A stretch of DNA of 64,000 nt from Methanofollis liminatans DSM 4140. Its GTDB lineage: Archaea > Halobacteriota > Methanomicrobia > Methanomicrobiales > Methanofollaceae. Every line of letters starts with the position of its first letter. Positions within the stretch are counted from its first letter, which is position 1. Of the stretch, positions 1-64,000 are shown one piece after another. The translations under genes were made by a program, and so were the position numbers. The notes under the pieces were generated by a model. It worked only from the letters and a program-made list of their open reading frames with translations, did not search any database and had not been told where the DNA came from. Where the stretch lies: NCBI RefSeq assembly GCF_000275865.1, contig NZ_CM001555.1, positions 1,137,706-1,201,705 on the forward strand, read 5' to 3'.

Positions 1-2
1 TC

Positions 3-575
3 ATTCAGATCCTCTCCATCGATCTCGGCTCAGACCTGCTTCCCGGCCTTGCGCTCGGGAGCGAGGCGCCCGAAGAGGATATCATGGACCGGCCCCCGGT
101 CGGGAAGAACGAGCGCATCCTCGATTGGGAGGTGTTCAAGCGCGGGTATTTCTTTCTGGGGGCGATCGAGGGGGCCGCAGCAATGGTCGCATTTCTCGGA
201 TTTTTGTTCCTTTCAGGATGGCAGTATGGAGATCTCTCCGTCACCGGCACCACGCTCCACCGGCAGGCGATGACCATGACGCTCCTCGGTGCGGTGAGTT
301 GCCAGCTCTTCAATGTGTGGACCCTGCGTTCATGGGATCATTCGTCGTTCCAGAGGGGAGCGTTCACGAACCGTCTCCTCATCATCGCCATCGCGATCGA
401 GATCCTCTGGGTCTATGCGCTTCTGAATGTGCAGGCCGTGCAGGTGATCTTCAATACGGCGCATGTGCCGGCTCAGTACCTCTGGATCCTCCTCCCGTTT
501 CCCATCCTGCTCTTTCTGAGCCATGAACTCTATAAGTATCTGAGACGGCCGAAAATGGTGAAAAGTGAATTTTAA
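3..575 (+). CDS. Cation-transporting P-type ATPase, C-terminal fragment (5' end outside window)
   Basis: This is the C-terminal end of a P-type ion pump; the frame enters from the window edge with no start codon. The first residues read IQILSIDLGSDLLPGLALG, the conserved membrane segment of the Cation_ATPase_C domain, followed by the usual EDIMDRPP loop. About four more hydrophobic helices and a basic tail follow. The phosphorylation and nucleotide-binding domains lie outside the window, so the transported ion cannot be named. It meets the next gene tail to tail, with the two stop codons sharing bases. The family call is firm; the substrate is unknown. Confidence 0.85.
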   Translation: MQILSIDLGSDLLPGLALGSEAPEEDIMDRPPVGKNERILDWEVFKRGYFFLGAIEGAAAMVAFLGFLFLSGWQYGDLSVTGTTLHRQAMTMTLLGAVSCQLFNVWTLRSWDHSSFQRGAFTNRLLIIAIAIEILWVYALLNVQAVQVIFNTAHVPAQYLWILLPFPILLFLSHELYKYLRRPKMVKSEF

Positions 576-1633
576 TGTTTTTCCTTCGCCCCGCCCTCAT
601 CGGCAAAGAGTTTGTCGACGCCGAGGAGGGTGTTGATCCAGCGCGTCTCGTCGCTGCACTGGACCATGATCAGGAGGATGAGCGTGATCGGGATCGCGAA
701 GATCATGCCGGAAATACCGAGGATCCATCCCCAGACGATAAGGGAAATGATGACGACCAGAGGGGGGAGATCAAACCGTCTCGATGCGATATAGGCGAAT
801 ATTGGATTTTCAACCAGGGCATTGAGAATGACGACGATGATCACCACTGCAACCGCTCCCCAGACGCCGTACTGCAGCCATGCAAAGAATATTGCAGGGA
901 TTGCAGCGATAAAGAGGCCGATATAGGGAATGAATGCGAGTATGAAGGTGAGAATGCCCCAGAGAGCGGCGGCATGGATCCCCATCGCCCAGAGTGAGAG
1001 ACCAAAGAGCGTGCCGTGGATCAGGTTCGCCTCGGTGCGCACGATCACGAACTCGATCATGAGGCTGCTCATCCTCTTGATGCCGAACCGCCCCTCCAGA
1101 TTCGCTCCCAGAATCTTTTCAAGCCGCTCAGGAAGTTTCGGCGCTTCGAGGAGGGCGAAACAGGTCGTGATCATGATGAAGAAGAGGTACAGTACACCGT
1201 TTCCTGCATTGAGCGCATAGGGCTCGATGATCGCCACAATGCTGCTGAGACTGATCGACGAGGGAGAGAGGGATGCCGGGTCGATGCCGATCTTATCGAG
1301 CAGAAGCAGCAGTTCTGAGAGTCTATCGTTCAACTCGGCCTGGTACATGGGAAGATCCTGGATCAGGACCTGGAAAGAGTGCATCGTCAGCATCAGCGTG
1401 CCGAGGATGACGCCGCCCGCGACAACAGTGATCACCCCGACGGCGATCCCGTCCGGGATGCCCTTTTTTCTCAGGAAATCCATTGTAGGCAGGGTCAGGA
1501 TCGTGAGTATAAGGGATATTACCAGGAGATTGACGATATATGCAGTGATCTGCATTCCGATGATGAGAATGAGCAGGATCGCTGCAGCCAGAAGATAGTT
1601 CCTGGTTTCCCGCATTTCATAGAGACGGATCAT
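572..1633 (-). CDS. AI-2E family transporter-like membrane protein (PerM/UPF0118)
   Basis: Predicted 353-residue multi-pass membrane protein of the AI-2E/PerM family. Members are described as exporters or antiporters, but the substrate here is unknown. Two hydrophobic helices occupy residues 13-50, a third about 62-84, a soluble stretch about 88-140, and the rest is membrane-embedded. The family signature around FIPYIG is at residues 234-239, followed by IAAIPAIFFAWLQYG. I chose the ATG giving MIRLYEMRETRN because the open frame upstream is Ala/Arg-rich, has no membrane character and crosses the promoter region of the divergent neighbour. An ATG six codons later is also possible. Confidence 0.85.
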   Translation of the reverse strand: MIRLYEMRETRNYLLAAAILLILIIGMQITAYIVNLLVISLILTILTLPTMDFLRKKGIPDGIAVGVITVVAGGVILGTLMLTMHSFQVLIQDLPMYQAELNDRLSELLLLLDKIGIDPASLSPSSISLSSIVAIIEPYALNAGNGVLYLFFIMITTCFALLEAPKLPERLEKILGANLEGRFGIKRMSSLMIEFVIVRTEANLIHGTLFGLSLWAMGIHAAALWGILTFILAFIPYIGLFIAAIPAIFFAWLQYGVWGAVAVVIIVVILNALVENPIFAYIASRRFDLPPLVVIISLIVWGWILGISGMIFAIPITLILLIMVQCSDETRWINTLLGVDKLFADEGGAKEKH

Positions 1634-1763
1634 AGGTTCGCATCCTGTTTTGAGAGTCGGCGTGGCAGCATAAGTTTTTTGGGGAGTGCGTTGCGCCGCC
1701 TCCATTTCTCCCCTTCGCCGGGGATGGGCTAATGAGAGAGTACCGTCATACAGGTGGAGGAGC
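1634..1763. promoter_or_regulatory. Divergent intergenic region between the AI-2E gene and the agmatine-degrading fusion
   Basis: This 130-base spacer must hold both promoters. On the minus strand an A-rich AAAAAACTTATG stretch (about 1668-1680) is the best TATA-like candidate for the AI-2E gene. GGTGGAGG at 1753-1760 is a strong Shine-Dalgarno sequence that fixes the plus-strand start. No operator palindrome was recognised. Confidence 0.4.
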
Positions 1764-3695
1764 ATGGATGATCGCAGCGTAACAATCGGGCTTGTCCAGA
1801 CAGCGGTCTCTGGCGATCCCGCACTGAACCTGGAGCGCACGCTTGCAGCGGCAGAGACGGCGGCAGCGCGGGGCGCCCGTATCATCTGCCTGCAGGAACT
1901 TTTCCGTTCCCCCTACTTCCCGCAGGCGGAGGGCGCCGATGCGGGCGGCTACGCCGAGACGATCCCGGGCGAGTCGACCGAGGCCTTTGCGGCCTTTGCT
2001 CGCCGGCACCATGTCGTCGTCATTGTCCCGGTCTTCGAGAGGGGGGAGGACGGGCGGTTCTCCAACGCCGCTGCCGTCATCAACTCAGACGGTTCTCTGA
2101 TGCCGCCGTACCGGAAGGTGCACGTCCCGTACGACCCGCTCTTCTACGAGAAGGAGTATTTCTACCCGGGCGACTGCTACCGGGTCTATGAGACAACCTA
2201 CGGCAGGATCGGCGTGCTGATCTGCTACGACCAGTGGTTCCCCGAAGCGGCGCGATCGCTCGCCCTCGACGGTGCCGAGATCATCTTTTACCCGACGGCC
2301 ATCGGGCGGATCCGCGGCATGGAAGACGCCGTCGAAGGGGACTGGCGCGAGGCCTGGGAGACCGTCCAGCGGGGGCATGCGATCGCCAACGGCGTCCATG
2401 TCGCCGCGGTGAACCGCGTCGGAGAGGAGGGCGAGATCCTCTTCTGGGGGAGTTCGTTCGTCTGCGACTCCTTCGGCACGGTCGTCGCCCGCGCCGGCGA
2501 GGGGGAGGAGGTGCTCGTCGCCGCAATCGATCTCTCGAAGAACCGGGAGGTCAGGGAGGGGTGGGGGTTCCTGCGCAACCGGCGACCCGAGACCTACGAC
2601 GCCCTCGTCCGTCCGACGGCAGCGTTTTCGGGGGGTTACCGCTGCCCTGCAGAACGCCGCCCTGACACCCCGAAGAAATGCGGCTATCATATGCCCGCCG
2701 AGTGGGAACCGCACGATGCGATCTGGCTCTCGTGGCCCCATGACCCTGACACCTTCCCTGATCTCGAGGCGGTGGAGGCGTCCTATCTCCGCATCGTGGC
2801 GGCGCTCCACCATGACGAGATCGTCAACCTGCTCGTCACCGACGAACCGATGCAGGGGCGGGTGACCGACCTCTTCACCGCCGCCGGCCTTGACCTCGCC
2901 CGGATCCGCTTCCACCGGGCCGACTATGCCGATGTCTGGTTCAGGGATTACGGCCCGGTATTCGTGGTGGACCGCGCCGGCGGCGCCCTTGCGATGGTCG
3001 ACTGGATCTTCAACGCCTGGGGGGGGAAGTACGAGGAACTGATGCGCGACTCGGGCATCCCCTCGACCCTGAACCACTGGCTGCACCTCCCCATCTTCTC
3101 CCCGGGGATCGTCCTGGAGGGGGGATCGATCGAGGTCAACGGGAAGGGGACGGTGATCACCACCCGCCAGTGCCTCCTGAACCCGAACCGGAACCCCGAC
3201 CTCTCGCAGGAGGAGATCGAGGGGCACCTGAAGGAGTACCTCGGGGCCTCCCACGTGATCTGGCTGAACCAGGGGATCGCCGGCGACGACACCGACGGCC
3301 ATATCGATGATGTCGCCAGATTCGTCGACGCGCGGACGGTCGTCTGCGTCGTCGAGGATGATACGGAGGACGAGAACTACGAGATCCTGCAGGAGAACCT
3401 GGAGATCCTGCGGTGCTCGACCGACCAGGACGGCAACCCCTTAACGATCGTCCAGGTTCCGATGCCCGACCGCGTCGGCGACGAAGAGGTGCGTCTGCCC
3501 GCGAGCTATACGAATTTCTACATCGGGAACAGGACGGTGCTCGTCCCGGTCTTCGGGGATGAGAATGACGAGCGGGCCCTCGCCATCCTGAAGGGGCTCT
3601 TCCCGGATCGAGACGTCGTCGGGATCGACTGCCGGGCGATGGTCTTTGGCCTGGGCACCATCCACTGCATCAGCCAGCAGCAGCCTTCGGTGTGA
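1764..3695 (+). CDS. Fused N-carbamoylputrescine amidase - agmatine deiminase
   Basis: One 643-residue protein carries two consecutive enzymes of agmatine-to-putrescine conversion in reverse order. Residues 1 to about 290 are a nitrilase-fold amidase (AguB type) with the expected Glu45 (CLQELF), Lys118 (PPYRKVH) and Cys154 (LICYDQWFP). It would hydrolyse N-carbamoylputrescine to putrescine, CO2 and ammonia. Residues from about 300 are a porphyromonas-type agmatine deiminase (AguA): MPAEWEPHDAIWLSWPHD at the front, RDYGPVF, GDDTDGHID, and the catalytic Cys635 in TIHCISQQQ near the end. Each half has near full family length, so this is a true fusion and not a remnant. The start is set by GGTGGAGG four bases upstream. 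Intermediate channelling is inference. Confidence 0.9.
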   Translation: MDDRSVTIGLVQTAVSGDPALNLERTLAAAETAAARGARIICLQELFRSPYFPQAEGADAGGYAETIPGESTEAFAAFARRHHVVVIVPVFERGEDGRFSNAAAVINSDGSLMPPYRKVHVPYDPLFYEKEYFYPGDCYRVYETTYGRIGVLICYDQWFPEAARSLALDGAEIIFYPTAIGRIRGMEDAVEGDWREAWETVQRGHAIANGVHVAAVNRVGEEGEILFWGSSFVCDSFGTVVARAGEGEEVLVAAIDLSKNREVREGWGFLRNRRPETYDALVRPTAAFSGGYRCPAERRPDTPKKCGYHMPAEWEPHDAIWLSWPHDPDTFPDLEAVEASYLRIVAALHHDEIVNLLVTDEPMQGRVTDLFTAAGLDLARIRFHRADYADVWFRDYGPVFVVDRAGGALAMVDWIFNAWGGKYEELMRDSGIPSTLNHWLHLPIFSPGIVLEGGSIEVNGKGTVITTRQCLLNPNRNPDLSQEEIEGHLKEYLGASHVIWLNQGIAGDDTDGHIDDVARFVDARTVVCVVEDDTEDENYEILQENLEILRCSTDQDGNPLTIVQVPMPDRVGDEEVRLPASYTNFYIGNRTVLVPVFGDENDERALAILKGLFPDRDVVGIDCRAMVFGLGTIHCISQQQPSV

Positions 3696-3796
3696 GGGTG
3701 GGGGCGGTTCGGCTGCCTCTTTCAGGGGAAATCTCGCGCAAACCCCGGCGTGTTGCCCGGGGGCAGAGGCTCCCTGTGAGGTATCCGGGGAAAATC

Positions 3797-3873
3797 TCAC
3801 GCGAAGCCGCGAAGGCCGCGAAGAAACGAAGTCCTGATCACACCTTCGCGTCTTTTCGCGTCTTCGCGTGAGG
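3797..3873. repeat. Imperfect inverted repeat of the CTCACGCGAAG type
   Basis: The left arm (3797-3822, CTCACGCGAAG then CGCGAAG repeats) and the right arm (3844-3872, CTTCGCG repeats then CTTCGCGTGAG) form a long imperfect hairpin built of short GCGAAG periods. It sits in the convergent spacer between the agmatine fusion and uvrB. A second copy is at 29459-29505 and a half copy near 35425-35450. The preceding 100 bases contain CCCGGGGGCAGAGG, which resembles a scrap of the larger dispersed repeat family. It may act as a terminator or be a mobile palindrome; neither is proven. Confidence 0.6.
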
Positions 3874-3925
3874 AATGGAAAAGCAGGCACACCGGTCTCA
3901 GGGGATATGCAAACGATACCCCTCT

Positions 3926-5856
<1,931 letters not shown>

Positions 5857-5860
<4 letters not shown>

Positions 5861-7407
5861 GCCGTCATCGCCTTCCCGCGCAGGAGCCTGTTGTAGGTGA
5901 TCGCAAAGCGGTGGGCCTCGTTCCTGATCTCCTGCACGAAGAGGGAGGCCTTCTCGTCCCGCCCGACCGGGATCGGGTGCGGGAAGCCCGGCACATAGAT
6001 CTCCTCCTCGCGCTTTGCGATCGAGATCACCGGGATCCGCACGTCGATCTCTTTGAGCACGTCCAGAGCCGCCGAGAGCTGCCCCTTCCCGCCGTCGACG
6101 ATCACCAGGTCGGGGTAGGGCCCGCCTTCCTCTTTGAGCCGTTTGTACCGGCGGCCGACCACCTCGGCGATCGCCGCGAAGTCGTCGACGCCCTCCACGC
6201 TCCTGATCCGGAACCGCCGGTAGTTCCGCCTGTCAGGTTTCCCGCCCCTGAACATCACCATCGATCCGACCATGGCGGTGCCCGAGAGGTGGGAGATGTC
6301 GAAGCACTCGATCACGTCGGGGGGTTCGGGGAGGTGGAGGGCCCGCTGCAGGGCCTCGATCTTCATGCGGTCGCCGAAGAAGGTGAGTTCTATGTTCTTC
6401 GCCGCCAGGTCGAGGAGTTTTTTCTTGTCGCCGCGCTGCGGGACGGTGACGGCGACCCGCGACCCCCGCCGTTCGGTGAGATATTCGGCCACCGCCTCGC
6501 CCACCTCTTCAGGAAGGACCACCTCCTTCGGGGGCTCGTGCTCGCCGTAGTACTGCACGAGAAACTCCTCGAAGAATCCGTCCGACACCTCGAAGACGAA
6601 CTCTTGTTTCTCGGCGAGCGTCCCCTTCACCACGGAGAAGATCATCAGGTAGACGTTCCCGTCCTTTGCCATATAGGTGATGATGTCCTCGTTGTGCTCG
6701 GGCCTCCGCACGATCTGCTGCCGGTCCGGGAGGTGCTCGATGGCGGCGATCTCGTCCCTGAGTTCGAGCGCCTGTTCGAACCTGAGGTTTCTGGCGTGCT
6801 CATCCATCTCCTCCCTGAGGGCGGCGGCGAGCTCCTTCGCCTGCCCTTTCAGCACGGCCCGCGCCCTTCTGACCCGTTCGGCATAGGCAGCCTCGCCGAT
6901 CGCCCCGGCGCACGGGGCCGAGCACGTCCCGAGGTGCGACCGCAGGCAGGGCCGTTTCGGGATCCGCCGGCAGGAGCGGAGGCCGAAACTCTTTTTTACG
7001 ACTGAAAGCACATAGTCGCGCTCTTTTGCCGAGACGAACGGCCCAAAGAACTCCCCGCCGCCTCCTGCCTTCCTGGCGATCCCGATCCGCGGGTAGGGGC
7101 CGGCGCTCAGGTGGATGTAGGCGTAACTCTTCGAGTCCTTCAGGTCGATGTTGTACTTCGGCTGGTGCCGTTTGATCAGGGCGTTCTCCAGGATCAGGGC
7201 CTCGGCTTCTGAGGCGGTGACGATGTAGTCGGCGGCGGCGAGGACGGCGATGAGGCGAAGGGTCTTTGGGTCGTGGTCCTGCTTCTGGAAGTAGCTGGAG
7301 ACCCTTTTTTTCAGGTTTTTCGCCTTGCCGACATAGATCACCGCGCCGGCGGCGTCCCGGTAGATGTAGCAGCCCGGCGCTTCAGGAAAGACGGAGTAGT
7401 CGATCAT
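5857..7407 (-). CDS. uvrC: UvrABC system protein C (excinuclease), lacking the C-terminal HhH domain
   Basis: Dual-incision nuclease of excision repair. The N-terminal GIY-YIG domain (residues about 12-90) shows GCYIYRD and VIYVGKAKNLKKRV and makes the 3' cut. The UVR motif (FEQALELRDEI) lies near residue 210. The RNase H-like C-terminal nuclease shows CFDISHLSG, VIVDGGKGQL and RNEAHRFAITYNR. The protein ends right after this motif, at LLRGKAMTA, with 516 residues. Bacterial UvrC (about 600 residues) continues into a tandem helix-hairpin-helix DNA-binding domain, which is absent here. The end is genuine because uvrB starts inside the last codons. It follows uvrA after a 4-base gap. Confidence 0.96.
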
Positions 7408-7411
7408 CGCA

Positions 7412-10288
7412 TCATTTGATGGGTTTTTTCACCTCGCCGCCGCTGTCTGCCACCGCATAGGCGAGTACTGCCGGCGCCGCTCCCTGCTGTTCGAGCAGGG
7501 GGCGGAGGAATTGGCCGGTGTAACTCTTCTCGACTGCCGCCACCTCTTCGGGCGTGCCGGTGGCGATCACCTCGCCCCCGGCGTCCCCGCCCTCGGGGCC
7601 GAGGTCGATGATGTGGTCTGCCGACTTGATGATATCGAGGTTGTGCTCGATCACCACGACGGTGTTCCCCTTCGCCACCAGGTCGTCGAGGACACCGATC
7701 AACTTTTTCACGTCGTGGAAGTGGAGGCCGGTCGTCGGTTCGTCGAGGAGATAGACCGTCCTCCCGGTCGCCCGTTTGGCGAGTTCGCGCGTCAACTTGA
7801 TCCGCTGCGCCTCGCCGCCCGAGAGGGTGGTGGAACTCTGGCCGAGTTTGATGTAGTCGAGCCCGACCCGCGAGAGGGTCTCGAGTTTGCTCCTGATCGA
7901 CGGGATGCTGGCGAAGAGGTCGTTCGCCTCCTCCACCGTCATATCAAGGACGTCGGCGATGGACTTCCCGCGGTATTTCACCTCGAGCGTCTCGGCGTTG
8001 AACCGTTTCCCCTTGCACTCGTCGCACTCCACGTAGACATCGGGGAGGAAGTTCATCTCGATCTTGATGACGCCGTCGCCCTGGCAGGCCTCGCACCGCC
8101 CGCCCTTGACGTTGAAGGAGAACCGGCCCGGTTTGTAGCCGCGCACCTTCGCCTCCTTCGTCTCGGCGAAGACCTTCCTGATCTCGTCGAAGACCTTGGT
8201 GTAGGTGGCAGGGTTCGAGCGGGGCGTCCGGCCGATCGGGCTCTGGTCGATGACGATCACCTTGTCCACCGGTGTGTCGAAGGTGAGGGTATCGTGGGCA
8301 CCGGGCGTCGTCCGTGAACCGTAGATCTCCCCGGACATCGCCTGGTACAGGGTGTCGTAGATCAGGGTGGACTTGCCCGAGCCCGAGACGCCGGTGACGA
8401 CGGCAAACGTCCCGATCGGGATCGCGATGTCGATGCCCTTGAGGTTGTTCTCCCGGCAGCCGGTGATCCTGATGTAGTTCTCTGACTGCCGCCGCTGTTC
8501 TGGCACCGGGATCGAGAGGGCGCCAGAGAGGTAGCGCCCGGTGATCGAGGCGGGGTTCTCCGCCACCTCGTCGGGCGTCCCTTCGGCGACGACGTGCCCC
8601 CCGTGGACGCCTGCCCCCGGGCCGATGTCCACTACGTGGTCGGCCGCCCTGATCGTCTCCTCGTCGTGCTCGACGACGATGAGGGTGTTGCCGAGGTCGC
8701 GAAGTTTTATGAGCGTCTCGATGAGCCGCTGGTTGTCGCGCTGGTGCAGCCCGATGGAGGGCTCGTCCAGGACGTAGAGCACCCCGGTGAGGTTCGAGCC
8801 GATCTGGGTGGCGAGCCTGATCCTCTGGGCTTCGCCGCCCGATAGGGTGCCGGCGCCCCGCGAGAGCGTCAGGTAACCGAGCCCGACCTCTTCCAGGAAG
8901 GCGAGGCGCGCTCTGATCTCCTTGAGCACCTGCCTGGCGATCCCGGCCTCCTTCTCGGTGAGGTTGAGGTCCGCGAAGAAGCGGATCGCCCTGGAGACCG
9001 GGAGGTCGGTCACCTCGACGATGTTCTTCCCGCCGACCCGCACGGCAAGCACCTTCTCCTTCAGCCGTTTTCCGCCGCATTTCGGGCAGGGCGAGACGCG
9101 CATGAACTTCTCGAGTTCCTGCCGGCGGTAATCGGACTGGGTCTGGTGGTAGAGGCGGTCGGCCTGCGGGAGGAGCCCCTCCCACGTCCCGGTGTGCGAC
9201 CAGCTCGCGTCGCCACCCTTCGACTCCATCGAGAACCTGATCCGCTCGGTCGAGCCGAACATCAGGGCATGGTACTGCCCGGGGGTGAGGTCGCGGATCG
9301 GGGTCAAGATCGAGAACCCGTAGTGGCGGGCGACGGCGCCCAGGAACTGCGCCCGGTATCCGTCGACGAAGTTGCGGTACAGGGCGACGGCACCGTCGGC
9401 GATGCTCTTGCTCTTATCCGGGATGATCAGGTCAGGGTCGAACTCCATTTTTATCCCGAGGCCGTTGCACTCCTCGCAGGCGCCGAAGGGCGAGTTGAAG
9501 GAGAACATCCTGGGCTGGAGCTCCTCGAAGGAGAGGCCGCAGACCGGGCAGGCCATCGTGGCCGACCAGGTCTGCTCACGCCCGTCCTCGCCGACGGCGA
9601 TGACGAGTCCGCCCGACTTTCCGAGCGCCGCCTCCACCGCTTCGACGAGGCGGGAGTGCTCGGCCGGGTCGAGGCGGTCGATGACGATCTCGATGTCGTG
9701 CTTGACATAGCGTTCGAGGGGGTGCTCCTCATCGGTCCGGACGATTGCGCCGTCCAGGCGGACGCGGGTGTAGCCGTCGGCGTCCAGATCCTTGAGGAGC
9801 TGCCCGTAGGTCCCCTTCTTCTGGCGGACGATCGGGGCGAGGACCGTCACCTGACCTGAGAACGAAGCGGCGATCGAGGCGGCGATCGCCTCGGGCGACC
9901 TGGACTCGATCCGGGTGCCGTGCTCGGGGCAGTACGGGACCCCGATGCGGGCGTAGAGGAGCCTGAGGTAGTCGTAGATCTCGGTGGCTGTCCCGACCGT
10001 GCTCCGCGGGTTCTTCGAGGTCGTCTTCTGCTCGATGGAGATGGCGGGAGAGAGCCCCTCGATCGAGTCGACGTCGGGCTTTTTCATCAGGCCGAGAAAC
10101 TGCCTCGCATAGGCTGAGAGCGATTCCACGTAGCGCCGCTGCCCCTCGGCGTAGATGGTGTCGAAGGCGAGGGTCGACTTCCCGGATCCGGAAACGCCGG
10201 TGAAGACGATGAGTCTGTCCCTCGGGAGTTCGACCGTGATGTCCCTGAGGTTGTGCTCCCGGGCACCTTTGATCACGAGGTTTTTCAT
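7412..10288 (-). CDS. uvrA: UvrABC system protein A (damage-recognition ATPase)
   Basis: DNA damage sensor of excision repair, 958 residues, with two ABC ATPase modules. The first Walker A is GVSGSGKST at residues 31-39; a second GVSGSGKST lies in the C-terminal half. Signatures [12 protein letters not shown] and [12 protein letters not shown] are both present. Zinc-binding cysteine groups include CPVCG...[14 protein letters not shown] and CEACQGDG...[10 protein letters not shown] chose the ATG giving [14 protein letters not shown], the conserved family start; the open frame upstream is not conserved. It is the promoter-proximal gene of the uvrACB operon. The last 30 residues are an unremarkable low-complexity tail. 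Confidence 0.97.
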
Positions 10289-10450
10289 CCTGCATGATCC
10301 TCTGTCGCCGCCCCTAATATGCCTGCGGACCGTGGCATGAAAGTGTTCGGCTGTGAGGGGCGGCGGCATTTTTTCGTTCGGCGGTACCGTGGACCACGCT
10401 CCTGGTCCCGCCCTATCTTTAATTCAGGTGCGGCCCAACAGGACTGATAT
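10289..10450. promoter_or_regulatory. Divergent promoter region, uvrA versus the 60-residue protein gene
   Basis: On the minus strand GCATATTAGG (about 10313-10322) is a TATA candidate for uvrA, some 25-30 bases before its ATG. On the plus strand ATCTTTAATTC (about 10413-10423) lies 28 bases before the next ATG, which would give an almost leaderless message. No further element was recognised. Confidence 0.4.
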
Positions 10451-10633
10451 ATGGCAGATGACCGGGAGAAGGAATGTGCGGTCTGCGGGGCGCCTGCGAT
10501 CGGGACACAGGTGATGGGCTGCTGTGCCGCAGAGGTCTGCGCCGTCCACGCCCACCCGTCCCTCCTTGCCCTTGCGCCGGGCGAAAGCCGGGCAGAGGGG
10601 GACTGCTACTTCTGGAGGTACCCGGCGAAATGA
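10451..10633 (+). CDS. Small Cys/His-rich protein, 60 residues, function unknown
   Basis: Short protein with CAVCGAP near the N-terminus, GCCAAEVCAVHAHP in the middle and one late Cys, enough for one zinc or iron-sulfur site; no family was recognised. It has a TATA-like element at a leaderless distance. Its stop codon overlaps the ATG of the following DNA glycosylase gene (ATGA), which argues that it is a real coupled gene. The overlap suggests a partner or accessory role for the glycosylase, but that is inference. Confidence 0.6.
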   Translation: MADDREKECAVCGAPAIGTQVMGCCAAEVCAVHAHPSLLALAPGESRAEGDCYFWRYPAK

Positions 10634-11127
10634 GCGGCGGGATCTCGCCGGTCGCGGGCGAGGCCCCGACCATACTGATCCTGGGAAGTTACCCGAGTCT
10701 CCTCTCTCTGCAGGCCGGCGAGTACTATGCAAACCCGAGAAATGCCTTCTGGCGGGTGATGGCGACAATCTTTGGCGTTCCCGCGCACCTCCCCTATGGC
10801 GAGCGCACCGCCGCCCTGACTGCCCGCGGCGTCGCCCTCTGGGATGTCCTTTGGGGATGCCGGCGGCAGGGGAGCAGCGACGCCTCCATCAGGGACGGCA
10901 GGGCAAACGACATCCCGGGCTTTCTGCGGGAGCACCCCACGGTCAGGACCGTCGCCCTGAACGGGCGGGCCGCGGAGACCTGGCTGCGACGGGTTCACCC
11001 CGGCCTCTGGAACTTCCCGGGCGTAGCCGTTGTCGTCCTCCCGTCCACGAGCCCGGCGCACGCACGCCTCAGTCTGGAAGAAAAAATTCACATCTGGCGC
11101 GAGGCGCTCGCCCCCGGGAAAGATTGA
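10630..11127 (+). CDS. Hypoxanthine/deoxyinosine-DNA glycosylase-like protein (UDG superfamily, family 6 type)
   Basis: Base-excision repair enzyme of the uracil-DNA glycosylase fold, 165 residues. Family features are LGSYPS at residues 18-23, YYANPRNAFW at 32-41, WDVLWGC with polar residues, and the substrate-loop motif LPSTSPAHA at 137-145. This combination matches the HDG group described from Methanosarcina, which removes hypoxanthine (deaminated adenine). A Mug-type activity on other mismatches is the alternative. It lies next to the uvrACB operon but is transcribed away from it, so the association is only positional. Confidence 0.8.
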   Translation: MSGGISPVAGEAPTILILGSYPSLLSLQAGEYYANPRNAFWRVMATIFGVPAHLPYGERTAALTARGVALWDVLWGCRRQGSSDASIRDGRANDIPGFLREHPTVRTVALNGRAAETWLRRVHPGLWNFPGVAVVVLPSTSPAHARLSLEEKIHIWREALAPGKD

Positions 11128-11160
11128 TGTGCCGGCACACCCCCTGAAGGGTGATCTGCA

Positions 11161-11754
11161 ATGGACCGGAGGGGCTACCTGCTTGCCGCCTGCATGGCGG
11201 CGCTCTTTGTCGGCGTCTCGACAGCGGCCGTCCTGCGCGGCGGCGCACCCCTCGCCCTCGCCGTCCGCCTCTTCGCCCTCAACGGTTTTGTGGCCCTCGC
11301 CATCGCTGCCTGCATGTCGCCGTTTCTCCGGGAGATCCGGCAGGTCTTCGGCCGCCCGTTCATCATTGTCCACCATCTCTTCGCCGCCTTCGGGCTGACC
11401 GCGATCCTCCTCCACCCGGTGGCGGCGGCAGTGCGGGCTGGCAGCCTCTCCGTCTTCATCCCGGTCTTCTCCTCACTCCAGGCGTTCCTGGCCCTGGGCG
11501 GGCGCGTTGCGTTTTACCTGATCCTGATCGCGGTGGCTGCGGCCGTTCTCAGGAACCGGTACCCCGCCGTATGGCGGCCTTTTCACATGCTCATGTACGC
11601 TGCCCTCGCCCTCGCCATCGTCCATGCCACGCTCATCGGGAGCGACCTCGTCAACCCCGCGGTCAGGGGGATCCTGTACGCCATCTTCGTCGTGGTGGTG
11701 GCGGCCCTGCTCCTGAAGCGGCGGCAGCGCTACCTGAAGGGGGCGGGGAAATAA
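11161..11754 (+). CDS. Ferric reductase-like transmembrane haem protein
   Basis: 197-residue membrane protein with six predicted helices and no soluble flavin domain. Histidines fall in two pairs with the bis-haem spacing of the ferric reductase/NADPH oxidase membrane domain: His71/His72 with His85 on one helix, and His142 with His155 on another. Both pairs are 13 residues apart (His71-His85 is 14). That pattern, with the hydrophobic profile, supports binding of two haems b. The tail KRRQRYLK is cytoplasmic-like. No electron donor gene is adjacent. Methanomicrobiales are usually considered to lack respiratory cytochromes, so haem loading needs confirmation. Confidence 0.65.
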   Translation: MDRRGYLLAACMAALFVGVSTAAVLRGGAPLALAVRLFALNGFVALAIAACMSPFLREIRQVFGRPFIIVHHLFAAFGLTAILLHPVAAAVRAGSLSVFIPVFSSLQAFLALGGRVAFYLILIAVAAAVLRNRYPAVWRPFHMLMYAALALAIVHATLIGSDLVNPAVRGILYAIFVVVVAALLLKRRQRYLKGAGK

Positions 11755-11772
11755 AACCCGCCGCGAAGGGAT

Positions 11773-12822
11773 ATGTTCATGTATTACCCGCTCCACCAGG
11801 GATTATCCATGGACGCCGGGGACGCTGCGCTCTTTCCTGAGGAACAAGCGCGCCTCGAAGAGGCGATCGCTTTATTCTCTCCAGCAGAGCCCGCGCACGT
11901 CGCCGTCGTCTCCGAATATCTCGCTGGAAGGACCCCGTTCGTGCAGGCGCTGGTCCCGCAGTACAGCGACCGCATCGCCTTCATGCCCCTCTACTCGGTG
12001 ACGCACGACACGGGTTTTCTCGACGACCTCCGCCGGGGCCCGGAGATCATCGTCCTCGGCGACTGCCAGAACCTCTTCCTCAGGCGGATCGGGGGGTTCG
12101 AGAATCTCGACGCATTCCTCGCCTTTGCCGCCCGCACCGACCGGATGCTGATCACCACCTGGAACGTCCATGCCTGGAACTATCTCGTGCAGGCGCGCTC
12201 GATCGGCGCCTGTTTCCCGGTGCAAATCGCCCTCCCCCGCCTCGGCGCCGGAGCGATAAAGAAGACCATACTCTCGGGCTATACCCGCGAGATCAGGTTC
12301 GTGGAGGACGCTCCCTCAAGGACACCTGTCCTCCTCTCCCTGGGAGAAAAAGAGATCACGCTCCCGTTCGGCGGCGGCAAAACCGCCGTTCCCTGGCCCG
12401 ATATCAACCTCGCCCCCCTGCGGGTCCGCCTATCGGGAAGGAGGGAGGAAAAGGTGGCGGTGGAGGACCTGGTCTTCGAGCGACTTGCCCGGATCGCCCG
12501 CGGCAACATCGGGGTGGCCCGGGCGGTCTGGTCGAACTGTGTGGATAAAGACGAGGTCAGGGTCAGCACCATCCAGGAGAATAAGCCCGATCTCAAACTG
12601 ACGGTTGACGAGTCTTTCGTCCTTCTCGTCGTCCTTTCTATGGAGCGGATCGGCTGGAGCGATCTCGCGCGGGTTCTGGAGCCCGATATCGACCCGGCGC
12701 CCTCCCTGTTCAGGCTGAAATCGCTTGGCATCATCGGCGAGGGCCGCCAGGGCATCTCCGTCCTGCCCGGCGCCCTCGGAGCGGTGACCGACTATCTGAG
12801 AAAAATGCGGATGGTGTGGTAG
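11773..12822 (+). CDS. Conserved protein resembling a P-loop ATPase with a degenerate Walker A
   Basis: 349 residues, no confident family. The order of strands and motifs recalls archaeal AAA/STAND proteins. VAVVSEYLAGRTPF sits where a P-loop GK(T/S) would be but lacks the lysine pattern. EIIVLGDCQNLFLRRIGGF resembles a Walker B/sensor region. LITTWNVHAWNYL follows, then GNIGVARAVW as in ORC-like lid helices, and a C-terminal winged-helix-like part. It abuts an mscS-type gene with no spacer, so both are probably one transcript and may act together at the membrane. The ATG at 11809 is an alternative start. Confidence 0.55.
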   Translation: MFMYYPLHQGLSMDAGDAALFPEEQARLEEAIALFSPAEPAHVAVVSEYLAGRTPFVQALVPQYSDRIAFMPLYSVTHDTGFLDDLRRGPEIIVLGDCQNLFLRRIGGFENLDAFLAFAARTDRMLITTWNVHAWNYLVQARSIGACFPVQIALPRLGAGAIKKTILSGYTREIRFVEDAPSRTPVLLSLGEKEITLPFGGGKTAVPWPDINLAPLRVRLSGRREEKVAVEDLVFERLARIARGNIGVARAVWSNCVDKDEVRVSTIQENKPDLKLTVDESFVLLVVLSMERIGWSDLARVLEPDIDPAPSLFRLKSLGIIGEGRQGISVLPGALGAVTDYLRKMRMVW

Positions 12823-13629
12823 ATGGCCGAAACCAGTGTCCTCCCGCTCAAAGAGATCGACCCTGCGACCGTCCTCTACGTGGTCTATGTCCTCCTCGCC
12901 GCCTACCTCATCGTCTGGATCGCCGCCTATCTCCTCACCCGCCTCTCCGAACGGAGCGGGCAGTACAGGATCGCCGTCGACACCCTGATCCCTCTGACAA
13001 AGGTGGTCGTCTACGCCGTCGCCACGTATCTCCTTGTGACCGCCTTCGTGGAGCCCTCCCTCTCTGAACTCGTCGCCTTTGCGGGCTTCTTCGGCGCCGG
13101 CGTCGGTTTCGGCCTCAAGGACTTTTTTGCCGATATCATGGGCGCTCTTGTCATCACGTTCGAGAGGCCCTTCCAGATCGGGGACAAGATCGCCGTCGGC
13201 GATACGTATGGCGAGGTGGTCGATATCGGGATCAGGTCGACGCGGGTCATCACCCCTGACGACAGTCAGGTCTCTCTCCCCAACTTCCTGATCTTATCGA
13301 GCGCCGTTTCCAGCGCAAATGCAGGAAGCCTGGCGATGATGGTCGTCATTGACCTCTTTATCGACACGGAGAGCGATCCTGTTCGGGCAGGCGATATCCT
13401 CAGGGACGCCCTCATCACCTCAAAATATGTCTATATCTCAGAAGAGCACCCGTACACGATCCTGGTCGAGGATTTCCCCTGGTACCTCCGCCTCCGGGCG
13501 AAGGGCTATGTCACCGACCTCAGGTTCGAGTTTCAATTTATGTCGGATGTGACCGGACGGGCATGGGCGGAGTACGCCCGCCAGGGGATCAAACCGCCCC
13601 GGGTCGTCCCCGGCATCGCCCTCTCATGA
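12823..13629 (+). CDS. mscS: MscS family small-conductance mechanosensitive channel
   Basis: 268-residue membrane channel that would release solutes on hypo-osmotic shock. Three N-terminal helices cover about residues 15-105. The third is the glycine/alanine-rich pore helix FFGAGVGFGLKDFFADIMGA, followed by FERPFQIGDKI, the hallmark of the beta domain, and VRVITPDDSQVSLPNFLI-type sequence. The C-terminal alpha/beta domain is short. Its ATG follows directly after the stop of the preceding gene. It ends 6 bases inside the convergent neighbour. The betaine importer operon at 16.5 kb is a functional counterpart in osmotic balance. Confidence 0.88.
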   Translation: MAETSVLPLKEIDPATVLYVVYVLLAAYLIVWIAAYLLTRLSERSGQYRIAVDTLIPLTKVVVYAVATYLLVTAFVEPSLSELVAFAGFFGAGVGFGLKDFFADIMGALVITFERPFQIGDKIAVGDTYGEVVDIGIRSTRVITPDDSQVSLPNFLILSSAVSSANAGSLAMMVVIDLFIDTESDPVRAGDILRDALITSKYVYISEEHPYTILVEDFPWYLRLRAKGYVTDLRFEFQFMSDVTGRAWAEYARQGIKPPRVVPGIALS

Positions 13630-14742
13630 GGCGCCCCTCTCGACCTTCGCATAGGGATCGAGGAGGACGCGGTTTGGCATGCCCCTGAGCGCCACCGCCG
13701 CAAGGGCGCCGATCACGCCGCGGCCCCCGAAGAGGTGGACACCGCTCTCCGCGGCGACCGCACGCGCCTCTTCCTCGCTGACGGCCTCGCTGCGCGCCCT
13801 GATCCCGTAGGCGCTCAACTCGGGCAGGATCCTGAAGCCCTGCCTGACGGCGATCCCCCATTCCGGAGAGAGTGCCTCCGAGGAGACGAAGCGCTGCGCC
13901 CTCTCCTCGATCTCAGATAAGGAATCGGGTTCGGCGGCGAACTCGATATAACTGCACGAGTTCCCGGTCGTCCGCTCGGGAAGATCTGGCTTGAGCATCG
14001 CCACCCGGTGACCGATCGGAATAATCCCCTCGCCGGTGCTGAGGTGCTGCAGGAGGGCGAGGGCGAGGGCGAAGGTCGCCCCCCCCTCCGGGGAGTCGGT
14101 GTCGTCGATTCCGATCCCGATGTGCACCAGGGCGCGGGTCCGTACCTCGCCCTCGATGATCCCGTCGGTCTTGTGCGCTGTCACCGAACAGACGCCTTCG
14201 GCCTCGGCCATCTGGTCGGTGAGGGAGTAGGCCGGACCGCCGATGCACCGGATCGTCTGGACGATCTCGTCCCCTTCTCTCCTGATGGCCGCGATCCCTG
14301 CGGCCGGTTTCGGCGAGAGCCCGATCTCCACCTCGCTTTCGGTCAGCACGCCGCATTCCCGCAGGAGCGTGCCGTCGCGCTGGACGTGGACGAGCGCCCC
14401 GCCGGCGCGTTTGTGATGATATTCGCAGAAGGCGGCGCACCCGCTGCTCAGGCACTCGTGATAGCATTCGACGCGGTCGCCGTCGACCGTCGTGAAGATC
14501 CGCCGGCACGCCGAGACCGGCAGGACCGACCGCGCCGCAAAGGTCGCCGGGTGCCGGCCGTGCCGCTCCTCTTTCTGGAGGATGCACCCCTCGTCGAGGA
14601 GGCGGGTCACCCAGTCCTGAAGGGTGCTCCGCGGCAGATAGCAGCGCTCCGCGATCTCCGGGATCGTGAAATATCCCTTATCGATGGTCGCCCTTCGCAT
14701 CTCAGCGAGGATCTCGCGCCGCCGCTCAATCACCCTCGACAT
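13624..14742 (-). CDS. HTH protein with a TiaS-like domain (possible methanogenesis marker 11 relative)
   Basis: 372 residues. Residues 1-60 look like a winged helix-turn-helix (FTIPEIAERCYLPRSTLQDW). A cysteine-rich segment follows (Cys79, 93, 97, 102, 106, with CEYHHK). From about residue 205 comes HIGIGIDDTDSPEGGATF, the ATP-binding signature of the tRNA(Ile2)-agmatidine synthase TiaS group. The remainder of TiaS (OB fold and zinc ribbon) is not evident, so it is unlikely to be TiaS itself. From memory it resembles the family called methanogenesis marker 11; this is unverified. It is last in an ACT-hom operon and overlaps hom by 17 bases. Confidence 0.55.
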   Translation of the reverse strand: MSRVIERRREILAEMRRATIDKGYFTIPEIAERCYLPRSTLQDWVTRLLDEGCILQKEERHGRHPATFAARSVLPVSACRRIFTTVDGDRVECYHECLSSGCAAFCEYHHKRAGGALVHVQRDGTLLRECGVLTESEVEIGLSPKPAAGIAAIRREGDEIVQTIRCIGGPAYSLTDQMAEAEGVCSVTAHKTDGIIEGEVRTRALVHIGIGIDDTDSPEGGATFALALALLQHLSTGEGIIPIGHRVAMLKPDLPERTTGNSCSYIEFAAEPDSLSEIEERAQRFVSSEALSPEWGIAVRQGFRILPELSAYGIRARSEAVSEEEARAVAAESGVHLFGGRGVIGALAAVALRGMPNRVLLDPYAKVERGAS

Positions 14743-15712
14743 GGCAATCCCTGATGAAGAGGAGGTCCCCGATCACGGCGCTCGCTGTCTCGACCGAGCC
14801 TGCACCTTTCCCGACCTGCGTGATCGCCCCGGCCATGTCGGTGACGACGGTCACGGCGTTCAGGGTGTCCCTGACGACGAGGGGATGTTTTTTCGGCAGG
14901 ATGCGCGGGGAGACGCGGAGCAGTTTTCTCCCGGGGATCACCTCGCCGATGAGGCGGATGGTGCAGTTCTGGCTCCCGGCCAGGGTGAGGGCCTCGGCGG
15001 TCAGGAGGTCGATGCCGGTACATTCGACGTCCCTGAGGGTGATGCCGTTTTTCCAGATAGTATTTGCAAGGATGACCAGTTTGAGGGCGGTATCGATCCC
15101 TTTTACGTCGAAAGTCGGGTCGGCCTCGGCATAGCCCATCTCTCGCGCCTCGGCAAGGGCCTGATCGTAGGTGAGCCCTTCGTCCGCCATTCTGGTGAGA
15201 ATATAGTTGCAGGTCCCGTTGAGGATGCCATATACGGCGAGTACCTCGTTGCCGGCAAGGCCATGCTGGAGCGTCTGGATGATCGGGATCGCTCCGCAAA
15301 CCGTCGCCTCATAGCGGAGCTGGACGCCGTTCTCCGCGGCAAGGTGCATCAGTTCGGTGTAGTGGAGGGCAAGCGGCCCTTTGTTCGAGGTGACGACGTG
15401 TTTCCCCCTCGAGAGGGCCGTCCTGATCGAGGTGAGGGCGGGCTCGCCGGTCCTGATATCAGTCGGCGTCACCTCGACCAGGACGTCGTAGTCGCCATTT
15501 CTGACGATCTCCTCCCCCCGAATAGTGGGATCGCCGCAACAGCCCGTCTTCGTCTTCTGCTCCAGCACCGCCTGGATATCGATGCCGGCCTGGTCCATGA
15601 CGCCTCCCCTGGAATCGGCGATCCCGGTGACGACGATGCCCAGGTCCTTTTTCGCGAGCATCGAGACGACACCTCTTCCGACCGATCCGAGCCCGAGAAT
15701 TGCTACTTTCAT
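14726..15712 (-). CDS. hom: Homoserine dehydrogenase
   Basis: NAD(P)-dependent reduction of aspartate semialdehyde to homoserine, the branch point to threonine and methionine. The 328-residue protein starts with a Rossmann motif (LGLGSVGRGVV, residues 6-16), has VEVTPTD, SNKGPLALHY, and the substrate-binding EATVCGAIPII and GILNGTCNYIL motifs, then DVKGIDTALKLVILAN with the catalytic-region Asp/Lys. It has no regulatory ACT domain of its own; the ACT protein is encoded just upstream and overlaps it by ATGA. Feedback control through that separate protein is a reasonable inference. Confidence 0.95.
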   Translation of the reverse strand: MKVAILGLGSVGRGVVSMLAKKDLGIVVTGIADSRGGVMDQAGIDIQAVLEQKTKTGCCGDPTIRGEEIVRNGDYDVLVEVTPTDIRTGEPALTSIRTALSRGKHVVTSNKGPLALHYTELMHLAAENGVQLRYEATVCGAIPIIQTLQHGLAGNEVLAVYGILNGTCNYILTRMADEGLTYDQALAEAREMGYAEADPTFDVKGIDTALKLVILANTIWKNGITLRDVECTGIDLLTAEALTLAGSQNCTIRLIGEVIPGRKLLRVSPRILPKKHPLVVRDTLNAVTVVTDMAGAITQVGKGAGSVETASAVIGDLLFIRDCHVEGD

Positions 15713-16200
15713 ATGCTCTCCTCCATCGGTTCGACGAGGAGCAGATCTTTCTTCTTCGCCACTGCCCTGAGGATCTCCATCGCCGTCTCCATGTGCGCTG
15801 CATTTGTTGCAGAGACGGTCAGCAGGGCAGAGGAACGCTGGGCGATCCCCGGCATGGTCATATGGATCTCGACCACCTCGGCAAAACCGGTGCAGTCGAT
15901 CTGGTCCACGGTGTCGGAGAGGTCGGTGTGCATCAGGTGTCCGATCATGATGACGCTCCGCTTCATCAAAAGCCGCTCTTCGCCCATCCTGAGGATGGAG
16001 ACGCCCCTGGAAGTGAGGCTCTCCACAAGGCCGTCGATCCGGTCCTCGGGAAGGTCGAGGACGACCTGGACGATCCTGGTCTTGGGGCGGAGGGTCGGAT
16101 CCCACTCATGGATGACCGCAATGATGTTTCCGCCAGCTTCTGATATCGGCTTGAGGGCCGCCACCAGCTGACCCGGGGCGTCCTTCACCTCGATCTTCAT
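15709..16200 (-). CDS. ACT domain-containing protein, putative regulatory partner of homoserine dehydrogenase
   Basis: 163 residues with an N-terminal ACT domain (MKIEVKDAPGQLVAALKPI, then GGNIIAVIHE) that normally binds an amino acid. The C-terminal half (about 75-163) resembles a second beta-alpha-beta unit. It is translationally coupled to hom by ATGA. In other methanogens an ACT protein next to hom is common and is thought to mediate amino-acid feedback; that role is inferred here. The ATG with AGGT five bases upstream was chosen; two TTG codons 12-15 bases upstream sit closer to a better GGTGG sequence and could be used instead. Confidence 0.8.
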   Translation of the reverse strand: MKIEVKDAPGQLVAALKPISEAGGNIIAVIHEWDPTLRPKTRIVQVVLDLPEDRIDGLVESLTSRGVSILRMGEERLLMKRSVIMIGHLMHTDLSDTVDQIDCTGFAEVVEIHMTMPGIAQRSSALLTVSATNAAHMETAMEILRAVAKKKDLLLVEPMEESI

Positions 16201-16313
16201 GGAAACCTGCAACAAACCACCTGTGTAGTATTCTCACGCCGGCAAGATAAGCCTTTTATCGTGCTGGGGCGTCAGAGACCGACCGCTGACGGCAAACCTT
16301 CCCCGGGTGTATC

Positions 16314-16333
16314 AAAGGTATAATATATTTATG
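16314..16333 (+). promoter_or_regulatory. Strong archaeal TATA promoter of the glycine betaine operon
   Basis: AAAGGTATAATATATTTATG is the most AT-rich block in a GC-rich spacer and fits a BRE/TATA arrangement. Transcription would start about 16350, leaving a leader of some 180 bases before the first gene. Promoter activity is inferred from sequence only. Confidence 0.6.
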
Positions 16334-16528
16334 ATGTGGCCGCATACGATCAGGTATATCAGGTTAAGTGGTCCCTGCTTACCGTCCGAATGCAAGAATT
16401 GTCTTGTTTATGGCCACCCGAAACGGGTGTCCCTCTGATTCGAACGGGGTTTGGCAGTGCACCTGCATCGTCGACAGTGTTGTCGTCCTGTCTTGGGACC
16501 CCTCGATCAGCCCTCAGCGGAGGCGTTC
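16334..16528 (+). other. Long 5' leader of the betaine transporter operon
   Basis: About 180-195 bases separate the TATA box from the first start codon, unusual in this window where leaders are mostly 0-45 bases. It contains a perfect hairpin CACCCG-AAA-CGGGTG at 16415-16429 followed by a second possible stem around GACAGTGTTGTC (about 16473-16484). GCGGAGG five bases before the ATG is the ribosome-binding site. No known riboswitch was recognised. The region could also hold an unannotated short peptide or simply an upstream start site. Confidence 0.4.
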
Positions 16529-17749
16529 ATGGATCAGGAAATACAAAAACCGAAACTCGTTATCAACTCTCTGTATAAAATTTTTGGCAAGCGCCCGAAA
16601 GCGGCCCTCTCTCTTCTTGAAATGGGCCGCTCAAAAGAAGAAATTCTGGAAAAAACCGGCCAGACCGTCGGTCTCCAGGCGATCGACCTCGAGATCCTCG
16701 AGGGCGAGATCTTCGTGATCATGGGACTCTCGGGCTCGGGCAAGTCCACCCTTCTCCGGTGCCTCAACCGCCTGATCCCGCCGACCTCAGGGAAGATCCT
16801 GCTCGACGGGATCGATATCGCCTCCCTGGACGAGGCGGCGCTCCGCGAGATCAGGCGGAAAAAACTCGGCATGGTCTTCCAGAACTTTGCCCTCCTGCCG
16901 CACCGGAGCGTGGTCGAGAATGTCGCCTTCGGGCTGGAGGTCCAGGAGATCCCGGAGAGCGAGCGGCTGGAGAAAGCGCGGCAGACCCTCGAGATGGTTG
17001 GGCTCTCCGGCTATGAGGAGAGCATGCCCGACCAGCTCTCCGGCGGGATGAAGCAGCGCGTCGGCCTCGCCCGCGCCCTTGCGAGCGATCCCGATATCCT
17101 GCTCATGGACGAGGCGTTCAGCGCCCTCGACCCGATCATCAGGGCCGGGATGCAGGACGAACTCCTCGACCTCCAGAACGCCCTGAACAAGACGATCGTC
17201 TTTGTGACCCACGACCTTGACGAGGCCCTGAAGCTCGGGAATCGGATCGCTCTGATGAAGGATGGCCGGATCATTCAGGTCGGCACTCCGGAGGAGATCC
17301 TGACCGCCCCGGCAGACGCGTATGTGGCGCAGTTCGTCGCCGGTGTCGATATGACCAGGGTGCTCACGGCCGAGGGCGTCATGAAACCCCCCGAACCTAC
17401 GGTCTGGATCGAGTCAGGGCCGCGGGTCGCGCTCAAACTGATGGAGGAGCATGGCATCTCCTCGATCTTTGCGGTCGGAAAGGGAAAAACACTGAAGGGG
17501 CTGATTGTCGTGGAAGACGCCGTGAAGGCGGCGAAGGAGAAGAAGAGCCTTGCAGAGATCCTCATCACCGGGACCCCGGTGGCGGCGCCCGATACCCCGG
17601 TGCGCGACCTGATCGGGACGGTGGCCACCAGCCAGTACCCGGTTGCGGTGGTCGATGCCTGCAACCGCCTCAGGGGCGTCATCATCAGGGGTTCGCTCCT
17701 TGGTGCCCTGGCGATCTCGGGTGCGCCAGACGAGGAGGAGAGTACATGA
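16529..17749 (+). CDS. Glycine betaine/proline ABC transporter, ATP-binding protein with CBS domains
   Basis: ATPase of an osmoprotectant importer (ProV/OpuAA type), 406 residues. The typical N-terminal extension precedes Walker A GLSGSGKST (residues 66-74), the Q-loop VFQNFALLPHRSV, signature LSGGMKQRVGLARALA, Walker B ILLMDEAFSALD, and switch FVTHDLDEA. Two CBS motifs occupy about residues 280-400 and in OpuA sense ionic strength. It overlaps the permease gene by ATGA. The ATG was chosen because GCGGAGG stands five bases upstream; the frame is open further upstream without similarity. Confidence 0.95.
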   Translation: MDQEIQKPKLVINSLYKIFGKRPKAALSLLEMGRSKEEILEKTGQTVGLQAIDLEILEGEIFVIMGLSGSGKSTLLRCLNRLIPPTSGKILLDGIDIASLDEAALREIRRKKLGMVFQNFALLPHRSVVENVAFGLEVQEIPESERLEKARQTLEMVGLSGYEESMPDQLSGGMKQRVGLARALASDPDILLMDEAFSALDPIIRAGMQDELLDLQNALNKTIVFVTHDLDEALKLGNRIALMKDGRIIQVGTPEEILTAPADAYVAQFVAGVDMTRVLTAEGVMKPPEPTVWIESGPRVALKLMEEHGISSIFAVGKGKTLKGLIVVEDAVKAAKEKKSLAEILITGTPVAAPDTPVRDLIGTVATSQYPVAVVDACNRLRGVIIRGSLLGALAISGAPDEEEST

Positions 17750-18585
17750 ACCTCCCGAAGGTCCCCATCGGCGATGCCGTGGAGGTGCTCGTCTCCTGGA
17801 TCGAGGGGACGTTTGGCTGGCTCCTGAACGGGATCAGCGGTGCCCTCGGTTTTGTCATCTCCCTCCTCAGGGACGCCCTGCTCGTCCTGCCCGCGCCGGT
17901 CTTCATCGTCGTTGCTGCCCTCCTGGTCTGGTTTATCAGCCGCCGGAACACGCATCTCGCCGTCGGTTCGGCCCTCGGGCTGCTGCTCGTCTGGGACCTG
18001 AATCTCTGGGACCTCTCGATGGAGACGCTGGCCCTCGTGATCGCCTCGACGGTCCTGGCCCTGCTCATCGGGATCCCGACCGGGATCATGGCGGCGCGCT
18101 CGGATCTGGTGAACCGGGCGCTCAAGCCGGTCCTGGACCTGATGCAGACGATGCCGGCGTTTGTCTACCTGATCCCGGCGGTCATCTTCTTCGGCCTGGG
18201 CAATGTCCCTGGCATGATTGCCACGGTCGTGTTTGCGATGCCGCCGGTGATCAGGCTCACGGCGCTCGGCATCCTGCAGGTGCCCCGCGACCTGATCGAA
18301 CTTGCCGAGGCGTTCGGGACGACCGAACGGCAGAAACTCATCAAAGTACAGCTCCCCCTCGCCATGCCGACGATCATGGCCGGGGTGAACCAGTGCATCA
18401 TGATGGCCCTCTCGATGGTGGTCATTGCCGCCATGATCGGTGCGCGGGGGCTTGGCTACAAGGTGCTCGAAGGGATCCAGCGTCTCGACATCGGCACCGG
18501 TTTTGAAGCCGGGCTTGCGATCGTGATCCTGGCGATCATCCTGGACCGCCTGACCCAGAGCCTCACCGCCGGGCGAAGAGAGTAA
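17746..18585 (+). CDS. Glycine betaine/proline ABC transporter, permease
   Basis: 279-residue membrane subunit of the ProW/OpuAB family with about six to seven helices. The EAA loop reads ELAEAFGTTERQKLIKVQLP, the site that couples to the ATPase. A family segment LDLMQTMPAFVYLIPAVIFF lies before it, and MIGARGLGYKVLEGIQRLD follows. It is translationally coupled to the ATPase gene and precedes the binding lipoprotein by 21 bases, so the three genes form one import system. Confidence 0.95.
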   Translation: MNLPKVPIGDAVEVLVSWIEGTFGWLLNGISGALGFVISLLRDALLVLPAPVFIVVAALLVWFISRRNTHLAVGSALGLLLVWDLNLWDLSMETLALVIASTVLALLIGIPTGIMAARSDLVNRALKPVLDLMQTMPAFVYLIPAVIFFGLGNVPGMIATVVFAMPPVIRLTALGILQVPRDLIELAEAFGTTERQKLIKVQLPLAMPTIMAGVNQCIMMALSMVVIAAMIGARGLGYKVLEGIQRLDIGTGFEAGLAIVILAIILDRLTQSLTAGRRE

Positions 18586-18606
18586 CCAGAAAAATGGAGT
18601 ATTGAT

Positions 18607-19488
18607 ATGAAACAAAAAAATGTATCGGGAATCATTGTTTTAGGGATAGTCGCGGTGTGTCTTGTCATGACGGCGGGATGCACCGGGTCGGACGGTGGCG
18701 CGGCCACGTCTGAGGATACATCGATCAGCATCGGCTATGTCCTCTGGGACTCCGAGATCGCGAGCACGAACGTGCTCAAGCAGACCTTCGAGAAGGCAGG
18801 CTACACGGTGGAGATCACCGCCGTCGATGCTGCACCGCTCTACCAGGGACTTGCTGCCGGCGACTTCGACTGCACGGTCTCGTCATGGCTGCCGGCCACC
18901 CACAAGACCTACATGGAGACCTACGGCGACTCGATCGTGATGGTCGGGAAGAACCTTGAAGGGGCGAAGATCGGTCTGGTCGTCCCGGCCTATGTGACCA
19001 TCGACTCGATCGAGGATCTCAACGACGCGAAGGAGCAGTTCGACGGGACGATCGTCGGCATCGAGCCCGGTGCCGGCATCATGTCCGCCACCGAGACGGC
19101 GATCGCCGACTACGGTCTCGATTACGAACTCACCTACAGCTCGAGCGCCGGCATGGCCTCGGCCCTGCGCAAGGCGATCAATGAGGAGAAGTGGGTTGTG
19201 GTCACTGGATGGACGCCGCACTGGATGTTCGCCCGCTGGGACCTGAAGTACCTCGACGACCCGAAGGGAGTGTACGGCGGCGAGGAGTACATCGCCACGC
19301 TCGCCCGCACGGGTCTGGAGCAGGATAAGCCTGAGGCCTATGCGATCCTGGAGCGCTTCCACTGGACCACTGACGATATGGCGTCGGTGATGCTCGAGAT
19401 CGAGAACGGGACCCCGGTGGACGACGCCGCGAAGCGGTGGATCGACGGGCACCAGGACCAGGTCGATGCCTGGATCGGCAACGCATAA
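18607..19488 (+). CDS. Glycine betaine-binding lipoprotein of the ABC transporter
   Basis: Extracellular substrate-binding protein (OpuAC family), 293 residues. It has a lipoprotein signal peptide with lipobox MTAG-Cys25 and a Ser/Thr/Gly-rich linker. Aromatic residues expected in the betaine cage are visible in GYVLWDSEI (Trp47), SSWLPATH and VVTGWTPHWMF. PGAGIMSATE is another family motif. It ends the operon and is followed by T-runs. Together with the ATPase and permease it imports compatible solutes under osmotic stress. Confidence 0.95.
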   Translation: MKQKNVSGIIVLGIVAVCLVMTAGCTGSDGGAATSEDTSISIGYVLWDSEIASTNVLKQTFEKAGYTVEITAVDAAPLYQGLAAGDFDCTVSSWLPATHKTYMETYGDSIVMVGKNLEGAKIGLVVPAYVTIDSIEDLNDAKEQFDGTIVGIEPGAGIMSATETAIADYGLDYELTYSSSAGMASALRKAINEEKWVVVTGWTPHWMFARWDLKYLDDPKGVYGGEEYIATLARTGLEQDKPEAYAILERFHWTTDDMASVMLEIENGTPVDDAAKRWIDGHQDQVDAWIGNA

Positions 19489-19490
19489 CC

Positions 19491-19502
19491 TTTTTTGTTT
19501 TT
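19491..19502 (+). terminator. T-rich terminator after the betaine operon
   Basis: T6-G-T5 immediately follows the last stop codon, the usual archaeal intrinsic termination signal. There is no strong hairpin directly before it. Confidence 0.6.
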
Positions 19503-19639
19503 GAACCATGTGGCGGGGGGAATTTCCATCCCCCGGCCCGATATCAAGGGATTTTTACGCGAGTTGCAGCACCTGGAATATTTCTGGACGAAAATTGGTT
19601 GATCCATGTGCTCGTGCCGGGGGCTAGCCGCCCCAAAGA

Positions 19640-20180
19640 TCTGCGATCGGCGCGGGGACGGGCAGCCCACGCCGGCATGCCCGTCCATCATGTTTCATCG
19701 ACCGATACTCCGCCCGGCCCCCCTTCGCATGGCCAGGGCAATCGTGTGCAGGGGTTTGGGGGGTGCAACCCCCGGCGCGGGGCGGGCGTTGTGTGCGGGT
19801 ACGGGAAATCGAGCAGCCATTGCCGGGGGGCCTGCCGCCCCCCGGTCCCCCCGCCGATTGCGATTGGTTCATGTTTCATACGACTGATATTCCGCCCGGC
19901 CCCCCTTCGCATGGCCAGGGCAATCGTGTGCAGGGGTTTGGGGGGTGCAACCCCCGGCGCGGGGTGGGCGTTGTGTGCGGGTACGGGAAATCGAGCAGCC
20001 TCTGCCGGGGGGCTGGCTGCCCCCCCCGGTACCCCCGCCAAGTGTGATTGGGGAAGATGGGAGTAACTCATTCTGGCTCCTGTGCTGCTTTCCTGGTCCG
20101 ATCATGTGCAGGGGTCTGGAGGTGCACCCCTCCCGGCGGGCAGCGTGGGGAAGACCAGTGCGCCCCGTTGCCGGGGAAAT
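19640..20180 (+). repeat. Dispersed modular repeat family, cluster A (two full copies and a decayed third)
   Basis: The spacer of about 760 bases before the hydrogenase protease gene is filled by this GC-rich repeat. Two tandem units start near 19692 and 19873 (period about 181). Each contains CCCGGCCCCCCTTCGCATGG, the hairpin GGGGGGTGCAACCCCC, a short insert of type S2 (GGGCGGGCGTTGTGTGCGGG, then TACGGGAAATCGAGCAG), and the hairpin CCGGGGGGCCTGCCGCCCCC. A third core (about 20095-20180) has diverged. No convincing gene is present; reading frames through it have no ribosome-binding site and repeat the same peptides in every cluster. Confidence 0.85.
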
Positions 20181-20184
20181 AGAG

Positions 20185-20197
20185 TTCTATATATTCC
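20185..20197 (+). promoter_or_regulatory. TATA box of the hydrogenase maturation protease gene
   Basis: TTCTATATATTCC is a clear TATA element at the edge of repeat cluster A. Transcription would start around 20220, giving a leader of about 28 bases. Confidence 0.55.
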
Positions 20198-20247
20198 GAC
20201 CTCGACCCTCCGGCAAGGCATAATACCCCGAAAGACATCTTTTTTCC

Positions 20248-20688
20248 ATGAAAGTCCGTGTCATTGCATGCGGGAACCCCTATATGGGCAACGACGGCAT
20301 CGGTCCTGCCGTGATGGCGCGGCTGATCGAGGACCACCCGGAGATCGATATCGTCGATGGCGGTCTCGGCGGGTTCGGGCTGATCCCCCTGATGGAGGGG
20401 TGCGACCGGATCGTCATCGTGGACGCCACCACCGGCATGGGGGAGATCGGCGAGGTGCGGGTCTTTCACGAGGTGCCGCCGTCCTCGCTCTTTCCCATGT
20501 CCCTCCACGACCTCGGGATCGCCGAGACGATCGCCGTCGCCCGCGCCACCGGCATTACTGCAGAGATCGTCGTCGTCGGGATCGAAGGGGGAGAGATCGA
20601 GGTGTTTTCGCAGGAGATGAGCCCGGAGGTGCGGGCGGCGATCCCGGCGGCATGCCGGGCGGTGCTCGAAGAAGTCAAAAAAGGATAG
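20248..20688 (+). CDS. Hydrogenase maturation protease (HycI/HyaD family, FrhD-like)
   Basis: 146-residue endopeptidase that clips the C-terminus of a [NiFe] hydrogenase large subunit after nickel insertion. The N-terminal GNPYMGNDGIG carries Asp16, DATTGMG carries Asp59, and SLHDLG carries His87: the three nickel-sensing ligands of the family. Length is typical. No hydrogenase structural gene is in the window, so the target (F420-reducing, Mvh or membrane-bound enzyme) cannot be assigned. It faces the next gene tail to tail with only 3 bases between stop codons. Confidence 0.88.
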   Translation: MKVRVIACGNPYMGNDGIGPAVMARLIEDHPEIDIVDGGLGGFGLIPLMEGCDRIVIVDATTGMGEIGEVRVFHEVPPSSLFPMSLHDLGIAETIAVARATGITAEIVVVGIEGGEIEVFSQEMSPEVRAAIPAACRAVLEEVKKG

Positions 20689-20691
20689 AGT

Positions 20692-21402
20692 TCAGACCGA
20701 ACCCGGTGCCGAGGTGACGACCTTGATCGCTTCGGCGATCTCAGGGAGGAGTTCCACCGGGATGCCCATGACCATCTCTTCTTCGGCAATCCCTGAGAAC
20801 TTGCGCGATCCGTCGCAGCCGAGCGAGAAGTTCACACGGCCGTTCAGGTAAGTCTGTGCGGTGGTGTCGGCACAGACCGACTGGATCCCGGCGAAATTCG
20901 CCTCGATCCTCCCGCCGAGTTTGTACAGCACGCTCTGCGCGAGTTTGAGCATCGCCCGCGGCGTGGTGACGATCAGGACGACCGTCGGGGTGAAGGGCGT
21001 CTTCTCCAGCGGTGCATACATCGTCGCATAGGTGGTTCCGGACTCGACGTGCGGGACGCGGTCGATGGTGCGCTTGCACCCGGCCCAGGTGTCGAACTTG
21101 CCGAGTTTATAGTAGAACTCGCCGCTTTTCAGGCTCGGCGTGATCTCCTTGAGGCCGAGCGCCCAGGCTCCGCCCTGGCAGGCATGCTTATCGGCGGTTG
21201 CATAGAATATTCGCCCGTCCTTTCTCGCCCAGCTGACCATCTGGCAGTGCCGGGTGGCCTCGGCGAGTTCTTCCATGCCTTCCGGGATCTGCTCTTTTGC
21301 CTGCGCGAACTTGACCGCTACCGGCGAGCCCGAGAGACCGAGATAGTGCTTCAGCGTCTCTGATATTCCTGCATAATCAATTGCGGTTCTGATATCACTC
21401 AT
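20692..21402 (-). CDS. DUF169 family protein
   Basis: 236-residue protein of the DUF169 family, common in methanogens and anaerobes, with no established function. Features include SPVAVKF near the start, then HCQMVSWARKDG, HACQGGAWALGL, AGCKRTIDRVP and SLGCDGSRKFSG. Four conserved cysteine positions suggest a metal or redox site; this is inference. The ATG was chosen with GGAGG eight bases upstream; an upstream TTG lies inside that Shine-Dalgarno and is unlikely. It is probably a single-gene unit. Confidence 0.85.
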   Translation of the reverse strand: MSDIRTAIDYAGISETLKHYLGLSGSPVAVKFAQAKEQIPEGMEELAEATRHCQMVSWARKDGRIFYATADKHACQGGAWALGLKEITPSLKSGEFYYKLGKFDTWAGCKRTIDRVPHVESGTTYATMYAPLEKTPFTPTVVLIVTTPRAMLKLAQSVLYKLGGRIEANFAGIQSVCADTTAQTYLNGRVNFSLGCDGSRKFSGIAEEEMVMGIPVELLPEIAEAIKVVTSAPGSV

Positions 21403-21468
21403 TTTCGATTCCTCCAATCCTGTATGCTCTCCTGCAGATGAGATAAAACTGTGGTTTGATGCACCGGA

Positions 21469-22281
<813 letters not shown>

Positions 22282-22288
22282 CTCTTTT

Positions 22289-23065
22289 TCACCTCAGGTA
22301 TTCGATGATCTTTGTATGGAGGACGGCGTTCGTCGCGATCAGGCAGCGACCGGTGCGCACGTCGTCGGAGAATTTCACCGGCAGGCCGTCGACTCCGCTC
22401 ACTTTTCCCCCTGCGGCCTCGCAGAGCACGATGCCGGCCGCGGCGTCGATGACGCGGAGGGTGTTCCTGGTATCGACAAAGCCGTCCAGTCTTCCGCAGG
22501 CCACATAGGCGAGTTCAAGGGAGGAGGCGCCGAGCAGGCGCCAGCGCCGGACCTTCTCTCCGAGGGGGAGCACCGTCGAGGGATCGAACTTCCGCCCGTA
22601 GATCGAGAGCGCGCTCTCCTCGAGGAGTGCGGTCTTCGAGACCCTGATCGGACGGCCGTCCAGGTATGCGCCCCTGCCCCGCACGGCCGAAAACGTCTCC
22701 CCGTTGCAGAGGTCCCGGACAAAACCCTGCTGGAGGGTGCCGTCCTCGCCGTAGGCGATCGAGATTGTATAGAACGGTATGCCGTGGACTGCGTTGTAGG
22801 TGCCGTCGATCGGGTCGAGGTACACGGTGCCTTTCTCCCCGCCGATATCAACGATCCCGAGTTCCTCGGAGATAAGACGGCTGCAGAACGGGTTCTCGCG
22901 CAGCGCCGCCACCACGCACTCCTCTGCAGCCTGGTCGATCCGTTCGGTCGGCGTCCCGTCTGCGCCCATCCTGATATATTGTGCACCCTCAGGGCTGTCG
23001 ACAAGATCTTTCACCGTTTCCCCGACCTGATCGGCAAGGTCTCCGCACCATTTGATGAAGTCCAT
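22289..23065 (-). CDS. suhB: Inositol monophosphatase family protein (FBPase/IMPase or NADP phosphatase)
   Basis: 258-residue metal-dependent sugar/inositol phosphatase. Metal ligands are visible in ISEELG, LDPIDGTYN and VIDAAAGIVLCEAAGG. Archaeal members are often bifunctional fructose-1,6-bisphosphatase/inositol monophosphatase. Because it is cotranscribed with NAD kinase, and because the fused Methanocaldococcus homologue is an NADP phosphatase/NAD kinase, NADP dephosphorylation is a good alternative. It starts the operon and is divergent from aIF5A. Confidence 0.9.
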   Translation of the reverse strand: MDFIKWCGDLADQVGETVKDLVDSPEGAQYIRMGADGTPTERIDQAAEECVVAALRENPFCSRLISEELGIVDIGGEKGTVYLDPIDGTYNAVHGIPFYTISIAYGEDGTLQQGFVRDLCNGETFSAVRGRGAYLDGRPIRVSKTALLEESALSIYGRKFDPSTVLPLGEKVRRWRLLGASSLELAYVACGRLDGFVDTRNTLRVIDAAAGIVLCEAAGGKVSGVDGLPVKFSDDVRTGRCLIATNAVLHTKIIEYLR

Positions 23066-23132
23066 GAATCCGCCTTTGCGTTGTATTTATCTATTGCCAT
23101 AAAGATAAATTACTACTGCGAGCGTGAACTCA
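23066..23132. promoter_or_regulatory. Divergent promoter between the phosphatase/NAD kinase operon and aIF5A
   Basis: AT-rich block TTGTATTTATCTATTGCC and CATAAAGATAAATTAC (about 23081-23115) can serve as TATA boxes in both directions. The plus-strand box is about 25-30 bases from the aIF5A ATG, which has no Shine-Dalgarno, so that message is probably leaderless. Confidence 0.5.
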
Positions 23133-23513
23133 ATGAAGGAACAGACTGAGACTGGAAAATTAAAGGAAGGCCGCTATGTTGTGGTCGATGACGAACCCTG
23201 CAAGATCCTCACGATTGCCACCTCCAAGCCGGGCAAGCACGGTGCCGCAAAGGCCCGTATCGATGTGGTCGGGATCTTCGACGGCCAGAAGCGTTCGATC
23301 GTTCAGCCCGTCTCGACCAAGGTCTATGTGCCGGTTGTCGAGCGTAAGATGGCGCAGGTCATCTCGATCGCCGGGAACGTCGCCCAGTTGATGGACGTCA
23401 AGGACTTCACGATGTTCGAGATTGAGGTTCCCGAGGACAAGATCGCCACGATGGTGGCCGGAGCCGAGGTTCAGTACATCGAGGCCCTCGGCAAGAGGAA
23501 ACTCGACTTCTAA
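23133..23513 (+). CDS. eif5A: Translation initiation factor aIF5A (hypusine-containing)
   Basis: 126-residue archaeal IF5A/EF-P homologue that relieves ribosome stalling. The modification loop SKPGKHGAAKAR places the deoxyhypusine/hypusine acceptor at Lys35. The remainder forms the OB domain, ending EALGKRKLDF. ATG is preferred over a GTG nine bases earlier because the TATA spacing fits a leaderless start at the ATG. The modifying enzyme deoxyhypusine synthase is not in the window. T-runs follow the stop. Confidence 0.96.
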   Translation: MKEQTETGKLKEGRYVVVDDEPCKILTIATSKPGKHGAAKARIDVVGIFDGQKRSIVQPVSTKVYVPVVERKMAQVISIAGNVAQLMDVKDFTMFEIEVPEDKIATMVAGAEVQYIEALGKRKLDF

Positions 23514-23527
23514 GTTCAGTGTGGAAG

Positions 23528-23547
23528 TTTTTTCCAATACTCTTTTT
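23528..23547 (+). terminator. T-rich terminator after aIF5A
   Basis: T6 and T5 runs within 20 bases, starting 14 bases after the stop codon and before repeat cluster B. Confidence 0.5.
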
Positions 23548-23664
23548 GCCTGATGCTCATTCAGGCTCCACCGACACTATCGGTTCTTTGTCCTTTCACG
23601 TGAGTGGGCCCCATCCTGATCCAATCGCTCAGGTCATTCATCGCGTCCGGAATCAACCATGTTC

Positions 23665-24115
23665 TGCTGGGTGTTCTCCGGGGGTTGCACTCCCCAAACC
23701 CCTGCACACGATTGCCCTGGCCATGCGAAGGGGGGCCGGGCGGAGTATCGGTCGATGAAACATGATGGATGGGCATGCCGGCGTGGGCTGCCCGTCCCTG
23801 CCCCAATCGCACTCGGTAAGGGGACCGGGGGGGGGCGGCAGGCCCCCCGGCAAGGGCTACTCGCTTTTCCAGAACCTTCAGGTTCTCGATGCGAAGAGAC
23901 GAGAGAACGAATTGCGAAGGTCGCCTCTGCCCGGGGGTTGCACCCCGTTGGGGCGGATTGCCCCGGACATGCGAGGAGGGGCCGGGCGGAGCATCTGGCG
24001 ATGATAAAATCCAGAGGGTCAAGGCTGACGTGGCTTTCCTGTCCCTGCCCCAATCGCAATCGGCGGGGGACCGGTTGGCAGCCGGCCCCCCGGCAGAGGC
24101 GCACCTGCTCTCCCG
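23665..24115 (-). repeat. Dispersed modular repeat family, cluster B (two copies, minus orientation)
   Basis: Two units with a period of about 256 bases lie in the convergent spacer of aIF5A and ABCE1. On the minus strand each has the GGTGCAACCCCCGG-type hairpin (cores near 23683 and 23940), the GC-rich second hairpin (about 23826-23852 and 24066-24095), and the linker with CAGGGACGGGCAGCCCACGC. The insert between them is type S1 (CGTCTCTTCGCATCGAGAAC). No gene was recognised in the spacer 23514-24246. Confidence 0.85.
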
Positions 24116-24246
24116 GCCATCATGCTATGACGCGAAGAGCCGAATCTTCAGCCTATCGCGTCAGACCTTCGTCTCTATTTCCCTGAGCAGCGCCAGACGA
24201 CGGCATCATGCACGCTCACGCAGAAGAGCAGGAAAAAAGTGCGGGG

Positions 24247-26016
24247 TTATTCCTCGGCCCCGGCATAGTAATATTCGCCCTTCGAGCGCTGGTCTCGGTC
24301 CAGGAAGGACTCCGGCTTGTTGATCCGCGGCCGCCCGCTCTTGTCACGCCTGAAGGTGACGCCGAGGCCGGAGAGGAAGAGGTTCATGCCGTCTCGCATC
24401 GAGAACGGCCCTTTCGCCTCGCCGGTCACGCCGGGTTCGCCATCGAAGACCACGATCCGCTCGGAGATCATGTCGATGAGGTAGATGTCGTGGTCGATGA
24501 CCAGGACGCCGCACTCTTTCCCCTCGGCATGGTGCTTGAGCACCCGCACCAGGTTCATCCGCTGCTCCACGTCGAGGTGGGCGCTCGGTTCGTCGATGAT
24601 ATAGAGGTCGGCGTCGCGGGAGAGGCAGGCGGCGATCGCCACCCGCTGCAGTTCGCCGCCCGAGAGGGTGTCGACCGGCGACTGGAGGATCGGGCCGAGG
24701 GCGAGGGGCTCGATCACCTCGTGCTGGTAGTACGACGAGTCGAAGCGTCTGGTGATCCGCCGCAGCATGAACTCGACGGTGTCGGACGAATCGGCGCTGA
24801 CGTATTGCGGTTTGTACGAGATCGTGACCTTCTCCGCAAGCGGCCCGCCGTCCGGCTCCTCGACGCCGGCAAGGAGTTTTGCAAAGGTGGACTTGCCGAT
24901 GCCGTTCGGGCCGACCAGGCCAAGCACCTCGCCTTTTTTGATCTCCCCTCCCCTGACCGAGAGCCTGAAGCGGTCGTAGGTCTTCGACATCTGGGGGAAG
25001 GTGAAGAGTTCTTCCCTGACGGCTTCTTTGGTATGCGCACGTTTCTCGAAGACGACGGCGTAATCCCGGAAACGAACATTCTCCTCCGGGAGGTAGCCTT
25101 CGAGATAATCGTTGATCCCGACCCGCACGCCCTTAGGCCCGGTAATCACGCCGAACACGGCGGGCCGGCCATAGGCGACGTGCACGGTGTCGGCGAGCAT
25201 GTCCAGGATGGCGAGGTCGTGCTCCACGATCACCACCGGACGGTGCTCGGCCACCTCCCTGATGAGGTTTGCTGCCGCCATTCTCTGGTAGATGTCCAGG
25301 TATGGCGTGATCTCGTCGAGGAAATAGAAATCGGCGTCGCGGGCAAGGCAGGCGGCGACCGCCACCCGCTGCAGCTCGCCCCCGCTGAGGTTCTTGATGT
25401 CGCGGTCCAGGATGGATCCGAGGGCGAGTTCGTCGACCAGGTGGTCCAGCGCCCAGCGCTCGTCTGTCTTCGAGAGGAGGTCCCTCACCGTGCCTGAGAA
25501 CGCCTTCGGGATGTAGGTGATATACTGGGGCTTGAGCGCCACTTTGATCTCTTTGCCCGAGATGTGCTTGAGGTAATCGAAGAGTTCTGTCCCGGCGAAC
25601 TGTTTGAATATCTCATCCCATGAGACCGTGCTCTCAAAAATGCCCAGGTTCGGCCGCATCTGCCCTGATAGGATCTGGATGGACGTGGACTTGCCGATAC
25701 CGTTCGGGCCGAGAATGCCGGTGACCTTTCCCTCGACCGGTATGGGCAGACCATACAGGGCAAACCCGTTCACGCCGTAGCGGTGCGTTGGCTGTTCGAG
25801 TTCTTCGGGAAGGTTCACGATGTCGATCGCGCCGAAGGGACACTTTTTAACGCAGATCCCGCACCCCACACAGAGTTCCTCGGATATTACCGCCTTTTCG
25901 TCCTCGCCGAGGGCGATGGTCTCGTCGCCGCTCCGCACCCTCGGACAGTAGAGAATACACTCGGTCCCGCACTTCTTTGAATGACAGTTGTCTTTGTGAA
26001 CGACGGCAATACGCAT
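24247..26016 (-). CDS. ABCE1 / RNase L inhibitor-like ribosome recycling ATPase
   Basis: 589-residue soluble twin-ATPase that splits 70S ribosomes after termination or Pelota-mediated rescue. N-terminal iron-sulfur domain: CHSKKCGTECILYCP and CVGCGICVKKCPFGAI hold two [4Fe-4S] clusters. Two ABC modules follow, each with GPNGIGKST and LSGGELQRVA. Walker B regions read FLDEITPYLD and IIDEPSAHLD. It is second in an operon after an EMC6-like gene (6-base gap) and divergent from rqcH-pelA. The family call is certain; the co-location with Pelota, its functional partner, is notable. Confidence 0.97.
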   Translation of the reverse strand: MRIAVVHKDNCHSKKCGTECILYCPRVRSGDETIALGEDEKAVISEELCVGCGICVKKCPFGAIDIVNLPEELEQPTHRYGVNGFALYGLPIPVEGKVTGILGPNGIGKSTSIQILSGQMRPNLGIFESTVSWDEIFKQFAGTELFDYLKHISGKEIKVALKPQYITYIPKAFSGTVRDLLSKTDERWALDHLVDELALGSILDRDIKNLSGGELQRVAVAACLARDADFYFLDEITPYLDIYQRMAAANLIREVAEHRPVVIVEHDLAILDMLADTVHVAYGRPAVFGVITGPKGVRVGINDYLEGYLPEENVRFRDYAVVFEKRAHTKEAVREELFTFPQMSKTYDRFRLSVRGGEIKKGEVLGLVGPNGIGKSTFAKLLAGVEEPDGGPLAEKVTISYKPQYVSADSSDTVEFMLRRITRRFDSSYYQHEVIEPLALGPILQSPVDTLSGGELQRVAIAACLSRDADLYIIDEPSAHLDVEQRMNLVRVLKHHAEGKECGVLVIDHDIYLIDMISERIVVFDGEPGVTGEAKGPFSMRDGMNLFLSGLGVTFRRDKSGRPRINKPESFLDRDQRSKGEYYYAGAEE

Positions 26017-26022
26017 GACTGA

Positions 26023-26400
26023 TCACACCGATGATGTGGTGAGCATGACGGCCCACGCGATTAACCAGAAGGCGAAGGTCATGAACGACTGATAAAACCA
26101 GTCTTTTCCCCCGAGTTCGGTATAATCGATCTTCATGAGCATGAAGATGTGCTTCTGGAAGACGACCGCGGCCATCAGGAAGAGGACGCCGATGATCTGG
26201 TTCTGCTGCATCCCTGTTGCAGGGTCCACGGCACCCGAGAGATAATATGAGAGCATTCCTGCGGCGATACCCATAAAACATGCCACAAGAGTCCGGTGTA
26301 TGCGCTCTATATGCTCGGTCCGTTTCTGTGCCTGATTCTTTACACCCTTCTCTTTAGGTGCGTCAGGTTCGATCTGTACGTGCTCCTCCTCGCTCATCAT
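26023..26400 (-). CDS. EMC6-like small membrane protein
   Basis: 125-residue protein with a charged N-terminal tail (residues 1-36) and three predicted helices (about 38-57, 66-83, 103-121). The segment ACFMGIAAGMLSYYL, the basic/Lys turn FQKHIFMLMKIDY and GKDWFYQSFMTFAFW match archaeal proteins related to EMC6, a subunit of the ER membrane insertase. A role in membrane protein handling is inferred. Two adjacent ATG codons begin the frame. Cotranscription with ABCE1 suggests a link between ribosome recycling and membrane insertion, unproven. Confidence 0.75.
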   Translation of the reverse strand: MMSEEEHVQIEPDAPKEKGVKNQAQKRTEHIERIHRTLVACFMGIAAGMLSYYLSGAVDPATGMQQNQIIGVLFLMAAVVFQKHIFMLMKIDYTELGGKDWFYQSFMTFAFWLIAWAVMLTTSSV

Positions 26401-26452
26401 GCATCAGTGGAGTATTTTTAGTGCTTGAGCCATATTTAATTTGGTATAATCA
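26401..26452. promoter_or_regulatory. Compact divergent promoter, EMC6-ABCE1 versus rqcH-pelA
   Basis: Only 52 bases separate the two starts. CATATTTAATTTGG (about 26431-26444) is TATA-like for one direction, and the complement of AGTATTTTTAG (about 26411-26421) for the other. The two TATA elements almost overlap, so the two operons may be co-regulated or compete for the factors. There is room only for leaderless or very short leaders. Confidence 0.5.
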
Positions 26453-28360
26453 ATGGCAAACAAACAGGGGATGAGCGGGATTGACGTCAGGGCGATGGTA
26501 ACAGAACTCTGCGGCCACCTCCCCCTCTGGATCGGAAAGATCTACCAGTACGATACAAAAACGCTCGGCATCAGGCTCAACGGCGAAGGAGGGGTGAAGC
26601 ACCAGTTTCTGATCGAGACGGGGAGGAGAGCGCACCTTGTCCGATCCCTTCCCGAATCCCCGAAAACGCCCCTGGGATATGCGATGTTCCTGCGGAAGCA
26701 CCTGGAGGGCGGGCGGGTCAGGGCGATCGGCCAGTACGGCCTCCAGCGAATATTCTATATCGATATCGGAAAGAAAACAGGCGTATTGAGGCTGGTGATC
26801 GAACTCTTTGACGAAGGAAACGCCGTCCTTCTCGACGAGGGCGGCGTGATCCTCAAGCCGCTCTGGCACCACCGCTTCAAGGACCGGGCGGTGATCCCGG
26901 GCGAGGCCTATCTCCTCCCGGAGGGTGCGGACTGCAGCGAGATGGACGAAGGGGCGTTTGCAGGCATGCTTGCCGCTTCTGAGCGCGACCTGGTCAGGAC
27001 GCTCGCCGTCGGCTGCCTGCTCGGCGGCACCTATGCGGAGCTCGTCTGCAGCAGAGCCGGCGTCGATAAGGATATCCCTGCCTCTTCGGCCGACGCAGGT
27101 GCGGTCTATGCAGCGTTTCAGGGGCTGATCCGGGATGTGGAGACGCATCCCGAACCGGTGGTGACGGAGAGCGGGTGCTGGCCTGTCCGCGGCCTCGGCA
27201 CGGTGCAGCAGGCGTTCGATACCTACAACGCCGCACTTGAGTCGTTCTATCCCGAGGTGCCGGCCTCGGTCACAAAAGAGGAGGAGAAGAGGCCGAAACT
27301 CACCCGCGAGGAGGTCATCCGGCTTCAGCAGGAGACCGCGATCAAAAAGTTCGAGAGCAAGATCGCCAGGGCTGAGAAGGCCGTCGAGGCGATCTATACG
27401 AACTACCCCCTCGTGCAGGAGGTCATCACCACCCTCCAACGGGCAAGCCGGAGTATGTCCTGGCAGGAGATCGAAAAAATCCTCAAGTCGAGCGATCTTC
27501 CGGCAGCGAAAGCGGTGGTCTCGGTTCATCCGGCCGATGCCGCCGTCGATGTCGACGTCGGGATGCAGGTGACGATCCATGTCCACGAGAGCGTGGAGGC
27601 GAACGTCGAGCGCTACTACGACCAGATCAAGAAGTTCAGGAAGAAGAAGGAAGGGGCGCTCGCGGCGATGGAGCGCGGCGTGCCGAAACAAAAAGAGAAA
27701 CCGAAGGAGACGCTCCACCTCCTGAAGAAGAAGTGGTTCCACCGGTTCAGGTGGTTCTACACCACCGACGGCACCCTGGTGCTCGGCGGACGGGACGCCT
27801 CCCAGAACGAGGAACTGGTCAAGCGCTACATGGAGGGGAAGGACACCTTTGTCCACGCCGATGTCCACGGCGGTTCGGTGGTCATCGTCAAGGGGCCGAC
27901 CGAACACCTCGAGGACGAGGTGGCCTGCTTTGCCGCCTCGTACTCGAATGCCTGGAAGGCCGGGCACTTCGCCGCCGACGTCTATATCGCCCGTCCCGAC
28001 CAGGTGAGCAAGACGCCGGAGTCGGGCGAGTACGTTTCCAGGGGTGCGTTTATCGTCAGGGGCGAGCGGCAGTACGTCAGGGACGTCCCGCTCGGCGTGG
28101 CGATCGGGGTGCAGTTGAAGCCCGATGTGACGGTCATCGGCGGCCCGGCCGCGGCGGTCAGGGCCCATACCGATCACCTCGTCGAACTCATGCCCGGCAC
28201 CTTCGGCCCCAACGACGTCGCGAAAAAGATCGGCCGCATCTTCAGGGAGCAGGTCGGTGAGGATACCTGGAAGAAGATGAAGGCGGGGCTGAACACCGAG
28301 GCGATCGCCGCCTTCGTCCCGCCCGGCGAGTCTGACATCGTGGGCGAGCATGAAGGCTGA
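26453..28360 (+). CDS. rqcH: RqcH/NEMF (NFACT) family ribosome-associated quality control protein
   Basis: 635 residues, homologous to bacterial RqcH and eukaryotic NEMF/Rqc2, which bind split large subunits carrying stalled peptides and add C-terminal Ala tails. NFACT-N covers about residues 1-190 (GYAMFLRKHLEGGRV, then VIELFDEGNAVLLD). Helical HhH and coiled-coil regions span about 190-420. The NFACT-R/DUF814 domain (WFHRFRWFYTTDGTLVLGGR, KDTFVHADVHGGSVVIVKG) covers about 425-550. In NFACT-N the usual Asp-Arg pair appears as Gln-Arg (GLQRIF). It overlaps pelA by 11 bases. Confidence 0.93.
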   Translation: MANKQGMSGIDVRAMVTELCGHLPLWIGKIYQYDTKTLGIRLNGEGGVKHQFLIETGRRAHLVRSLPESPKTPLGYAMFLRKHLEGGRVRAIGQYGLQRIFYIDIGKKTGVLRLVIELFDEGNAVLLDEGGVILKPLWHHRFKDRAVIPGEAYLLPEGADCSEMDEGAFAGMLAASERDLVRTLAVGCLLGGTYAELVCSRAGVDKDIPASSADAGAVYAAFQGLIRDVETHPEPVVTESGCWPVRGLGTVQQAFDTYNAALESFYPEVPASVTKEEEKRPKLTREEVIRLQQETAIKKFESKIARAEKAVEAIYTNYPLVQEVITTLQRASRSMSWQEIEKILKSSDLPAAKAVVSVHPADAAVDVDVGMQVTIHVHESVEANVERYYDQIKKFRKKKEGALAAMERGVPKQKEKPKETLHLLKKKWFHRFRWFYTTDGTLVLGGRDASQNEELVKRYMEGKDTFVHADVHGGSVVIVKGPTEHLEDEVACFAASYSNAWKAGHFAADVYIARPDQVSKTPESGEYVSRGAFIVRGERQYVRDVPLGVAIGVQLKPDVTVIGGPAAAVRAHTDHLVELMPGTFGPNDVAKKIGRIFREQVGEDTWKKMKAGLNTEAIAAFVPPGESDIVGEHEG

Positions 28361-29375
28361 ATACGGTGAACTCAAGGGGCCGTACGGCGAGATCCGGCTC
28401 TTTCCTGAGTCCCTCGACGATCTCTGGCACCTGGAACACCTGATCACCCCCGGCAACCTCGTCTTTGCTACGACCCTGCGGACCGTCGATACGGCGACCG
28501 ACAAACTCCGCCCTGAAAAGGCCGAGAAGCGGCCGGTCCGCCTCGGGATCAGGGTGGAGCGGGTGGAGTTCCATCCCTATGCGAACCGCCTCAGGGTCGG
28601 CGGGGTGATCGAGTCGGGGGTGGACGTCTCTTCGTACCACACCCTCAATGTCGAGCCCGGCTATGAGATCTCGGTCGTCAGGCACTGGCGCGGCATCGAC
28701 CTCGAACGGGTCGAGCGAGCGGTCGGGGCCTCCCTCCACAATGTCGTCCATGTGCTCACGATCGAGGAGGGGGAGGGCGAGCTCTTCAGGATCAGGCAGT
28801 ACGGCCCCGAGCGGGTGGTGACCATCACCGCCGGGAGCGGGAAGGGTGCGGAGATCGATGGAAAAGCGGCGTTCTTCTCAGACGCCCTGGCCACCCTCAG
28901 GGACGTGACCGGTCCGGTCGTGGTGGCCGGCCCGGGTTTTGTCAAGGACGACTTTGTCAGGTTCCTGAAGGCGAAGAATCCCGACCTCGGCGAGCGGGTC
29001 GTCACCGTCGAGACGCGGCGGATCGGCCGCGGGGCGGTGCAGGAGGTGATCGGGCAGGGCGTGCTCGAACGGCTTGTCGGCGACCTCCAGCTCGCCCGTG
29101 AGGTGACCCGGATGGACGAGGTGCTCAAACGGATCGGGACCGGAGGGGCGGTGGCCTACGGGAAGGCCGAGGTGAGAAAGGCGATCGATTATGGCGCTGC
29201 AGAGGAGGTGCTCGTCTCCGACGCCCTGATCCGGGACCCCGGTGTCGCCCGCCTCCTCGAAGAGGCCGAGCGGATCAACGCGCGGGTCGTCGTCTTCAGC
29301 TCGGCGTTCGAGCCCGGGGACCGGCTCAACGCCCTCGGCGGGATCGCGGCGCTCCTCCGCTATCCCCTTGGATGA
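28350..29375 (+). CDS. pelA: mRNA surveillance protein Pelota (Dom34)
   Basis: Archaeal Pelota, an eRF1-like factor that enters stalled ribosomes without a stop codon and, with aEF1A and ABCE1, releases them. 341 residues in three domains. The N-terminal Sm-like domain shows LFPESLDDLWHLEHLI and FATTLRTVDT. The central domain (about 130-260) lacks a GGQ, as expected for Pelota. The C-terminal domain has AVAYGKAEVRKAIDYGAAEEVLVSD and ends LNALGGIAALLRY. Translation overlaps rqcH, so the two stall-response factors are coupled. Confidence 0.96.
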   Translation: MKAEYGELKGPYGEIRLFPESLDDLWHLEHLITPGNLVFATTLRTVDTATDKLRPEKAEKRPVRLGIRVERVEFHPYANRLRVGGVIESGVDVSSYHTLNVEPGYEISVVRHWRGIDLERVERAVGASLHNVVHVLTIEEGEGELFRIRQYGPERVVTITAGSGKGAEIDGKAAFFSDALATLRDVTGPVVVAGPGFVKDDFVRFLKAKNPDLGERVVTVETRRIGRGAVQEVIGQGVLERLVGDLQLAREVTRMDEVLKRIGTGGAVAYGKAEVRKAIDYGAAEEVLVSDALIRDPGVARLLEEAERINARVVVFSSAFEPGDRLNALGGIAALLRYPLG

Positions 29376-29458
29376 GGGGCGGCGCTCTCTTTTTCGGGTC
29401 TCCTTATGTGCGGGTCGTCGTTTGATTCTGCCTGGACGAATCGGGATGGTGGGTGTGT

Positions 29459-29505
29459 CTCACGCTGGCACGAAGGTGTGGGGGATTTTCACGCCTTCGC
29501 GTGAG
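29459..29505. repeat. Second copy of the CTCACGCGAAG-type inverted repeat
   Basis: The left arm CTCACGC-tggca-CGAAGG (with a 5-base insertion) pairs with the right arm CCTTCGCGTGAG (29494-29505). It lies after pelA and a T5 run at about 29390, just ahead of repeat cluster C. It is related to the element at 3797-3873. Confidence 0.55.
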
Positions 29506-29554
29506 CAGACGGTTGAAGAGAGTGGTGGTGCTGGGTGGCCGACTGCTTCAAAGA

Positions 29555-30165
29555 TCTGCGATTGAGCGAATGATGGATGAACGCCTCTCCAGTCCGACCG
29601 CTCCCTCGTCTCCGGGGCAATCGCATGCGGGGGTCCGGGGGTGCAACCCCCGGCCAGAGGCGGACTTCAAAATCCGTTCTATCGTCTCTTCGTATCGAGA
29701 ACGTGAGGGTTCTGGAAAATCGAAGAGCCCCCTGCCGGGGGGCCTGCCGCCCCCCGGTCCCCCCGCCGGTTGCGATAGGGGCAGGGACGGGCAGCCCACG
29801 CCGGCATGCCCACCCCTCAATTTTCATCGACCGGTGCTCCGCCCGGCCCCCCTTCGCATGGCCAGGGCAATCGTGTGCGGGGGGGTCCAGGGGGTGCAAC
29901 CCCCGGGCAGAGGTGACCTTCGCTATTCGTTCTATCGTCTCTTCGTATCGAGAACGTGAGGGTTCTGGAAAAGCGAGTAGCCCCTTCCGGGGGGCCTGCT
30001 GCCCCCCGGTCCCCCCGCCGGTTGCGATTGGGACGAGGACAGGCAAACCACGCCGGCATGACCATCCATTATTTTTCATTGACCGGTGCTCCGTCCTTCC
30101 CCCCTCGCATGTCCAGGGCAATCCTCGCGCGGGGGTCCGGGGGTGCAACCCCCGGCGGGCAGGGG
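29555..30165 (+). repeat. Dispersed modular repeat family, cluster C (three tandem cores)
   Basis: This is the best preserved array. Three hairpin cores (GGGGGTGCAACCCCCGG, near 29640, 29896 and 30144) recur every 250 bases or so. Between them stand the S1 insert (CGTCTCTTCGTATCGAGAAC, then GTGAGGGTTCTGGAAA), the second hairpin CCGGGGGGCCTGC-CGCCCCCCGG, and the linker (GGCAGGGACGGGCAGCCCAC, GCCGGCATG, TTTTCATCGACCGG). It fills the convergent spacer between pelA and the FKBP gene. From 30166 to 30343 nothing was recognised. Confidence 0.88.
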
Positions 30166-30343
30166 GGAAGGCCGTTGATCGTCAGGTCGGTGCGAAGGTG
30201 TCGCCTGCGTGAAAGGGCGAAGACCTCTTTTTTCCCTCCACCATGCGGTCCGCTCCCCTGACCGGGCGGGCGATTGGATGGTACGGCACGGCGATGGCCT
30301 CAGGCACGCCGAAACAGAAATGTGACTGAAAAAAAAGATGAAT

Positions 30344-31042
30344 TTATTCTTCCTTCACTTCGGCCGGCTCTTCGGCTGGCATCTCCGGGCGCTTGAAGGT
30401 CTCGACAAAGACGATATCCTTCACCTCGGGGATGTACTCGAAGATCTGGTGGACGACGATGCCGCGGGCCATGACCCAGCGCTTGTCGTAGTTGATCCCG
30501 GCCGGGAGGTTCAGGGTGAGCGTGCCCTCTGCAAAGGAGAGGTCCATCTTGCGGCCTGAGAAGAGTTTGATGAAGCCCTGCGCCTTCTCCTCGACGGCTT
30601 CGACCATGCCCTCGATCGTGAAGGTGTAGGTGAGCGTCTTGCCGGCGAGCGGGTGGTTGAAGTCGACGACCGCCTTCTTGCCGAGCACGTTGACCACGAC
30701 ACCCTCGCGGTCGCCCGACTGGATGCGCATGCCGAACTTCGGCTTCTCCCTGAACTGGTTGGTGTTCACGGACTCGACGAGCTTCATGTCGTGGGGGCCA
30801 AAGCCCTTCTCTTCCGGCACCTCGACCTCGTACTGCTGGCCGATCTCCTTGCCGACGAGCGCCTCGTCGAGGCCTGGAATGACGTGGTTGCTCCCCACCC
30901 GGACAACGATCGCTTCGTAGTCTTTCTGCGGGTTCTTGATGCCTGCTTCCTCAGCGTCAGTCCCGATGGTGGTGTCGAAAATCTCGCCCTCCACCCGGCC
31001 TGTATAGTTGAGTCTGATGATGTCTCCTTCGTTAATTGCCAT
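30344..31042 (-). CDS. FKBP-type peptidyl-prolyl isomerase, long archaeal type
   Basis: 232-residue cytosolic folding factor of the SlyD/FKBP26 group. The FKBP core is interrupted by an insert-in-flap chaperone domain: GDIIRLNYTGRVEGEIFDTT, VIPGLDEALVGKEIG, FGPHDMKLVE, then VDFNHPLAGKTLTYTFTIEG. Residues from about 155 add a C-terminal domain ending in a Glu/Pro tail (PAEEPAEVKEE). The ATG was chosen because AAGGTG lies six bases upstream; an earlier GTG falls within that signal. Transcribed alone, divergent from the CYTH gene. Confidence 0.93.
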   Translation of the reverse strand: MAINEGDIIRLNYTGRVEGEIFDTTIGTDAEEAGIKNPQKDYEAIVVRVGSNHVIPGLDEALVGKEIGQQYEVEVPEEKGFGPHDMKLVESVNTNQFREKPKFGMRIQSGDREGVVVNVLGKKAVVDFNHPLAGKTLTYTFTIEGMVEAVEEKAQGFIKLFSGRKMDLSFAEGTLTLNLPAGINYDKRWVMARGIVVHQIFEYIPEVKDIVFVETFKRPEMPAEEPAEVKEE

Positions 31043-31099
31043 GAGATACACCTTGTCTATATTAAGTCTCGACGAAAATACTTAAATTGGTGGCATTGG
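31043..31099. promoter_or_regulatory. Divergent promoter between FKBP and CYTH genes
   Basis: AAAATACTTAAATTGG (about 31075-31090) is a TATA-type block for the CYTH gene at a near-leaderless distance. On the minus strand CTTAATATAGAC (about 31057-31068) could serve the FKBP gene. Confidence 0.45.
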
Positions 31100-31621
31100 A
31101 TGTTTGAAGTCGAAGCAAAGATCCGGGTTGCGGATCTTCCGAAAATACGTGCTCGTCTCGTCCAGATCGGTGCGGCCTCCCCGGTATCGACCGATCAGCG
31201 CGACGTCTATTACAACCATCCGGTCAGGGACTTCGGCACGACCGACGAAGCCCTCAGGATCCGCTATGAGGGTGACCGGTGCACCGTGACCTACAAGGGG
31301 CCGAAGGTGATCGGCACAGGTTCGAAGACGCGCGAGGAGTTCAACGTCGTCGTCGAATCCGGCGAGATCATGGAGGACGTGCTGCAGCGCCTCGGGTTCC
31401 GTCTCCATGCTTCAGTCAGAAAACACCGGGAGGAGTTCCCCCTCGGGACGGCGCATGTCGCCCTCGATGTCGTCGAGGGTCTCGGGAGTTTCGTCGAGAT
31501 CGAGGTGATGGCCCATGAACTGGGCGGGGACGCGGAGAAACAGATCGAGTGCATAAAAGGGGAACTCGGGATAGAGGGTGACCACATCCCGCAGTCATAT
31601 CTCGAACTGCTCAGACCCTGA
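31100..31621 (+). CDS. CYTH domain protein (class IV adenylate cyclase-like)
   Basis: 173-residue CYTH/CyaB family protein that binds triphosphates in a beta tunnel. The signature ExExK is present as Glu3-Glu5-Lys7 (MFEVEAKIRV). Further tunnel residues are visible in ALRIRYEGD, VTYKGPK, TREEFNV, RKHREEFPLG, VALDVVEGLGSFVEIEVM. Some homologues make cAMP and others hydrolyse triphosphates; the activity in methanogens is not settled. The C-terminus is typical (IPQSYLELL). Its last 11 bases overlap the convergent phosphoesterase gene. Confidence 0.87.
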   Translation: MFEVEAKIRVADLPKIRARLVQIGAASPVSTDQRDVYYNHPVRDFGTTDEALRIRYEGDRCTVTYKGPKVIGTGSKTREEFNVVVESGEIMEDVLQRLGFRLHASVRKHREEFPLGTAHVALDVVEGLGSFVEIEVMAHELGGDAEKQIECIKGELGIEGDHIPQSYLELLRP

Positions 31622-32252
31622 GCAGCTCGATCCCGATAGCCTTCGGCTCGTCGCCGAAGTGGATCATGGCGCAGTAGCCCTCTGATGCCGGGCCCGGGTT
31701 GACGACCTTGACGCCGTCCACCTCTTCCACGCCCCTCTGTTCGTGCATATGGGCGCAGCATACGAGATCGAACTCGTTCATGTGGTTTTTCACGCTGGTG
31801 CTCCCGACGTGCTCTTCCCCGGCAAGGTCCAGGACCCCGTGGGGCGGTGCATGGGAGATCAGCACATTATGGACGTTTTTGTCCATATGTGATATGGCCC
31901 GTACGATCAGGCGCTCAATTTCAGGTTCTTGCAGTTCAAACGGTGTATCAAATGGCGTCGGATTTGAGCCGCCGATTCCGGCGAGGGACACCTTTCCGAT
32001 CGAGAAACTCGATCCGTGGAGGTTGACGCAGTCCGAGTGTTCAAGCGCATCGCAGATATCACATGGATCACAGTTGCCCGGTACCGCAAAGCACGGTACG
32101 TCGATGAGCGCGCTCATCTTCCTGACCATGTCGCATGGCCCGAACTGTGTGAGATCGCCGGCAATAATGACAATGTCGGGCTGGAGATCAAGGAATGCCT
32201 CCATCTTGCCCAACTGGCCGTGGAGATCTGCCAGCAAAAGCACATCAATCAT
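31611..32252 (-). CDS. Metallophosphoesterase
   Basis: 213-residue calcineurin-like phosphoesterase. Metal ligands are visible in order: LADLHGQ (Asp9, His11), IIAGDLTQFG, VPGNCDP, ISHAPPHG and CCAHMHEQ. Substrate unknown; small members act as phosphodiesterases or nucleases. The ATG giving MIDVLLLAD was chosen because the first beta strand begins there. It follows the radical SAM gene by 13 bases on the same strand and is likely cotranscribed. Confidence 0.88.
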   Translation of the reverse strand: MIDVLLLADLHGQLGKMEAFLDLQPDIVIIAGDLTQFGPCDMVRKMSALIDVPCFAVPGNCDPCDICDALEHSDCVNLHGSSFSIGKVSLAGIGGSNPTPFDTPFELQEPEIERLIVRAISHMDKNVHNVLISHAPPHGVLDLAGEEHVGSTSVKNHMNEFDLVCCAHMHEQRGVEEVDGVKVVNPGPASEGYCAMIHFGDEPKAIGIELLRV

Positions 32253-32265
32253 GATAGAAAATTCT

Positions 32266-33372
32266 CTAGCGATTCCTATAAAATCTTCTCTCGGGATCGT
32301 TCCAGGAGCCGGAAATTTTGCCTGCAAGAGCGAGTCTCCCGAGATCGCGCTGGGTTTCCGGCAGGAGATCCCGTGCTTTCATGCCGGCCATGGGGGTGCC
32401 CGGCAGCGGGGTGAAGAGGTGGACATGCGCCCGGCCGCGACGCGTCACCTCATGGACGAGGCTGAGCGTCGCCCGTTCGTCCTCTTCCTCTTCGCACGGG
32501 AGGCCGACGATAAAGTCGACGACCGGAGTCAGCCCGGCGTCCCTGCAGAGGTCGAGGGCCTGCTCCACGTCCGCGACCGTGTGGCCCCGGCGGAGCATCG
32601 TCAGCACCCGGTCGCTTCCGGACTGCGCCCCGAACTGGAGCCTCCGGTTGGCGCAGTAGGTGGTGATCAGGTCCAGCACCTCGCCGGTGACGAACTCGGG
32701 CCTGACCTCTGACGGGAACGTCCCGAAGTAGATCTCGTTCCGGTGAAGAGCGCGGAAGAGCGCCTCGATCTTCTCCGGGCGCGGCCTGATCCCGTCGGAT
32801 CCATAGGCGAGGGCGTTCGGGGTCACGAACCGGGCGTCCCGGAAATGCGCCGCGGCCCGCGCGATCTCGTCCACCGGGCGGTGGCGCATCCTCCGGCCGA
32901 AGAGATTTGGGGTCTGACAGTATGCGCAGCCGTGCGGGCACCCCCGCGAGATCTCGATATATCCCTTGAACTGCGAGAACGGCGGGTATGCCGGGAGAAA
33001 CACCGCATGGTCCTGCGGGCAGAGCCCCTCCCGCGTCGCAACGCCCGGTACCGGACCGGGCGTCCTGTTCTCGATCGCCCTGAGGAGGCGGGGGAGGGTG
33101 TACTCCCCTTCGCCGACGACAACGTAATCGGCATAGGCTGCCATCTCCATCGGGCAGGCGGTCGCATGGGGCCCGCCGACGATCGTCGTGCAGGGCGCAT
33201 TTGCGATCTCCTCCATAAACGCCGGGGCGTTGATCGAGTTCAGGCTGTAGCAGGTGACATCGCCCTCCGGCTCCTTCACCGGGCGGAGAGCGTAGCCTTC
33301 AGTCTCGCAGGCGGCGTACAGCGCGGCGAACGAGTTCTTCGCGGCCGTGATCTCCCGCCAGTTTACCTGCAT
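32266..33372 (-). CDS. Radical SAM protein with B12-binding-like N-terminal domain (MJ1487-like)
   Basis: 368 residues. The N-terminal 120 residues form a B12-binding-like Rossmann domain (YSLNSINAP, TTIVGGPHATACP, VVGEGEYTLPRLL). The radical SAM core has ISRGCPHGCAYCQTPNLFG, giving Cys-x3-Cys-x2-Cys for the [4Fe-4S] cluster, then RRLQFGAQSGSDRVL. This architecture matches an archaeal family known from Methanocaldococcus (MJ1487); its reaction is unknown, and methylthiotransfer or methylation are possibilities. It sits between the DUF126 and phosphoesterase genes with 13-base gaps. Confidence 0.82.
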   Translation of the reverse strand: MQVNWREITAAKNSFAALYAACETEGYALRPVKEPEGDVTCYSLNSINAPAFMEEIANAPCTTIVGGPHATACPMEMAAYADYVVVGEGEYTLPRLLRAIENRTPGPVPGVATREGLCPQDHAVFLPAYPPFSQFKGYIEISRGCPHGCAYCQTPNLFGRRMRHRPVDEIARAAAHFRDARFVTPNALAYGSDGIRPRPEKIEALFRALHRNEIYFGTFPSEVRPEFVTGEVLDLITTYCANRRLQFGAQSGSDRVLTMLRRGHTVADVEQALDLCRDAGLTPVVDFIVGLPCEEEEDERATLSLVHEVTRRGRAHVHLFTPLPGTPMAGMKARDLLPETQRDLGRLALAGKISGSWNDPERRFYRNR

Positions 33373-33385
33373 GGATGCCTGCCCC

Positions 33386-33790
33386 TCATTCCTGCCATGA
33401 GACCGTGCCGGCATCGGCGTCCACGGTTACCTCTGTGCCCCCTTTGAGCGCCGGCAGAGGCGCCTCGAGTCGGTCGATCATCGGTATCTTTGCGATGATC
33501 GCCCCCGTGGCGATGATCGGTTCGGCCTCCCTGTTGATGATCGCCGCCGGGGCCTTGCCATTTCTGGCAAGGGCGTAGATCACGTACGAGCCCACGGTGG
33601 AGCCTTTCCCGTACGGGAAGGCAAAGATCCTGCCGGCGATCGACTCGCCCTTCAGGGGGTGCCCTTCCTCGATGATCACGCCGCTCTCAGGATCGACCCC
33701 TGAGAGGAATGATAGCGGTGCATCGGATACCAGCAACGCTCCGGTCGCTGATCCCCGTGCAATCCCACGTCCTTTGATTATCACATCCAC
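33386..33790 (-). CDS. DUF126/AcnX swivel-domain protein, phosphomevalonate dehydratase small subunit
   Basis: 134-residue swivelling domain of the aconitase X family. Motifs include KGRGIARGSATGALLVS, GHPLKGESIAGRIFAFP, GKGSTVGSYVIYALA and EPIIATGAIIAKIP. In archaea the DUF126 protein pairs with a large AcnX subunit to dehydrate mevalonate 5-phosphate in the modified mevalonate route to isoprenoid lipids. The large subunit gene is not in this window, so the assignment relies on the family. First gene of a probable three-gene unit. Confidence 0.85.
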   Translation of the reverse strand: MDVIIKGRGIARGSATGALLVSDAPLSFLSGVDPESGVIIEEGHPLKGESIAGRIFAFPYGKGSTVGSYVIYALARNGKAPAAIINREAEPIIATGAIIAKIPMIDRLEAPLPALKGGTEVTVDADAGTVSWQE

Positions 33791-33828
33791 ACCTAATAAA
33801 TGTATAAAGAATCCACTATATTAGTGAC
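33791..33828 (+). promoter_or_regulatory. Promoter of the first PAN gene
   Basis: AATAAATGTATAAAG (about 33796-33810) lies 25-30 bases before the ATG, and no Shine-Dalgarno is visible, pointing to a leaderless message. The 38-base spacer must also serve the divergent DUF126 gene. Confidence 0.5.
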
Positions 33829-34986
33829 ATGGAAGACTCCGTGATTAACGTCAGCAATGACAATGATCTGTATAAACTCCAGGTCCAGGAGATGAAGGCG
33901 AAAGTTCTGGATCTGAAGATGCAGAACGAGTTGCTCCAGAAAGAGGTCAATCAGCTGAGGAGAGAGAACAACCAGCTCAAACGCGTGCCTCTTTTTGTCG
34001 CTGCCATCGTCGATAAACTCGGTGACGGCGAGGTATATCTCAGGCAGCAGGGGAACAATCAGGAGTATATCACGAGGGTCAGCCCCGAACTCTACGACAC
34101 GATCAAGCCCGGGATGAAAGTGGCGGTAAATAACGCTCTTTCCATCGTCAAGACCGTCGGCACCATCTATGACTCGCGCGTGAGGGTGATGGAACTCGAG
34201 ACCGCGCCGAACATCACCTTCGAGCAGATCGGCGGGCTCCGGGGAGAGATCGAGGAGGTCAGGGAAGCGGTCGAGTACCCGCTCACCCGCCCGGAGATCT
34301 TTGCGAAGGTCGGCGTCGAACCCCCCAAGGGGATCCTCCTCTTCGGCCCGCCCGGCACCGGAAAGACCCTCATCGCAAAGGCGGTGGCGAACAATGCCCA
34401 TGCCGACTTCATCAGGATGTCAGGGGCTGAGCTGGTGCACAAGTTCATCGGCGAGGGGGCGCAGCTCGTCCGCGAGCTCTTCACCTTCGCCAGGGAGCAT
34501 GCCCCCTCGATCGTGTTTATCGACGAGGTCGACGCCATCGCGAGCCAGCGGACGAACGACGGGACGTCAGGGAGCGCCGAGGTGCAGCGGACCCTGATGC
34601 AGCTCCTGGCCGAGATGGACGGGTTCGACAACCGGGGCAATGTGCGGATCATGGCGGCGACGAACCGGATCGATATCCTGGACCCCGCGATCCTGCGGCC
34701 CGGGCGGTTCGACCGGATCATCGAGATCCCGGTGCCAGACGAGGACTCTCGCCGGGAGATCTTCAGGATCCACACCGAGAAGATGAGTCTCGCCGGCGTT
34801 GACCTCGACGCTCTGGTCCCGCTCACCGGCGGGATGACCGGTGCGGAGATCCAGGCGATCTGCCGGGAGGCCGGGATGCGGGCGGTCCGCCGGAACTCGG
34901 ATGTTGCCGAGAACGAAGATTTCCTTGAAGCGGTCAGGAAGGTCGCCCGGAAGGAAAAGCCTGCCGACCTCAGGATGTATATCTGA
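33829..34986 (+). CDS. Proteasome-activating nucleotidase-like AAA ATPase (PAN paralogue 1)
   Basis: 385-residue hexameric unfoldase that feeds substrates to the 20S proteasome. Residues 15-52 form a coiled coil rich in heptad Leu (LQVQEMKAKVLDLKMQNELL). An OB domain follows. The AAA module has Walker A GPPGTGKT (173-180), IVFIDEVDAI, and arginine fingers in [16 protein letters not shown]. It ends in MYI, which fits the HbYX gate-opening motif. It differs from the second PAN at 35.8-37.0 kb by a shorter coiled coil and a different C-terminus. Which one is the main PAN cannot be told from sequence. Confidence 0.9.
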   Translation: MEDSVINVSNDNDLYKLQVQEMKAKVLDLKMQNELLQKEVNQLRRENNQLKRVPLFVAAIVDKLGDGEVYLRQQGNNQEYITRVSPELYDTIKPGMKVAVNNALSIVKTVGTIYDSRVRVMELETAPNITFEQIGGLRGEIEEVREAVEYPLTRPEIFAKVGVEPPKGILLFGPPGTGKTLIAKAVANNAHADFIRMSGAELVHKFIGEGAQLVRELFTFAREHAPSIVFIDEVDAIASQRTNDGTSGSAEVQRTLMQLLAEMDGFDNRGNVRIMAATNRIDILDPAILRPGRFDRIIEIPVPDEDSRREIFRIHTEKMSLAGVDLDALVPLTGGMTGAEIQAICREAGMRAVRRNSDVAENEDFLEAVRKVARKEKPADLRMYI

Positions 34987-34989
34987 GGT

Positions 34990-35388
34990 ATGCACCTCAT
35001 CCTCGTCCAGCGGGATGGGACTGACCTTTACACAACTCTTTTTTCGTCAGAGACGAGCCGCGAGATCCTCCGCTTTTATCGTCCTGAAAAAACGCCGTAC
35101 GGCGTGTCCGTCCGTGTCATCTCACTCGGTGCAGCCCTCGCCCTTGCCGCAGAATTGCGGTGGTATCTCAAACGCTATGTCGCCCTCGCCCTCTTCGAGA
35201 TGGCACCGGGCCGCTGCTGTACTCTCGCCTGTGCGCATGCGATTGAACAGCGGGAGGTCGATCCCGACCGTCCGCCTGACCGGCGCCTTTATATCTGCTT
35301 TCAGGAGGGCCGCCCCGTGGTCACCGAGGGACCGGACGGCGACCTTGAGGTGTGGGCGCTTCCCGGGGAGACGATCGGCGAGCGGTGA
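34990..35388 (+). CDS. Hypothetical protein downstream of PAN paralogue 1
   Basis: 132 residues, not recognised. It begins MHLILVQRDGTDLYTTLFSS, has a helix with GAALALAAELRWYLKRYVALAL, two adjacent cysteines (GRCCTLACAH), and an acidic C-terminus. It starts 3 bases after the PAN stop and is surely cotranscribed. The helix is amphipathic rather than clearly transmembrane. It could be an adaptor of the adjacent ATPase, but only the position supports that. Confidence 0.6.
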   Translation: MHLILVQRDGTDLYTTLFSSETSREILRFYRPEKTPYGVSVRVISLGAALALAAELRWYLKRYVALALFEMAPGRCCTLACAHAIEQREVDPDRPPDRRLYICFQEGRPVVTEGPDGDLEVWALPGETIGER

Positions 35389-35524
35389 GATGGGGCTGGG
35401 AGAGCATTGAGTTCTCCTCTGGATGACCTCACGCGATAGGCTGCGAAGGCAGGGGCAGGGTCCAGAAGAGGAGCGCCGCCATCTCTTCCCCACTCGCAGG
35501 TCTTTGAGGCAGCAGGCTCCCCGG

Positions 35525-35700
35525 TAAGGGCATGCAGATCACTCGCTTTCTCCGTATGCTCTGCCGGGGGCTCTGCCCCCGGACCCCCGCGCGAGGATTG
35601 CCCCGGACATGAGGGAACGGTCAGGCCGGAGAGGCGATCATCCACCATCCCCTCAATCACAGTTCTGCGGGGCGGCAGGCCCCCCGGTACAGGCGCATCG
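35525..35700 (-). repeat. Dispersed modular repeat family, cluster D (single diverged copy)
   Basis: One unit in the convergent spacer between the PAN-linked gene and PAN paralogue 2. The first hairpin is altered to GCCGGGGGCTCTGCCCCCGG but stays perfectly paired, with both the loop and the closing base changed. Linker pieces GGATTGCCCCGGACATGAGG and GGCGGCAGGCCCCCCGG identify the family. The preceding bases (about 35425-35450) hold a half copy of the CTCACGCGA element. No gene seen between 35389 and 35768. Confidence 0.7.
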
Positions 35701-35768
35701 TTTAATCCTCTGCTCCCGGAAACTGCCGGGCGGATAAAGAATAGCCGGAAAAAAGGGTTATTTTCCCT

Positions 35769-37007
<1,239 letters not shown>

Positions 37008-37064
37008 CGCTCCTCCTCGAATAGGTATATAGTATAAAATGACTTAAATGTGTTTGCGAGTAGT
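37008..37064. promoter_or_regulatory. Divergent promoter, PAN paralogue 2 versus aMBF1
   Basis: The AT-rich block TAGGTATATAGTATAAAATGACTTAAATG offers a TATA box in each direction. TATAAAATG (about 37034-37042) is 25-30 bases before the aMBF1 ATG, which lacks a Shine-Dalgarno, so that message is probably leaderless. Confidence 0.5.
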
Positions 37065-37544
37065 ATGCAGTGCGAATTATGTGGGGATACGATACATGGA
37101 TCCCCAAAAAGAGTAAACATCGAGGGTGCGGTGCTTCAGGTATGCCTGAAGTGCGCACGTCTGGGTGTAGAAGTGGCACAGCCCCGCCCGGCTGCACCAG
37201 GGCGGAGAGCACCTGCTGCACCTGCCGCTCCGCAACGCAAAGGCCGCGATGTCTTTGACCTGATGGTCGGCGAGGTTGTCGACGACTTCGGCGAGAGGAT
37301 AAAAAAGGCCCGTATCGAGAAAAACTGGACCCAGAAGGACCTTGCAAACGAGATCAAGGAGCGTGAGATCCTCATTAAAAAGATCGAGAAGGGGGACCTC
37401 ATTCCTGAAGACCAGGTCCGTGTCAAACTCGAGAAGGCGCTCGGCATCTCACTTCTTGACGTCTCAGACGATGAGATCACATCCCGGAAGGGCGGCAAAA
37501 TCTCAACGACTCTCGGAGATATTATAAAGATCAAGAGGGAGTGA
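37065..37544 (+). CDS. Archaeal multiprotein bridging factor 1 (aMBF1)
   Basis: 159-residue protein with an N-terminal zinc ribbon (Cys3, Cys6, Cys27, Cys30), an Ala/Pro linker (about 42-62), and a cro-type helix-turn-helix ([27 protein letters not shown]). It is the homologue of eukaryotic MBF1; archaeal members associate with ribosomes and are linked to translation rather than transcription. ATG was preferred over a GTG five codons earlier because Cys3 opens the ribbon. It is followed closely by tpiA. Confidence 0.93.
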
Positions 37545-37549
37545 CCATT

Positions 37550-38218
37550 ATGGCTGAGCCTCTTATCATCGTCAACCTGAAGGCATATGCCGAGGGGATG
37601 GGCGAGGGCGCCGGGATCATCGCTGCCGCCGCCGAGGAGATCGGCGAGGAGAGCGGGGTCGCCATCGGCGTCGCCCCGGCGTACACCGATCTCCATCCGA
37701 TTGCGATGCATTATGCAGTCCCGGTCTATGCACAGCATATCGACGGCGTCGCTCCGGGGGCCTATACCGGCCACGTGACTGCAGAGCAGGTCAGGGCGGC
37801 CGGCGCTTTCGGGACGCTGATCAACCATTCTGAGCGGAGGCTCACCCTTGCAGCGATCGAGGCGAGCTGTGCTGCCGCCCGGAAGTCAGACCTTCAGACG
37901 GTGATCTGCACGAACAACGCCGCGACGACCGCGGCGGCTGCGGCGCTCTCTCCAGACTATGTGGCAATCGAGCCGCCCGAGCTGATTGGCAGCGGCATTT
38001 CTGTCTCAAAGGCCGATCCCGGGATCATCGAGCGATCTGTTCTGGCCGTGAAAAACGTGAATCCCGGGGTGCGGGTGCTCACCGGTGCCGGGATCAGCAC
38101 CGGCGAGTGCGTCAGGATTGCCCTTGAACTCGGAACCGATGGCGTCCTTCTCGCATCGGGCGTGGTGAAGGCAAAAGATCCGGCCGCCGTTTTAAGGGAT
38201 CTCGTCTCTCTGATCTAG
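37550..38218 (+). CDS. tpiA: Triosephosphate isomerase, archaeal short type
   Basis: Interconverts glyceraldehyde 3-phosphate and dihydroxyacetone phosphate. At 222 residues it is of the shortened, tetrameric archaeal class. Catalytic residues are visible in VNLKAYAEG (Lys), LINHSERR (His) and [13 protein letters not shown] (Glu); the phosphate loop is GAGIS and [12 protein letters not shown] was chosen with GAGGGAG upstream; an in-frame GTG nine bases earlier overlaps that signal. It overlaps the stop of the convergent CBS gene by 4 bases. Confidence 0.96.
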
Positions 38219-38769
38219 ACGATCAGCGTGATCAGGTCGTGTTTGGTGATCAAACCCTTCACCCTTCCTTCCCCGACGACCAGCACGGCATGGTGCTGCT
38301 GGAGCAGGTGGACGACGGTCTCGATATCGATATCCGGCGGGATGGTCGGGAAACCCGACTCCATAAAGTCTTTCACTTTACGGGTATGCGCCCGCGCGAT
38401 CCCTGTCTGCTCGATGGCATTCACAATCGTCGATTCGGAGACGCATCCGATGGGGATACCGTTTTCGATCACCGGGAGTTGTGAGACGTCTTCCTGTCTC
38501 ATGATCCCCACCGCCGTGGTGATGGCGTCCTGCGGGGAGACGGCGTGGACCGGGGCGTGCATCACCTGTTCCGCGGTAATCGACGGGCTTTTCGCGACCT
38601 TCAGCACCTGGATGATCTTGTTCAGGGTGCTCACCCGCGGGTCGACGGTCCCGGCCTCGATCCTGGCCACCATCGACTGGGATATCCCGGCTTTTCTGGC
38701 GACGTCTGCCTGACGGAGGCCGAGCATGATCCGCTTTGCCCTGAGCTCCGCGGGCGTGGGGATATACAT
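38215..38769 (-). CDS. HTH-CBS transcriptional regulator
   Basis: 184 residues. An N-terminal XRE-type helix-turn-helix ([36 protein letters not shown]) is followed by two CBS motifs (about residues 68-125 and 130-184) that normally bind adenosyl ligands. This architecture is a conserved archaeal regulator family with no settled target. A TATA box TTTATATC lies 26-35 bases upstream on the minus strand. A TTG four codons earlier is a weaker start. Confidence 0.88.
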
Positions 38770-38794
38770 CGTATTACTCAAGGTGATTGGATCC

Positions 38795-38804
38795 GATATA
38801 AACT
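38795..38804 (-). promoter_or_regulatory. TATA box of the HTH-CBS gene
   Basis: On the minus strand GTTTATATCG stands about 30 bases before the ATG, with a predicted leader of only a few bases. Confidence 0.5.
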
Positions 38805-38854
38805 ATGCAGCCCCGTCAGGTAATCGAAAATGTTCAGGTATCTTCACCTGTTCG

Positions 38855-39425
38855 CGCGGGTTGCCGCCCCGGACCTCTGCGCGAGGGTATGCCCATCTCC
38901 GCACCAATCGTAATGAGCGGGGGGACCGGGGAGCGGCAGGGAACTGCTCGATCTTCTGGAACCCTCACGTTCTCGATGTGCAGAGACGATAGAACGAATG
39001 TCGAAGTCCGCCTCTGCCCCGGGGTTGCCACCCCCGGACCCTTGCACACGATTGCCCTGGACATGCGAGGACGGGGAGGGAGAAACATCTGTCGATGAAA
39101 AAATTATTGATGGGCGTGCCGGCGTGGGCTGCCCGTCCCTGCCTCAATCGCACTCGGCGGGGGGACCGGGGGGCGGCAGGCCCCCCGGCAGAGGCAGAAC
39201 CTGATTCCCGTACACTCACGCAACGCCCGCCCCGCCCCGGGGGTTGCACCCCCGGACCCCCATATACGATTGCCCTGGACATGCGAGGACGGGAAGGGCG
39301 GAGCATCTCTCGATGAAAAATTATGGGCGGACATGCCGGCGAGGTTTGCCTGTCCCTGCCTAAATCGCAGTTTTGCGGGTCAGCAGGCCCCCCGGGAGGA
39401 GGCCGCTCGATTTTCCAGAACTCTT
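38855..39425 (-). repeat. Dispersed modular repeat family, cluster E (two full and one partial copy, mixed inserts)
   Basis: Cores near 39030 and 39242, with a degenerate one near 38860, all in minus orientation. The interval 38940-39025 carries insert S1 (RC of CGATAGAACGAATG...), whereas 39185-39235 carries insert S2 (RC of GGGCGGGCGTTGCGTGAG). This one cluster therefore shows both insert types next to the same hairpins. It lies downstream of the RNase P RNA gene on that strand. No gene was recognised between 38805 and 39547. Confidence 0.85.
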
Positions 39426-39547
39426 ACTCTCCAGGTGCGAAGATGTGATGATTTCTCGGGGTGGAGGGGCCACCGCGCATGACCGCAAACTGAGTTCTCA
39501 TGGAGAACCGCATGTAATCGTGAAGAATCGAAGAATAAGATGTGGAG

Positions 39548-39877
39548 TCGGAGGAGTAAGCCCCCTTCTGTTCTTTGCGGCATTCAGCTACGCGCCATAC
39601 CCGGACAGGCCCAGGCGCCCTTATGCCCTGTTCTGGCTTGCACCCGCAGGGATTCACCGTTTCATCGGTTCCCGCCGCTACGTTCAACGGGTTAACTCGC
39701 GCAACCTATGTGCGCTTCTCGCCCTGAGGCTCGGCCGTTTCATCACTGACGGCGGGGCGTGTCGTTTCTGTGTCATTGCCATGACTCTCGCCACCCGCAC
39801 TTGCATGCGGCTGCGTACCTGGTCGGTGGGGGGACTTTCCTCAGCAGCCCGAAGGCCACCGTCAGCCGCACTCTCCC
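39548..39877 (-). ncRNA. rnpB: RNase P RNA
   Basis: Catalytic RNA that trims tRNA 5' leaders. On the minus strand the three universally conserved P4-core segments occur in order. GAGGAAAGTCCCCCCACC is near the 5' end (about 39825-39842). ACAGAAACGACACG is in the middle (about 39757-39770). AACAGAAGGGGGCTTACTCC is near the 3' end (about 39554-39573). The segment with GGGTTAACTCGCGCAACC and TGCGGGTGCAAGCC between the last two fits the archaeal type. The ends are estimated from a GGGAG/CTCCT closing stem and the upstream TATA box and may be off by about 15 bases. Peptide frames across it are coincidental. Confidence 0.93.
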
Positions 39878-39917
39878 TCTCCTCTTAATAGTATAGACGC
39901 ACGTGAATATATCAGTA
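39878..39917. promoter_or_regulatory. Divergent promoter, RNase P RNA versus AMMECR1
   Basis: CCTCTTAATAGTATAGACG (about 39881-39899) is TATA-like on both strands: CTATACTATTAAG for rnpB and TCTTAATAGTATAG for the AMMECR1-tgtA-arcS unit. The latter ATG follows at a leaderless distance and has no Shine-Dalgarno. Confidence 0.5.
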
Positions 39918-40484
39918 ATGATTGCGCTGACCAGTGAGGAGGGCGGGACCGCTGTGCACCTTGCACGCACCGCCCTCGAAACAGAACTCAGCGGGGGAAC
40001 GTTTACCCTTCCCCCGCTGCCCCGGATCTTTTCTGAAATGCGGGGCGTATTCGTCACACTCACCGAGGACGGCGATCTGCGGGGCTGCATCGGCCTGCCG
40101 TACCCGGTGATGCCCCTCGGCGAGGGGATCGTGCACGCGGCACTCTCCGCAGCCCTTGAAGACCCGCGCTTTTTGCCGGTCCGGGCAGAAGAGCTCTCCA
40201 GGATCAGGATCGAGGTGACCGTCCTCTCAGAGCCCGAGCCTCTCACCTGTCCGCCGTCTGAACGCGCCGATCATGTGGAGGTCGGACGGCACGGTCTGAT
40301 CCTCTCCGGGGCCGGCAGGAGCGGGCTTCTGCTCCCGCAGGTGGCGACCGAGTACGGCTGGGACGCCCGGGCGTTTCTCGACCACACCTGCACGAAGGCC
40401 GGGCTTCCGCCCGGGTGCTGGCGGCGGGAGGATGTCGAGACATTCACCTTTGAAGGGCAGATCTTCCATGAGGAGGAGGCGTGA
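39918..40484 (+). CDS. AMMECR1 family protein
   Basis: 188-residue AMMECR1-domain protein, conserved from archaea to man, with unknown biochemical role. The invariant LRGCIGL-type motif is present (DGDLRGCIGLPYP), as are EELSRIRIEVTVLSEPEPL and LPQVATEYGWDARAFLDHTC. Archaeal copies often neighbour or fuse to MEMO-type or radical SAM genes; here it heads tgtA-arcS, with its stop codon touching the tgtA ATG. An upstream GTG was rejected in favour of the ATG giving MIALTSEEG. Confidence 0.9.
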   Translation: MIALTSEEGGTAVHLARTALETELSGGTFTLPPLPRIFSEMRGVFVTLTEDGDLRGCIGLPYPVMPLGEGIVHAALSAALEDPRFLPVRAEELSRIRIEVTVLSEPEPLTCPPSERADHVEVGRHGLILSGAGRSGLLLPQVATEYGWDARAFLDHTCTKAGLPPGCWRREDVETFTFEGQIFHEEEA

Positions 40485-41942
40485 ATGGGCATCTCGTTTG
40501 AGGTCCTCCAGAAGGACATCGCCGGCAGGATCGGTCGGCTCAGGGTAGGAGAGAAGACGGTGAAGACGCCGGCACTCCTCCCGGTCGTCAACCCGCACCT
40601 CCCGATCATCACGCCCCGCGAGATGCAGGAGATGGGAGTCGAGGCGATCATCACCAACGCCTACATCTTCTCGAAGAGCGCCGACTTCAGGGAGCGCGCC
40701 CTTTCCGAGGGGCTCCACTCGGTCCTCGGTTTCGATGGCGTCATCATGACCGATTCAGGCTCCTTCCAGCTGATGGTCTATGGCGAAGTGGAGATCACCA
40801 ACCTCCAGACCCTCGGGTTCCAGAAGGCGATCGGTTCGGATATCATCGTCCCCCTCGATATCCCGACCACGCCGGATGCCGACCGGGAGCGGGCAGAGCA
40901 GGAACTTGCGATCACCCTGGGCAGGATCAGGGAGGCCCGGGCATTCCTGGGGCCCGACGCCCAGCTGGCAGGCCCGGTGCAGGGCGCTCTCTTCCCCGAG
41001 CTGCGGCAGTATGCCGGCAGCGCCGTGCAGGAGATCGGCTTCGACTTCTGCCCGATCGGCGCGGTCGTCCCCCTGATGGAGAACTACCGCTACAAGGATC
41101 TGGTCGATGTGGTGCTGGCGGCAAAGCGCGGCCTCTCGCCCTCGACCTGCGTCCACCTCTTCGGCGCCGGTCACCCGGCGATGTTCGCCCTCGGCGTTGC
41201 CATGGGCTGTGACATATTCGACTCGGCCGCCTACGCCCTCTTTGCAAAGGACGGCCGCTACCTCACCACCTACGGGAGCCTGAAGGTGGAAGAGCTCAGC
41301 GAGCTCCCCTGCCCCTGCGCCGTCTGCCGGAACCACACTGCGGATGAGTTGAAACGGAGCCCTGACCGTGAGCGGCTGCTCGCCCTCCACAACCTCTATG
41401 TCACCCTGGCCGAGATCGCGCGGATCAGGCAGGCGATCACCGACGGCACGCTCTGGGAACTGCTTGACACCCGCTGCCGGAGCCACCCCCGTCTGCTTGA
41501 GGCTTACCGCGAGTTTCTGCGGCATACGGGAGAGCTGGAGCGTAACGACAACGTCTCCAAGCGGCGCTTCTTCTACCAGGGCTCAGAGAGCTGCATGCGC
41601 ACCGAGGTCGTCCACTACCAGCGGACGCTCGACCGTGTCTCGCTCGGCGGACGCGTCCTCGTCACCCTGACCGGGTCGTCGCCCGGCGGCTACGACGACG
41701 TGCTCTTCTTCAAACCCCCCTTCGGGCCGTATCCGCAGGGGCTTTCCGAGACCTTCCCCATCGGCCAGTCCGAGATCCCTTACTGGGACGACGATATGGT
41801 GCGGACCGGGTGCCGCGGCATTGCCCGGCTTGCAGAGAGCCACCCGGAAAGCGCGATCACCGTGCTGTGCCCTGCTGAATGGACCGCCTTTGTCAGGAAC
41901 GAACTCCCGGAGATCGAGGTGCTGGATGAGCATGCAGTTTGA
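40485..41942 (+). CDS. tgtA: Archaeosine tRNA-guanine transglycosylase (ArcTGT), without PUA domain
   Basis: Exchanges guanine 15 of the tRNA D-loop for preQ0, the first step of archaeosine synthesis. 485 residues. The catalytic domain shows [24 protein letters not shown] (nucleophile/base Asp region), [25 protein letters not shown] and [20 protein letters not shown] (substrate pocket). Zinc ligands appear in [10 protein letters not shown]. The C-terminal C1 domain is present, but the C2 and PUA domains of full-length archaeal enzymes are missing. These are instead found on the ArcS encoded next, overlapping by 11 bases. Confidence 0.95.
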
Positions 41943-43566
41943 TGTGAGGGGAAGGGACGGCCTCGCCCGTTCCGGCACCGTCACCATCGGCGGCGAGTCG
42001 TTCGCCACCCCCTGCCCGGTCGAGATGGGGGAGGTGTTTCCCTCGCTCTCCGTCCTCGGGCATGCGAACGTCCCGCTTTCTGCGGACCTGGAGTTCGTGA
42101 CGCAGTACTTCGTCCAGCCCGAGGGCGGCCCGGCGCTCGTCCACCCCCTCCAGGGCGGCGGCGAGTCGGGCGGGTGCGCCCTTGTTGCGAACTGGCACAC
42201 CGCCCTCGCAAACCCGCGAAAATACGTGGACTATCTTTCGTCCCTCAGGGAGCGGGTAGCCCCGGACGCCGCATGGTACGCCCCGGCCTCCGCCCTCCCG
42301 TCGAACGCCTGCCTCCTTGCCTGCACCGGCTTCGACCTCTTCGACTTCACGGCGGTCGATCTCATGGCGGCGCGGGGGCTCTTCTGCACGCCTGAAGGCG
42401 TCTTCCCGGCCGCCGAGATCGAGGAGGGTGCGTGCCGGTGCGCCGGCTGCGAGAGCGGCGATCTCCGCCTCCATAACCGTCTGGCCCTCCTCGCAGAGTG
42501 CGCCACGGTCCGCCGGTTCATCGCCCGGGGACAGGTGCGCGAACTGATGGAGATGCGGTGCCGGATGGACGCAAACGCCGTCTCGGTCATGCGCTTCATC
42601 GACCAGGAGTATCACATGGCCGAGGCGGCGGCGCCGATCGTCCGTTCGGTGCGGATGCTCGCGAACTCCTCAGAATCGATGTACAGGCCTGAGATCAAAC
42701 GGTTTGCCGACCGCGTCGTCGATCGCTACGCCCCGCCGAGGAGCGACGTCGTCGTCCTCCTCCCGTGCGCCGCCCGCAAACCCTACTCAGCCTCGCAGAG
42801 CCACCAGAAATATATCGCCACGGTCGCCGGCCGCGCCCACGAGGTGATCATCACCTCGCCGATCGGCGTCGTCCCGAGAGAACTCGAAGCGGTCTATCCT
42901 GCCGGGCACTACGACGTCCCGGTGACTGGATACTGGGACCGGGAGGAGTGCGCCTTCCTCTCCGAGATCCTTGTCCGTTACCTGAAGGCCCATCCCTACG
43001 GGCGTGTGATCGCCCATCTCGAGGGCGGGGCACTGGCAGTGGCGGAGATGGCGGCGAAGGAGTGTGGGATCGAACTCGAACGCACCTGCACCGCCCACCC
43101 GACCTCCCCGGCCTCCCTGCGCTCCCTCGACGAGGCCCTCGCGGGCGAGCGCTCGATGCGCCCCCCCCCGATCGCCGGCATGCTCGCCTGGCAGTTCGGC
43201 GAGACGGTGGCGACGAAGGGGATGCAGGTGAAAGGCAAACCCGGCCGGCAGGCGGTCTTCAAGGGAAAAACCATCCTCTTCAACATCGATGCCGGGACCG
43301 GGCTGTACAAGCCCACATTTGAAGGCTGGGAGTATCTCAGCGGCTACCGCGTGGAGATTGACAATTTCGTCCCGCACGGCGACGTCCTCGCCCCCGGTGT
43401 CATCGGCGCCGACCCGCGGGTCCGCCCGGGCGACGAGGTGCTGGTTGTCGGGCCGGCGGCCATGGCGACCGGTCGGGCGATGATGGGGGCCGCCGAGATG
43501 ACGCGGTCGCACCGGGGCGTGGCGGTAAAGGTGCGTAAAGTAAAGAGCACCGAGCGCCAACCTTGA
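41932..43566 (+). CDS. arcS: Archaeosine synthase alpha (ArcS) with C-terminal PUA domain
   Basis: Converts the preQ0 nitrile in tRNA to archaeosine (directly or via a lysine adduct). 544 residues. The degenerate TGT-like N-terminal part begins [11 protein letters not shown] and retains [10 protein letters not shown] zinc ligands. The diagnostic ArcS motif [18 protein letters not shown] lies around residue 280. The PUA RNA-binding domain from about residue 455 shows [19 protein letters not shown] and [11 protein letters not shown] at 41932 matches the family start; an ATG two codons earlier has a GAGGTG four bases upstream and may be used. Confidence 0.95.
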
Positions 43567-43601
43567 GAGACGAAGAATGATCCGAACTGGAGTGGTATAA
43601 T

Positions 43602-44450
43602 TTGTATCAGGTTGAGGAGGCAACGCAGCTCGCTGACAGGGTATTTCAGATGTGGATCACCGCGCCGCAGGTGGCGCGGCACGCGCGGGCAGGGCAGTTC
43701 CTGGTGATCAGGGCCCACGAGAACGGCGAGCGCATACCGCTCACCATCTCGGCGGTGCGCGGGGACGCTGTGCGCGTCATCTTCATGTCCGTCGGAAAGA
43801 CGACCGAGTTCCTTTCCACGATGAAAAAGGGCGATGCCCTCTCTGACGTCGCCGGTCCCCTCGGAAAGCCGAGCGAGATCGAAAAATACGGCACCGTCGT
43901 CGTCATCGGCGGCGGCGTGGGGATTGCGAGCACCCCGATCATCGCCCGCGAGGCAAAAGAGGCCGGGAACCATGTCATCGGGATCATCGGGGCGCGAAAC
44001 AAAGACCTGCTCATCCTGGAGGACGAGATGGCGGCGGTCTGCGACGAACTCTTTGTCACGACCGACGACGGGAGCAAGGGCATCCACGGTTTTGCCGCTT
44101 CGGTGCTCGAGCAGCTCCTCAAGGAGCGGAAAATTGACTGCGTCTGGATCGTCGGCCCGGCGATCATGATGAAGGTCACCTCGAACGTGACCAGGCCGTA
44201 CGGGGTGCTGACCTTTGTCTCGCTCAATCCGATCATGGTCGACGGCACCGGCATGTGCGGATCGTGCCGGGTCACCGTCGGCGGCGAGACGAAGTTCGCC
44301 TGTGTCGATGGCCCTGAGTTCGACGCCCACAAGGTCGATTTCGACAGCCTGATGCAGAGGCAGCGGATGTACGTCGACGAGGAGAAGGCCTCGGTCGAGC
44401 ACTACCACCACCACGGAGGGTGCGGCTGCTGCGGGGGCGAGCACCGATGA
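43602..44450 (+). CDS. NfnA/SudB-like FAD/NAD(P)-binding, [2Fe-2S] oxidoreductase subunit
   Basis: 282 residues. The ferredoxin-reductase-like core binds FAD (RIPLTISAV) and pyridine nucleotide (VVVIGGGVGIAST). A C-terminal [2Fe-2S] loop reads GTGMCGSCRVTVGGETKFAC. With the next gene it resembles the two subunits of NADH-dependent ferredoxin:NADP oxidoreductase (NfnAB) or sulfide dehydrogenase (SudAB). It ends in HYHHHGGCGCCGGEHR, a metal-binding-looking tail not typical of the family. The start is TTG, supported by GGAGTGG about six bases upstream and the family start YQV-E. Couples by ATGA to the large subunit. Confidence 0.85.
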   Translation: MYQVEEATQLADRVFQMWITAPQVARHARAGQFLVIRAHENGERIPLTISAVRGDAVRVIFMSVGKTTEFLSTMKKGDALSDVAGPLGKPSEIEKYGTVVVIGGGVGIASTPIIAREAKEAGNHVIGIIGARNKDLLILEDEMAAVCDELFVTTDDGSKGIHGFAASVLEQLLKERKIDCVWIVGPAIMMKVTSNVTRPYGVLTFVSLNPIMVDGTGMCGSCRVTVGGETKFACVDGPEFDAHKVDFDSLMQRQRMYVDEEKASVEHYHHHGGCGCCGGEHR

Positions 44451-45790
44451 CGGGGTCGCCTGCCAGGAAAGAGGTGCGGGACTTCAACGAGGTCAATAAG
44501 GGTCTTTCGGCGGAGAACGCCGTTCTCGAAGCCCTCAGGTGCATGGAATGCGTCCGGCCAACCTGCGTTAAGGGGTGCCCGGTCGGGATCGACATCCCGG
44601 CGTTCATCCAGCAGATTGCAAACCAGGATTTCGAGGGTGCGGCGGCGACGATCAAGCGGGACAACATGCTCCCAGCGATCTGCGGCCGCGTCTGCCCGCA
44701 GGAGAGCCAGTGCGAGGGCTCGTGCGTTCTTGCGAAGAAGGAGAAGCCGGTCGCCATCGGCGCCCTCGAGCGCTTTGTCGCCGACTATGAGCGCGAACAC
44801 GGCATGACACTGCCCGAGGTGGCGCCGCCGTCAGGAAAGCGGGTGGCGGTCGTGGGCTCCGGCCCGGCGGGTCTGACCGCCGCCGCCGAACTGGCGCGCC
44901 TTGGCCATGCGGTGACGGTCTTTGAGTCCCTCCACGAGGCCGGAGGGGTGCTGACCTACGGCATCCCGAACTTCCGGCTGCCAAAAGAGATCGTGCGGGC
45001 GGAGATCGAGCAGGTGAAGCGCCTCGGCGTCGAGATCAGGCTCAACCACCTGGTGGGCCGAAGCCTCTCCACCGATGAACTCCTCTCGTACGACGCCGTC
45101 TTCCTGGGCACCGGCGCGGGTCTCCCCTACTTCATGGGGATCGAGGGCGAGAACCTGAACGGCGTGTACTCGGCGAACGAGTTTCTCACCCGCGTGAACC
45201 TGATGCATGCCGACCGTTTCCCCGAGTTCGATACCCCGGTGAAGCGCGGCTGCAACGTGGTCGTCGTGGGCGGCGGCAACGTGGCGATGGACGCCGCACG
45301 CGTGGCCCGCCGCCTCGGCGGGAAGGTGACCCTGGTCTACCGCCGGCGTGAGGAGGACCTGCCGGCCCGCGCCGTCGAGGTCGAGAACGCCCTGGCCGAG
45401 GGCGTGCAGTTTGTCTGCTGCGCCAACCCGGTGCGGGTGATCGGCGAGAAGACGGTGCAGGCGGTCGAGTGCGTGCAGATGTCGATGTGCGACCTCGACG
45501 AGAGCGGGAGGCCGAAACCCTCATGTGTTGAGGGGAGCAATTTCCTGATCGAGGCGGACGTCTTTATCGAGGCGATCGGGCAGGGCCCCAACCCCCTGCT
45601 GGTCTCGATGCTCCCTGACCTGAAGCGGGAGCGGCGGGGCAACCTGGTCGTGGACGCCGACGGGCAGACGGCCCTTGGCCGCGTCTATGCGGGCGGGGAC
45701 GTCGCCACCGGTGCGGCCACGGTCATCTGGGCGATGGGCTCTGCGAAGAAGGCGGCGGCCGCCATTGACAGGATGCTGAGGGAAGAATGA
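44447..45790 (+). CDS. NfnB/GltD-like NADPH-dependent oxidoreductase subunit (glutamate synthase small-chain family)
   Basis: 447 residues. N-terminal [4Fe-4S] helical domain: CMECVRPTCVKGCPVGIDIP and CGRVCPQESQCEGSC hold two clusters. FAD site VAVVGSGPAGLTAAAELAR lies around residue 137, and the NADPH site NVVVVGGGNVAMDAARVARR around 285. It is annotated variously as GltA/GltD, NfnB or SudA. No glutamate synthase large subunit is nearby, and the coupling to an NfnA-type partner favours an electron-transfer or bifurcating complex between ferredoxin and pyridine nucleotides. Overlaps both neighbours by ATGA. Confidence 0.88.
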   Translation: MTGSPARKEVRDFNEVNKGLSAENAVLEALRCMECVRPTCVKGCPVGIDIPAFIQQIANQDFEGAAATIKRDNMLPAICGRVCPQESQCEGSCVLAKKEKPVAIGALERFVADYEREHGMTLPEVAPPSGKRVAVVGSGPAGLTAAAELARLGHAVTVFESLHEAGGVLTYGIPNFRLPKEIVRAEIEQVKRLGVEIRLNHLVGRSLSTDELLSYDAVFLGTGAGLPYFMGIEGENLNGVYSANEFLTRVNLMHADRFPEFDTPVKRGCNVVVVGGGNVAMDAARVARRLGGKVTLVYRRREEDLPARAVEVENALAEGVQFVCCANPVRVIGEKTVQAVECVQMSMCDLDESGRPKPSCVEGSNFLIEADVFIEAIGQGPNPLLVSMLPDLKRERRGNLVVDADGQTALGRVYAGGDVATGAATVIWAMGSAKKAAAAIDRMLREE

Positions 45791-46308
45791 ACGAAGTGCG
45801 GCATGGTGAGGAGCGTAAGGCCGTTCTCTCTCTGGCGGACGTGGACGAGAAGGAGGTGCTCGACATCGGGGCGGGCCCTCTTGCGATCATGGCCGTACAG
45901 GACTACGACTGCTTTGTGACGTCGATCGATCTGGATACCGATAAACTGGCCGAGTTCGAGGGTCTGGCCGCGGATGCCGGGGTGGCCGAGAAGATCAGTT
46001 TCGAGGTGGCCGATGCGTCTGATCTCCCGTACTGCGACGACGCCTTTGACATCGGCATCTGTTTCGGCGCTCTTCATCATGTCCCGGTGGAACGGCGGGA
46101 GCAGGTGATCTCAGAACTCGCCCGCGTCTCGTACGAGCGCTTCGTGATCGCTGAGTTCACGCCCGAGGGTTTTGCCGAACTGCACGGCGGCGAGGCGTTC
46201 ACCCCGGTGGACCTGACCAAACTCGAAGGTCTGCTGAAGGGGATGGGGGATGTCTCTGTCCACCAGGTCGGGAAGATGGCGGTGTACGTCTTCGAGAAAA
46301 ACCGCTGA
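45787..46308 (+). CDS. SAM-dependent class I methyltransferase
   Basis: 173 residues with a Rossmann methyltransferase fold: motif I VLDIGAGPLAIMAV, motif II TSIDLDTDKLAEF, VADASDLPYCDDAFDIGICF (motif III/IV), and ALHHVPVERREQ. The motifs match the small UbiE-like class; the methyl acceptor is unknown. The gene overlaps the oxidoreductase subunit by ATGA, so it may modify a cofactor or protein of that complex, which is only positional inference. T7 follows the stop. Confidence 0.85.
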   Translation: MNEVRHGEERKAVLSLADVDEKEVLDIGAGPLAIMAVQDYDCFVTSIDLDTDKLAEFEGLAADAGVAEKISFEVADASDLPYCDDAFDIGICFGALHHVPVERREQVISELARVSYERFVIAEFTPEGFAELHGGEAFTPVDLTKLEGLLKGMGDVSVHQVGKMAVYVFEKNR

Positions 46309-46317
46309 TTCCACCTA

Positions 46318-46327
46318 TTTTTTTCTT
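46318..46327 (+). terminator. T-rich terminator after the methyltransferase gene
   Basis: T7-C-T3 run begins 9 bases after the stop codon. Confidence 0.5.
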
Positions 46328-46414
46328 TGCTGTTCTTTGCAGGATGATACTGCCCTGTCCCACAGGTGAGCGCATGCTCCCCTCTCCCGGGAGTTCTCCG
46401 CAGGGCTCCCATCA

Positions 46415-46560
46415 TCTCGCCGGGGGTTGCACCCCCGGACCCCCGCATGCGATTGCTCTGGACATGAGGGAGCGGGCGGGCTGGAGCATCTGTCGATGAA
46501 AATGATGGATAGTCGTGCCGGGGCGGTCTGCCCGTCCCTACCCCTATCGCAAATCCCCTC
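46415..46560 (-). repeat. Dispersed modular repeat family, cluster F (single copy)
   Basis: One minus-oriented unit in a convergent spacer. The hairpin GCCGGGGGTTGCACCCCCGG is at about 46419-46440. The linker with ATTGCTCTGGACATGAGGG and a GGTCTGCCCGTCCCTACCCC piece follows. The second hairpin is missing, replaced by AATCCCCTCTCC. Nothing else was recognised between 46309 and 46601. Confidence 0.75.
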
Positions 46561-46601
46561 TCCACCCACACCGAGGAGTGAAGCACCCAAAAAAAGTGAG
46601 A

Positions 46602-47852
46602 TTATTTTCTCGTCTTTCTCAAAACCCCGGCGGCGAGGAGGGCGGCGCATGCGCCCGCGAGCACGAAGCCCGGCGCTTCGGTCTGCGGCGGCGTTCCTGC
46701 GCCGGGCAGGAGGGCGAACGAGACCAGCCAGCCTTCGGCGCTCCCGTTCATCCCGGTCCACCCGGAGGCGGCGATCTCACCTGATGCGAGCACTGCCACA
46801 GAGGTAAGCCTGCCTTTGGCACTATCCCATACCCGTCCGTCGAGGACGTTCCCGTCACCGTCGATGATCTGGACCTGCGGGGCCGAGCCCCAGCGGCCGG
46901 CAAGCGCATAGCCGGTGCCGGGCACTTCGGCCATCGCGTCGATCTCGGCGCCGGGCACCTGCCGCTCCCATGCGAGGTTGCCGTCACCGTCGATCTCTGC
47001 GACCCAGGCATAGGTGGCGATCATGGTGCCGTTCTCGCCGTAGGGCTCGGTCATTGTTCCGCCGACCAGGTATCCACCGCCGCTCACCGGCAGGGAGGTG
47101 AGGATTGTGCGGTTGACTATCTCTTTCGTCCAGAGTTTCGTTCCCGAGGCGTCCGCCTTCATCAGCCACGAGGCGCCGGGCGTCTCGATGACCGGGCGGT
47201 ATGTGCCTGCAACGAAGAACGACCCATCAGGCGAGGGTGAGAGGGTGTGCGCCGCTCTGCCGCCATAGGTCGCCGTCCAGCGCTCGGCGCCGGTGGGTTC
47301 ATAGACGCCCAGGAATGCATCGCTTTCTCCGCCTGCTATCCAGATCCACCCGGCCGCGGCAATGCCGCCGTCCGGGAGGGCGGCGAGATCGGTGAGGCGC
47401 ACCCCGTCGAGGGTGACGTTCCAGAGGGTCTGCCCGGCGGCATCAACAGCGGTGAGCTGCGACGAACCGGTGGCGTTCGCCCAGTCGCTGAGGGCCAGGA
47501 ATCCGCCGTCCACCATATAGGTCGCGACAACGGCCCCGCCATCCTCCAGCGCGAGGAGGGCGGCCACGCTGTCCCCGCCGGGTGCGGCGCTCCACCCCTC
47601 GACGCCGGCGGCGTCGGTCTTGATGACGAGGGCGCTCTCCCCGGCGGTGCCGTAGCCGAACCCGCAGAGCAGGTATCCGCCGTCGGCCGCCTGACCGAGG
47701 GCAAAGAGGTCGGTGTATGTTCCTTTGTGGAAGGTGAGGTTTAGTCCAGCAGTTTCGTCGATAGAGACGGCCCCTGCGGATACGGCGAGGAGGCTGATCA
47801 GGATGAGGGCGCAGAGCCCCCCTATCATATGGTTGCGTCTTTTTGCTCTCAT
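46602..47852 (-). CDS. Secreted beta-propeller-like protein with a C-terminal PGF sorting-type signal
   Basis: 416 residues. A Sec signal peptide (residues about 8-28, LCALILISLLAVSAGAVS) precedes a series of about 50-residue repeats. Each has small-residue turns and Trp/Gly motifs such as TDAAGVEGWSA, DAAGQTLWNVTL, EPTGAERWTATYGG, DASGTKLWTKE and DGDGNLAWERQV, as in PQQ/NHL-like propellers. The end TEAPGFVLAGACAALLAAG-VLRKTRK has the PGF, hydrophobic helix and basic tail of archaeosortase substrates, implying surface anchoring. Start supported by GAGGTG four bases upstream. Ligand unknown. Confidence 0.75.
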   Translation of the reverse strand: MRAKRRNHMIGGLCALILISLLAVSAGAVSIDETAGLNLTFHKGTYTDLFALGQAADGGYLLCGFGYGTAGESALVIKTDAAGVEGWSAAPGGDSVAALLALEDGGAVVATYMVDGGFLALSDWANATGSSQLTAVDAAGQTLWNVTLDGVRLTDLAALPDGGIAAAGWIWIAGGESDAFLGVYEPTGAERWTATYGGRAAHTLSPSPDGSFFVAGTYRPVIETPGASWLMKADASGTKLWTKEIVNRTILTSLPVSGGGYLVGGTMTEPYGENGTMIATYAWVAEIDGDGNLAWERQVPGAEIDAMAEVPGTGYALAGRWGSAPQVQIIDGDGNVLDGRVWDSAKGRLTSVAVLASGEIAASGWTGMNGSAEGWLVSFALLPGAGTPPQTEAPGFVLAGACAALLAAGVLRKTRK

Positions 47853-47862
47853 GTGGCACCTC

Positions 47863-47890
47863 GACCCCGGCCGGGGTCAGTGATAAAGCT
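47863..47890 (-). promoter_or_regulatory. TATA box and perfect palindrome upstream of the propeller gene
   Basis: GACCCCGGCCGGGGTC (47863-47878) is a perfect 16-base palindrome between a TATA-like element (CTTTATCAC on the minus strand, about 47881-47889) and the ribosome-binding site. That is a classical repressor-operator position near the expected transcription start. The regulator is unknown. Confidence 0.45.
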
Positions 47891-48027
47891 CGTTCTATTG
47901 GTTGTGCTCCCTCCCCCTTATCCTTCATGGTGTGGTCCGGGCAGGGGGGCGAGCGGGGCGCTGCCGGTGATCGCTGCCTGAACACCGTTGAAAAGGTCTA
48001 AATACTGCGGCAGATATCCGCTCTTCT

Positions 48028-49113
48028 ATGGAGAGAGTGCGGATCCTCGGCGCCGGCCCTGCGGGTCTCTCGGCGGCGATCACGCTTGCCCGCGCGGGCT
48101 GCGATGTCGATATCTTCGAGGCGAGGGGCGATGTCGGGACGCGCTTCCACGGGGACCTCCAGGGGCTTGAGAACTGGTCGGGAGAGACCGACGTCCTCGA
48201 CGATTTCGCGAAGATGGGGATCGGGACCGACTTCGAGTACGCCCCCTATCGCGATCTCTCTGTCTCGAACGGGCGGGAGGTGCTGGACTTCTCCTGCGGG
48301 CGACCTGCGTTCTACCTGGTCGGGCGCGGGACGTCTGAGGGGAGCCTTGACACGGCGCTCAGGGACCAGGCGCTCGACGCCGGGGCAGAGATCCATTTTT
48401 CCCGGCGGGGCGCCGAAGAGGAGGCCGACATCATTGCCACGGGGCCGGTGAGGGACGGGCTCGTGGCGATTGCAAAGGGCTTCACCTTCACGACCTCGAT
48501 GGAGAACACCGCCGTCGGGATCATCGACCAGACCGCCTCGCGCAAAGGCTATGCCTACCTGTTGGCGATGAACGGCCGCGGCTGTATCGCCACGGTGCTG
48601 ATGGACAATTTCCAGGACGCCGGCGCCTGCCTGGAGCGGGCGAAGGCGCTCTTCGCCGGGATGACCGACCTCGATATCCGTGACCCTGCACCCTGCGGCG
48701 GGGTGGGGAGTTTCAGGACGGCGACCAGGTACCGCGACGGCGACCGCCTGTATGTCGGGGAGGCGGCCGGTCTCCAGGACCCGATGTGGGGGTTCGGGAT
48801 GCGGTTTGCCGTGCGGTCGGGCTACCTCGCCGCACAGAGCATCATAGAGGGCACCGACTACGAGCGGGCGGCGTCTGAGGCGTTCGGCGACCTGATCAGG
48901 GCCGGCACCGTGAACCGGTATCTCTGGGACCGGTATGCGGTCAGAAACTATGCCTTCCTCTTCGAGCGGCTGAAGGGCGTCCGGGATCCCCTGCGGCACC
49001 TGGGGTCGTTCCACTCGTTCAACGTCTACCAGCGCCTTCTCTACCCGCGGGCCAGGCGTTACCTGAATGCAGAGTATGAGGAGAGGAAGGAGCGCCCGTC
49101 GCCTGAAGTCTGA
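48028..49113 (+). CDS. FAD-dependent oxidoreductase, geranylgeranyl reductase-like
   Basis: 361 residues. The N-terminal dinucleotide motif is ILGAGPAGLSAAITLARAG, followed by an acidic strand end (DIFEARGDVG). A second FAD motif LYVGEAAGLQDPMWGFGMRFA lies near residue 245, close to the GDAAG...GGI of geranylgeranyl reductases that saturate archaeal lipids. It lacks the usual length of GGR (about 390-410), and its substrate may differ. TATA-like TCTAAATACTG lies 25-35 bases upstream. A monocistronic or PemK-linked unit. Confidence 0.75.
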   Translation: MERVRILGAGPAGLSAAITLARAGCDVDIFEARGDVGTRFHGDLQGLENWSGETDVLDDFAKMGIGTDFEYAPYRDLSVSNGREVLDFSCGRPAFYLVGRGTSEGSLDTALRDQALDAGAEIHFSRRGAEEEADIIATGPVRDGLVAIAKGFTFTTSMENTAVGIIDQTASRKGYAYLLAMNGRGCIATVLMDNFQDAGACLERAKALFAGMTDLDIRDPAPCGGVGSFRTATRYRDGDRLYVGEAAGLQDPMWGFGMRFAVRSGYLAAQSIIEGTDYERAASEAFGDLIRAGTVNRYLWDRYAVRNYAFLFERLKGVRDPLRHLGSFHSFNVYQRLLYPRARRYLNAEYEERKERPSPEV

Positions 49114-49161
49114 GGCCGGGATCCGTCCCCCTTATGGTTTCCGGCGTCAACCTGATCGGCA

Positions 49162-49557
49162 ATGGGTGAGTATTTCGTTGGCGACGTGGTCCTCGCCCCG
49201 GTTCTCTTCGACGGGTGCGGGAACGTCAAGCGCCGCCCTGCGATCGTCGTCGCCCGGGAGAGCGGCGGCCGTCTGCGGGTCTGCCCGGTGACGAGTCGAG
49301 CATCCCCTGATCTCCCGTCGGTGCCCCTGGAAATCGGCGACTTCGCCACCGGCGGGCTCGACCTCTTCGAGGAGAGCTATGCGCTGCCGTCATGTCTCAC
49401 CACGATCAGGAGCGCTGACGTCGTCGGAAAAAAAGGGCGGGTCAATGAGGACTTTCTGAAGGAGCTCTCCCCGTCTCTCAGGAGCGCCGGGCACGGCGGC
49501 GGCGGGAGAGTCGATCGCCTGCAAGGTAGATCAGCACGGCGGCGACGATCCCGTTGA
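49162..49557 (+). CDS. MazF/PemK-like toxin family protein without visible antitoxin
   Basis: 131 residues. The N-terminal 110 resemble the PemK/MazF fold: FVGDVVLAPVLF, KRRPAIVVARE, RVCPVTSRA, SYALPSCLTTIR. MazF proteins are mRNA interferases normally paired with an antitoxin; no antitoxin-like gene is adjacent, and the preceding gene is the flavoprotein. The last 27 residues (GGGGRVDRLQ, then SARRRRSR) arise where the gene overlaps the end of the convergent permease gene by 80 bases and look unstructured. Orphan toxins or housekeeping relatives exist, so toxicity is not assured. Confidence 0.6.
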   Translation: MGEYFVGDVVLAPVLFDGCGNVKRRPAIVVARESGGRLRVCPVTSRASPDLPSVPLEIGDFATGGLDLFEESYALPSCLTTIRSADVVGKKGRVNEDFLKELSPSLRSAGHGGGGRVDRLQGRSARRRRSR

Positions 49558-50749
49558 CCGGCGGTATGCCCGGCGTGAAGGCGGCGACTGCCGACGCCCC
49601 GATATAGGCGACGATGCCCGGAGCGTTGAAGGCGCACGCCTCCGCCTCTTCGAGCGGCGGATAGGACCCCCTGTGCTTCAGGAAGAAGTCGGCGGCGATC
49701 ACCCCGCCGATCGGCGGCACCAGGGTTCCCAGGACCTCCATATAGGGGACGAGCCAGGCGTACATCCCGAGCAGGGCGAGGAGGGTGCCGAGGCCGGCGC
49801 CGACCAGGGTGATCAGCCGCCGGCGTCCGGTCCTGAAGAGGTCGCACCCGGCGACCGAGACGTTGTAGATCGTGTTGTCCTGCGTGGTCCAGATGTTGGC
49901 GAAGAGCATCACCACGCCCCAGAAGAGGAGGCCCTGCAGGGCAAGGATCTGCACGATGTCGGGCTCCCCGTACACGACGGCGCCGTACGCCCCGACAAAG
50001 ATCATCAGGCCGTTGCCCACGCAGAAGGCGATCATTGTGGCGATGATGGCGTTCTTCGGCGTGTCGGAAAACCGCGTCCAGTTTGTCGCCTGCGTTCCCC
50101 CTGAGATGAACGTCCCGACGACGATGGTCACCGCCTCGCCAAAGCCCATCGTCGCCGCGGGGGCGATGGAGAGGACCCCGCCGATCCCGCCGGCGTCCCG
50201 CGTGGCGATCGCCGCGCTCACCAGGATCAGGAGGCACATCAGGGGGACCGAAACCATGGAGAGGCGTTCGAGCCCCCGGTAACCGATGAATGCGGTCCAG
50301 CAGAAGGTGAACCCGAAGAGGAGCATGAGCGGGGCCTGCCAGATCGCGTCGAGGTGCAGGAGGGTGGAGAAGAGGATCGCAATCGTCGCCGTCCCCCATG
50401 CGTACCACCCGACCTGCGTGACGCCCAGGAGGAGATCCACCCACCTGCCCCCGATCGTTCCGAAGGCGAACCGCCCCATCAGCACCGTGTTGAGCCCGCT
50501 CTTCTGGGAGACGTAGGCGAGCACCGCCACGTACAGGGCGAGCAGGAGGTTCCCGCAGGCGATGACGGCAAAGAGGTCGGGCCAGAGGGGAAAGGCGACG
50601 CCGATCGCCCCGCCGCCCCACATGGTCGCGGAGAAGAAGGTGAACCCGAGGAGAATGACGGTGGTGGGCAGGAGCCCCCGCCGGTCAGAGAGGGGCACCT
50701 CGCTGAGCGGATAGTCCTCGTTCGCACCGTCTCTCCTCTCTCCAGCCAT
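49478..50749 (-). CDS. codB: Cytosine/purine permease (NCS1 family, CodB-like)
   Basis: 423-residue transporter with about 12 predicted helices. NCS1 features include TVILLGFTFFSATMWGGGA, SQKSGLNTVLMGRFAFG, GWYAWGT, FISGGTQATNWTRFS and WTTQDNTIYN, closest to cytosine permeases. No cytosine deaminase gene is in the window. The ATG giving MAGERRDG was chosen; the open frame upstream is unlike the family. Its end overlaps the MazF-like gene. Confidence 0.87.
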   Translation of the reverse strand: MAGERRDGANEDYPLSEVPLSDRRGLLPTTVILLGFTFFSATMWGGGAIGVAFPLWPDLFAVIACGNLLLALYVAVLAYVSQKSGLNTVLMGRFAFGTIGGRWVDLLLGVTQVGWYAWGTATIAILFSTLLHLDAIWQAPLMLLFGFTFCWTAFIGYRGLERLSMVSVPLMCLLILVSAAIATRDAGGIGGVLSIAPAATMGFGEAVTIVVGTFISGGTQATNWTRFSDTPKNAIIATMIAFCVGNGLMIFVGAYGAVVYGEPDIVQILALQGLLFWGVVMLFANIWTTQDNTIYNVSVAGCDLFRTGRRRLITLVGAGLGTLLALLGMYAWLVPYMEVLGTLVPPIGGVIAADFFLKHRGSYPPLEEAEACAFNAPGIVAYIGASAVAAFTPGIPPVNGIVAAVLIYLAGDRLSRRRRARRS

Positions 50750-50877
50750 CCTGTGCCCCTGTATTCTGATACATGCTTGTTTGTGTGATATTTTGAGGGT
50801 TGCGATATGGCGATGTGAGGTCTCCCCGGCGCCTCCGGTGCACCGCAAGAGAATTATAGGGGGAAAAACCCCGGTTC

Positions 50878-51777
50878 ATGGTAATGGCCGGGAACGTCCG
50901 CTCCCTCCTCCGCACCGATATCGAGACACCGGACGGCGTCTACATCCTCACCCTCAGGGCCGAGGATCTCTCTTCTCTCTATCCCGGCATGGTCCGCTAT
51001 CTGCTCCACCTGACGAAGGGGGACGAGGTCGTCGGCACCTTCCTGACCAACACCTACGAGTACTCACCCACTGTTCCGCTCGATGCGGAGACGGCGGCGC
51101 TCCAGAAGTCGGCGGCATGGGAACGCGAACTGAGGGAGAACCGGGAGCGGTTCCTCTCTGTCGTCGGAAAAAGAATGCCGAGGCGCCCCTTCACCCTCCA
51201 ACCCGCAGACGTTGTGGTGGTCCAGGGGAGCCCGCGGGCCGACGGCAATTGCAGCATCATGGCCGGATGGGCAGTGGAGGCGGCAGAAGCGGCCGGAAAA
51301 ACGGCGAGGGTGGTGTACCCGGACGACCTCAGCATCCACCCCTGCATCGGGTGCTACCGCTGCTACAACACCGGCACCTGCACCTTCGACGACGAAATGG
51401 GCGAACTCATCCATCTCATCGTCCACGCCTCCCTCCTGGTCGTCTGCTCCCCGGTCTACACCAATACGGTGCCCGGCGGTCTGAAGGTCGTCATCGACCG
51501 CTGCCAGGCGCTTCATGCGGCGCGGACGCTCGGCGCCAGGAGGGCGATGCCCGCGGGCCTGCTCCTCGCGGTCTGCGGGAGAGAGGGGCTGTCCAACTTC
51601 TCCTGCCTCACTTCGGTCATGGAGGCGTTCATGGGCAATCTCGGGATCAGGCCGGCCGGCGAGGTGCTGGCGGACGGCATCGATCGGGTGAGGGACGTGA
51701 GGCTGGTCGAGGGGCTGGAGGAGCGGGTGAAAGAACGCGTCCGCTCATGTCTCTTATCTTCTCCGCTCCGCCCTTGA
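50878..51777 (+). CDS. Iron-sulfur flavoprotein (Isf-type) with an N-terminal extension
   Basis: 299 residues. From about residue 110 the flavodoxin-like fold shows VVVVQGSPRADGNCS (FMN phosphate loop). A compact cysteine set follows at Cys156, Cys159, Cys162 and Cys168 (HPCIGCYRCYNTGTC), the [4Fe-4S] pattern of Methanosarcina Isf, and later CSPVYTNTVPGGLKVVIDR. Such proteins shuttle electrons from ferredoxin, sometimes to O2 or peroxide. The first 110 residues (TPDGVYILTLRAEDL, LLHLTKGDEVVGTFLTNTY) are not part of the usual family and were not recognised. Followed by a Usp gene. Confidence 0.85.
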   Translation: MVMAGNVRSLLRTDIETPDGVYILTLRAEDLSSLYPGMVRYLLHLTKGDEVVGTFLTNTYEYSPTVPLDAETAALQKSAAWERELRENRERFLSVVGKRMPRRPFTLQPADVVVVQGSPRADGNCSIMAGWAVEAAEAAGKTARVVYPDDLSIHPCIGCYRCYNTGTCTFDDEMGELIHLIVHASLLVVCSPVYTNTVPGGLKVVIDRCQALHAARTLGARRAMPAGLLLAVCGREGLSNFSCLTSVMEAFMGNLGIRPAGEVLADGIDRVRDVRLVEGLEERVKERVRSCLLSSPLRP

Positions 51778-51875
51778 AGGTCTCAGGCACCGGTCTGTCT
51801 CTCCGGGGCGTCGGGCGGCGATGCCAATCATTATCTCCTGCGCCCTGCGATCATTCCTTATCTGGAGTGCTGGCA

Positions 51876-52370
51876 ATGTTTCGAAAGGTGCTGTTCCCCA
51901 CGGATTTCTCCGACTGCTCGTATAAGGCCCTCGAGTGCGTCAGGCAGATGCGGGGTGCGGGCGTGGAGGAGGTGGTGATCGTCTCTGTCCTCGACGAGCG
52001 GGATACCGACCTCGTGACGACCGGGATCGGGTGGCTGAGCGGGGACCGCATGGTCGAGTACGACGCCGGGATCGAGAGGCGGATGCGCGAGAACGTCCAG
52101 GAGCGCCTTGACGGGATGGCGGGCGTGCTGCGGGAGGCGGGCATGAAGGTGAGGACGGCAATTGAAAAGGGTGTCCCTTCCGTCGAGATCCTGGCGATTG
52201 CAAAGCGGGAGAGGGCGTCCCTCATCGTCATGGGCTCTCACGGGAAGAGCAACCTCGCCGGCGTGGTGGTGGGGTCGGTCTCGGAGGAGGTGCTCAGGCG
52301 GTCGAGTGTGCCCGTCCTGATCATCACGCGCGAGATGCAGGGCGGGTGCCGGAGCGAGGGGGAAGAGTAG
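51876..52370 (+). CDS. Universal stress protein (UspA family)
   Basis: 164 residues starting FRKVLFPTDFSDCSYKALE. The nucleotide-binding signature GSHGKSNLAGVVVGSVSEEV is complete (G-x2-G-x9-G-S), indicating an ATP-binding member. The start is set by GGAGTG seven bases before the ATG. It stands 98 bases after the iron-sulfur flavoprotein gene. The function in stress is inferred from the family. Confidence 0.92.
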   Translation: MFRKVLFPTDFSDCSYKALECVRQMRGAGVEEVVIVSVLDERDTDLVTTGIGWLSGDRMVEYDAGIERRMRENVQERLDGMAGVLREAGMKVRTAIEKGVPSVEILAIAKRERASLIVMGSHGKSNLAGVVVGSVSEEVLRRSSVPVLIITREMQGGCRSEGEE

Positions 52371-52414
52371 TCCGGGAGATGGGGCGCCCCCCGGAAACAC
52401 GTCGCTCCCTTCTC

Positions 52415-53518
52415 TCATTCGAGAAAGTCCGAGAGCGCCGCGAGCGCCGCCGGCATGTCCCGGCGCGCAAAACCGATCCTGAAATGGCTGTCGCCGTAGC
52501 CGTAGGTCTCTGACGGCAGGAGGAGCACGCCCGCTCCCGTCACTGCCTCATCGCAGAAGGCGGCGGCGCTCCCCCGGAGGAGCCGTGGGAATGCGATCGG
52601 CCCGGCATTCGGCCGGACCCAGGAGAACCGGTCGGCGTGCCGGGCGAAGAACCGGTCGAGGAGGGGGAGGTTCTCCCTGACGATCCCGAGGTTCCGTTCG
52701 ACGATCTCTTCCCGGTGCCTGAGGGCGAGGGTGGAGAGGAACTCGCTCGGGGCGCTGCAGCAGATGGTGGTGTAGTCCTTGAGCGCCGCCATCCTGGAGA
52801 GCATGCCTGTGTCCTGTGCGGCGGTCCAGCCGATCCGCAGGCCGGCGAGCCCGAAGGACTTCGACATGACGCCGATCGAGATGCCCTTCTCGTAGATATC
52901 GGCCATCGGGGGGAGGCGGTCTTTCGGGTCGTGTTCGAGGAAGCGGTAGACCTCGTCGGAGAAGACGTGGATGTCGCGCTCTTCGGCGATCTCTTTCACC
53001 GCAAAAAACTCCTCTTTCATCATCTGCGCTCCGGTCGGGTTGTGCGGGCTGTTGATGACGATCGCCTTCGTCGAGGGCGTGACGAGGTCCTTGAGCCGCT
53101 CGATGTCGGGGCGCCACCCGTCTGCGTCAGAGAGCGTCCATGCCGCGACCCGGCAGCCGATGCCCCGCGCCACCTCGTGGAGCGACTGGTAGGCCGGGCA
53201 CTGGACGACGATCTCGTCGCCAGGTGAGAGCATGGCGTTCATGTAGAGGAAGATCGCCTCTTCGGCCCCGGCCGAGACGAGGACGTTCTCCGGGCCGACC
53301 CCGGCGTACAGCCCTGCAATTCCGGCACGCAGATCCGGGTCGCCCTGTGTCTCGGTGTAGCCGAGGTTTCTGGCCATGAACCTCTCCTTCGCCCCCTCTT
53401 CGAGCGCCAGCAGGTCGGCGATGCTGACCGATTCGCAGTCCGAGGTGCAGAGCAGGCGGGGGGCGGAAAATTCGTGGCGTGAGAGGTAGCGTTCGAGTTT
53501 GAATGCCGGTAGACGCAT
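52415..53518 (-). CDS. PLP-dependent class I/II aminotransferase
   Basis: 367 residues of the aspartate-aminotransferase fold I family. The aromatic/Gly stretch ETQGDPDLRAGIAGLYAGV, INSPHNPTGAQM (substrate Asn), VFSDEVYRFLE (Asp), and the PLP lysine in MSKSFGLAGLRIGW are all present, with the substrate arginine in HFRIGFARRD. Exact amino acid unknown. It is divergent from the class III aminotransferase gene and shares its 100-base promoter region, suggesting a joint amino-acid role. Confidence 0.88.
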   Translation of the reverse strand: MRLPAFKLERYLSRHEFSAPRLLCTSDCESVSIADLLALEEGAKERFMARNLGYTETQGDPDLRAGIAGLYAGVGPENVLVSAGAEEAIFLYMNAMLSPGDEIVVQCPAYQSLHEVARGIGCRVAAWTLSDADGWRPDIERLKDLVTPSTKAIVINSPHNPTGAQMMKEEFFAVKEIAEERDIHVFSDEVYRFLEHDPKDRLPPMADIYEKGISIGVMSKSFGLAGLRIGWTAAQDTGMLSRMAALKDYTTICCSAPSEFLSTLALRHREEIVERNLGIVRENLPLLDRFFARHADRFSWVRPNAGPIAFPRLLRGSAAAFCDEAVTGAGVLLLPSETYGYGDSHFRIGFARRDMPAALAALSDFLE

Positions 53519-53574
53519 ATTTTAAATTCTGATCTCTGCGGTTATGAACGATCTCTTCTCCTGCTGCCGCCCCC

Positions 53575-53601
53575 GATAAATATATGAAGTATTTTTATAT
53601 A
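53575..53601 (+). promoter_or_regulatory. TATA promoter of the aminotransferase-P5C-proline genes
   Basis: ATAAATATATG and TATTTTTATATATC occupy an AT-rich block 25-45 bases before the ATG at 53623. The ATG lacks a clear Shine-Dalgarno, so a leaderless or very short leader is likely. Its complement may also serve the divergent aminotransferase. Confidence 0.55.
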
Positions 53602-53622
53602 TCTCGGGCAGGCATTCACATC

Positions 53623-54936
53623 ATGGACCCTCTGATCCAGGTCACGCCGCCGGGCCCGCGTGCCCGTGCCGTCCTTGAGCGCGACGCGGGGGTGGTTTCG
53701 CAGTCGATGGTGCGGGCCTACCCGCTGGTCATCGAGCGTGCGGAGGGCACGAACCTCTGGGACGTCGACGGGAACCGTTACCTCGACTTCACCGCCGGGA
53801 TCTCGGTGATGAACGTGGGCTGGAACCACCCGGCGGTCGTCGGGGCGGTGCGGGAGCAGGTCGGCCGCCTCTCCCATGCCGCCTTTCTGGATTTCTGCGC
53901 CGAGGTGCCGGTGCGGTTTGCCGAGGAACTGGTCGGGATGCTTCCCGCCGGGCTCGACCGCGTCTATTTCTCAAACTCCGGGGCCGAGACGGTGGAGGCC
54001 GCCCTCAAACTCGCCCGCCACCACACGAAGCGGAAGTATTTCATCTCTTTTTATGGCGGCTTCCACGGCCGGACCTACGGGGCGCTCTCATTGACGGCGG
54101 CGAAGGTGATCCAGAGAAAGCATTTCGGTCCGTTTCTCCCGGTGGTGCATGCGCCCTATCCCGACCCTTACCGTCCGCTCTGCCCGTGTTCGGGCGACGA
54201 GTGCGCCCTCGATGCGATCAGGTACATTAAAGAGGAGATCTTCAGGACCGAGGTCTCCCCTGAGGAGGTGGCGGCGATCGTCGTCGAACCGGTGCAGGGG
54301 GAGGGCGGCTACATCGTCCCGCCCCGCCTCTTCCTGCGAGCCCTGCGCGACCTCTGCGACGAGCACGGGATCCTCCTGGTCGCCGACGAGGTGCAGAGCG
54401 GGTGCTACCGAACCGGGCGGTTTCTCGCCTCCGAGCATTCGGGCGTGGTGCCCGACATCGTCTGCCTTGCCAAGGCGCTCGGCGGGGGGCTTCCGCTCGG
54501 CGTCACCGTCGCTTCAGACGAGGTGATGACCTGGCCGCCGGGTTCTCACGCGAGCACCTTCGGCGGCAACTGCGCCGCCTGCGCCGCAGGTCTGGCCGTG
54601 CTCTCGGTGATGCGCGAGAAAGGGTTTGGTGAGCGGGTGACCGAGACCGGGGAGCACCTGATCGCCGGGCTGCAGGGGTTGATGGAGCGGCACCGGATCA
54701 TCGGCGACGTGCGGGGGATCGGGCTGATGGCGGCGATCGAGCTGGTTCGGGACAGGGGGACGAAAGAACCGGCCCGAGAGGAGAGGAACGAGATCCTCAA
54801 ACGGGCGTTCGAGGCCGGGCTCACCCTCCTGCCCGCAGGCGAGTCGGCGATCCGGTTCAGTCCGCCGCTGACGATCCGGCCGGCCGAGATCGATGCCGGC
54901 CTTGCGATCCTCGACCGGGCGATGGAGGGCTACTGA
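53623..54936 (+). CDS. Class III aminotransferase (ornithine/4-aminobutyrate type)
   Basis: 437-residue PLP enzyme. Motifs are YLDFTAGISVMNVGWNHPAV, FSNSGAETVEAALKLAR, GGFHGRTYGALSLT, VEPVQGEGGY, LLVADEVQSGCYRTG and the PLP lysine in CLAKALGGGLPLGV. Family members transaminate omega-amino groups of GABA, ornithine or acetylornithine; here the neighbours (glutamate-semialdehyde dehydrogenase and proline dehydrogenase) point to ornithine or GABA feeding glutamate. The upstream in-frame start was rejected because it lies within the TATA region. Seventeen bases to the next gene. Confidence 0.88.
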   Translation: MDPLIQVTPPGPRARAVLERDAGVVSQSMVRAYPLVIERAEGTNLWDVDGNRYLDFTAGISVMNVGWNHPAVVGAVREQVGRLSHAAFLDFCAEVPVRFAEELVGMLPAGLDRVYFSNSGAETVEAALKLARHHTKRKYFISFYGGFHGRTYGALSLTAAKVIQRKHFGPFLPVVHAPYPDPYRPLCPCSGDECALDAIRYIKEEIFRTEVSPEEVAAIVVEPVQGEGGYIVPPRLFLRALRDLCDEHGILLVADEVQSGCYRTGRFLASEHSGVVPDIVCLAKALGGGLPLGVTVASDEVMTWPPGSHASTFGGNCAACAAGLAVLSVMREKGFGERVTETGEHLIAGLQGLMERHRIIGDVRGIGLMAAIELVRDRGTKEPAREERNEILKRAFEAGLTLLPAGESAIRFSPPLTIRPAEIDAGLAILDRAMEGY

Positions 54937-54952
54937 AAGGGAGGTTGGAAAG

Positions 54953-56515
54953 ATGAAACAGAAGATCACGTACGTGAGCCTTGAGTCTGATGCGAGCATG
55001 CACGTCTCGTACGAGGCGGCGCTATCCGGGTTTGAGCGGAACTTCGGCCACCGGTATCCGCTCTATATCGGGGGGAAGGGCTTTGAGCCGGCCGGGGATT
55101 TCGCGGTGCGCTCCCCGGTCGACCGGGACATTATCATCGGGTATTTTCAGGAGGCCGGAGAGAACGAGGCGCACGCGGCGATCCGCGTGGCGAAGGAGGC
55201 GTTTCCCGCCTGGAGCGGCACCGACCCGGCCGAGCGGATCGGGGCGCTGCGAAAGGCGGCAGATCTCCTTGAGCGGCAGGTCTTCGATCTTGCCGCCCTG
55301 ATCACGATCGAGGCCGGGAAGACGAGGAGCGAAGCGGTGGCCGAGGTCGGGGAGGCGGTGGAGATGATCCGCTACTACGCCGCGGTCTACGAGAAGAGCG
55401 ATCACTTCACGGTGAGGATGCAGCCCGAGGCGCCGGGGGGGGTGAGTCTCAGCACAATGCGCCCGCACGGCGTCTGGGTGGTGATCTCCCCCTTCAACTT
55501 CCCGCTCGCCCTCGCCGCGGGGATGGCCTCAGCCGCTCTCCTCACCGGGAACACGGTGGTGATGAAACCAGCGAGCGCCACCCCCCTGACCGGGATCCGC
55601 CTCTACGAGGCCTTCATCCAGGGGGGCGTGCCTGCCGGTGCGGTGAACCTCATCACCGGCCCGGGCGCCCCCTTCGGCGAGGCGGTGACCTCGAGCCCTG
55701 ACGTCGACGGGATCGCCTTCACCGGATCGCGGGAGGTGGGGATGTGGCTCCAGCGCGCCTTCGTGGTGAAGCAGCCCTACCCGAAACCGTTTATTGCCGA
55801 GATGGGGAGCAAGAACCCCTGCATCGTGACCGATAAGGCCGACCTCGATAAGGCGGTCGAGGGAGTGGTGCGGTCGGCGTTCGGCTACGGCGGGCAGAAG
55901 TGCAGCGCCACCTCGCGTGTCTACGTCCACCGTGACGTGGCCGAGGCGTATGCGAGGGCGCTTATTGCGCGCACCGAGGAGTTGAAGGTGGGCGATCCCC
56001 GCGAGCGGGACGTCTCTCTCGGCCCCCTGATCTCTGAGGCGGCGCAAAAGACCTATGAGGCGGCGGTGGCGCTCGCCCTGAAGGACGGCGGGCGGGTGAT
56101 CACCGGCGGCGGGGTCTGCTCTGAGGGCAGCCGTGCGAGGGGATATTATGTGCGCCCGACGATCGTCGCCGGGCTCGCGCAGGACCATCCCCTGATGCGG
56201 GACGAACTCTTTGTGCCGCTCCTCTGCCTCAGGACCTTCGCCTCGCTCCCCGAGGCGGTCGGCCTCGCGAACGAGACTGAGTTCGGGCTGACGGCCGGGA
56301 TCTTCTCCGAGGATGAGGGCGAGGTCGATTACTTCTTCGATCACATCCGTTTCGGGGTCTGCTATGCAAACCGGCAGGGCGGGGCGACGACCGGGGCATG
56401 GCCGGGCAGGCAGTCTTTCGGCGGGTGGAAGGCGAGCGGCTCGACGGGCCGGGGGGCCGGCGGGCCGTATTACCTGTTTTCGTATCTCAGGGAGCAGGCG
56501 CAGACCAGGCTGTGA
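54953..56515 (+). CDS. L-glutamate gamma-semialdehyde (P5C) dehydrogenase
   Basis: 520-residue NAD(P)-dependent aldehyde dehydrogenase of the RocA/PutA class that oxidises glutamate semialdehyde, formed from proline or ornithine, to glutamate. WVVISPFNFPLALAAGMASA, VVMKPASATPLTG, AFTGSREVGMWL, the glutamate in FIAEMGSKNPCIV and the catalytic cysteine in GYGGQKCSATSRVYV are clear. The C-terminus SFGGWKASGSTGRGAGG is typical. GGGAGGT lies 8-9 bases before the ATG. Between the aminotransferase and the proline dehydrogenase gene. Confidence 0.93.
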   Translation: MKQKITYVSLESDASMHVSYEAALSGFERNFGHRYPLYIGGKGFEPAGDFAVRSPVDRDIIIGYFQEAGENEAHAAIRVAKEAFPAWSGTDPAERIGALRKAADLLERQVFDLAALITIEAGKTRSEAVAEVGEAVEMIRYYAAVYEKSDHFTVRMQPEAPGGVSLSTMRPHGVWVVISPFNFPLALAAGMASAALLTGNTVVMKPASATPLTGIRLYEAFIQGGVPAGAVNLITGPGAPFGEAVTSSPDVDGIAFTGSREVGMWLQRAFVVKQPYPKPFIAEMGSKNPCIVTDKADLDKAVEGVVRSAFGYGGQKCSATSRVYVHRDVAEAYARALIARTEELKVGDPRERDVSLGPLISEAAQKTYEAAVALALKDGGRVITGGGVCSEGSRARGYYVRPTIVAGLAQDHPLMRDELFVPLLCLRTFASLPEAVGLANETEFGLTAGIFSEDEGEVDYFFDHIRFGVCYANRQGGATTGAWPGRQSFGGWKASGSTGRGAGGPYYLFSYLREQAQTRL

Positions 56516-56558
56516 CCCCCCTCGTCACCTTTTTCCATGCCGGCGCCGATCCCGGTGC

Positions 56559-57359
56559 ATGACGCCCCCGGAGAGATGGGCGCTCCCCGACCTGGAGGCC
56601 GCAGCGGCGCGGTGCAGGGAGCGCAATGCCGCCGGGATCAGGTGCATCCTCTCCCCGCTCGGGGAGTACGCCGCGGACGAGGCCGCGGCCGACCGGGCCG
56701 GGGAGGCGTACCGTGCGGCGATGGGGGCGATCGCCGCGGAGGGCCTCGATGCCTCGGTCGCCGTGAAACTCTCGGCCCTCGGTGCAGCCGCCGGCCTGGC
56801 CCATTGGGGCGACCGCCTCGGGCTGATCGTGGACGAGGGGCGACGGCGGCATGTCGGCATCGAGATCGACATGGAAGGCGCCGCCATGGTGGGCCCGGCG
56901 ATCGCCGCGGCAGAAGAGGCGGCGGCCTCAGGCGCCCCGTCCGGGCTTGCGGTGCAGGCCTACCTGAACCGTTCGGCGGCCGATCTGCCGCGCATCCTGC
57001 GGGCAGGGATCACCCCCCGCCTGGTGAAGGGCGCCTATATCGGGGACACCGGCGATTTTTCGGATATTCAGCGGCGGTTTCTCGACCTCGCAGCCGCCGC
57101 TCTGGAGTCGGGGCGGCCCTTCTCGGTAGGCACCCATGACCCGGACCTTATCGGCTGGATCGTCGGGACCGCAGACCGCCGCCTGATCGAATGTGGTTTC
57201 CTGATGGGGCTTGCAGACGACACGAAGGTCCGCATGGCCCGGGAGGGGTGGCGGGTGGCGGAGTACATCCCCTTCGGTGAGGAGCGGGCGGCATATGAGG
57301 GGCGGCGGTGGAGGTACCTCAGGTCGATCGAGGCTCTCGGGCGGTCTCCTGTGCTGTAG
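56559..57359 (+). CDS. Proline dehydrogenase-like protein (PRODH domain)
   Basis: 266 residues, about the size of a minimal FAD-dependent proline dehydrogenase barrel. Motifs include VAVKLSALG, GIEIDMEGAAMVGP, AYLNRSAADLP, RLVKGAYIGD, VGTHDPDLI, LADDTKVRM and YIPFGEERAAYEGRRWRYL, matching the PRODH end Y(I/V)P(F/Y)G...RR. It converts proline to P5C for the dehydrogenase encoded 43 bases upstream. The start codon is uncertain: the ATG has only a weak ribosome-binding sequence and a GTG or TTG nearby is possible. Confidence 0.82.
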   Translation: MTPPERWALPDLEAAAARCRERNAAGIRCILSPLGEYAADEAAADRAGEAYRAAMGAIAAEGLDASVAVKLSALGAAAGLAHWGDRLGLIVDEGRRRHVGIEIDMEGAAMVGPAIAAAEEAAASGAPSGLAVQAYLNRSAADLPRILRAGITPRLVKGAYIGDTGDFSDIQRRFLDLAAAALESGRPFSVGTHDPDLIGWIVGTADRRLIECGFLMGLADDTKVRMAREGWRVAEYIPFGEERAAYEGRRWRYLRSIEALGRSPVL

Positions 57360-57584
57360 CGATGCGATACGCTCGCGCAGCGATAACGGGTTGTTTTTGT
57401 TGTGCTGATGGGAAGAATCGCTTTGCTCACGATGCAGTTTTCAAAGGGGGTGGTTTTATCATGGCAAAACTGTGATCGGGGCAGGTATGGTCGGTTTCCC
57501 CTTTCCGGATCTCGCCCTGGCCTTCCCGGTCCAATACCCGCGGGGATGGGGAAGGCAGTCGATCGAAAACGAGGATCGCCGCCT

Positions 57585-57730
57585 CGATACCGGGGGGGCC
57601 TGCTGCCACCCCCGGTCCCCCCGCCGGTTGCGATTGAGGGGATGATGGATGATCGCTTCTTCGGCCCGCCCGTTCCCTCATGTCCAGGGCAATCGTGTGC
57701 GGGGGTCCGGGGGTGCAACCCCCGGCCGAG
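57585..57730 (+). repeat. Dispersed modular repeat family, cluster G (single rearranged copy)
   Basis: Plus orientation, with the order second hairpin (CCGGGGGGGCCTGCTGCC-ACCCCCGG), short linker, then the core GCGGGGGTCCGGGGGTGCAA-CCCCCGGC at about 57701-57727. S1 and S2 inserts are absent. It lies in the convergent spacer between the proline dehydrogenase gene and the next gene. The preceding 57360-57580 holds nothing recognisable. Confidence 0.75.
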
Positions 57731-57765
57731 AATGCGGGGAAGGCGAAGAAAAAAAGATTCTATCC

Positions 57766-58431
57766 TCAGGCGCCGGTCACGTACCGTTCCGGCACCAGCA
57801 CCTGCAGCGTATAAGACTTGATCGACCTGGTGTTGATCACGAACCAGTAGTCGCGGCCGCCCTCAAAGAACCGCTCCTTCCAGGCCTCCTTCCTGATCGC
57901 CGGATCGAAGTCCTTACCCGTGATAAAGTCAGAGTCTCTCTTCGTAACGATCCTGACGAAGCGGTTCGGGTCGGTGGCGTCCATCACCTGCACGTTCAGA
58001 AGGGAAAACTCGGTATTGTAAGCCTCGGCATCATAGGCGAGCTCCCAGTAGGGGTACGGGATGGAGATAATGTCGGTCGTCCCGCTCCCCGACCCCCTGA
58101 CGACGGCGTAGACCACCATCGCCCGGGAGGTGGTGTTCCCTGACGGCGGCACCGACATCTTCGCCTCCTCCCCGGTGGGTGTGATCCCGTACGAAGCCGG
58201 GTCCACGAAGCCGACCGTCTTCGCCCGCCCGTCCCAGGCCGGAAGGGGTTCAGGCGTCGGGACGGCCGTCGTGCTCGGAATGGCTGTGGTCGGGAACGTC
58301 GTCGCCGCAGCCTCCCCCTCAGGCGCCAGGAACAGAACGGGCCCGTCAGAGAGCGCCGGTTTTACGACGAGCGCCACGACGACCACGATCGCGACCGCCG
58401 CGATCAGGCTGATCAGGTCTTCCCTCTCCAT
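57766..58431 (-). CDS. Membrane-anchored extracytoplasmic protein of unknown function
   Basis: 221 residues. A hydrophobic helix at about residues 7-25 (LISLIAAVAIVVVVALVVKP) is followed by a Thr/Pro-rich linker (TTFPTTAIPSTTAVPTPEP, about 44-62) and a compact domain. The domain contains AMVVYAVVRGSGSGTTDIIS, YPYWELAYDAEAYN, RFVRIVTKRDSDF and RDYWFVINTRSIKSYTLQVL. No domain family was recognised. The linker is typical of archaeal surface proteins. It is transcribed away from the archaellum operon, and its promoter lies in the same AT-rich region. Confidence 0.7.
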   Translation of the reverse strand: MEREDLISLIAAVAIVVVVALVVKPALSDGPVLFLAPEGEAAATTFPTTAIPSTTAVPTPEPLPAWDGRAKTVGFVDPASYGITPTGEEAKMSVPPSGNTTSRAMVVYAVVRGSGSGTTDIISIPYPYWELAYDAEAYNTEFSLLNVQVMDATDPNRFVRIVTKRDSDFITGKDFDPAIRKEAWKERFFEGGRDYWFVINTRSIKSYTLQVLVPERYVTGA

Positions 58432-58539
58432 CTACCTACTGGTATTTCTGCCATGGGGATAAATATGCTTCCATCCCCGAATATCTGATTATTTTTCCCG
58501 ATATTATGAATAAACATGGCATACCCGTTATCGACAAAA

Positions 58540-58562
58540 TAAGTTAATTTATATAGTATGAT
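58540..58562 (+). promoter_or_regulatory. Promoter of the archaellum operon
   Basis: TTAATTTATATAGTATG (about 58545-58560) within an AT-rich 190-base region is a very good TATA box. It would start transcription near 58580, giving a leader of about 45 bases with AAGGGTG before the first ATG. The surrounding region is distinctly AT-rich compared with the rest of the window. Confidence 0.6.
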
Positions 58563-58626
58563 AATAAGTACGTAATTAGGAATGTTGGATGGGTCCAGCG
58601 TTCACTGATTACGAAGGGTGAAATTT

Positions 58627-59241
58627 ATGCGAAAATTCGGAAAGAGTGATGAGGCATTCACCGGCCTCGAGGCTGCGATCGTGTTGATCGCATTCGTCGT
58701 GGTGGCCGCTGTGTTCTCATATGTGATGCTCGGCGCCGGGTTCTTCACCTCCCAGAAGAGCCAGGAGGTTGTGCACACCAGCGTCGATCAGGCGAGTTCG
58801 AGCCTGGAAGTGCGGGGAGATGTCTATGGCATGGACAATGGCAATATGACCAAAGCAAAGGATAATGTAGAGGCGAATCAGAAGATCGATACACTGCAGT
58901 TCAATGTTGCCCTGACCTCCGGCGGCTCTCCTGTCGATATCAACAAGACTGTGCTGACCTATATGACCGCAGACGAGGTTGTGGTACTTAACCGCACTCT
59001 TGCTGATAAAACACATGCAACTCTTGGCATTGGCAACTGGACCGTCGCTGATAAGGTAGGCACTGCCGATACTGATTTCCTGATTGAACGGGGAGAGCAG
59101 TTCGTGATCTGGGTAAAGGTACCTACGGAACTTGAGGCCGATGGCAAGTTTAGTCTTGAGGTGAAACCTTCTACGGGTGCAGCTCTTGGAATAAAGAGGA
59201 CCGCACCGGCGCAGATCGATGTATCGAACCTGCTATATTGA
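58627..59241 (+). CDS. flaB1: Archaellin (flagellin) 1
   Basis: Major filament protein precursor, 204 residues. It carries a class III signal peptide cut by FlaK after DEAFTG, leaving LEAAIVLIAFVVVAAVF, the coiled hydrophobic N-terminus that packs the filament core. ATG was chosen over a GTG three codons earlier because AAGGGTG lies six bases upstream. Residues beyond about 55 diverge from the two following archaellins; the ending AALGIKRTAPAQIDVSNLLY is shared. Its 5' portion is almost identical in DNA to the next two genes. Its middle is richer in Lys/Asn than other genes here. Confidence 0.94.
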   Translation: MRKFGKSDEAFTGLEAAIVLIAFVVVAAVFSYVMLGAGFFTSQKSQEVVHTSVDQASSSLEVRGDVYGMDNGNMTKAKDNVEANQKIDTLQFNVALTSGGSPVDINKTVLTYMTADEVVVLNRTLADKTHATLGIGNWTVADKVGTADTDFLIERGEQFVIWVKVPTELEADGKFSLEVKPSTGAALGIKRTAPAQIDVSNLLY

Positions 59242-59252
59242 GGTGATCAAGA

Positions 59253-59864
59253 ATGAAGTTCATGAAACATGAAGAGGCATTCACCGGCCTCGAGGCTGCG
59301 ATCGTGTTGATCGCATTCGTCGTGGTGGCCGCTGTGTTCTCGTACGTGATGCTCGGCGCCGGGTTCTTCACCTCCCAGAAGAGCCAGGAGGTTGTGCACA
59401 CCAGTGTTGACCAAGCCAGTTCAAGCGTTGAAATCCGAGGAGATGTTTTTGGGCGGGATGCTGGTTCAACTCCCAGTGAAATCGAGATTGTTGAGTTTGC
59501 GGTGGCGTTGACTGCGGGAGGGACTGCACTTGATATGAACAGTTCCGTTCTCACGTTCCAGAAGAGTGACGTGGCAGTGACAACATTGACTCATGCTTAT
59601 GCCAATGATTACGTTTCGTCAACATCTGTCCTGAACGAGACAACTGGCGATAACAAGTGGTGGATCTATCAGAAGGTCAATGGAGACAACGACAGGTTGA
59701 TCGAAGGCAGTGAACTGTTCATCATTCGGGCTCAGCTCGGTGCTACGAACGAGGTCGCTGCAAATGAGCAGTTCAACCTTGAAATCCGCCCTGCAACAGG
59801 TGCAGCCCTTGGACTGAAGAGAACTGCCCCAGCACAGATCGATGCTGTGAATGTCTTATACTGA
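59253..59864 (+). CDS. flaB2: Archaellin (flagellin) 2
   Basis: 203-residue archaellin precursor with a FlaK site after HEEAFTG and the same hydrophobic N-terminal helix as its neighbours. GAGGTGATCAAGA precedes the ATG. It is identical in DNA to archaellin 1 over about 130 bases of the 5' part, with only a couple of differences, then variable in the surface domain and conserved at the end (LGLKRTAPAQIDAVNVLY). Eleven bases separate it from each neighbour. Multiple archaellins often form different filament sections. Confidence 0.94.
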   Translation: MKFMKHEEAFTGLEAAIVLIAFVVVAAVFSYVMLGAGFFTSQKSQEVVHTSVDQASSSVEIRGDVFGRDAGSTPSEIEIVEFAVALTAGGTALDMNSSVLTFQKSDVAVTTLTHAYANDYVSSTSVLNETTGDNKWWIYQKVNGDNDRLIEGSELFIIRAQLGATNEVAANEQFNLEIRPATGAALGLKRTAPAQIDAVNVLY

Positions 59865-59875
59865 GGTGATCAAGA

Positions 59876-60454
59876 ATGAAGTTCATGAAACATGAAGAGG
59901 CATTCACCGGCCTTGAGGCTGCGATCGTCCTGATCGCATTCGTCGTCGTTGCGGCGGTGTTCTCGTACGTGATGCTCGGCGCCGGGTTCTTCACCTCCCA
60001 GAAGAGCCAGGAGGTTGTGCACACCAGTGTTGACCAGGCCAGTTCAAGTCTTGAAATCCATGGCGATGTCTATGGTCTCGATTCCGATGATGGCGACAAT
60101 GTTGATCTTATTGATTTCACCATCACACTGACAGCAGGTGGATCGCCGGTTGATGTGCCGAAAGTGGCTATAACATTCCAGAACAGCACCTATGCTGGTG
60201 TCGTAACCTACGATAAGACTCAAAACGGTTCTGATCCAAATACTGCCAATACCTGGTGTATTTATAAAAAAGTTGATTCAGACGATGATACGCTCCTTGA
60301 GTTCGGGGAACAGTTTGTCATCCGTCTTAAGCCTAAGGGTGAACTGCCTCCCGACGACAAATTCTCTGTCGATATTAAACCACCAGTCGGCGCGGCGCTC
60401 GGTCTGAAGAGAACCATCCCGCCCCAGGTTGACGCGGTGAACCTCCTCTACTAA
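59876..60454 (+). CDS. flaB3: Archaellin (flagellin) 3
   Basis: 192-residue archaellin precursor with the same N-terminus (MKFMKHEEAFTG then LEAAIVLIAF) and same ribosome-binding leader as archaellin 2. Its 5' DNA differs at several synonymous sites from copies 1 and 2 (for example GCGGCGGTGTTC), so it is slightly more diverged. Variable middle, conserved C-terminus (ALGLKRTIPPQVDAVNLLY). A T8 run six bases later may reduce readthrough into the motor genes. Confidence 0.94.
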   Translation: MKFMKHEEAFTGLEAAIVLIAFVVVAAVFSYVMLGAGFFTSQKSQEVVHTSVDQASSSLEIHGDVYGLDSDDGDNVDLIDFTITLTAGGSPVDVPKVAITFQNSTYAGVVTYDKTQNGSDPNTANTWCIYKKVDSDDDTLLEFGEQFVIRLKPKGELPPDDKFSVDIKPPVGAALGLKRTIPPQVDAVNLLY

Positions 60455-60459
60455 CCCCC

Positions 60460-60467
60460 TTTTTTTT
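60460..60467 (+). terminator. T8 run between archaellin 3 and arlCDE
   Basis: Eight consecutive T, preceded by C5, lie in the 49-base gap, an archaeal termination signal. Partial termination here would produce more archaellin than motor protein transcripts, as is common for such operons. Inference from sequence. Confidence 0.55.
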
Positions 60468-60503
60468 GAGGTCAAACTCTGAAACAGGGAATGGTGACGT
60501 GGA

Positions 60504-61274
60504 ATGTCGGTGAATCAGTCACAGGTTGATCAGATCCTCGGGGCGGCGACGGCCGACGACCCCGAGGCAAAGCTCGAGAACCTTGAGCGTGAGGTGGACG
60601 TCCTCAAGGCCTCGGTGAAAAAACTCTTAATCGATATCAGGGAGCGGATGAACGAGATGGAGAACCCGTTCACCCTGGGGGTGCAGGGAGGGTTCCAGCC
60701 CGCCCGGGTGGAGGAGGCCGTCGAGAAGGAGGAAGAGGTCGAAGAGTCTCCGGCCCAGCCGGCGGCGAAAACACCCCTGCCCGCCCCTGCCCCGCAGGCC
60801 CCGCAGGGGATCCCGGCCGACCTGCTCGCAGGGCTCCAGGCCCAGATCGCCGCCGCCGACGCCCTGGTGCCGAAGGCCCCGGCGAAGGCGGAGAAGCTGC
60901 GGCTCCAGAAGGTCCATAACCTCTTCGAGTGGACCGGGAAGGCGGTGAAGAAATACGGCTTCGACCGCCTGGAGATGATGCTCGACTCCTATGCCACGAT
61001 GGGCTACCTCGAGCGCGACGAGGTGGCGCAGGTCAGGGAGATCGCCCGGTTGATGCCGGCCTCCCTGGGCGAGGCCGACGAGATGAAGGCCGAGGACTTT
61101 GTCTCAGAGCTCTATGTCTTAAACCGGATCCTCGACCCCACCGACACCTCCCTGGACCGCGACATGATCGCCGTCTTGATGGACAACAAGCGGGCGAAGG
61201 GGGCCCCGCCAAAGGGCGGGCGCAAAGAGAGCGAGCCCGGCGAGGACTGGCTCGAATCCCTGGAAAGGATATGA
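60504..61274 (+). CDS. arlCDE: Archaellum accessory protein, fused ArlC-ArlD/E
   Basis: 256 residues. The N-terminal 60 form a coiled coil typical of ArlC (LENLEREVDVLKASVKKLLI). A long Glu/Pro/Ala-rich linker (about 66-120) leads to the conserved FlaD/E domain (about 130-256: NLFEWTGKAVKKYGFDRLEM, LVLNRILDPTD-like LYVLNRILDPTDTSLDRDM). The ArlCDE proteins connect the motor to the chemotaxis machinery and platform ring. In some archaea they are separate genes; here they are one. Three bases upstream of arlG. Confidence 0.87.
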   Translation: MSVNQSQVDQILGAATADDPEAKLENLEREVDVLKASVKKLLIDIRERMNEMENPFTLGVQGGFQPARVEEAVEKEEEVEESPAQPAAKTPLPAPAPQAPQGIPADLLAGLQAQIAAADALVPKAPAKAEKLRLQKVHNLFEWTGKAVKKYGFDRLEMMLDSYATMGYLERDEVAQVREIARLMPASLGEADEMKAEDFVSELYVLNRILDPTDTSLDRDMIAVLMDNKRAKGAPPKGGRKESEPGEDWLESLERI

Positions 61275-61277
61275 TGA

Positions 61278-61754
61278 ATGTCGAGCGAAACCATCACCAC
61301 CGCCATATTTCTGATCACCGCAGTAATAGCGGCGGCGGTGCTGGCGAACGCCATCTTTCCCATCATCTACACCGTCTCTGACACCGCAGGCTCCACCGCC
61401 CATGCCGCGGACCAGCGGATCCGCACCGACATCAAGATCATCAACACCTTCGCCTCAGGCGGTTCGGCCGACATCTGGATCAAGAACATCGGCTCGACCA
61501 GGATCTCGGCAAACGAGATCGCCGCCGCCGACATCTTCATCGGCGCTCCAGGAAACTTCGAGCGGGTCTCCTATGGGACCGTCTGGAACTACACGATCCT
61601 GGACGGCGGGACCGACTACTGGCTGACCGGCAAGACGGTGCACATCGAGATCACCTCGGCGATCATCCCGACCGGCACCGGCGACACCGTCTACTTCCAG
61701 ATCGTCCTCCCGGGCGGGTCGGTGAGATCGACCGAATTCACGGTGGGGGGCTGA
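61278..61754 (+). CDS. arlG: Archaellum stator protein ArlG
   Basis: 158 residues with the FlaG opening SSETITTAIFLITAVIAAAV, a single N-terminal helix, and a beta-rich extracytoplasmic domain (DIKIINTFASGGSADIWIKN, DYWLTGKTVHIEI). ArlG filaments help hold ArlF to the S-layer and act as the stator. The order ArlG-ArlF-ArlH-ArlI fits euryarchaeal operons. Confidence 0.9.
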   Translation: MSSETITTAIFLITAVIAAAVLANAIFPIIYTVSDTAGSTAHAADQRIRTDIKIINTFASGGSADIWIKNIGSTRISANEIAAADIFIGAPGNFERVSYGTVWNYTILDGGTDYWLTGKTVHIEITSAIIPTGTGDTVYFQIVLPGGSVRSTEFTVGG

Positions 61755-61758
61755 CGGG

Positions 61759-62238
61759 ATGAGCGCAGGTTCTCTCATCGCCTCCGCCGTTGCGATCATC
61801 ATGATCGTCGTCGCCGCCTACGCCGTCATCGGCGGCACCCTGGTCACCGCCGAGGTGGTCGCCGACGCCCAGTCAGACCAGGTCCGCCAGCAGGAGGCGC
61901 GGCTCCACACCGCCATCGCCATCGTCGGGCACACCATCGACGCCGGCGCCTCGACCCTGTACCTCGACGTCGAGAACACCGGGAGCGAGACGATCCTCGC
62001 CTTCGATGAGATGGCGGTCTTCACCCTGGCCGGCGGTTCGGCGCCGGTATATCATGCATACGAAGACGGCGGCGGGAGCGGGACCTGGTCGTGGCTCTCC
62101 ATCGAGCCCGACACCGTCCACCCCCACGCCCTCGACCCCGGCGAGGTGATGAACCTCTCGGTCAGGTACGACGGCGGGGCGCCCGAATGGGCGCAGGTGA
62201 CCACGCCGAACGGGGTGTACGACTCCGCATATCTCTGA
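61759..62238 (+). CDS. arlF: Archaellum stator protein ArlF
   Basis: 159 residues with one N-terminal helix (SLIASAVAIIMIVVAAYAVI), then a beta-rich domain (STLYLDVENTGSETILAFDE). It binds the S-layer so that the archaellum can rotate against it. It starts 4 bases after arlG, and its end overlaps the Shine-Dalgarno of arlH. Confidence 0.88.
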   Translation: MSAGSLIASAVAIIMIVVAAYAVIGGTLVTAEVVADAQSDQVRQQEARLHTAIAIVGHTIDAGASTLYLDVENTGSETILAFDEMAVFTLAGGSAPVYHAYEDGGGSGTWSWLSIEPDTVHPHALDPGEVMNLSVRYDGGAPEWAQVTTPNGVYDSAYL

Positions 62239-62245
62239 GGTGAAC

Positions 62246-62989
62246 ATGAACGAACGAGAGGACAAACCAGGCGGCGTTACCGGGGACGAGGGCAAGAAGA
62301 TCCTCTCCACCGGCAATTCAGAGCTCGACAAAAAGATTGCCGACGGCCTCCCTCTCGAATCGCTCACCCTCATCGAGGGGGAGAACGACACCGGCAAGAG
62401 CGTCTTGACCCAGCAGATCATCTGGGGCGCCATGCGCCAGGGGCTCAACGCCGACCTCTTCACCACCGAGAACACCAGCAAGAGTTTCCTCACCCAGATG
62501 GAATCGATGAGCCTGGATATTTCCGACTACTTCGCCTGGGGCTACCTGCGGATCTTCCCCCTCCACAGCGTCGGTTTCGAGTGGAAGAAGGAGGATATGC
62601 AGGGCGTCCTGCAGGCGCTCATCCTTCACATGCAGAAGAGCGTCGCCGAAGTGATCGTCATCGACTCGCTCACCCTCTTCACCGAGTACGCCTCCACCGA
62701 CATGATCCTGGCCTTCTTCACCAACTGCAAAAACCTCGTCGACCACGGCAAGACGATCCTCGTCACCCTCCACACCTACGCCTTCGAGGCCGAGACCCTG
62801 GTGCGGATCCGCTCCATCTGCGACGCCCACCTCTTCATGAAAAAGGCCCTGGTGGGCAGCAAATACGTGATGATGCTCGAGGTCGGCAAGGTGCGCGGCG
62901 CCCAGAAGACGACAGGCAACATCATCAGCTTCGAGGTGCACCCCGGTTATGGCATGAAGATCATCCCGATGACCTTTGCGCGGGTATAA
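62246..62989 (+). CDS. arlH: Archaellum ATPase regulator ArlH
   Basis: 247 residues, RecA/KaiC-like. Walker A is EGENDTGKSVLTQQI, Walker B is VIVIDSLTLFTEY, and the C-terminal part (IISFEVHPGYGMKIIPM) is typical. ArlH binds ATP and regulates the ArlI motor. GAGGTG is only 3 bases before the ATG; a GTG two codons earlier lacks a site. Directly followed by arlI. Confidence 0.93.
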   Translation: MNEREDKPGGVTGDEGKKILSTGNSELDKKIADGLPLESLTLIEGENDTGKSVLTQQIIWGAMRQGLNADLFTTENTSKSFLTQMESMSLDISDYFAWGYLRIFPLHSVGFEWKKEDMQGVLQALILHMQKSVAEVIVIDSLTLFTEYASTDMILAFFTNCKNLVDHGKTILVTLHTYAFEAETLVRIRSICDAHLFMKKALVGSKYVMMLEVGKVRGAQKTTGNIISFEVHPGYGMKIIPMTFARV

Positions 62990-62991
62990 TT

Positions 62992-64000
62992 ATGGCCTCC
63001 ACACTGTCCATCCCGATCATGCTCCCCTTCAAGCCCGAGCCCAACGAGGACCTGAGCGGATGCCTGGCCGATCTCGAATCTTCATCCCTCTTTCGGATGC
63101 TCCCGAACAACGCCCGGGAGTACGTCCGCAACAGCCCTCACCTCCTCGAATACCTCAACATCCTGCCGGTGAACACCTACGGCATCCCCCTCTTCTTCCC
63201 TGAACTGACCCGGGATGCCAGGAAAATGGAGAACCTGAACCTGATCTACCCGGCCGGCTCCGACACCTTCATCCACATCCTCCAGGACCCAAACGACGTC
63301 CGGAACTATTACATCCCGATCGAGCCCTCCTTTCTCCACAGCGTCACCTCCCTGATGCCGGCCGTCGAGCACCGCCTCATCGATCTCCTGGACGCCCTCG
63401 ATGAGAACCCCGGGACCGAGGAGGAGCGCGCCGCCGTCCTCAAACGACTGGTCGGGGAGATCGTCTACGTCAAAGGCGAGGGGGAAGATCTCGGGAGCCT
63501 GCTCGGCGGCGCAAACGGCCGGTCCCTGAAGGAGCGTGTCGTCACCTTCTTAAACACCGATTTCACCGCAAAGAAAAAACAGAGCAGCGGGGACGACGAC
63601 GCCGGGATCACCAGGCTTTCAGACGGGCGGATCGTCGTCAGCCAGCAGGAGTACAGCGCCCTCGAGTACCTGCTGCTGCGTGACAAGATCGGGATGGGCG
63701 TTCTCAAGCCTTTCCTCTCAGACCCCTATATCGAAGATATCACCTGCGACGGCGTCGGCCCGATCTTCGTCGAGCACAAGATCTTCAGCGGGCTCAAGTC
63801 CGTTATCGGTTTTACCAACACCCCCGACCTCGACATCTTCGTCATCAAGATGGCCGAGCGGATCAAACGGCCGATCACCTACCGCAACCCGGTCGTGGAC
63901 GCCACCCTCCCGGACGGCTCCCGTATCAACATCGTCTACGGCACCGATATCAGCCGCCACGGCAGCAACTTCACGATCCGTAAGGTAAACGAGGAGCCCC
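62992..64000 (+). CDS. arlI: Archaellum motor ATPase ArlI, N-terminal part (cut by window end)
   Basis: The frame stays open to the last base, so it is an incomplete gene. The protein starts MASTLSIPIMLPFKPEPNED; this is a type II/IV secretion ATPase. The visible part contains the N-terminal domain (EYVRNSPHLLEYLNILPVN) and the start of the ATPase core: LSDPYIEDITCDGVGPIFVE, RPITYRNPVVDATLPDGSRI and HGSNFTIRKVNEEP. Walker A lies beyond the window. It drives assembly and rotation together with ArlH and ArlJ. The first ATG is 2 bases after the arlH stop. Confidence 0.95.
   Translation, partial: MASTLSIPIMLPFKPEPNEDLSGCLADLESSSLFRMLPNNAREYVRNSPHLLEYLNILPVNTYGIPLFFPELTRDARKMENLNLIYPAGSDTFIHILQDPNDVRNYYIPIEPSFLHSVTSLMPAVEHRLIDLLDALDENPGTEEERAAVLKRLVGEIVYVKGEGEDLGSLLGGANGRSLKERVVTFLNTDFTAKKKQSSGDDDAGITRLSDGRIVVSQQEYSALEYLLLRDKIGMGVLKPFLSDPYIEDITCDGVGPIFVEHKIFSGLKSVIGFTNTPDLDIFVIKMAERIKRPITYRNPVVDATLPDGSRINIVYGTDISRHGSNFTIRKVNEEP

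Follow-up and report, generated by a model that had tools for sequence, protein, structure and literature searches.

A putative operon for ornithine and proline degradation in Methanofollis liminatans and its distribution in Methanomicrobiales

The locus and its gene products

The stretch of Methanofollis liminatans DSM 4140 DNA analysed here (64,000 nucleotides, hereafter the window) carries four genes at positions 52415-57359: a putative ornithine aminotransferase (OAT), a P5C (1-pyrroline-5-carboxylate) dehydrogenase-like gene (P5CDH), a proline dehydrogenase-like gene (PRODH) and, on the opposite strand, a second aminotransferase (Table 1). All four genes named in the preliminary description were confirmed within this range, although starts taken from the open reading frame list needed correction. 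The OAT frame opens at 53584, and its likely start is the ATG at 53623, from which the protein begins MDPLI, matching the MEPLI start of its relatives. P5CDH starts with the ATG at 54953, preceded by a Shine-Dalgarno-like GGAGGT at 54940-54945. The longest PRODH frame (348 aa from 56313) overlaps the P5CDH gene and shows homology only from residue 95-99 onward, while translation from the ATG at 56559 gives the length seen in relatives. The bifunctional PutA shares with the window enzymes both reactions and the PRODH fold (Z 27-29); however, in the window PRODH and P5CDH are separate open reading frames rather than a single PutA chain, giving two polypeptides that are joined by an aminotransferase in one operon.

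Table 1. Features of the locus, in window positions
Feature	Positions	Strand	Basis
Class I aminotransferase-like PLP enzyme (PRK07324/GntC/VioD relatives)	52415..53518	-	profile matches
Divergent intergenic region	53519..53622	.	direct sequence reading
OAT, class III PLP ornithine delta/omega-aminotransferase	53623..54936	+	PRK05769, PF00202, nearest solved chain 7vno
P5CDH-like (L-glutamate gamma-semialdehyde/P5C dehydrogenase), 520 aa	54953..56515	+	NCBIfam best models, 3qan, motifs
PRODH, short monofunctional, 266 aa, without N-terminal helices A-C	56559..57359	+	PF01619, residues, model

The start codons of the two divergent aminotransferase genes (ATG 53518 on the minus strand and ATG 53623 on the plus strand) are separated by 104 bp, with a TATA-like AT-rich stretch at 53592-53601, about 22-31 bases upstream of the OAT ATG. 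A shared promoter region had been proposed here; the divergent region exists, and its role as a promoter appears plausible from the sequence. Comparison with the sister genome gave dN/dS values of 0.13 for OAT, 0.10 for P5CDH and 0.36 for PRODH, indicating purifying selection on all three and faster evolution of PRODH. As the cluster is also kept in other genomes, it is not a chance arrangement.

OAT matches PF00202 (399 bits) and passes the NCBIfam model PRK05769 (acetylornithine aminotransferase family protein) with 573.9 bits against a cut-off of 552, and the lysine of its CLAKALGGG motif is presumably the PLP-binding residue. It resembles the archaeal class III aminotransferases PH1423 and TK2101 of Thermococcales, both of which we take to be members of PRK05769, and we likewise take 7vno to be PH1423. 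P5CDH matches PF00171 (453 bits), and its best NCBIfam models are the L-glutamate gamma-semialdehyde dehydrogenases PRK03137 and TIGR01237, with scores that lie under their cut-offs (408.5 vs 648 and 389.5 vs 659.65 bits, respectively); the better of these outscores the piperideine-carboxylate model by 146 bits. The best solved chain is 3qan, a 1-pyrroline-5-carboxylate dehydrogenase, to which the protein aligns, and the motifs GQKC and EMGSK presumably supply the catalytic cysteine and glutamate of aldehyde dehydrogenases. The protein is most likely a P5C/glutamate-semialdehyde dehydrogenase-like enzyme, and the enzyme names first given to the cluster agree with the families and nearest structures. 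The second aminotransferase (PF00155, 145 bits) fared differently as a proposed partner of the module. OAT-P5CDH-PRODH occurs in six same-genus loci, the window included, and the divergent gene recurs beside it in L038 and is missing from L037, L043 and L045 (L065 was not counted, as its contig ends there); it was rejected as a module component for this lack of conservation.

A short and distant proline dehydrogenase homolog

PRODH scores 63.3 bits against PF01619, above the Pfam gathering score of 27, and only 81.7 bits against the NCBIfam ProDh_Thermus equivalog with its cut-off of 500, and thus appears to be a distant PRODH that is not filed as a Thermus-type equivalog. It matches Thermus and Deinococcus PRODH chains in the PDB. 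Its structure model (pLDDT 94.6) adopts the TIM-barrel PRODH fold and superposes on 4h6r with an rmsd of 1.9 over 255 residues (Foldseek E 8.2e-17; VIA Z 33.6). The enzymes of Thermus thermophilus (2g37, 5m42) and Deinococcus radiodurans (4h6r) have in common with the methanogen form the barrel, the substrate and catalytic residues and a separate chain, but the latter is about 266 aa long, lacks the N-terminal helices and is only 25-28% identical to them. It also lacks the Gln of EFQ(F/M)LYG, and, unlike in the Thermus/Deinococcus setting, the methanogen host is expected to lack a quinone.

Loss of active-site residues in PRODH had been named as one observation that would overturn the initial reading, and these residues proved intact in alignment with the Thermus/Deinococcus enzymes. 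The eleven residues examined (K70, D104, Q133, R154, K157, Y160, L215, Y236, Y246, R249 and R250) are all present in the window protein. Each is conserved with at most one exception among 51 Methanomicrobiales rows and at most two among 62 wider rows; the two sets overlap, and both include the window. L074 and L082 (under 200 aa) were dropped from the alignment; set A1 took 25 of the 51 rows, set A2 left out L142, L145, L148 and L150-L152 (short), L144 (broken end), L133 and L136, and the 62-row count was made without L146-L152. PMC10651016 places Lys329, Leu513, Tyr540, Tyr552, Arg555 and Arg556 around the PutA substrate, and these substrate/catalytic positions are matched by K70, L215, Y236, Y246, R249 and R250, the PutA numbers having been assigned by motif order in our own matching. 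The most likely activity, as predicted from sequence and model, is FAD-dependent proline oxidation. At position 213, all 51 rows carry Gly, Ala or Ser in place of the Gln of EFQ(F/M)LYG, and all 62 wider rows carry Gly, Ser, Ala or Asp; the outliers L146 and L149 retain the Gln, and L147 has Gly. The methanogen-type clade carries the motif G-L/I-A/S-D-x-T-K.

In the phylogenetic tree, the window PRODH groups with same-genus rows (support 99/98) within a 64-row clade (98/97) of mainly methanogens, together with other Thermoplasmatota, Riflebacteria and one Myxococcota-labelled MAG. The suggested transfer from bacteria, when checked by gene phylogeny, was rejected as a recent event, given this position inside a mainly methanogen clade. 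An ancient transfer may have occurred, since the deep order of the tree lacks resolution, its bootstrap support had yet to stabilize, the window sequence drew a composition warning, and sampling relied on patterns derived from this same PRODH family.

Distribution, gene neighbourhood and direction of the pathway

A survey of Methanomicrobiales, as had been recommended, identified PRODH in 53 of 199 genomes (32 of 132 among those at least 90% complete); it also occurs in Methanomassiliicoccales, Methanosaeta and Riflebacteria. P5CDH of the window type was identified in 50 of the 199 genomes (E 1e-80, fixed in advance), and 47 genomes have both (p=3e-35); by genus, both occur in 16, one alone in 3 and neither in 19 (p=1e-7), each test resting on manually transcribed genome lists and ignoring the tree. 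PRODH without P5CDH was seen in six genomes, listed as 80-89% complete, and P5CDH without PRODH in three. OAT, at a threshold of at least 369 bits set post hoc on a gap (next genome 235), is present in 37 genomes, and none of the 199 combines OAT and PRODH without P5CDH. The three genes are tightly co-inherited even when unlinked, as PRODH and P5CDH lie no more than 2 kb apart in only 21 of the 47 genomes. The cultured relative Methanogenium marinum (L141) carries the P5CDH-PRODH pair.

It is most likely (probability of about 0.77) that the operon breaks down ornithine and proline to glutamate. OAT would transfer the delta-amino group of ornithine to 2-oxoglutarate, yielding glutamate and glutamate semialdehyde; the latter would equilibrate with P5C, which PRODH would also form from proline using FAD, and P5CDH would oxidize the semialdehyde to a second glutamate, producing NAD(P)H. 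Family placement, intact active-site residues, the PRODH fold, operon order and co-inheritance are what the analysis shows; the substrates of the three enzymes and the oxidative direction are predicted, and the route may serve recovery of nitrogen or glutamate from arginine, ornithine or peptides. With thresholds set beforehand, proA was detected in only four of the 199 genomes (E 1e-30), the window genome not among them, and the archaeal ornithine cyclodeaminase family, which can supply proline, in 186 (E 1e-20); the module therefore looks catabolic. The direction first proposed is thus supported, and nothing observed suggests that the order relies on the cluster to make proline, the anabolic role against which the proposal was to be weighed. 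The chemistry is known; the host is unexpected.

It was also considered that OAT mainly supplies proline or P5C, with P5CDH and PRODH merely recycling the overflow. In PMC9986279, TK2101 of Thermococcus kodakarensis is listed as an ornithine aminotransferase, and a paper is cited whose title presents it as required for growth without exogenous proline. The window OAT exceeds the PRK05769 cut-off and proC is present, both in keeping with such a role. However, where TK2101 is reported to supply proline, the window OAT adjoins P5CDH and PRODH, and across the order OAT tracks P5CDH (35 of 37 genomes, within 2 kb in 27 of the 35), whereas its association with proC is weak (21 of 37 genomes with OAT vs 66 of 162 without; p=0.057). 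With the cyclodeaminase family near-universal, a supply role seems very unlikely.

In relatives, the neighbourhood includes genes of arginine breakdown. Eight of 52 PRODH loci, mostly Methanogenium-like, contain both ornithine carbamoyltransferase-like and arginine deiminase-like genes, and P5CDH-PRODH lies downstream of these genes in L040, L047, L049, L051, L059 and L074 by gene order and in L052 and L053 as judged by coordinates; both names were confirmed in L049. These arginine deiminase pathway genes thus precede P5CDH-PRODH in eight relatives, but the window genome yielded no full arginine deiminase, its best match being partial (31.8 bits, against an ArcA threshold of at least 90 bits set post hoc on a gap; next genome 75). 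The TIGR01078 cut-off was reached by none of the 199 genomes. Four same-genus loci have a glutamate dehydrogenase family gene near PRODH, and its name was confirmed in L037; none was found in the window genome, because its sole PF00208 match is a homoserine dehydrogenase.

The linkage to arginine deiminase and ornithine carbamoyltransferase points to ornithine as substrate, and argues against an improbable alternative, that the enzymes act on neighbouring compounds (lysine/piperideine-carboxylate, hydroxyproline or 5-aminovalerate) instead of ornithine and proline. PH1423 and TK2101 accept lysine too, according to PMC9986279, and P5CDH and PRODH are divergent, the latter showing 28% identity to the Thermus enzyme when the two are aligned by fold; yet the proline-contacting residues are kept and the P5CDH score favours the glutamate-semialdehyde model over the piperideine-carboxylate one.

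Electron acceptor and implications

The electron acceptor of PRODH had been described as not obvious, and the search among neighbours bears this out, as no conserved acceptor linked to PRODH was found in the loci examined. The host is expected to have neither quinone nor methanophenazine. An FMN reductase-like gene at window positions 50878-51777 is near PRODH also in the sister L045, at about 8-10 kb from it in L049, L051, L052 and L059, and as weak relatives in L108 and L127; it is missing from the other neighbourhood loci compared, and was rejected as a partner for lack of conservation. An aldo/keto reductase with a 4Fe-4S dicluster domain occurs near PRODH in eight loci, mostly Methanogenium-like, and was rejected likewise, being neither conserved with PRODH nor specific to it, since, at E 1e-70, 115 of the 199 genomes contain relatives.

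The P5C/proline couple is given as -123 mV at pH 7.5 (PMC7642206), H2 as near -420 mV and F420H2 as -380 mV (PMC6019823). The proline couple is much more positive than F420 and NAD and is close to CoM-S-S-CoB (-140 mV). By our arithmetic on the cited figures, P5C reduction by F420H2 would be favoured by roughly 50 kJ/mol, and proA was not detected in the window genome, as would fit a PRODH working in reverse: a flavin P5C reductase converting OAT-made P5C to proline with F420H2, H2 or ferredoxin, for synthesis or as an electron sink. Such reversal is improbable, however, as PRODH is co-inherited with P5CDH, a P5C consumer, the ornithine cyclodeaminase family is already widespread, and PRODH does not replace proC (P5CR_dimer in 28 of 53 genomes with PRODH vs 59 of 146 without).

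For proline oxidation, a testable question is which carrier takes electrons at about -120 mV in such a cell. One speculative and rather unlikely proposal is that the short methanogen-type PRODH gives them to an acceptor other than a quinone, with a potential near -140 mV, such as CoM-S-S-CoB or its reductase. If so, amino-acid oxidation would be directly coupled to methanogenesis in methanogens without cytochromes, and the loss of Gln213 across the clade, with the motif noted above, would be part of the acceptor change. No paper on methanogen PRODH appeared by title among the matches listed in the open-licence literature, which does not imply absence from print; the main text of PMC2686161 holds no word beginning with 'proline'.

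Hydrogenotrophic methanogens are usually viewed as living on H2 or formate and CO2. The presence of an ornithine/proline-to-glutamate module in about one quarter of the sampled order suggests that amino-acid recovery is a normal, if patchy, trait among them.

Gene composition and the proline dehydrogenase active site

The cluster of aminotransferase, aldehyde dehydrogenase and proline dehydrogenase genes proposed in the preliminary description is confirmed by the window ORFs, in which ornithine aminotransferase (OAT), P5C/glutamate-semialdehyde dehydrogenase (P5CDH) and proline dehydrogenase (PRODH) follow each other closely on the plus strand. The longest PRODH ORF spans 348 aa from 56313, of which 82 residues fall outside the family, and the protein itself is likely 266 aa long. 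In NCBIfam profile searches OAT exceeded the PRK05769 cut-off (573.9 vs 552 bits), and the top models for P5CDH were those of glutamate-semialdehyde dehydrogenase, at scores under their cut-offs; PRODH matched the Pfam Pro_dh model with 63 bits. The closest solved chains are 3qan (1-pyrroline-5-carboxylate dehydrogenase) for P5CDH, Thermus/Deinococcus PRODH for PRODH, and for OAT 7vno, titled merely hypothetical 4-aminobutyrate aminotransferase, which we take to be PH1423. An excerpt of PMC9986279 lists PH1423 as ornithine delta-aminotransferase. For the AlphaFold2 model of PRODH (pLDDT 94.6), all of the 50 Foldseek matches listed were PRODH or PutA; it aligned with 4h6r at VIA Z 33.6 (rmsd 1.9, 255 residues) and at VIA Z 29.0 with 5m42, a Thermus enzyme solved without helices A-C and thus a precedent for the barrel lacking these helices in the window PRODH.

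The active-site residues, checked for absence by alignment, are present and near-invariant. The counterparts of PutA Lys329, Leu513, Tyr540, Tyr552, Arg555 and Arg556, named in an excerpt of PMC10651016, are K70, L215, Y236, Y246, R249 and R250, kept in 51, 51, 50, 51, 51 and 51 of 51 Methanomicrobiales rows and in 62, 62, 60, 61, 61 and 61 of 62 rows of a wider alignment. Whereas Thermus and Deinococcus PRODH carry Gln before F/M-L-Y-G, the methanogen-type clade lacks it, having Gly/Ala/Ser in 51/51 Methanomicrobiales rows and Gly/Ser/Ala/Asp in 62/62 wider rows.

Co-inheritance and direction of the pathway

Among 199 genomes of Methanomicrobiales, PRODH was present in 53 and a P5CDH relative in 50; 47 held both (Fisher p=3.4e-35), six PRODH without P5CDH and three the reverse, and at the genus level both occurred in 16, one alone in 3 and neither in 19 (p=1e-7), in tests that ignore tree structure. 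Linkage does not explain this co-occurrence, as the two genes lie <2 kb apart in only 21 of the 47 genomes (two convergent; some of the others are in many contigs). Of the 37 genomes with OAT, 35 also hold P5CDH, the two genes being no more than 2 kb apart in 27 of them, and 32 hold PRODH, which is as close to OAT in 6, so that OAT-P5CDH is the commonest pair, with PRODH added in the window's genus. An identical three-gene order, with a gap of ~0.5 kb before PRODH, was found at a locus from another family (L044).

The synthesis gene proA was detected in 4/199 genomes and not in that of the window, which has both proC (87/199) and the archaeal ornithine cyclodeaminase family TIGR00300 (186/199). 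From this distribution, proline synthesis is probably possible without the cluster. Since PRODH tracks P5CDH and does not substitute for proC (proC in 28/53 genomes with PRODH vs 59/146 without; p=0.08), the breakdown direction is favoured. The role of the module in ornithine/proline breakdown, as suggested in the preliminary description, is a well-supported prediction.

In 8/52 PRODH loci, mostly Methanogenium-like, P5CDH-PRODH is preceded upstream by genes for ornithine carbamoyltransferase and arginine deiminase, with carbamate kinase in between in six; it is not shown among the ORFs chosen for the other two (L047, L059). Gene names were confirmed in L049, and an ATP-yielding arginine route is possible at such loci. 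Arginine deiminase (called at no less than 90 bits) occurs in 37 genomes, 18 with PRODH (p=0.0012) and 19 without, and the link is therefore partial.

Inheritance of PRODH and other genes of the window

Recent transfer of PRODH from bacteria is not borne out, as the window protein clusters with same-genus proteins (support 99/98) in a clade (98/97; both rough bootstrap) made up of methanogens and other Thermoplasmatota, together with Riflebacteria and a single MAG record that is deltaproteobacterial and labelled Myxococcota. The search of 199 genomes did not find PRODH in three of the same genus (G021, G045, G057), and hence loss or patchy inheritance occurs. Against the sister genome, dN/dS was 0.10-0.36 over the three genes; all are maintained, PRODH, with the highest value, under the most relaxed selection. 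On other genome contigs, mainly of Methanomassiliicoccales, serine recombinase genes often adjoin PRODH; one recombinase ORF family has 27 copies <=3 kb from PRODH in 15 loci, and both copies tested match PF00239/PF07508. A small hydrophobic protein gene, without a Pfam match in two copies tested, is also beside PRODH in 12 loci.

The divergent second aminotransferase, previously suggested to share the promoter region, is not supported as a module partner. GntC and capreomycidine synthase, whose models are among its top ones at scores under their cut-offs, are enzymes of arginine-derived metabolites. Elsewhere in the window, one ORF is an apparent fused agmatine-to-putrescine enzyme, its scores missing the NCBIfam cut-offs, and an oxidoreductase pair is similar to NfnAB/sulfide dehydrogenase. 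The archaellin genes have near-identical N-termini and ~50% GC within 62-68% GC surroundings. The MazF/PemK-like gene, with a cytosine permease gene on one side and a geranylgeranyl-reductase-like gene on the other, is also present in the sister locus L045.

Coordinates of the genes discussed (window positions unless a locus is named)
Feature	Position	Strand	Basis or remarks
OAT start	53623	+	relatives and sequence upstream of start
P5CDH start	54953	+	relatives and sequence upstream of start
PRODH start	56559	+	relatives and sequence upstream of start
Second aminotransferase	52415-53518	-	class I PLP enzyme; top models include GntC, capreomycidine synthase, all under cut-off
N-carbamoylputrescine amidase and agmatine deiminase in single ORF	1686-3695	+	TIGR03381 266 bits, PF00795; NCBIfam 295-321 bits, PF04371
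DHODB-type FAD/NAD and Fe-S subunit, GltA-like NADPH oxidoreductase	43602-45790	+	each above an NCBIfam cut-off
MazF/PemK-like protein	49162-49557	+	PF02452
Three tandem archaellin genes	58618-60454	+	PF01917, 121-140 bits
PRODH with serine recombinase genes	L135:5272-7896		similar: L098, L119, L144
Genes of the arginine deiminase pathway, immediately upstream of P5CDH-PRODH	L049:4950-10779		also L040, L047, L051, L052, L053, L059, L074

Electron acceptor

No conserved electron-partner gene for PRODH was found at the compared PRODH loci. The P5C/proline couple is placed at -123 mV at pH 7.5 in an excerpt of PMC7642206, and H2, F420H2 and CoM-S-S-CoB at ~-420, -380 and -140 mV in one of PMC6019823, which also describes obligate CO2-reducing methanogens as lacking cytochromes. 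It follows that, at standard potentials, proline electrons cannot reach F420 or NAD without energy input; the CoM-S-S-CoB heterodisulfide is nearly isopotential with P5C/proline on the same scale. The chemistry of the module is already known; its host and electron acceptor are unusual.
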